Positions 1 to 20,425 of a stretch of DNA of 20,425 bases are shown here, one piece after another; the first letter of the stretch is position 1, and each line of letters opens with the position of its first letter. The stretch spans positions 1-20,425 of IMG/VR virus record IMGVR_UViG_3300031688_000180; one strand, written 5' to 3'. A program made the position numbers and the translations under genes. A model generated the notes under the pieces. The model ran no database searches. It was not told the origin of the DNA and saw only the letters and a list, made by a program, of their open reading frames with translations. Source of the DNA: a virus.

Positions 1-75
1 ATAAGTGGATGTGTCAACTATTATGAATCCCTTATAAATCAAGAGGTTACGTCACAAGGCTTGCTAAGTCATTGA
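1..75 (+). CDS. 3' end of an upstream gene (possible small lipoprotein)
   Basis: Frame 1 is open from the first base to a TGA at 73-75, giving 24 residues that begin Ile-Ser-Gly-Cys. The other two + frames close within the first 35 bases. I-S-G-C matches the lipobox consensus [LVI][ASTVI][GAS]C, where signal peptidase II cuts before the lipidated cysteine. The gene could therefore be a short outer-membrane lipoprotein such as an outer spanin, and lysis genes are often next to terminase genes. The signal peptide itself would lie outside the window. A chance open stretch of 24 codons is also possible, so this is only a tentative call. Confidence 0.28.
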   Translation: MSGCVNYYESLINQEVTSQGLLSH

Positions 76-106
76 TATCATTGAACAATTTATCTTCCAT
101 TTTATT

Positions 107-133
107 ACCGTTATTTACTATAGAAGATAAATA
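107..133 (+). promoter_or_regulatory. Late-promoter-like element 1 (ends GATAAATA), ahead of the terminase operon
   Basis: ACCGTTATTTACT at 107-119 is followed by TAGA at 121-124 and GATAAATA at 126-133. The same 27-base layout recurs at 3715-3741 with 24 identical positions. The end resembles the T4 late-promoter box TATAAATA. If start-site spacing is as in T4 (about six bases past the box), transcription would begin at or next to A139, the first base of the next gene's ATG. That no Shine-Dalgarno sequence precedes this gene fits a leaderless transcript. The promoter function is inferred from repetition and position. Confidence 0.55.
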
Positions 134-138
134 ATATT

Positions 139-495
139 ATGAAGGATTTAAAGTATGTTCCTGAAGCTAAGAAGTTGCAACCAGGCGGTGGCCAGGGCAG
201 ATATCAAACCCCTGAAACTTGGATTACTGGCCCTTGCCCTTATAGACGTGACAAATATTATGCTTGGTTAAAGCATCGTAGTCAAGCACGTTACCGCAAA
301 GAAGCATATGACTTAACCTGGGAACAGTTTGAAATGTTATGGTTCAATGAAGAAGATTGGTCTAATAGAGGCAAACAATCCACTAACATATGTATGAGTC
401 AAATAGATTATACTGTTGGTTGGACTCTTGACAACATTGAAATTATAACAAGACTTCAACAATTAAGGAAGCCTAAGAAAAATGCTAGATCCTAA
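139..495 (+). CDS. Degenerate HNH-endonuclease-like protein beside the terminase
   Basis: This is a protein of 118 residues. The middle (residues about 32-70) has the pattern CPYRRDKYYAWLKHRSQARY and then LTWEQF. The end (about 84-112) reads ICMSQIDYTVGWTLDN followed by IEIITRLQQLRK. This matches the beta-beta-alpha end of HNH proteins of the type RID..GY..DN..(W/V)T..Q, but the catalytic histidines are not where they are expected. Conserved proteins of this kind are common in marine phages, and true HNH proteins next to terminases (HK97 gp74) are known to help packaging. A DNA-binding packaging accessory, perhaps taking the place of a small terminase subunit, is my inference. There is no Shine-Dalgarno site before the ATG, which is the only Met codon until residue 65. 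The gene overlaps the next one by 14 bases. Confidence 0.55.
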   Translation: MKDLKYVPEAKKLQPGGGQGRYQTPETWITGPCPYRRDKYYAWLKHRSQARYRKEAYDLTWEQFEMLWFNEEDWSNRGKQSTNICMSQIDYTVGWTLDNIEIITRLQQLRKPKKNARS

Positions 496-703
496 CTTTG
501 ACCCCTTGTATGAAATGCAAATGCAAGGCCTTGCAATTCAACACAGTCAAAAAGTAATCGAATCCTTGTGCAATGAAATCCAACGTTTAGATGGATTAGT
601 CCAGGAAATGGCAAAGAACCAACTAGACGTTACTGAACTGTTAATGAAGAATCAAACCAATATTAAATATATTAGCGAAATGTTAGAGCGTGAGGGACAA
701 TGA
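482..703 (+). CDS. Small coiled-coil protein upstream of terminase, function unknown
   Basis: This 73-residue acidic protein is predicted by eye to be mostly helical. Heptad-like hydrophobic spacing runs from residue 20 to the end (I, L, I, L, V, M, L, V, L, L, M). It starts inside the 3' end of the HNH-like gene and its stop overlaps the terminase start as ATGA (700-703), so translation is probably coupled. I do not recognise a family. By position it could be a small terminase subunit, which is oligomeric and helical, but it is much shorter than usual for that family and has no visible helix-turn-helix. I leave it unassigned. Confidence 0.7.
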   Translation: MLDPNFDPLYEMQMQGLAIQHSQKVIESLCNEIQRLDGLVQEMAKNQLDVTELLMKNQTNIKYISEMLEREGQ

Positions 704-1941
704 ATCTAACCAAGCTTCAACAAGACATTGCTGACGATCCACACCGCTTTAAAGTAGTAGTTGCCGGAAGACGTTGGGGTAAAACATTCCTCAGTGTTAG
801 ACAGTTATGCTACTATGCAAGACTACCCAACAAGGAAGTATTTTACATTACAAGTTCCTACCGTGCCGCTAAGATGATTGTATGGAAGCCCCTTAAGAAA
901 CGTTTAACTGAACTTAAATGGATCAAGAAGATTAATGAATCAGAACTTTCAATTACCCTTCGTAATGGTAGCACTATAAGTCTTAAGGGTGCTGAGAACG
1001 GTGATGCACTTAGAGGCCCCTCACTTTGGTATTGTGTTTTTGACGAAGTTGCTGACATTGATTCAGATGTTTGGATGAGTGTTATACGTCCAAGTCTTGC
1101 AGACCAAGAAGGACACGCATTGTTTATTGGCACACCCAAAGGCAAAGGCAATTGGTTATATGACTTGTATAACCTCCAGGAAGAAATACCTCTTGTATGG
1201 AAAGGTTGGCAACATACTACTCTAAGTAATGGCTTTGTTAGTGCAACTGAAGTTCAAGATGCCAAACGTGATATGACTGAGAAACAGTTCCGTCAGGAGT
1301 TTGAAGCAACGTTTGAAACAACTGAAAACAGAGTAGGATATTGCTTTGAACGTGAGCATAACATACAAGAAGCACCAGAATTTGCAGATCACAGCGTTAT
1401 ACACATTGGTATGGACTTTAACGTAAGCCCTGCAACAGCGGCAATCTTTGTTGAAGTAAATGACAAGGCTTACCAAATTGATGAAATACAAATGTATTCA
1501 TCTAACACCAACGAAATGGTAGATGAAATAATAGCACGTTATCCATCTTCTAAGAAATTTGTTTACCCTGATCCTAGTGGCAACCAGAGGCGCACTAGTG
1601 CTGGGGGTCAGACTGATCATACTATATTACACAATGCTGGATTTGTTATTAAAGCACCACGCAAACACGACCCTATTAGAGACCGTGTTAATGCTATAAA
1701 TGCACGTTTCAAGTCAGCAGATGGCAATAGACACTTGTTTATTGGCAAATCAAATAAATATAGTATAGAAAGTCTAGACAAATACACATATAAAGATGGG
1801 ACACAAATCCCTGATAAAGATTCTGGCTGGGATCATATGTTTGATGCTATGTCTTATTACGTGGCCTATAGATGGCCATTAAGGCGTGACGTTGATCCGG
1901 AATTAATTCAACCACAACGATGGGGACATTCGTTAGCATAA
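700..1941 (+). CDS. terL: Terminase large subunit (TerL): packaging ATPase and nuclease
   Basis: At 413 residues this is a normal to slightly short TerL. The N-terminal ATPase domain has the Walker A loop AGRRWGKT (residues 22-29), Walker B WYCVFDE ending in D115-E116, and the coupling motif LFIGTPKGKG (141-150). The C-terminal RNase H-like nuclease shows its three acidic clusters: GMDFN (D239), YPDPSG (D291) and SGWDHMFDAMSYY (D378, D382). The enzyme threads DNA into the prohead through the portal and cuts the concatemer. Both domains look intact. The start overlaps the previous stop as ATGA, and the portal gene follows after 10 bases. The N-terminus goes almost directly into Walker A, so the usual leading adenine-binding region is short. 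Confidence 0.97.
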   Translation: MNLTKLQQDIADDPHRFKVVVAGRRWGKTFLSVRQLCYYARLPNKEVFYITSSYRAAKMIVWKPLKKRLTELKWIKKINESELSITLRNGSTISLKGAENGDALRGPSLWYCVFDEVADIDSDVWMSVIRPSLADQEGHALFIGTPKGKGNWLYDLYNLQEEIPLVWKGWQHTTLSNGFVSATEVQDAKRDMTEKQFRQEFEATFETTENRVGYCFEREHNIQEAPEFADHSVIHIGMDFNVSPATAAIFVEVNDKAYQIDEIQMYSSNTNEMVDEIIARYPSSKKFVYPDPSGNQRRTSAGGQTDHTILHNAGFVIKAPRKHDPIRDRVNAINARFKSADGNRHLFIGKSNKYSIESLDKYTYKDGTQIPDKDSGWDHMFDAMSYYVAYRWPLRRDVDPELIQPQRWGHSLA

Positions 1942-1951
1942 GGAAAACACT

Positions 1952-3442
1952 ATGGACGCAATACAGAAATTAAATGACGCTATCGCAAAGGTCGCTGGCG
2001 GCAATGACTTATACGATACATACAAAGAAACTTGGCAATACTTGCTTGAGAGTTACATTGGCGGTGAAGAATACCGTCGTGCAAACCACCTTGTTAGATA
2101 CCAACTTGAAACAGAACCTGAATACCAAGCACGATTACGCACAACACCATTGGAAAACCATTGTGCCAGCGTAATTAGTGTTTACAATTCATTCTTATTT
2201 AGAACAGAACCAAAGCGTGACCTTGGTTCTATTGAAAACCTAGCAGAAACTTACGACTTTATGCGTGATGCAGACTTTGATGGACGTAGTTTAGATAACT
2301 TTATGAAAGACGTTGCTACTTGGACAAGTGTGTTCGGACACGCCTGGGTCATTGTTAGCAAACCTAACATTAATGCAACTACAAGAGGCGATGAAGTTGA
2401 AGCTGGAGTTAGACCTTACCTAAGTGTTCTTACACCATTAGTTGTATTAGATTGGAATTGGTCAAGAAGCCCAAGTGGTAGATATCAACTTAACTATTTT
2501 AAATATCTTGAAGATGTTAACAAGGATGTCCATACAGTTAAAGAGTGGACCAATGACGTTATAACAACAACTGTTATTGATATGGGCGAAGAAACAATAA
2601 CAGACACAATAATTGAACCAAACGGTTTGGGCAAGATTCCAGCCGTGTGTGTTTACAATAAGAAGGGCGTTGTCAAGAGTATTGGTATTAGTGACATTGC
2701 CGACATTGCAGACGCACAACGTTTTATCTATAATGCCACAAGCGAAATAGATCAAAGCATCAGACTAGACAGCCACCCAAGTCTAGTAAAGACACCAGAA
2801 ACTAATGCTGGTATCGGTGCTGGTTCAATCATACATATGCCAGAGAACTTAGATCCTGGCCTAAAGCCTTACATACTAGAGTTTAGTGGTGCAAGTGTTG
2901 ACAAGATACTAGGTGCAATTCAACACCAAGTTAGCAACATTGACAAGATGGCAAACACAGGTGCTGTTCGTGCTACTGAAAGTCGTGTAATGAGTGGCAT
3001 TGCTATGGAAACAGAATTCCAATTGCTTAATGCTAAACTATCAGAGAAAGCGGATCAACTAGAACTTGCTGAAGAGCAGATTTGGAAATTGTTCTGTGAG
3101 TATATGGGCTATGCTTGGAATGGCGATATTGATTATCCAGGAAGTTTCAACATTAGAGACACTGGTAGTGAAATTGCACAACTTAAAACAGCCGCTGAAA
3201 CTTCACCTAATGATCCACAGATCCAAAAGGGTATTGCAATCAAAGTGGCTGAATGGATGGAACTAGAGTATGATGAGGATGAAGTTATGCCTACAACAAC
3301 TCCAGAGGATCGTCCAGTGCATATGCAAGAAATGATTATGGGCGGATATGAAGATGCTCAAATATTAGCACTTCATCCAGAAGTAACTCAGAACGATATT
3401 AACAATGCAAGAACAGCATTATTAACTAACCAAGGAGAATAA
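1952..3442 (+). CDS. Portal protein
   Basis: This 496-residue protein follows TerL directly, with AAGGAAA about eight bases before the ATG. The N-terminal stretch carries YIGGEEYRR, then VRYQLETEPEYQARL and ENHCASVISVYNSFLFRTEP (about residues 35-88). This matches the entry pattern of DUF4055-like phage portals (YL.GE.Y, then Y..R, then N....V....LF). The centre is rich in beta structure. Residues about 300-390 form the helical stem and crown region, and the C-terminus is acidic and helical. As a dodecameric ring it would form the DNA channel at one capsid vertex and dock TerL. Position between terminase and scaffold strongly supports this call, although the family assignment was made from memory of the pattern only. 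Confidence 0.9.
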   Translation: MDAIQKLNDAIAKVAGGNDLYDTYKETWQYLLESYIGGEEYRRANHLVRYQLETEPEYQARLRTTPLENHCASVISVYNSFLFRTEPKRDLGSIENLAETYDFMRDADFDGRSLDNFMKDVATWTSVFGHAWVIVSKPNINATTRGDEVEAGVRPYLSVLTPLVVLDWNWSRSPSGRYQLNYFKYLEDVNKDVHTVKEWTNDVITTTVIDMGEETITDTIIEPNGLGKIPAVCVYNKKGVVKSIGISDIADIADAQRFIYNATSEIDQSIRLDSHPSLVKTPETNAGIGAGSIIHMPENLDPGLKPYILEFSGASVDKILGAIQHQVSNIDKMANTGAVRATESRVMSGIAMETEFQLLNAKLSEKADQLELAEEQIWKLFCEYMGYAWNGDIDYPGSFNIRDTGSEIAQLKTAAETSPNDPQIQKGIAIKVAEWMELEYDEDEVMPTTTPEDRPVHMQEMIMGGYEDAQILALHPEVTQNDINNARTALLTNQGE

Positions 3443-3444
3443 CT

Positions 3445-3522
3445 ATGGCTTATGGCAGAGGTAAAGGCACTAAGAAGAAACCTATGAAGAAACCTAAAAA
3501 GAAAAAGACTAAGAAATATTAA
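3445..3522 (+). CDS. Lysine-rich 25-residue peptide
   Basis: A short frame starts at ATG 3445 and ends with TAA at 3520-3522. It has a good Shine-Dalgarno site (AAGGAGA at 3432-3438) at ideal spacing. The peptide has 12 lysines in 25 residues, begins MAYGRGKGTKKK and ends in KKY. The next gene begins two bases after its stop, so the pair is probably co-translated. Its charge would suit binding DNA, RNA or acidic scaffold, but no function can be assigned. Comparable tiny Lys-rich frames occur between portal and scaffold genes in related marine phages, to my recollection. Confidence 0.6.
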   Translation: MAYGRGKGTKKKPMKKPKKKKTKKY

Positions 3523-3524
3523 CT

Positions 3525-3710
3525 ATGGCACGGCCAAGAGTTAAGAAATACAAAGGCAAAAGCGTATGTAAAGGTAATTGTGCTGGACACAGAGCCGGAG
3601 CAAGATACGCAAGGAGTGGCGGGGGAAGCCCTAGTCCACATTCACGTAGTTTTAACAACGGTATGGCGATTGCTAACGGCACGTTTAAAAGGCGTAAGAA
3701 ATCACCATAA
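3525..3710 (+). CDS. Small basic Cys/His protein, function unknown
   Basis: This 61-residue protein has a strongly basic N-terminus (MARPRVKKYKGK) and C-terminus (FKRRKKSP). Between them is C15-x3-C19-x2-H22 in the string VCKGNCAGHRAGARY, and H39 lies further on. Two cysteines plus two histidines could bind one metal ion, but the spacing does not match a zinc family I know. It starts two bases after the Lys-rich peptide gene without a clear Shine-Dalgarno site of its own, which suggests coupled translation. It is the last gene before the second promoter-like element. Proteins with the CxGxCxGHxAG core are recurrent in marine phage structural clusters, as I recall, and have no known role. Confidence 0.7.
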   Translation: MARPRVKKYKGKSVCKGNCAGHRAGARYARSGGGSPSPHSRSFNNGMAIANGTFKRRKKSP

Positions 3711-3714
3711 CTTA

Positions 3715-3741
3715 ACCGTTATTTACTGTAGATGCTAAATA
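3715..3741 (+). promoter_or_regulatory. Late-promoter-like element 2 (ends GCTAAATA), ahead of scaffold and capsid genes
   Basis: ACCGTTATTTACT at 3715-3727, TAGA at 3729-3732 and GCTAAATA at 3734-3741 match element 1 (107-133) at 24 of 27 positions over the full length. The gap between genes is 76 bases, the largest so far in the cluster. A predicted start about six bases past the box gives a leader of roughly 40 bases that carries the strong AAGGAGG ribosome site of the scaffold gene. I see no terminator hairpin between 3711 and 3733, so read-through from the terminase operon would add to this promoter's output. Confidence 0.58.
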
Positions 3742-3786
3742 CATATACAAATAAATTATACTCTAACAGAAGGAGGCGAGGTAACA

Positions 3787-4473
3787 ATGACCGATCAAGA
3801 AACATTGGCACAAGATAACGCAACTGAAGCGGCAACTTTACAAACAGAAATTCAGGCAGAGGCAGAGACTGCAAAGACTTATTCTCAAGATGAAGTGAAC
3901 AATATGATGGCTCGAATGAGAGGTAGTATTGAAAAGAAACTTCTAAAACCATATGAAGATTTAGGTGATCCTGAAGAATTGCGTGGATTGCGCGAAGACG
4001 CACAAGCAAGGAAACAGGAAGAGCAAATTAAACGTGGTGAATTTGAAAAGACTTTACAGGAAATGGCTTCTAAAAAGGATGCTGAAATTAAGATGAGAGA
4101 CGAAGTAATCAAAGAATACAAAGTCAATTCGCCGTTACTGAATGCGGCCGCCAAATATCGTTCTGTTAACCCAGAACAGGTTAAGGCTTTACTGTCAACT
4201 TCTGTTAGATTGAATCAATCTGGTGACGTTGAAGTAGTTGGTGATGATGGATCCGTTCGCTATGATGATAGTGGCGCACCCATTGGCGTTGAAGATTTGG
4301 TTAAAACCTTCCTTGATACTAATCCCCACTTTGTTCAGCCAACAGCGAGCACGACTAATACACAGTCAAATGCAGGTGTTGGAATGAGTAAGGGCTTAGA
4401 CATCAATAGTCTTGATATGAAAAATCCTAAACATAGAGAGTTAGCGAAAAAACATTTCGCTGACATAAAATAA
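3787..4473 (+). CDS. Capsid scaffolding protein
   Basis: This is a 228-residue protein with a very strong ribosome site (AAGGAGG at 3771-3777). It is acidic and Gln/Glu-rich at the N-terminus. A long charged helix predicted as coiled coil follows (about residues 35-115, with stretches such as EEQIKRGEFEKTL), then a short alpha/beta part. The C-terminal half contains LVKTFLDTNPHFVQPT (about 172-187), a Ser/Thr-rich linker and a basic helical end (PKHRELAKKHF, from about residue 214). The charged helix followed by a basic terminal helix that can hold coat protein is typical of internal scaffolds. It lies between portal and coat genes, the standard place. No serine protease motif is visible, so it is not a fused prohead protease. 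Confidence 0.88.
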   Translation: MTDQETLAQDNATEAATLQTEIQAEAETAKTYSQDEVNNMMARMRGSIEKKLLKPYEDLGDPEELRGLREDAQARKQEEQIKRGEFEKTLQEMASKKDAEIKMRDEVIKEYKVNSPLLNAAAKYRSVNPEQVKALLSTSVRLNQSGDVEVVGDDGSVRYDDSGAPIGVEDLVKTFLDTNPHFVQPTASTTNTQSNAGVGMSKGLDINSLDMKNPKHRELAKKHFADIK

Positions 4474-4508
4474 TGCCAACATTATTATTTAATTAAGGAG
4501 ATATAACA

Positions 4509-5342
4509 ATGGCTAACACAACTTCGATTAATAGTGAACTGTTTCAGAACCTTTTGGTTCAGTCGCAAATTGCACTATATGAAAACTCTGTTGCACGTTC
4601 AGTAGCAACAGTATTTGACTACCCAGCTGGTGCTGGTAAAGTAGTTTCTGTTCCAGTATGGGCAGGAATGTCATCTAGCAAACCTGGTGAGGGCACAGCT
4701 CCTTCTGCAGGCACTACAAACACAACATCTGTAAGTATTACACTTGCTGAGCACGTTGTATACAATCAAGTTACTGATTTCTTACGCGATAGTGCGTCAG
4801 AAGATGTAATTTCTACACTTGCTAACCAAAGTGGTATGGCAATTGCTGAAGGCTTAGACGCTGAATTGATCGGATTATTTGCATCAGTTACACAGTCACT
4901 AGGCGCGGCAGGCACTGATAACACAGTTAACGACTTGATGAAAGCTTCTGCGATGATTCGTGCAAACAAGTATCAAGGTCCATTATTTTGCATCTTAAAC
5001 CCTAAACAGGCTTATGGTGTTAAAGCGGCTTTAACTGCAACTAACAACTACCAGAACAGTTCTTCTGTTGCTGATGCTGTAATGAGTAACTACTACGTAG
5101 GCTCTATTGCTGGCATTACAGTTCTGGAGCACGCCGGCGTTGCTATTGACGGTGACGACGATGCAATTGGTTGCGTATTTGCACCACAAGCATTCGGACT
5201 TGCTCAGCGTGGCGGAATCGATATGGAAACTGATCGTCAAGCTAAAGAACGTGCTACTGATGTTGTAATGACTGCGGTTGCAGGCACAGCTATTCTACGT
5301 CCAGAACTTGCTGTTAAAATCGTAGGCGACGCGGCACTATAA
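4509..5342 (+). CDS. Major capsid protein, HK97 fold
   Basis: This 277-residue protein is preceded by TAAGGAGATATAACA, a strong ribosome site. It begins MANTTSINSELFQNLLVQSQ and continues with the P-AGAGK-V-VPVW segment (about residues 38-51), which fits the N-arm and E-loop of small HK97-fold coats common in marine phages. A long helix follows (about 95-125, DVISTLANQSGMAIAEGLDA), then the P-domain with LFCILNPKQAYGVKAAL (about 158-174). The last part (GIDMETDRQAKERATDV and onward) forms the A-domain and C-terminal strand. It has no long N-terminal delta domain, which fits with a separate scaffold gene. It is likely the most abundant virion protein. Confidence 0.93.
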   Translation: MANTTSINSELFQNLLVQSQIALYENSVARSVATVFDYPAGAGKVVSVPVWAGMSSSKPGEGTAPSAGTTNTTSVSITLAEHVVYNQVTDFLRDSASEDVISTLANQSGMAIAEGLDAELIGLFASVTQSLGAAGTDNTVNDLMKASAMIRANKYQGPLFCILNPKQAYGVKAALTATNNYQNSSSVADAVMSNYYVGSIAGITVLEHAGVAIDGDDDAIGCVFAPQAFGLAQRGGIDMETDRQAKERATDVVMTAVAGTAILRPELAVKIVGDAAL

Positions 5343-5358
5343 CCTAGGAGTATAGACA

Positions 5359-5868
5359 ATGGCTTTTATTATTACAAGTGGAACTACAATAAGTTTCGCC
5401 GAGTATCAAGATATCTTTGATCGTGATCATAGACTTTTTGATTCTAATGAAAGCCTGACTGACGATGTTGTTGAAAATCTTCTTATAAGGGCGACCGAGC
5501 GTATTTTAACTAAGATACGCTCGTCAGCCTGGTGGGGTAATTACTATGTTTCGCGAGGAACAATAGCTGATTACCGCACAAGTGCAGACATTCCACCACT
5601 TGATATAGAACGTATACTGGAAAGACATAATGACTTTACAGACTTATGCGTCTATACAGCGTTAGGCGAATTCGTATTACCAATGGTTGCTGACTTTGGT
5701 AGTGAGGATAATGCAGAACGTCAAAAGATGGGATACTATACCCAGAAGGCAGAATCACTCCTAACAGAGTTGTTGACTGCTGGAGACTGGTATGACTTTG
5801 ATAATGACTTAACAGTTGAATCATCAGAGAAATCACCAGGACAAATAAACTTGAAGAGGGTAAGATAA
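5359..5868 (+). CDS. Head-tail connector / head completion protein candidate
   Basis: This 169-residue protein, mostly helical, starts 16 bases after the coat gene behind AGGAG (5346-5350). The N-terminus (ISFAEYQDIFDRDHRLF) is followed by LLIRATERILTKIRSSAWW, residues about 45-64. A further helical part (FTDLCVYTALGEFVLPMVADF) and a tyrosine-containing helix (YYTQKAESLLTELL) come after. A compact alpha-helical protein of this size directly after the coat gene is typical of the gp6/gp15-type adaptor that sits under the portal. I rely on position, size and helical character rather than on a decisive motif. Confidence 0.65.
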   Translation: MAFIITSGTTISFAEYQDIFDRDHRLFDSNESLTDDVVENLLIRATERILTKIRSSAWWGNYYVSRGTIADYRTSADIPPLDIERILERHNDFTDLCVYTALGEFVLPMVADFGSEDNAERQKMGYYTQKAESLLTELLTAGDWYDFDNDLTVESSEKSPGQINLKRVR

Positions 5869-6261
5869 ATGCGAGAAGATATCCTGTCGTATATTAAGAC
5901 ACTATCATTAGGATCATTTACAGTTAGTGATGAACTACCTAGAGATGACAGTGGTATGGCTTTATACTTAAAGAATCCAAAGAAACTATATGTGGACATT
6001 GGACAAGTAGAAGCAACACCATTAATCCAAACGCTTAGTGGCTTTGATGTGCATACAGAATCAACTACAGTCAGTGTATATTTCACGGCTGACGCGAAAA
6101 CACTACCAGCAAATTATAGTTCGTTAACACAAAGTCTAAGACTTGGCAAAGATATCCAACAAGCAAAAGGGTTTAATAACCGTTCTGTGGATGTTCAAAC
6201 TGAGTATGATGCGGATATGTTGATAACTAGAATAGATTACACATTTAGCAAAATAACTTAA
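5869..6261 (+). CDS. Neck / tail terminator-like protein candidate
   Basis: This 130-residue alpha/beta protein begins with the first base after the previous stop (TAA-ATG), with GAGGG as ribosome site. It starts with a short helix (REDILSYIKTLS) and then a beta-rich body, including the alternating stretch FDVHTESTTVSVYFTADAK (about 59-77). It ends with the strand DADMLITRIDYTFSKIT. Size, helix-then-sheet layout and placement right before the tail tube fit a tail terminator or tail-to-head joining protein, which caps the tail tube. The sequence alone does not separate this from other neck proteins. Confidence 0.6.
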   Translation: MREDILSYIKTLSLGSFTVSDELPRDDSGMALYLKNPKKLYVDIGQVEATPLIQTLSGFDVHTESTTVSVYFTADAKTLPANYSSLTQSLRLGKDIQQAKGFNNRSVDVQTEYDADMLITRIDYTFSKIT

Positions 6262-6273
6262 GGAGCAAAAAAG

Positions 6274-6750
6274 ATGGCTTATATCTATCCAGCACCAGGT
6301 AATACAAACGCACAGGTGATCCTGACTCTTGAAACAGTCGCCGGAACAAATACTGTGGGCTTGGTTTTACCTGCACTACAAGACGTTACGTTGAATAACG
6401 CAAACGACGTGTTTTCTTGGACGCAATTAGACGCATCCAGTAAACAACAAATCGCTACTACAGCGACAAACTCACTATCTATGAACATTGTTTTAGATCA
6501 AACAATATTCTTTGGTGATTCCACAGCAACAGGTGAAGACGCACAGATTGCAGGTATATTTGGATTGTCTAAAGACAAAACAAAGATTACTTTTGCACTC
6601 TATATGGGTGACACTGACGCTGGCGCAACTGGTAAAACTATCAGTGGAGCAGGCTATATCACTGGTTTAGCACCAACGGTATCAGCAGACAGTCCAGTAT
6701 GGGTTTCGCCTATTACTGTAACTGTTGACGGCGACTACACAGTAGCCTAA
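6274..6750 (+). CDS. Major tail tube protein candidate
   Basis: This 158-residue protein is almost wholly beta-strand with many Thr, Ala and Asp residues and no cysteine. It is preceded by a strong AAGGAG site at 6261-6266. Its place after neck genes and before a tail assembly chaperone is that of the tube protein of siphophages. The hexameric tube fold is a small beta sandwich of about this size. The final stretch (VWVSPITVTVDGDYTVA) is a typical edge-strand ending. The gene is followed at once by a hairpin terminator, consistent with the need to express tube at a high, separate level. No sheath gene accompanies it, which supports a non-contractile tail. Confidence 0.75.
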   Translation: MAYIYPAPGNTNAQVILTLETVAGTNTVGLVLPALQDVTLNNANDVFSWTQLDASSKQQIATTATNSLSMNIVLDQTIFFGDSTATGEDAQIAGIFGLSKDKTKITFALYMGDTDAGATGKTISGAGYITGLAPTVSADSPVWVSPITVTVDGDYTVA

Positions 6751-6758
6751 GGCAAAGC

Positions 6759-6801
6759 GTGAGGGCACGGTAGAGGGGGATAAAACCCCCTCTATTCTCA
6801 C
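6759..6801 (+). terminator. Hairpin terminator after the tail tube gene
   Basis: TAGAGGGGG (6771-6779) and CCCCCTCTA (6786-6794) form a perfect 9-bp stem with the six-base loop ATAAAA. An outer stem of five pairs, GTGAG (6759-6763) with CTCAC (6797-6801), can extend it across an internal loop. The sequence after the inner stem (TTCTCACAT) is only weakly T-rich, so termination may be partial. It lies 20 bases after the tail tube stop and just before the third promoter-like element. An mRNA-stabilising 3' hairpin is an alternative role. Confidence 0.62.
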
Positions 6802-6806
6802 ATAAC

Positions 6807-6814
6807 GATAAATA
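6807..6814 (+). promoter_or_regulatory. Late-promoter-like box 3 (GATAAATA), ahead of the tail operon
   Basis: GATAAATA follows the hairpin directly and equals the box of element 1. The upstream part is poorly conserved, although TATT occurs at the same offset as in element 1. A start six bases downstream would give a leader of about 13 bases before the ATG at 6833, holding a weak AGGA site. The placement between a terminator and the next gene supports promoter function. On sequence alone this copy is weaker than elements 1 and 2. Confidence 0.42.
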
Positions 6815-6832
6815 GATATATAGGACAGATAG

Positions 6833-7015
6833 ATGGATATATTAGATTCAAAGTCAGACAGAGAACTCTTAAAGAGTTTAATAGCAGAAGTAGCCAAGGC
6901 AAACAATGAGTTGAATTGTGCTTATGCTGATACAAAGAAAGCCAAGAACCGTTTAAGTTTCTTAGTGGTATTAGCGAATAAATTGATCAATAGAACTGAG
7001 GATAAACAGAAATGA
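6833..7015 (+). CDS. Small coiled-coil protein before the tail chaperone
   Basis: This 60-residue protein is helical throughout, with heptad spacing from LLKSLIAEVAKANNELNCAY (residues 13-32) to RLSFLVVLANKLINRTEDKQ (40-59). The pattern of two helices with a conserved Lys/Arg-Asn turn recurs in many marine siphophages at this point of the tail cluster, to my recollection, without a known function. Its TGA overlaps the next ATG (ATGA at 7012-7015), so translation is coupled to the chaperone gene. It has a weak Shine-Dalgarno site (AGGA) and a purine-rich spacer. There is no signal peptide. Confidence 0.75.
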   Translation: MDILDSKSDRELLKSLIAEVAKANNELNCAYADTKKAKNRLSFLVVLANKLINRTEDKQK

Positions 7016-7347
7016 AATTAGAAACATTAGCAACCAAACCAAAATTAGTAACAGTAACCGTTGACGACGAGAAAATTGTCGAAGCATACGGTGAACCACT
7101 AGAATTCCACATTTACGATAGACATAGTATGGACACTTTTATGAAGCTAGCCGCTTTAGAAGGTGACAGTTCTGTTGGCGATATTGGAACACTAGTAGGC
7201 GATATGATACTTGACGAAAAGGGCAACAAAGTCCTTGTTGATGGCAACGTATTACCAATCGACGTTATGCTTAAAGTAATTGAGGTGGTGGTTAAACGCT
7301 TGGGAAACTCCGTGACCCAAACTTTGGAAACATCAGTCCAGAGCTAA
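7012..7347 (+). CDS. Tail assembly chaperone, short form (gpG-like)
   Basis: This 111-residue acidic protein is the zero-frame product. Its beta-rich start (KLVTVTVDDEKIVEAYGEPLEFHIYD) and helical body (LPIDVMLKVIEVVVKRLG) match the G-type tail chaperones that coat the tape measure during tail assembly. It sits between the tube gene and the tape measure gene, as lambda G does. The last codons contain the slippery heptamer at 7302-7308, and the frame ends at TAA 7345-7347. Most ribosomes would make this short form. Confidence 0.85.
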   Translation: MKLETLATKPKLVTVTVDDEKIVEAYGEPLEFHIYDRHSMDTFMKLAALEGDSSVGDIGTLVGDMILDEKGNKVLVDGNVLPIDVMLKVIEVVVKRLGNSVTQTLETSVQS

Positions 7348-7586
7348 ATGCTCTACTGACACTTGACTTCGTTGCCAAACGTTATGGCAAACTGCCAAGT
7401 GGTGTTTTAAGGGATGGGGATACTATTGATGTTCAATGTGCCAATCTTGCTGTTCAATATGAAAATTATCTTCATAAGAAAACAGAAGACGAAGCCAATG
7501 GCATTAAGCACACAGAACACTCCCAATCAGAACTGCTAAATATGATAGAGAGGGCAAGAGATGAAACTAAGGTTAAAGACAAGTAA
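7012..7586 (+). CDS. Tail assembly chaperone, -1 frameshift fusion (gpGT-like)
   Basis: A -1 shift on G GGA AAC joins the first 99 codons (through AAC 7306-7308) to a second frame from 7308 to the TAA at 7584-7586. The predicted fusion has 191 residues. The added 92 residues contain LTLDFVAKRYGKLPSGVLR and then NLAVQYENYLHKK. This is the recognisable T-domain pattern of lambda-like GT proteins, which bind the tube protein and bring it to the tape measure. The second frame has no good start of its own, and its upstream end is closed by a TAA in that frame at about 7292, so the shift must occur in the window that contains the heptamer. The end overlaps the next gene by 26 bases. Confidence 0.87.
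7302..7308 (+). other. Programmed -1 ribosomal frameshift site G GGA AAC
   Basis: The heptamer GGGAAAC is in the exact X XXY YYZ phase for the chaperone frame (codons TTG-GGA-AAC at 7300-7308). It differs from the lambda site GGGAAAG only in the last base. A Shine-Dalgarno-like GAGGTGG lies at 7282-7288, 13 bases upstream, as in stimulated bacterial sites. A weak six-pair stem, CTTTGG (7322-7327) with CCAGAG (7338-7343), lies 13 bases downstream. The heptamer and the downstream T-domain frame are seen directly. The roles of the two stimulators are inferred. Confidence 0.87.
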
Positions 7587-7842
7587 AATAGGTCCACACT
7601 TAAACAAGAAGAATAAGCGTCTCCGCACCATCCCTAAAGAAGCCTACGATGTATTCAAAGAAGCAACACCAGTAAGAAGTGGTAATGCTCGCAGAAAAAC
7701 ACGACTACAAGGCACAGTAATCAAAGCAGACTATCCTTATGCACAACGATTAGACGATGGTTGGAGCAGACAAGCTCCACAAGGGATGGTTGACCCAACT
7801 ATAAAGTTTATCAAGTCAAAGATAGCGGAAATATTAGGATAA
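7561..7842 (+). CDS. HK97 gp10-like tail completion / neck protein
   Basis: This 93-residue basic protein has ATPVRSGNARRKTRL (about residues 35-49), then ADYPYAQRLDDGWSRQAPQGM (56-76) and a final helix (FIKSKIAEIL). The order P-x-R-[ST]-G-N-x-R, ADYPYA..LD.G.S.QAP.GM is the signature of HK97-gp10-like proteins, which help complete the tail or its joint with the head. The start is inside the 3' end of the chaperone fusion frame, behind GAGAGGGCAAG. It sits between the chaperone and the tape measure, whereas the HK97 relative lies before the tube gene, so the order is rearranged. The tape measure gene begins three bases after its stop. Confidence 0.75.
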   Translation: MKLRLKTSKIGPHLNKKNKRLRTIPKEAYDVFKEATPVRSGNARRKTRLQGTVIKADYPYAQRLDDGWSRQAPQGMVDPTIKFIKSKIAEILG

Positions 7843-7845
7843 GAT

Positions 7846-10764
7846 ATGGCAACTATTAAGGACAAATATGTATTAGACATTGACACCAAAGGTGCAACGT
7901 CCAGTATAATGAGTATCAAAGGTGCAATGGGCGCACTAGCAGGTGCTCTTGCAATACGTGAACTTGTGCAGTTTGGTGCTAGTATTGTTAGTGCAACTAC
8001 ACAGTTTGAAAGATATCAAACAGTCCTAACAACGTTCTTAGGAAGCCAATCAAAAGCCAACGCTGAACTTGCACGCCTTAAAGACTTAGCCAACAGTTTA
8101 CCACAAGACTTAGCAGACGTTACTGAAGCGTTTGTTATCTTTACACGATACGGATTAGACACATCAAGTGAAGCCATTAAAGCGTTCTCAAACATTGCTA
8201 CTGCAAGTGGTAAAAGTTTAGAACAACTAGGCGAAGCACTTGGTGATGCAATGACGGGTCAATATGAACGTCTAAAAGAATTTGGTATTAAAGTATCAAC
8301 AGAGAATAACAAAGTTGTTGCACGTATTGGTGAGGACATTGTTGCCACTGGTAGAACTGCAACTGAATTAACTAGAAACTTAAAAGAACTTGGAAACACA
8401 CGATTTGGTGGAGCGGCAGAAGCAAACGCTGGCACATTAAGTCAATCAATGAGTAACCTTAAAGGTGCTGTATTTGAAGCACAAGTTGCTTTTGGTGAAG
8501 GGTTAAAACCAGCCCTTATTGAAATTACTACGTCGATGGCGGAACTACTCCGTCAAAACGAAGCCCTTGCTGAAAGTTTAGGTGCTGGAGTCGGCGAAGC
8601 ATTAAGAGTAATTGCCGGCGGTGCCAAATTCCTTGCTGAAAATATACATCTTCTTACAACTGCTCTTACTAGTTTTATAGTAATAAAATCAGTTCCGTTC
8701 TTAATTGACATTGCCAAGAAGTTCTTTGCGTTAGGTGCGGCGGTTAGCGACTTAGGCGGACCAATGTTCCGTGCAAAGGATGCCGCTAAAAACTTAATTG
8801 GTAGTTTATTAAAGTTTGGTATTGTTGGAAGAATATTTGCCGCATTTACAGGTCCTGTTGGGCTTGCTGTTGCTGGCATTACTGCATTAGCCGCTGGATT
8901 TAAAGCATTAGGACCAGTAACTGTTGAAGTAAGTGGATTAACAACTACATATGGTGAAATTGCGTCGGCTGTTTTCTTTAGGGTTAAGAAGGCTGTTGTT
9001 GCATTAGCCACTGACATTAGAGAAGGACTTGGCAAAGCATTATCGTTTGTTACTCAGAAAGTTATGAACTTTGCTCGCCCATTAGTTACTGCATTAAACC
9101 TTATGTTAGAGAAAATGTATAGTTTTGTTAATACAGCTATTGGTCTATTTAAGGGCTTTATCCTACAGGTTACAACAGGCATTGGTGACATTCCAAGAAT
9201 GTTCCTTGCGGTGATGAATGCTTCATTAGGTATCATTGGTGACTTTGTTGGTAGAGCAGGATCACAAATTGGCGAACTATGGGATTATATCTTTAGTGGC
9301 GGTGATGATGCTATTGAAAACAGTTTCACAGGCATTGGTGACACCATTGATAAACAACTTGCAAAGATTGGATCAGAGTCAAGTGTTAACTGGAGCGAGT
9401 TAATAGGTGCAGACCATATTGGCAATGCTGTTGACGCAATAACTACACCATTACGTGTTCTCATTGAAGAATATCGTGAAGAACAAGAAGCACTTGCAAA
9501 TGTAGGCAAAGAATATGATGATCATATATTACGTCTAGCAAGAGCCGCTGAGTTGGCTGAAAAGATTGCCAAAGCACAAGCAAAAATTAATGAAGCGATT
9601 GCAGAAGAAAATGAACTTAGAGCAAAATCACTTGCTACATTCCAAGGCACCTTAGACAAGTTTAACGAAGAATACAAATTTAGAACTTCATTAATTAAAT
9701 TAACAGACGATCAAAGAGAAAAAGAAGAACAGCGTTTTGCATTGCAACAGAAGTTAGCAACTGCAATACTTCCAGTTCAAACAAGAATACTTGAACTTGA
9801 ACAGTTAAACACAGACGCATCTAAAGCAAGAATCAAAGTTCTTAAAGATAGCATTGGTGACATTCAAGAAGTTTATGAAACAGAACTTGGCTACTTGGAT
9901 AAAATGGTAGATGCAAGAAACACAGAACTTAGACTCAAACGTGAAAGCGACAGTATTGATCAAGCAAGACTATCAGCTTCAGAAGCAATACTAGAAGTTC
10001 AAGAAAGAATTAACAGAGCAAGTGAAGATGCAAGTCTAGGCGGACTTAGTGGCATCAACAGAGAGCTCAAAGAAATTGAATTAAACGAATTAAGAATAGC
10101 AAGAGCCGCTAAGACACGTATTACAGCACAACTTGAAAAAGGTGTTGATGCAAATATTATTGCAGGCGAACTTGCAAAGATTGATGCTATTACTAAACAG
10201 GCTATTATGAAGCAACAGGACCTTGCTAAAACAGCTTATGAAAATTCAAGGATGTTTAGCACTGGTTGGAAAAAAGCATTTGAAGAATACGAAGACAATG
10301 CAACTAATGCTTCAAAGTCAGCACAACGTATATTTGAAAAGTCAACCAAGGGTATGGAAGACGCCATTGTAGGATTTGCTAAAACAGGTAAGTTTGAATG
10401 GAAGGGATTTGTTAACAGCATCTTAGAAGAATTGTTAAGAAGTCAAGTTCAACAGTTAATTGCCAAGACATTTGGTGGTTTAGGATTGGGCGGGGGCAGT
10501 GGCGGCGGCGGAGGACTGTTTGGAGGGTTCTTTGCAACAGGTGGAATGATTCCCCCAGGGCGTTTTGGTGTTGTCGGAGAGAACGGTCCAGAACTAGTTA
10601 GTGGTCCAGCAAATGTGACACCTAACTTAGGCGGTGGCAATGTAACTTACAACATCAACGCCGTAGATGCAATGAGTTTCAAACAGATGGTAGCACAGGA
10701 TCCAAGTTTCCTGTTTGCCGTTACTGAGCAAGGTAGAAGAACTTTACCGCAAACAAGAAGATAA
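7846..10764 (+). CDS. Tape measure protein
   Basis: At 972 residues this is the longest helical protein in the cluster. Residues about 40-235 hold the conserved tape-measure N-domain (FERYQTVLTTFLGS, then DLADVTEAFVIFTRYGLD). Hydrophobic segments lie near 262-300 and 318-356, candidates for membrane insertion during DNA entry. A long charged coiled coil covers about 535-800. Residues 803-873 match the lambda-type C-terminal domain (STGWKKAFEEYEDNA, MEDAIVGFAKTGKFEWKGF). A Gly-rich linker (878-895) and FATGGMIPPGRFGVVGENGP (896-915) follow, a common tape-measure ending. It fixes tail length: at about 0.15 nm per residue the tail would be near 145 nm. The gene starts three bases after the gp10-like gene with no separate strong ribosome site except AGGATAAG. 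Confidence 0.95.
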   Translation: MATIKDKYVLDIDTKGATSSIMSIKGAMGALAGALAIRELVQFGASIVSATTQFERYQTVLTTFLGSQSKANAELARLKDLANSLPQDLADVTEAFVIFTRYGLDTSSEAIKAFSNIATASGKSLEQLGEALGDAMTGQYERLKEFGIKVSTENNKVVARIGEDIVATGRTATELTRNLKELGNTRFGGAAEANAGTLSQSMSNLKGAVFEAQVAFGEGLKPALIEITTSMAELLRQNEALAESLGAGVGEALRVIAGGAKFLAENIHLLTTALTSFIVIKSVPFLIDIAKKFFALGAAVSDLGGPMFRAKDAAKNLIGSLLKFGIVGRIFAAFTGPVGLAVAGITALAAGFKALGPVTVEVSGLTTTYGEIASAVFFRVKKAVVALATDIREGLGKALSFVTQKVMNFARPLVTALNLMLEKMYSFVNTAIGLFKGFILQVTTGIGDIPRMFLAVMNASLGIIGDFVGRAGSQIGELWDYIFSGGDDAIENSFTGIGDTIDKQLAKIGSESSVNWSELIGADHIGNAVDAITTPLRVLIEEYREEQEALANVGKEYDDHILRLARAAELAEKIAKAQAKINEAIAEENELRAKSLATFQGTLDKFNEEYKFRTSLIKLTDDQREKEEQRFALQQKLATAILPVQTRILELEQLNTDASKARIKVLKDSIGDIQEVYETELGYLDKMVDARNTELRLKRESDSIDQARLSASEAILEVQERINRASEDASLGGLSGINRELKEIELNELRIARAAKTRITAQLEKGVDANIIAGELAKIDAITKQAIMKQQDLAKTAYENSRMFSTGWKKAFEEYEDNATNASKSAQRIFEKSTKGMEDAIVGFAKTGKFEWKGFVNSILEELLRSQVQQLIAKTFGGLGLGGGSGGGGGLFGGFFATGGMIPPGRFGVVGENGPELVSGPANVTPNLGGGNVTYNINAVDAMSFKQMVAQDPSFLFAVTEQGRRTLPQTRR

Positions 10765-10775
10765 GGTAGATAGAT

Positions 10776-11384
10776 ATGTCATTTCAATATGTAATAGATA
10801 ATGCAGAAAATATAAGCATTAGTAAAAGAAAAAGAATTGCTCAAACTGTATCGCGAGCTGGTGTTGTTAAAGCAACAAGTGTTGGCGGTCAAGTATACGA
10901 GTTTAGAGTTCAACTACCAACAGGTCCTAGATGGAGCGATAACAGAGGCTTAATTGAAACTGTTGAAGCATTGGATAGAACTACTGTTGACAACATACAA
11001 ATTAATAAAACAGCCCACAATTACATTAGCGGATACCAAGGCAACTTGTCAAGCACAAGTGGAATAACCGTAAGTTACTCAAGTGGCAATACATTAACAA
11101 TTACTGGTGGTGCAACACTAGGCAGTGGCTTTAGATTCAAAGCAGGCGACTTTATTCAATTAGGGTCATCTGGAAGTGTTTATAACATTGTAGAAGATGT
11201 TGCATTTAACGACAGTAGTATTACAGTTCATCGTCCAGTTAGAGAAACAGCTGGCAACTATACATTATTAGTTGGACAAGATGTATCCTGGAACGTTATT
11301 TGTGTTGAAATGCCAACTTGGACTATCTTTGGTTATGACCAAGTTTCTTGGAGTGGCGGCTTTGTGTTTGTGGAGGCTGTTTAA
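10776..11384 (+). CDS. Distal tail / minor tail protein (kappa)
   Basis: This 202-residue beta-rich protein begins 11 bases after the tape measure gene behind a weak AAGGT site. The N-terminal part (residues 1-80) has SRAGVVKATSVGGQVYEFRV and WSDNRGLIETVEALDR. The middle (about 120-150) has FKAGDFIQLGSSGSVYNIVEDV followed by SITVHRPVRE. This fits a phage minor-tail domain in which a strand-turn GD-x-I-x segment precedes a His-Arg-Pro turn. It occupies the position of lambda gpM or a distal tail protein, linking the tape measure to the tip. The last strand ends in a Trp/Phe/Val-rich run (WSGGFVFVEAV). Its stop overlaps the next start as TAATG. Confidence 0.6.
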   Translation: MSFQYVIDNAENISISKRKRIAQTVSRAGVVKATSVGGQVYEFRVQLPTGPRWSDNRGLIETVEALDRTTVDNIQINKTAHNYISGYQGNLSSTSGITVSYSSGNTLTITGGATLGSGFRFKAGDFIQLGSSGSVYNIVEDVAFNDSSITVHRPVRETAGNYTLLVGQDVSWNVICVEMPTWTIFGYDQVSWSGGFVFVEAV

Positions 11385-11950
11385 TGAGCATTGATTTAAG
11401 TTCGTATCGTGACATTCAAACTAACTTATTTGTTAAAATGGATGTGCCTGGATATCAAGTATTAACATTCAGTGATTACCATAAAGACTACACTATTGGT
11501 GCTACAACCTATCAAGCCCTAGGCGAGTTGTTAACAGTTACTAACACAACTGATGAACTTCGTGCAAGCCCAAGAGATTTAACAATAACTATTAGTGGTA
11601 TTCCAAGCGGTAATGTTAGTGAAATATTAAACAATAGAATCAAAGGTAGCAATGTAGTTGTTAGTAGAGCATTCTTTAATTCAACTACTGGAGAACTGTT
11701 ATCAATAGCAGGAAATCCAGCAGGTAAGTTTCACGGCATTGTAAGTAACTTTGAAATTGCAGATGAATTAAGTATGGGCAGTGACTTAGGTGCAATTACA
11801 ATTTCAATAACTGTAACCAGCGTTGTAGAATTATTAAACAATAAAACAAGCGGTCGCAGAACTAACCCATCAGACTTTCCTACAGAATCAAGTATGAGTA
11901 GAGTAAGTGCCCTTGCTAAATCTAACTTTAACTTTGGAGCGCCACAATGA
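11384..11950 (+). CDS. Distal tail / baseplate hub-associated protein (DUF2163- or gpL-like)
   Basis: I choose the ATG at 11384 (188 residues) rather than the in-frame ATG at 11348. GGAGG at 11372-11376 is seven bases upstream, the start overlaps the previous stop as TAATG, and the extra 12 residues of the longer form are Cys/Trp-rich and read from the preceding gene. The protein has FSDYHKDYTIGATTYQALGE (about 32-51), RDLTITISGIP (about 65-75), then KFHGIVSNFEI and ITISITVTSVVELLNNKTSGRR near the end. This resembles the N-domain of DUF2163 proteins and lambda gpL-like tip proteins, which have a FTDHD...G..Y entry and a paired beta body. No NlpC/P60 peptidase gene follows. Confidence 0.62.
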   Translation: MSIDLSSYRDIQTNLFVKMDVPGYQVLTFSDYHKDYTIGATTYQALGELLTVTNTTDELRASPRDLTITISGIPSGNVSEILNNRIKGSNVVVSRAFFNSTTGELLSIAGNPAGKFHGIVSNFEIADELSMGSDLGAITISITVTSVVELLNNKTSGRRTNPSDFPTESSMSRVSALAKSNFNFGAPQ

Positions 11951-14900
11951 GTTTCTTAAGCGGTATAGTAAACTTTGGTAAAAGTGCTTTAGGTTTCTTA
12001 GGTGGCAACAGCATTGGAAGTAGTTTAGTTAAAACTGCATTGCTTGGATATGCTGTTAACAAGATGTCTAAAAGTGTTCTTAAAGAAAATGACACTAAAG
12101 GAAGCGGAAGCACATCAAACATTGACAAGGGTGTTAGACTTCAAGTAAAGCCTAACGCAGAAGCAAAGATACCAGTCCTTTATGGCGATGCATTCTTTGG
12201 AGGCAACATATCAGATGCCGCTATGACAAATGCCAACAAGACAATGTGGTATTGCTTAACACTTGCTGAAAAGACAGGCACAGCTTTGTCAGGCGGTGCA
12301 ACAACTTACACATTCCAAGATGTGTATTGGAATCAACAACGTATTGTATTTCAAGCAGATGGTATTACTGCTGATTATGCTGTTGATAGTAATGGAACAA
12401 TTGATAGAAGTATTAGTGGCTTAGTTAAAGTCTATCTATACGCAGGGTCAAGTTCCAATGGACAAATTCCAACTGGTTATAGTGGCACAGTTCCAAACTC
12501 TGACACAGTATTTCCTAATTGGACCAGTAGCACACATCCAATGACAAATCTAGTATTTGCGTTGGTAAGGGTTGATTACAACCGTGAAAAGAACGTCACT
12601 GGTATTGCTGATATGCTATTCCAAGTAGAAAGCAGTATGAAGAAACCAGGTGATGTATTATATGATTATCTAACTTCAACGGTATATGGTGCGGGTATAC
12701 CAACAGTAGAAATAGACACCACAAGCGTGTCCGCTTTAAACACCTATAGTGCAGAAAGCGTTTCATACAATGACGAAGGCACTGGAGCACAAACACTTCC
12801 AGATAGATATCAAATTAACGGTTTAGTTGATACAGACGAAACTGTATTAAGAAACGCAGAGCAAATATGTAGTTCAACTGCAACTTGGTTAAGTTATGAC
12901 ACCCACGAGGGCAAGTGGGGAGTTGTTATTAACAAGGCAGGAACTACAGTTGCAAGTTTCAGCGATACAAACATACTAGGCAACATTAGCGTTGGCGGCA
13001 CAGGACTTCAAGACTTATATAATAGTGTCAAGGTAGAATTTCCACACAGGGATTTACGTGATAGTGCGGACTTTATTAAGATTGAAATACCAGCAAATTT
13101 ACGAAACGCTAATGAACCTGACAACACATTAAACATCACTTACGATAATATCAATGAACCAGTTCAAGCAGAACAGTTAGGATTTATTGAATTAAAGCAG
13201 AGTCGTGTTGACTTAGTAATACAATTTGAAACAGACTTTAGTTACATTAATCTAAAAGCTGGTGATGTCATTGATGTCACTAACGATAGGTATTCGTTTA
13301 CTAGCAAGTTATTTAGAATTGTTACAATTACAGAACGTCAAGACAATGACGGTGCTTTAATGATGGAAGTAACAGCATTAGAATACGATGCTGATGTTTA
13401 TAGTGTTTCAAATATTACTCGATTTACTAGAAGTAGTGCAAACGGTATTATTAGTATTGGTGCTATTGGAACTCCATCTACTCCACAAGTTACAAAGTTT
13501 GAAAGAGCAAGTCGTCCTCGTATTGAAATTGAAGTAAACACACCGACTGGTGTTGTTGAAGGATTAGAATATTGGGTATCATTTGATTACACAGAAACTG
13601 ACGATACTTTGCGTAGTTACACATTAGTTGGAACAAAGAAACCACTTGGTGGTGGAGTGTTTACAAGTAGCACTCAAGTTGTGTTTGAATATGCAAATCT
13701 TAATGCACAAAACTTTTATGTCAAAGTTAGAGGATTTAACACAACAGCGGTTGGTCCTTATAGTAATGTAAGTGGCCTAGTTGAATTTATACCTGAGCAA
13801 GTTCCAGACGCTATTACACCTGACACAAGTATTTTAGATTCAACTGGAGGACTTGCAACTGCATTAGGCATTGTTAGTTTGTTAAACAACATAGATGGAT
13901 TGTTTGGATCATCGCCTAACCAATCAGGCGGATTGTTTAGTAAGATATTTGATGTGTTCAATGACGAGACTGGTATCGACTTAGTTGGCGATGCGGCCGC
14001 TGGCAATTTAGTAGTTGCGGCAAACATTGCAGTCCAAGAAGAAGGTGCTAATGTAGTAAGTCAGGTATCAGCAATTAACTTTGTTGGAGATGACCTTACT
14101 GTAACTGCTAACGGAACTGTTGTTACAGTTACACACAATGACACTCACGGTGGTGGCGGCGGTGATGGTGGTGATGGTGGCGGAACACCTCCTACTCCAG
14201 CCTTAGTTGTAAGCACAACACTACCTCCTGATAGAACAACATATCAAGCCGGCACATCAGTTACTCTGCCAAACCAAGCAACAATTACAGGCAGTTACTT
14301 TATATCGTGGAGTTATAATAGCGGAAATATCTTTGGTGCTATTAGCTTAGGAACAGGCAATGCTAAGTTATACAAAAGTGATGGAACTTTAGTTCAAACA
14401 TTAGCCGCAATAGCTTGTAGTGTTAGTGGCAATACTTTAGAATTACCGTTTTCAAACAGAGACTTAAAAACTGATTATTACATATTATTAGATGCAGGAT
14501 TAGTTACATATTGCGGAATTAATAGTGTGGCTATTGACAGTCCGTTATCTTGGAACTTTAATACACCTAATGTTTCTAAACCAGCATATGCTATGTCAGG
14601 AACAGGTGCTACTACTAACTTTTCAATTACAGCAAGTGTTGACACTTGCGGAACTACACTAACTGTTACCGGAACAGGTATTACAGCAATGGCCACTGGT
14701 AGTAGCATAACAATAGATGGTGGAGCAAATTTAGGCACACCTACAATTTCAGGAGTTGTTGCAAGTATTCCAATCAGTGGAACAGCAACGTCAACAACTT
14801 ATAATATTACACTACCTGATGGTGCATTTACTGGTGGTGATTCTTGTTTTTCTGGAGCAACTAGTGGTGCTAACACAGTTAGTTTTACCATTGGCGTTAA

Positions 14901-15471
14901 TATGTTATTGGTAGATTATCACACAAACAGTGGGGTTTTTGAACCAACTGCTCTTGACACTAACGTTAACGCCCAAAGTAATATTCGACTTGAGTTTAAT
15001 CAAAATGTTACTTTAGGAACTGGCAATATAAACATATACACAATTAGCGGTTCGTTACATCAACAAATACCTGTTACAGCAAACTTTGCCTCAGACAATA
15101 CAAGTGAACTTATTTGGGCAATTGGCGACTCAGTTTACATAAACCCAACAGTGGATATGATCAAAGGCACACCTTACTATATACTAGCAGACGCCGGAAG
15201 TGTAGTAGGAACTTGCTCTACACCTTGGGGAGAAACATCGTCTAGTGCTATTGCGTGGACAGTTGATCCAGGCCCAAGTATTGCAAGTGTTGATCCAATT
15301 GGATCAACAGGAGTTTACGGCAATACCAATTCTGTTAATGAAACAGGACTTGCATTAAATATAGATAGAACTGTTACAGTAGGCACTGGGAATTATGTAA
15401 TCTACGATAGTAATAATACAGTAGTTGCAACTATTCCATCCACAGATCCTAGAATAACATACGGAGCATAA
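11947..15471 (+). CDS. Tail tip hub protein (gpJ-like) with FN3 and Ig-like repeats, first part
   Basis: This protein of 1,174 residues overlaps the previous stop as ATGA. Residues 1-45 are hydrophobic and Gly/Ser-rich. About 60-500 look like the hub core of J-type tip proteins, including AKIPVLYGDAFFGGN, LVRVDYNREKN and TVYGAGIPTVEID. About 510-615 is fibronectin-III-like. A hydrophobic stretch with GLATALGIVSLL and the motif AINFVGDDLTV (709-719) leads to a Gly/Asp-rich hinge (735-746). Ig-like repeats of the SbsA/Big_5 type then occupy about 750-873 and 980-1106, each with a GTGN...IY turn and a closing YYIL..AG. A third repeat begins at about 1110 and is cut by TAA 15469-15471. The next frame continues it in the same phase. 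It probably forms the central tip fibre that meets the host receptor. Confidence 0.85.
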   Translation: MSFLSGIVNFGKSALGFLGGNSIGSSLVKTALLGYAVNKMSKSVLKENDTKGSGSTSNIDKGVRLQVKPNAEAKIPVLYGDAFFGGNISDAAMTNANKTMWYCLTLAEKTGTALSGGATTYTFQDVYWNQQRIVFQADGITADYAVDSNGTIDRSISGLVKVYLYAGSSSNGQIPTGYSGTVPNSDTVFPNWTSSTHPMTNLVFALVRVDYNREKNVTGIADMLFQVESSMKKPGDVLYDYLTSTVYGAGIPTVEIDTTSVSALNTYSAESVSYNDEGTGAQTLPDRYQINGLVDTDETVLRNAEQICSSTATWLSYDTHEGKWGVVINKAGTTVASFSDTNILGNISVGGTGLQDLYNSVKVEFPHRDLRDSADFIKIEIPANLRNANEPDNTLNITYDNINEPVQAEQLGFIELKQSRVDLVIQFETDFSYINLKAGDVIDVTNDRYSFTSKLFRIVTITERQDNDGALMMEVTALEYDADVYSVSNITRFTRSSANGIISIGAIGTPSTPQVTKFERASRPRIEIEVNTPTGVVEGLEYWVSFDYTETDDTLRSYTLVGTKKPLGGGVFTSSTQVVFEYANLNAQNFYVKVRGFNTTAVGPYSNVSGLVEFIPEQVPDAITPDTSILDSTGGLATALGIVSLLNNIDGLFGSSPNQSGGLFSKIFDVFNDETGIDLVGDAAAGNLVVAANIAVQEEGANVVSQVSAINFVGDDLTVTANGTVVTVTHNDTHGGGGGDGGDGGGTPPTPALVVSTTLPPDRTTYQAGTSVTLPNQATITGSYFISWSYNSGNIFGAISLGTGNAKLYKSDGTLVQTLAAIACSVSGNTLELPFSNRDLKTDYYILLDAGLVTYCGINSVAIDSPLSWNFNTPNVSKPAYAMSGTGATTNFSITASVDTCGTTLTVTGTGITAMATGSSITIDGGANLGTPTISGVVASIPISGTATSTTYNITLPDGAFTGGDSCFSGATSGANTVSFTIGVNMLLVDYHTNSGVFEPTALDTNVNAQSNIRLEFNQNVTLGTGNINIYTISGSLHQQIPVTANFASDNTSELIWAIGDSVYINPTVDMIKGTPYYILADAGSVVGTCSTPWGETSSSAIAWTVDPGPSIASVDPIGSTGVYGNTNSVNETGLALNIDRTVTVGTGNYVIYDSNNTVVATIPSTDPRITYGA
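15469..15471 (+). other. In-frame TAA inside an Ig-like repeat
   Basis: TAA follows GGA-GCA and precedes GAT-ATG. The frame on both sides is the same, since 11947 and 15475 differ by a multiple of three. Aligning the third repeat with the fourth places this codon in the turn between two strands: RITYGA and MKITVD correspond to VDIHS and DKIYLE of the next repeat. A GGAG at 15463-15466 lies eight bases before ATG 15475, and the same junction string TAAGATATG occurs at 7840-7848, where it separates two true genes. Restart, read-through, natural nonsense change and assembly error all remain possible. Confidence 0.9.
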
Positions 15472-15474
15472 GAT

Positions 15475-18474
15475 ATGAAGATTACAGTAGATACCAAAGG
15501 ATTATTAACTTGGTTACCAGGAGAAACTTACAGACTTGAAATTGAGGCTGGAGCAATTATTGACAGTCTAGGTGATTCAAACCTGACACTTACAAATGCA
15601 AGAGCTTTTACAACTAACTCAACAGGACCAACAAAGTATGATAGTGTTCCTATCAATAATGCTGTTGACGTTATATTAGACAATGAAATAACAATACAAT
15701 ATAACAGATTCCTTGAAGCATCAACTGGAAGTCTTCATTTATACAAAGTAGGTTCGCCTGATGTATTAGTTAAAACATACGTTGCCGCCGATATAGAAGT
15801 AGATATACACAGTGACAAAATATATTTAGAAACTTTTGGATTATTAGAAAGCGGGCAATCTTATTATGTGCTTGTTGATAGTAGTGCAGTTACTGATTTA
15901 GACGGATTTGCCGCTCCAGCAGTAACAAGCACAACTGACATTTCGTTTACTACAAGTTCTACACTATTTCCATCACAAAGCACCTTTTATGTAGCAAACA
16001 CAGTAGGTGAAGGATCTTATCTAGTTGATTCTAATATACCAATAGGAAACACTCCATTAGTTGCACCAACTGGCAACAACATTAATTTCACTGTTCAAGT
16101 TGTATCTAATCAATCAGCAGTTGATAATATTGAGTTTGGCGCATATGCAGACTATGAACTATCCCAAACTATTATTAATCCTGACCCTGACACTTACAAC
16201 GCCGGCGGAGTTCAACTTGAGGGCTTTGGTAGCCAAGTGCAATTTTCATCCGATAATTTAACAATGGTTACTTCTGCTTACCAAGATAACAGCATAGGCG
16301 AAGTTTACGTTTATACTAGAAGTTCAACTAACGCAAACTTTACATTATTTCAAACAATTCAACACAGCGGTGGCGGAGTAAGTAGCTTTGGTAGAATAGT
16401 GCGATTAAGCGACAATGGAAAAACTTTAGTTATTGGTTCCGCTTATAAAGCACACATATTTAGAAGAGGAACTTCTGGAACTCAATACGTCCAGGTTACT
16501 GAAGTCTTTCCAGGACCTGGAGCAGACGGAATTGATGCATTCCAAGCAGACGTAATGAATGTAAGTGGCGATGGCATTTGGGTTATAGTATCTAAACAAA
16601 ATTCATCACACAACTATAACACTGATGCTCCTATACTAATGTTATACCAATGGAATACTACTGCTGTTTCATATAATTTTGTTAGAAATATATCACTAAG
16701 TGAAACTGGACTTACTGGAACTACAAGTGGACAATTAAGAAGTGTTAAGTTAAATTATTATGGAAATAAATTTATTGCTCCATTTACAACTTATACATCT
16801 GGAACTTTTACTGCAACTGGTTACAATGTATTGCATTGGAGTATTTCTAACTACTCTCCGTGGGTCGCTGTTTCAAACTACATTGCTACTAATGTCGACG
16901 GCATTCTAAATAATAGTATATCTGGCAATTATTCGTTAATCAATAATGATCTTTATGACAGCTTTGTGTATGATCAGTCCTTAACAAACGATGCTAATAA
17001 TCCAGCATTCTTAACAAGCATATTTGGTAAAATTGTTTCACAGCGCCGTATATGGGATACATTTAATGCTGGCGCAACTTGGGTTAGACGTAGTGAATAT
17101 TTTAATTTTCCAGCAACGTTATCCAGCGATGCTCAGATTTACGCTATTAGTCCAGACGGTGAATACATTGCCGACGTTCCTACATATCAAGAACTGAGCT
17201 TTGAAATTTATCAAATTAATCCAACTATAAGTTTTCCTTGGGATAATACTACAAAAACACTAACTATTAATTCTACAGATAATACTGTGGCAAACATCCT
17301 CCCAACATTAAAGTTAGACGTTAATGCAATTCCGTCTTCTTATAATGGAGAAATAAAATTAAAATATACGTTTGATACTACTGTTGCAGGTGGTGCAGGC
17401 GTTGGAACATTATACAGGTATCAACGTGCTTATGATGGAATACGTTATAGAGTAGATCCAATAACATTATCAGTTAATACATCACTAAGTGCATTAGGAA
17501 ATACTAGTAGCACACTAACATCAACACCTAACACTCAATTTTCGTTAGTATGTAGTGGTGAAATTACTTGGCAGTTTATTACAACTACACCAGGTTACCA
17601 AACTTACGGTCCACACGATTCGGCTGGTAGTGACAACTATTACTTTGTCCAAGAAAATTTCTCAACTGCCAGAATTAGATCTATGGCAACTAGTGCAACT
17701 ATATCTAACACTACATATACTAGAGATTATAGCTCATCAACCAATTGGTCAGCAATGACTGATACTACTTTACTGTTTAACGACAACAACTCTAGCACCA
17801 CAAGCCTATATAATACTGTAACCGGAACATTGATTAGATCATATGGTGGAACAACTGGTGGAGACATTAGCACCAATGGCAATTATGTAATTGACAACAA
17901 AGTATATAACAGCGCCGGATCTACATTACAGACGCTATCGGGTTGGAACGCTAACCGCCTGGCAAAAATAAGTAACAATTATGTAGCACATCTTCCAAAT
18001 ACAACTACTTTAGCTAATGGTGCCTATGTATACCAAGCAAAAGTCATTAATATATCCGCCGGAACATCATACTTAATTAATCCAAGTTCGTCATCTGTAA
18101 CCATCAGTGACATTGCTGTGTCAGACACACACGTTGTTGTTGAAGAATATCATAACTCAACATTTGCGAGAACATCACGAATAATTAATGCTTCAACTGG
18201 AGTGGATGCGTTTAGTATTAGTAGACCCAGTGGATTCCAGGACATTGCCGCCATAAATTCAAAATATGTTATAGTGAAAAAAGGAACCTCTGCAAATTCT
18301 TACTATGAGGTTAGAAATATGGCAGGCACATTATACAGAACTATATTGCTTACAAGTATGGGTATTGCCAATAGCAACACACAAACTAAGATAATAGATA
18401 TGTCAGAAAATGCTTTATATATTTCAACTAAAATACAAACAGACGATTGGCGATTAATAAAAGCAATAATTTAA
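15475..18474 (+). CDS. Tail fibre protein, second part: Ig-like repeats and two beta-propellers
   Basis: This 999-residue frame continues the previous one in phase. Residues 1-47 complete the interrupted Ig-like repeat (LPGETYRLEIEAGAIIDSLG). Residues 52-161 are a fourth repeat (VPINNAVDVILDNEITIQYN, then YYVLVDSSAVTD). About 215-590 resemble an FG-GAP (integrin-alpha-type) propeller: FGSQVQFSSDNLTMV...GEVYVYTR at 251-282 and FGRIVRLSDNGKTLVIGSA at 305-323. About 760-999 have at least five blade-like turns (TVTGTLIRSY, NSAGSTLQTL, NISAGTSYLI, NASTGVDAFS, NMAGTLYRTI). Propellers at a tail tip would suit glycan or protein receptor binding. GGAG is present as a ribosome site. An intrinsic terminator overlaps the stop. 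Confidence 0.85.
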   Translation: MKITVDTKGLLTWLPGETYRLEIEAGAIIDSLGDSNLTLTNARAFTTNSTGPTKYDSVPINNAVDVILDNEITIQYNRFLEASTGSLHLYKVGSPDVLVKTYVAADIEVDIHSDKIYLETFGLLESGQSYYVLVDSSAVTDLDGFAAPAVTSTTDISFTTSSTLFPSQSTFYVANTVGEGSYLVDSNIPIGNTPLVAPTGNNINFTVQVVSNQSAVDNIEFGAYADYELSQTIINPDPDTYNAGGVQLEGFGSQVQFSSDNLTMVTSAYQDNSIGEVYVYTRSSTNANFTLFQTIQHSGGGVSSFGRIVRLSDNGKTLVIGSAYKAHIFRRGTSGTQYVQVTEVFPGPGADGIDAFQADVMNVSGDGIWVIVSKQNSSHNYNTDAPILMLYQWNTTAVSYNFVRNISLSETGLTGTTSGQLRSVKLNYYGNKFIAPFTTYTSGTFTATGYNVLHWSISNYSPWVAVSNYIATNVDGILNNSISGNYSLINNDLYDSFVYDQSLTNDANNPAFLTSIFGKIVSQRRIWDTFNAGATWVRRSEYFNFPATLSSDAQIYAISPDGEYIADVPTYQELSFEIYQINPTISFPWDNTTKTLTINSTDNTVANILPTLKLDVNAIPSSYNGEIKLKYTFDTTVAGGAGVGTLYRYQRAYDGIRYRVDPITLSVNTSLSALGNTSSTLTSTPNTQFSLVCSGEITWQFITTTPGYQTYGPHDSAGSDNYYFVQENFSTARIRSMATSATISNTTYTRDYSSSTNWSAMTDTTLLFNDNNSSTTSLYNTVTGTLIRSYGGTTGGDISTNGNYVIDNKVYNSAGSTLQTLSGWNANRLAKISNNYVAHLPNTTTLANGAYVYQAKVINISAGTSYLINPSSSSVTISDIAVSDTHVVVEEYHNSTFARTSRIINASTGVDAFSISRPSGFQDIAAINSKYVIVKKGTSANSYYEVRNMAGTLYRTILLTSMGIANSNTQTKIIDMSENALYISTKIQTDDWRLIKAII

Positions 18475-18492
18475 TCTTTTATTGCCTTTTTT
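18463..18492 (+). terminator. Intrinsic terminator at the end of the tail operon
   Basis: GCAATAA (18463-18469) and TTATTGC (18479-18485) form a perfect 7-bp stem with a nine-base loop, followed by CTTTTTT (18486-18492). Four upstream A residues can pair with the T-run past one bulged C, so the element may also work on the opposite strand. The tail fibre stop codon (18472-18474) lies in the loop. This is the clearest Rho-independent terminator in the window, and it separates the tail operon from the fibre operon. Confidence 0.82.
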
Positions 18493-18493
18493 G

Positions 18494-18520
18494 AACGATT
18501 ATTTAAGATTTTGCTAAATA
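18494..18520 (+). promoter_or_regulatory. Late-promoter-like element 4 (ends GCTAAATA), ahead of fibre genes
   Basis: GCTAAATA at 18513-18520 is preceded by AACGATTATTTA (18494-18505), which resembles ACCGTTATTTA of elements 1 and 2 with one base less spacing. GCTAAATACAT is shared exactly with element 2 over 11 bases. It lies immediately after the terminator and about 70 bases before the next ATG. A start near 18526 would give a leader that contains the hairpin at 18538-18555. Confidence 0.5.
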
Positions 18521-18537
18521 CATTGCAAGAGAAGAAA

Positions 18538-18555
18538 ACAGACAGCATTGTCTGT
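18538..18555 (+). promoter_or_regulatory. Leader hairpin before the fibre gene
   Basis: ACAGACA (18538-18544) and TGTCTGT (18549-18555) are perfect inverted repeats around the four-base loop GCAT. A further copy of CAGACA follows at about 18568. The hairpin lies in the predicted 5' leader, 36 bases before the start codon and about 12 bases after the predicted transcript start. It could protect the mRNA 5' end, bind a regulator as DNA, or set translation. Its symmetry is seen directly and its function is not known. Confidence 0.5.
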
Positions 18556-18590
18556 AATAAACAAAAGCAGACAACAACAGGAGATAAATT

Positions 18591-18983
18591 ATGTCAGCCG
18601 CATCAGATCACACAGAAAACCTAGCCTTAAACTATCTATTAACCGCAAGTTCGGTAGCACGACCATCCGTTTGGTATGTCGCATTATTTACATCCGACGC
18701 TGGTTTAGAAGCAGGCAATATAACAGGTGAATGCAATGGAACAGATTATGTTCGTAAAACTGTCGCATTTACAGTAACAACCAACTCAGCAACTAATAAC
18801 GGTGCTGTAACATTTGACCCAGCTGGTTCAGGTGGTTGGGGAACAGTAACTCACGTTGCAGTAATGGACGCCTCAACATCAGGTTCTGTTTTGTTCCACG
18901 GCGCGGTTACCACCAGTAAAACTCTAGACGAAAATGACACTTTTCAAATTAGCGACTCAAATTTGACAATTAGCTTAAACTAA
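18591..18983 (+). CDS. Phage tail fibre-like protein of a common marine family
   Basis: This 130-residue beta-rich protein has a strong ribosome site (AGGAGA at 18579-18584). The order WYVALFTSDAGLEAG (about 28-42), then YVRKTVAFTV and AGSGGWGTVTHVAVMDAST, then SVLFHGAVTTSKTLDENDTFQI is a familiar pattern in phage proteins near tail fibres (W..LFT..PG, R..V.F, GWG.ITHF.I.D). It is thought to be a small virion or fibre component, although its exact role is not established. The end of the gene lies in the first copy of a 16-bp tandem repeat, so its last codons TTA-AAC-TAA are duplicated downstream. Confidence 0.75.
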   Translation: MSAASDHTENLALNYLLTASSVARPSVWYVALFTSDAGLEAGNITGECNGTDYVRKTVAFTVTTNSATNNGAVTFDPAGSGGWGTVTHVAVMDASTSGSVLFHGAVTTSKTLDENDTFQISDSNLTISLN

Positions 18984-19020
18984 TATAGTATTAAACTAAT
19001 ATAGTATTAAACTAATATAG
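18975..19020 (+). repeat. 16-bp tandem repeat (TTAAACTAATATAGTA, 2.9 copies)
   Basis: Copies lie at 18975-18990, 18991-19006 and 19007-19020 (last two bases missing). The first copy covers the final codons and stop of the preceding gene. A fourth, shorter copy (TTAAACTAATAT) lies at 19053-19064, after a GC-rich insert. Replication slippage explains the tandem part. The separated fourth copy suggests that the GC-rich segment was inserted into the array. Confidence 0.95.
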
Positions 19021-19049
19021 CAGGGGGGGTTCTTAGGGGCGCCCTCTGC
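19020..19049 (+). other. GC-rich hairpin between repeat copies
   Basis: GCAGGGGG (19020-19027) can pair with CCCTCTGC (19042-19049) with one G-T wobble. An alternative inner palindrome GGGCGCCC lies at 19037-19044. There is a run of seven G. The segment stands out in an AT-rich intergenic stretch (18984-19079) that otherwise holds only repeat copies and the ribosome site AAGGAG of the next gene. There is no T-run, so a classic intrinsic terminator is unlikely. An mRNA processing or stabilising structure is possible. Confidence 0.5.
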
Positions 19050-19079
19050 AAATTAAACTAATATCATAAGGAGATTGCT

Positions 19080-19577
19080 ATGTCAACATTAGTATTAAGA
19101 AACACAAAAGGTTCAGCGTTAACCTTTACGGAAGGTGATAACAATTTCACTAACCTTAATAACGATAAATTAGAAAATATTAGTGCAGATACTAATCCTG
19201 CCCTGGGCGGCAATTTAACCGGCGGAGATTTTGTCGTAAGTCAAATTAAACTACAAGACTACGAAGAAGTAGTGTATAATAATAACGCCCTTAATTCAAC
19301 AACTACAATCAACCTTTCAAACGGAAATGTTCAGCGTTACACAGATGACGGATTTACATTTAATGGATTTACATCAGCAGTTGAAGGAGCAAGTGTAACA
19401 TTAATCAAACATTCAGGATCGAATAATTCAGGCATCTTTAATGTTGATGGCTCTTTAACAAAGAAATTTGGCAATGATGGTGCAACTGCTATAAGCAATA
19501 CTAGTGCAGACGATATTATCAGCATCATATACCTTAATAACACTTATTATATTTCCATAGCTAAAGGATATCAATAG
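19080..19577 (+). CDS. Tail fibre protein with phage fibre N-terminal motif
   Basis: This 165-residue protein begins with LVLRNTKGSALTFTEGDNNF followed by TNLNND (residues 4-29), then ISADTNPALGGNLTGGDFVV (about 34-53). Both patterns are recurrent in marine phage tail fibres, where the first anchors the fibre and the second begins a repeat region. The rest is beta-rich (STTTINLSNGNVQRYTDDGF, VTLIKHSGSNN) and ends with IISIIYLNNTYYISIAKGYQ, a typical end of trimeric fibre heads. AAGGAG lies 6 bases before the ATG. It is short for a complete fibre and probably acts as an adaptor with the next gene, whose start lies one base past its stop. Confidence 0.7.
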   Translation: MSTLVLRNTKGSALTFTEGDNNFTNLNNDKLENISADTNPALGGNLTGGDFVVSQIKLQDYEEVVYNNNALNSTTTINLSNGNVQRYTDDGFTFNGFTSAVEGASVTLIKHSGSNNSGIFNVDGSLTKKFGNDGATAISNTSADDIISIIYLNNTYYISIAKGYQ

Positions 19578-19578
19578 A

Positions 19579-20425
19579 ATGTTAGGAATCCAGCGTAACG
19601 CACTTATTGGGGCTATGGCTTATCAATGGCAAAGCGCCGGAGCAGGTGCTGGTGCTGGTGGCGGAGCAGGTGGCGGAGCAGGCACAAGAACTGCATCAAC
19701 ACAAACAGCGAATGGCCAAGCGGCAATTACTTCGTCACAATTTAAATACGGAAGCGGCGCTTTACAACTTGACGGCACAGGCGATTATGTAGTGTCTAGT
19801 TTAACCACCGCCACAGCAAGTGAATTTACGTGGGAAACTTGGTTCAGAGTTGACGTAGATGCTGGCCAAGGCACAGTTGCTATTCTTTCAAACAGATCTG
19901 GTGGTTATGGCAATGGCGACATTATGATGTTGTTTAGAAACTACGATATGAAAGTTCAAGTTAACGGGGCGGGCGGAACTGCCTCCTTTAATGCAAACGG
20001 AGTTGGAAGTGCGTTAGCAGTTGATCAGTGGCACCACTTTGCATTTGCGAGAGACAACAGTAACAATGTAGCTGTATGGGTCAATGGCTCAAGAGTTGCC
20101 AATGGCACGTGGGATGGAGCAGTTTTTGACAATGGCTCAGGACTTGGAATTGGCGCACATAGTGATGGTGGCATTCCAGCAAACTCAGGAACAACTGCTT
20201 GGATCGACGAAGTTAGAATTTCAACTGTTGATAGATACGGTGTAAGTAATACAACTATTGCACCTCCGGCAAGTCAGTTTACAAATGACGCTGATACTAT
20301 GCTATTATTACATTTTGACACTGATTTAACAGATGATGTTACTGGAGCTGGTGCAGGCGGTGGAGCAGGCGGTGGAGCAGGTGCTGGTGCTGGTGGCGGA
20401 ACTTATACAGTTAGAGCAGACTCTA
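19579..20425 (+). CDS. Tail fibre / adhesin with LamG lectin domain, 3' end outside the window
   Basis: The frame is open from ATG 19579 to the window edge (282 codons). It has AAGGA ten bases upstream. Residues 1-18 form a short head (MLGIQRNALIGAMAYQWQ), like the start of other marine phage fibre proteins. Residues 19-35 are Gly/Ala only. About 50-250 are a LamG/concanavalin-like lectin domain with SGALQLDGTGDYV, FTWETWFRV, WHHFAFAR (151-158), VAVWVNGSRV and AWIDEVRIS (207-215), then FTNDADTMLLLHFD. A second Gly/Ala linker follows at 256-274. The domain would bind surface sugars of the host, and the linkers suggest a string of exchangeable modules. It is in a different frame from the previous gene. 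Confidence 0.85.
   Translation, partial: MLGIQRNALIGAMAYQWQSAGAGAGAGGGAGGGAGTRTASTQTANGQAAITSSQFKYGSGALQLDGTGDYVVSSLTTATASEFTWETWFRVDVDAGQGTVAILSNRSGGYGNGDIMMLFRNYDMKVQVNGAGGTASFNANGVGSALAVDQWHHFAFARDNSNNVAVWVNGSRVANGTWDGAVFDNGSGLGIGAHSDGGIPANSGTTAWIDEVRISTVDRYGVSNTTIAPPASQFTNDADTMLLLHFDTDLTDDVTGAGAGGGAGGGAGAGAGGGTYTVRADS
19639..19665 (+). repeat. 27-bp direct repeat, copy 1 (Gly/Ala linker)
   Basis: This 27-base stretch, starting GGAGCAGGTGCTGG and ending GGTGGCGGA, is identical to 20374-20400. It codes for part of the Gly/Ala linker before the LamG domain, and related GGN-GCN units surround both copies. Exact identity at the DNA level in both linkers suggests recent duplication or recombination rather than protein-level convergence. 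Confidence 0.9.
20374..20400 (+). repeat. 27-bp direct repeat, copy 2 (Gly/Ala linker)
   Basis: This is identical to 19639-19665 and lies after the LamG domain in the same reading frame. Together the two copies bracket about 710 bases that code for one lectin module, and the linker continues upstream from 20347 with the related units GGAGCTGGTGCAGGC and GGTGGAGCAGGC. The sequence that follows (TYTVRADS) is not a repeat of the segment after copy 1. Confidence 0.9.

Follow-up and report, generated by a model that had tools for sequence, protein, structure and literature searches.

A gene boundary conserved inside an Ig-like domain between the predicted tail hub and fiber genes of tailed phages

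Two long open reading frames of a virus record (20,425 bases, analyzed in full and called the window here) lie in the same phase with an in-frame UAA between them, and an Ig-like repeat appears to run across that stop. The question that this locus raises is whether it encodes one long fiber protein that is interrupted by the stop, or two proteins that each carry part of one folded domain. The window contains a structural module of the tailed-phage type, with terminase, major head protein, tape measure and tail genes. Its features of interest are:

7846-10764: tape measure, upstream of the J-like gene
10776-11384: distal tail-like gene, between the tape measure and the tail protein gene
11348-11950: tail protein gene, directly before the J-like gene
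11947-15471, plus strand: J-like tail-tip hub gene (gene 1; 1174 aa; tblastn, Pfam), C-terminal end assigned as the first half of an Ig-like domain
14890-15270, plus strand: complete Ig-like repeat preceding the split one (Pfam Big_5, profile)
15304-15468, plus strand: predicted first half of the split Ig-like domain, at the end of protein 1 (profile 11-57; strands 21-67 of the fused model)
15463-15466, plus strand: GGAG, Shine-Dalgarno of gene 2, within the end of gene 1 and 8 nt before the ATG at 15475
15469-15471, plus strand: TAA stop of gene 1, in the predicted hairpin turn of the Ig-like domain
15475-18474, plus strand: fiber gene (gene 2; 999 aa), N-terminal start assigned as the second half of an Ig-like domain
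15475-15621, plus strand: predicted second half of the split Ig-like domain, at the start of protein 2 (profile 72-117; strands 72-116 of the fused model)
15640-15957, plus strand: whole Ig-like repeat of protein 2, following the split one (repeat alignment; homologous stretch in gene 2 of the relative L024)

By tblastn, residues 60-616 of protein 1 matched the host specificity protein J of Methylophilaceae phage P19250A (30.9% identity, E = 1e-70) over 557 residues of the hub region, and 874 phage records matched the protein at E = 1e-3 or better. T5-type hub proteins were matched as well, with weak similarity to that family, and the Pfam family Phage-tail_3 was placed on the protein with E = 0.0013, under its curated cut-off. 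The order from tape measure through distal tail-like gene and tail protein gene to 11947-15471 fits the position of the lambda gpJ or T5 pb3 hub, and homology in the hub region combined with gene position identifies the product as a predicted tail-tip hub protein of this type. Relatives of gene 1 were not found in a scan of genome contigs, and gene 2 of the window, the putative fiber gene, had no match among annotated phages. In a contig 99% identical to the window (L006), the J-like gene is broken at 4656-4677 by a frame change near residue 420, either an error or a mutation.

The frames 11947-15471 and 15475-18474 are in the same phase, as the first-pass annotation of the window had claimed, and meet at GCA TAA GAT ATG. 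A second distinct contig (L001/L004), with 3 differences in 12,951 bases, has the identical TAA, and an assembly error is therefore unlikely. The GGAG that had been pointed out eight bases before the ATG is present, with an energy against the anti-Shine-Dalgarno sequence of -5.8 kcal/mol that is within the range of other window genes; an energy as good is found at 5.8% of other ATGs. Reuse at the junction of a sequence seen at 7840 (TAAGATATG) had also been cited in favor of separate translation. It proved weak support, with two exact copies and one-mismatch copies at chance level (10 found, 7.6 expected), and was dropped as evidence.

Pfam Big_5 covered residues 999-1086 of protein 1 with E = 3.5e-4 and 21.7 bits (curated cut-off 23.6), while protein 2 had no Pfam match, Big_5 included. 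When we compared both proteins with a profile built from the complete neighboring repeats, using 100 shuffles per sequence (2200 in all) as the control, the end of protein 1 matched positions 11-57 with 10.0 bits (best of its own 100 shuffles, 5.9) and the start of protein 2 matched positions 72-117 with 9.8 bits (best of its own 100 shuffles, 5.3); a single one of the 2200 shuffles scored 10.0 bits. The corresponding stretch of L024 matched positions 72-115 with 6.0 bits, a score that did not exceed its own shuffles. Several global alignments misplaced the half-domain fragments and were left out of the evidence. From these profile positions, we assign the two protein ends that flank the stop as complementary halves of one Ig-like domain.

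The window domain was then modeled with a serine in place of the stop, the chains joined and whole repeats in the input alignment. It was predicted to form one Ig-like sandwich (mean pLDDT 72; core 80-93), in which the stop (residue 69) falls in the turn that connects strand 64-67 to strand 72-76; the earlier suggestions that the repeat runs across the stop and that the stop falls between two β-strands are both borne out by the profile and this model. Its best match among solved structures was the S-layer protein SbsC (4uic), with a Z-score of 9.2 and an rmsd of 2.7 for 97 residues over 14-120, spanning the stop, and the viral models that it matched included entries named SbsA Ig-like and tip attachment protein J. 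The model thus places the split domain with the predicted Ig-like domains of the SbsA/SbsC (Big_5) kind. All it demonstrates is that a single Ig domain can accommodate the two halves; on separate chains meeting it says nothing. A low-confidence model of the in-phase pair of the relative L017 has both parts at pLDDT 55-78, their strands grouped around an insert that is disordered. In alignments with many single Ig domains, residues 118/127 to about 330 of this model matched over 70-100 residues at Z 4-5. The joined models are compatible with strand complementation between chains.

Scanning with the gene 1 start yielded 24 viral loci, to which a scan with the relatives' gene 2 start added L033, L036 and L038; extra scans with L024, L036 and L019 found no further window-type junctions. 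Each locus that has this kind of fiber gene and reaches the junction has the same plan. There are 11 distinct junctions, the window counted, and in these a common point marks the end of the half-Ig in gene 1, the stop codon lying 6-13 residues past an invariant Asp in 10 of the 11. Examples of these ends are IPSTDPRITYGA in the window, LPSDDSSITYS in L024, ISPLDLAVQIKYNERF in L009, IANTDSVLEYSNTPFTE in L019 and VSAKDPVVKFQHNVPFQD in L017. The exception is L013 (identical in L015 and L016), which has 89 extra residues after the half-Ig and whose gene 2 start had no match among annotated phages. The last 89 codons of the J-like gene in these three loci resemble the fiber protein repeats, so an insert at the split site may be possible on either side of the gene boundary.

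At all 11 junctions the ATG of gene 2, with a Shine-Dalgarno sequence, lies 3-16 nt past the stop of gene 1. Gene 2 is out of phase with gene 1 at eight of them, and at seven of these eight the open frames do not overlap, a stop of its own closing the gene 2 frame downstream of the gene 1 stop; at the remaining one, L013, the frames overlap by 5 nt. The three in-phase junctions (window, L017 and L033) are close to the one third that chance would give. L024, whose gene 2 lies in a different frame, nevertheless has a second half of this kind at the start of that gene. Purifying selection was detected on both halves in six closer pairs (dN/dS 0.07-0.35), the window-L024 pair being too diverged to judge. 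The first-pass annotation had proposed a comparison of related phages, in which a conserved stop with a ribosome site would mean a true split and homologs with the boundary outside the Ig-like domain would speak against one; stop and ribosome site are conserved at 11 distinct junctions, so the split is a true one, and the boundary is inside the domain at all 11. On this comparison, the split is a conserved gene boundary inside a predicted Ig-like domain, between two separately translated genes. The far ends of gene 2 vary (FG-GAP, DUF285, DUF285 with Laminin_G, and Big_3_5), as expected of exchangeable, presumably receptor-binding, parts.

The junctions differ in where the second half lies. 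In the window and L024, gene 2 opens with it. The other 9 of the 11 start gene 2 with a conserved repeat stretch (consensus MATLSASAKL..VDKNISAALTS), and a segment of the form FPTYxxIDxExL..LPEGTxCxLxFEEGW..FxTFRTPK comes 77-153 residues into the gene. The pattern of this segment is like that of the Ig second half, and one alignment put the window half on it; a profile comparison of the segment with the second half was not significant (score 15.2, shuffled maximum 23.8). On the strength of the low-confidence L017 model, we take this segment as a likely candidate for the second Ig half in the nine junctions.

Natural controls that lack this fiber gene were three only (L005, L023 and L025). The first 686 residues of protein 1 are 88-89% identical between L005 and the window, after which L005 has a different C-terminus and no such fiber gene. 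The J-like gene of L025 ends in a complete Ig (profile 8-119, 56.9 bits), and no such Ig was found at the hub gene ends of L005 and L023. Because these three controls end the hub in a complete Ig or otherwise, the half-Ig is associated with the presence of the fiber gene.

On the sequence evidence, the central fiber is encoded as two proteins by adjacent genes whose boundary falls within an Ig-like domain. The hub protein is predicted to end after the first Ig strands, and the fiber protein, translated from its own ribosome site, to carry the remaining ones. We propose that the halves pair between the chains and fasten an exchangeable fiber to the hub, a reading to which we give a probability of roughly 70%. 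On assembly, the half-domain of the hub chain would pair with that of the fiber chain to form a composite Ig, which would act as a non-covalent plug fixing the fiber to the hub and would let fibers with different receptor-binding ends be swapped on a conserved hub. Hub and fiber may both be trimers if lambda and T5 are a guide. The pairing of both chains into one Ig is what we infer from sequence and the joined models. A broader proposal, which we hold tentatively and at slightly less than even odds, is that a naturally split Ig is the general plug and socket between hub and fiber in this phage lineage, that the insert at the split marks a branching point, and that unrelated receptor-binding ends have been swapped behind it.

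Among the alternatives, the one we take most seriously, though we think it unlikely, is that the two genes are real and no composite domain forms: the half-Ig of the hub would fold otherwise, for example with its own copies in the trimer, and the start of the fiber protein would be a relic or would pack apart. It draws on the nine of 11 junctions in which the presumed second half is not recognizable by sequence and sits 77-153 residues into gene 2. Against it stand the direct second halves of the window and L024, the selection that keeps both halves in the insert group, the way in which the half-Ig tracks the fiber gene, and the L017 model, which makes one sandwich of both parts. The other two alternatives would make a single product of the long frames, and the first-pass annotation had listed both beside separate translation. 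Low-level suppression of the UAA at 15469-15471 would yield some full-length fiber of 2,175 codons, the shorter products being accessory. The shared phase in the window, L017 and L033 is as this would have it, but so many would be expected by chance, and eight of the 11 junctions are out of phase. Since seven of them also lack any overlap of open frames, neither readthrough nor a single frameshift joins the products there; the downstream frame is unreachable from gene 1, and programmed readthrough or frameshifting is thereby rejected as a common mechanism. Moreover, a ribosome site of its own precedes gene 2, and a search of the window found no structured element 3' of the stop (fold z 0.66), no Rfam match and, in all 20,425 bases, no tRNA. 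Readthrough is thus excluded as a shared mechanism; in the window itself a trace may occur, and as an account of the locus we rate suppression as very improbable. Less probable still is a nonsense mutation or assembly error in one copy of a single long fiber gene, for which nothing speaks except the shared phase of the two frames and their spacing of a single codon. The second contig has the same TAA, and ten other diverged junctions share the boundary, with ribosome sites; a nonsense variant is refuted by this recurrence. Of the three options in the first-pass annotation, then, the relatives support separate translation of two chains with a common domain, given 11 junctions with their own ribosome sites, eight of them out of phase.

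The proposed two-protein joint can be compared with known tail tips. In T5 the hub pb3 and the central fiber pb4 are two chains from two genes, with two FNIII domains on pb3 and three on pb4 that touch by loops (PMC10038345, PMC10713586). The window resembles T5 in having hub and central fiber as two genes with a string of Ig-like (FNIII) domains across the joint; it differs in that the pb3-pb4 boundary lies between whole domains (PMC10038345), whereas that of the window family lies inside one. Lambda has hub, fiber and receptor-binding part in one gpJ chain (PMC10721106). Shared with it are a J-type hub followed by Ig-like domains and fiber; unlike the window pair, gpJ is a single chain, and the part shared between gpL and gpJ is elsewhere in the hub, not at the fiber joint. 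The C-terminus of lambda gpL supplies a part that gpJ lacks and is therefore a precedent for a hub domain shared across a gene boundary. In L023, L024 and L025 a split near residue 256-260 (about 750 nt in) divides the hub gene into two that are read in different frames, which recalls the gpL/gpJ division.

In the donor-strand complementation of pili, one chain completes the β-sheet of another. In phage DT57C, LtfA donates strands to LtfC (PMC10713586). Common to these cases and the proposed joint is that one chain completes or extends the β-sheet of the other in a firm non-covalent joint; the difference is that one or two strands are added there, whereas here each chain would bring about half an Ig to the proposed pairing. 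We found no report of a split Ig domain at a phage hub-fiber joint in the open-access literature searched, which does not prove absence.

Gene boundaries normally lie between folded domains, and one conserved inside a domain would be a sequence signature of an obligate two-protein joint. The split Ig leads to a testable proposal on how a J-type hub holds its fibers and how these are swapped. Annotators are also cautioned that a stop within such a domain does not mark a pseudogene. As a natural pair, the split Ig halves could be put to use as a tool for joining proteins.

Several other features of the locus were observed. Within gene 1, positions 15288-15309 form a perfect 22-nt palindrome (TGTTGATCCAATTGGATCAACA), the longest in the window; an equally long one occurred in 1 of 30 random sequences, and the stretch is absent from L024. 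On the 3' side of the fiber gene, a small gene at 18591-18983 belongs to the Gp80 'podophage GP4 fiber I' family (PF23140, E = 1.2e-30), and a gene start resembling it comes after the J-like gene of L005. The open frame at 19579-20425, which is cut by the end of the window, contains a Laminin_G_3 domain flanked by Gly-Ala-rich linkers (GAGAGGGAGGGAG).
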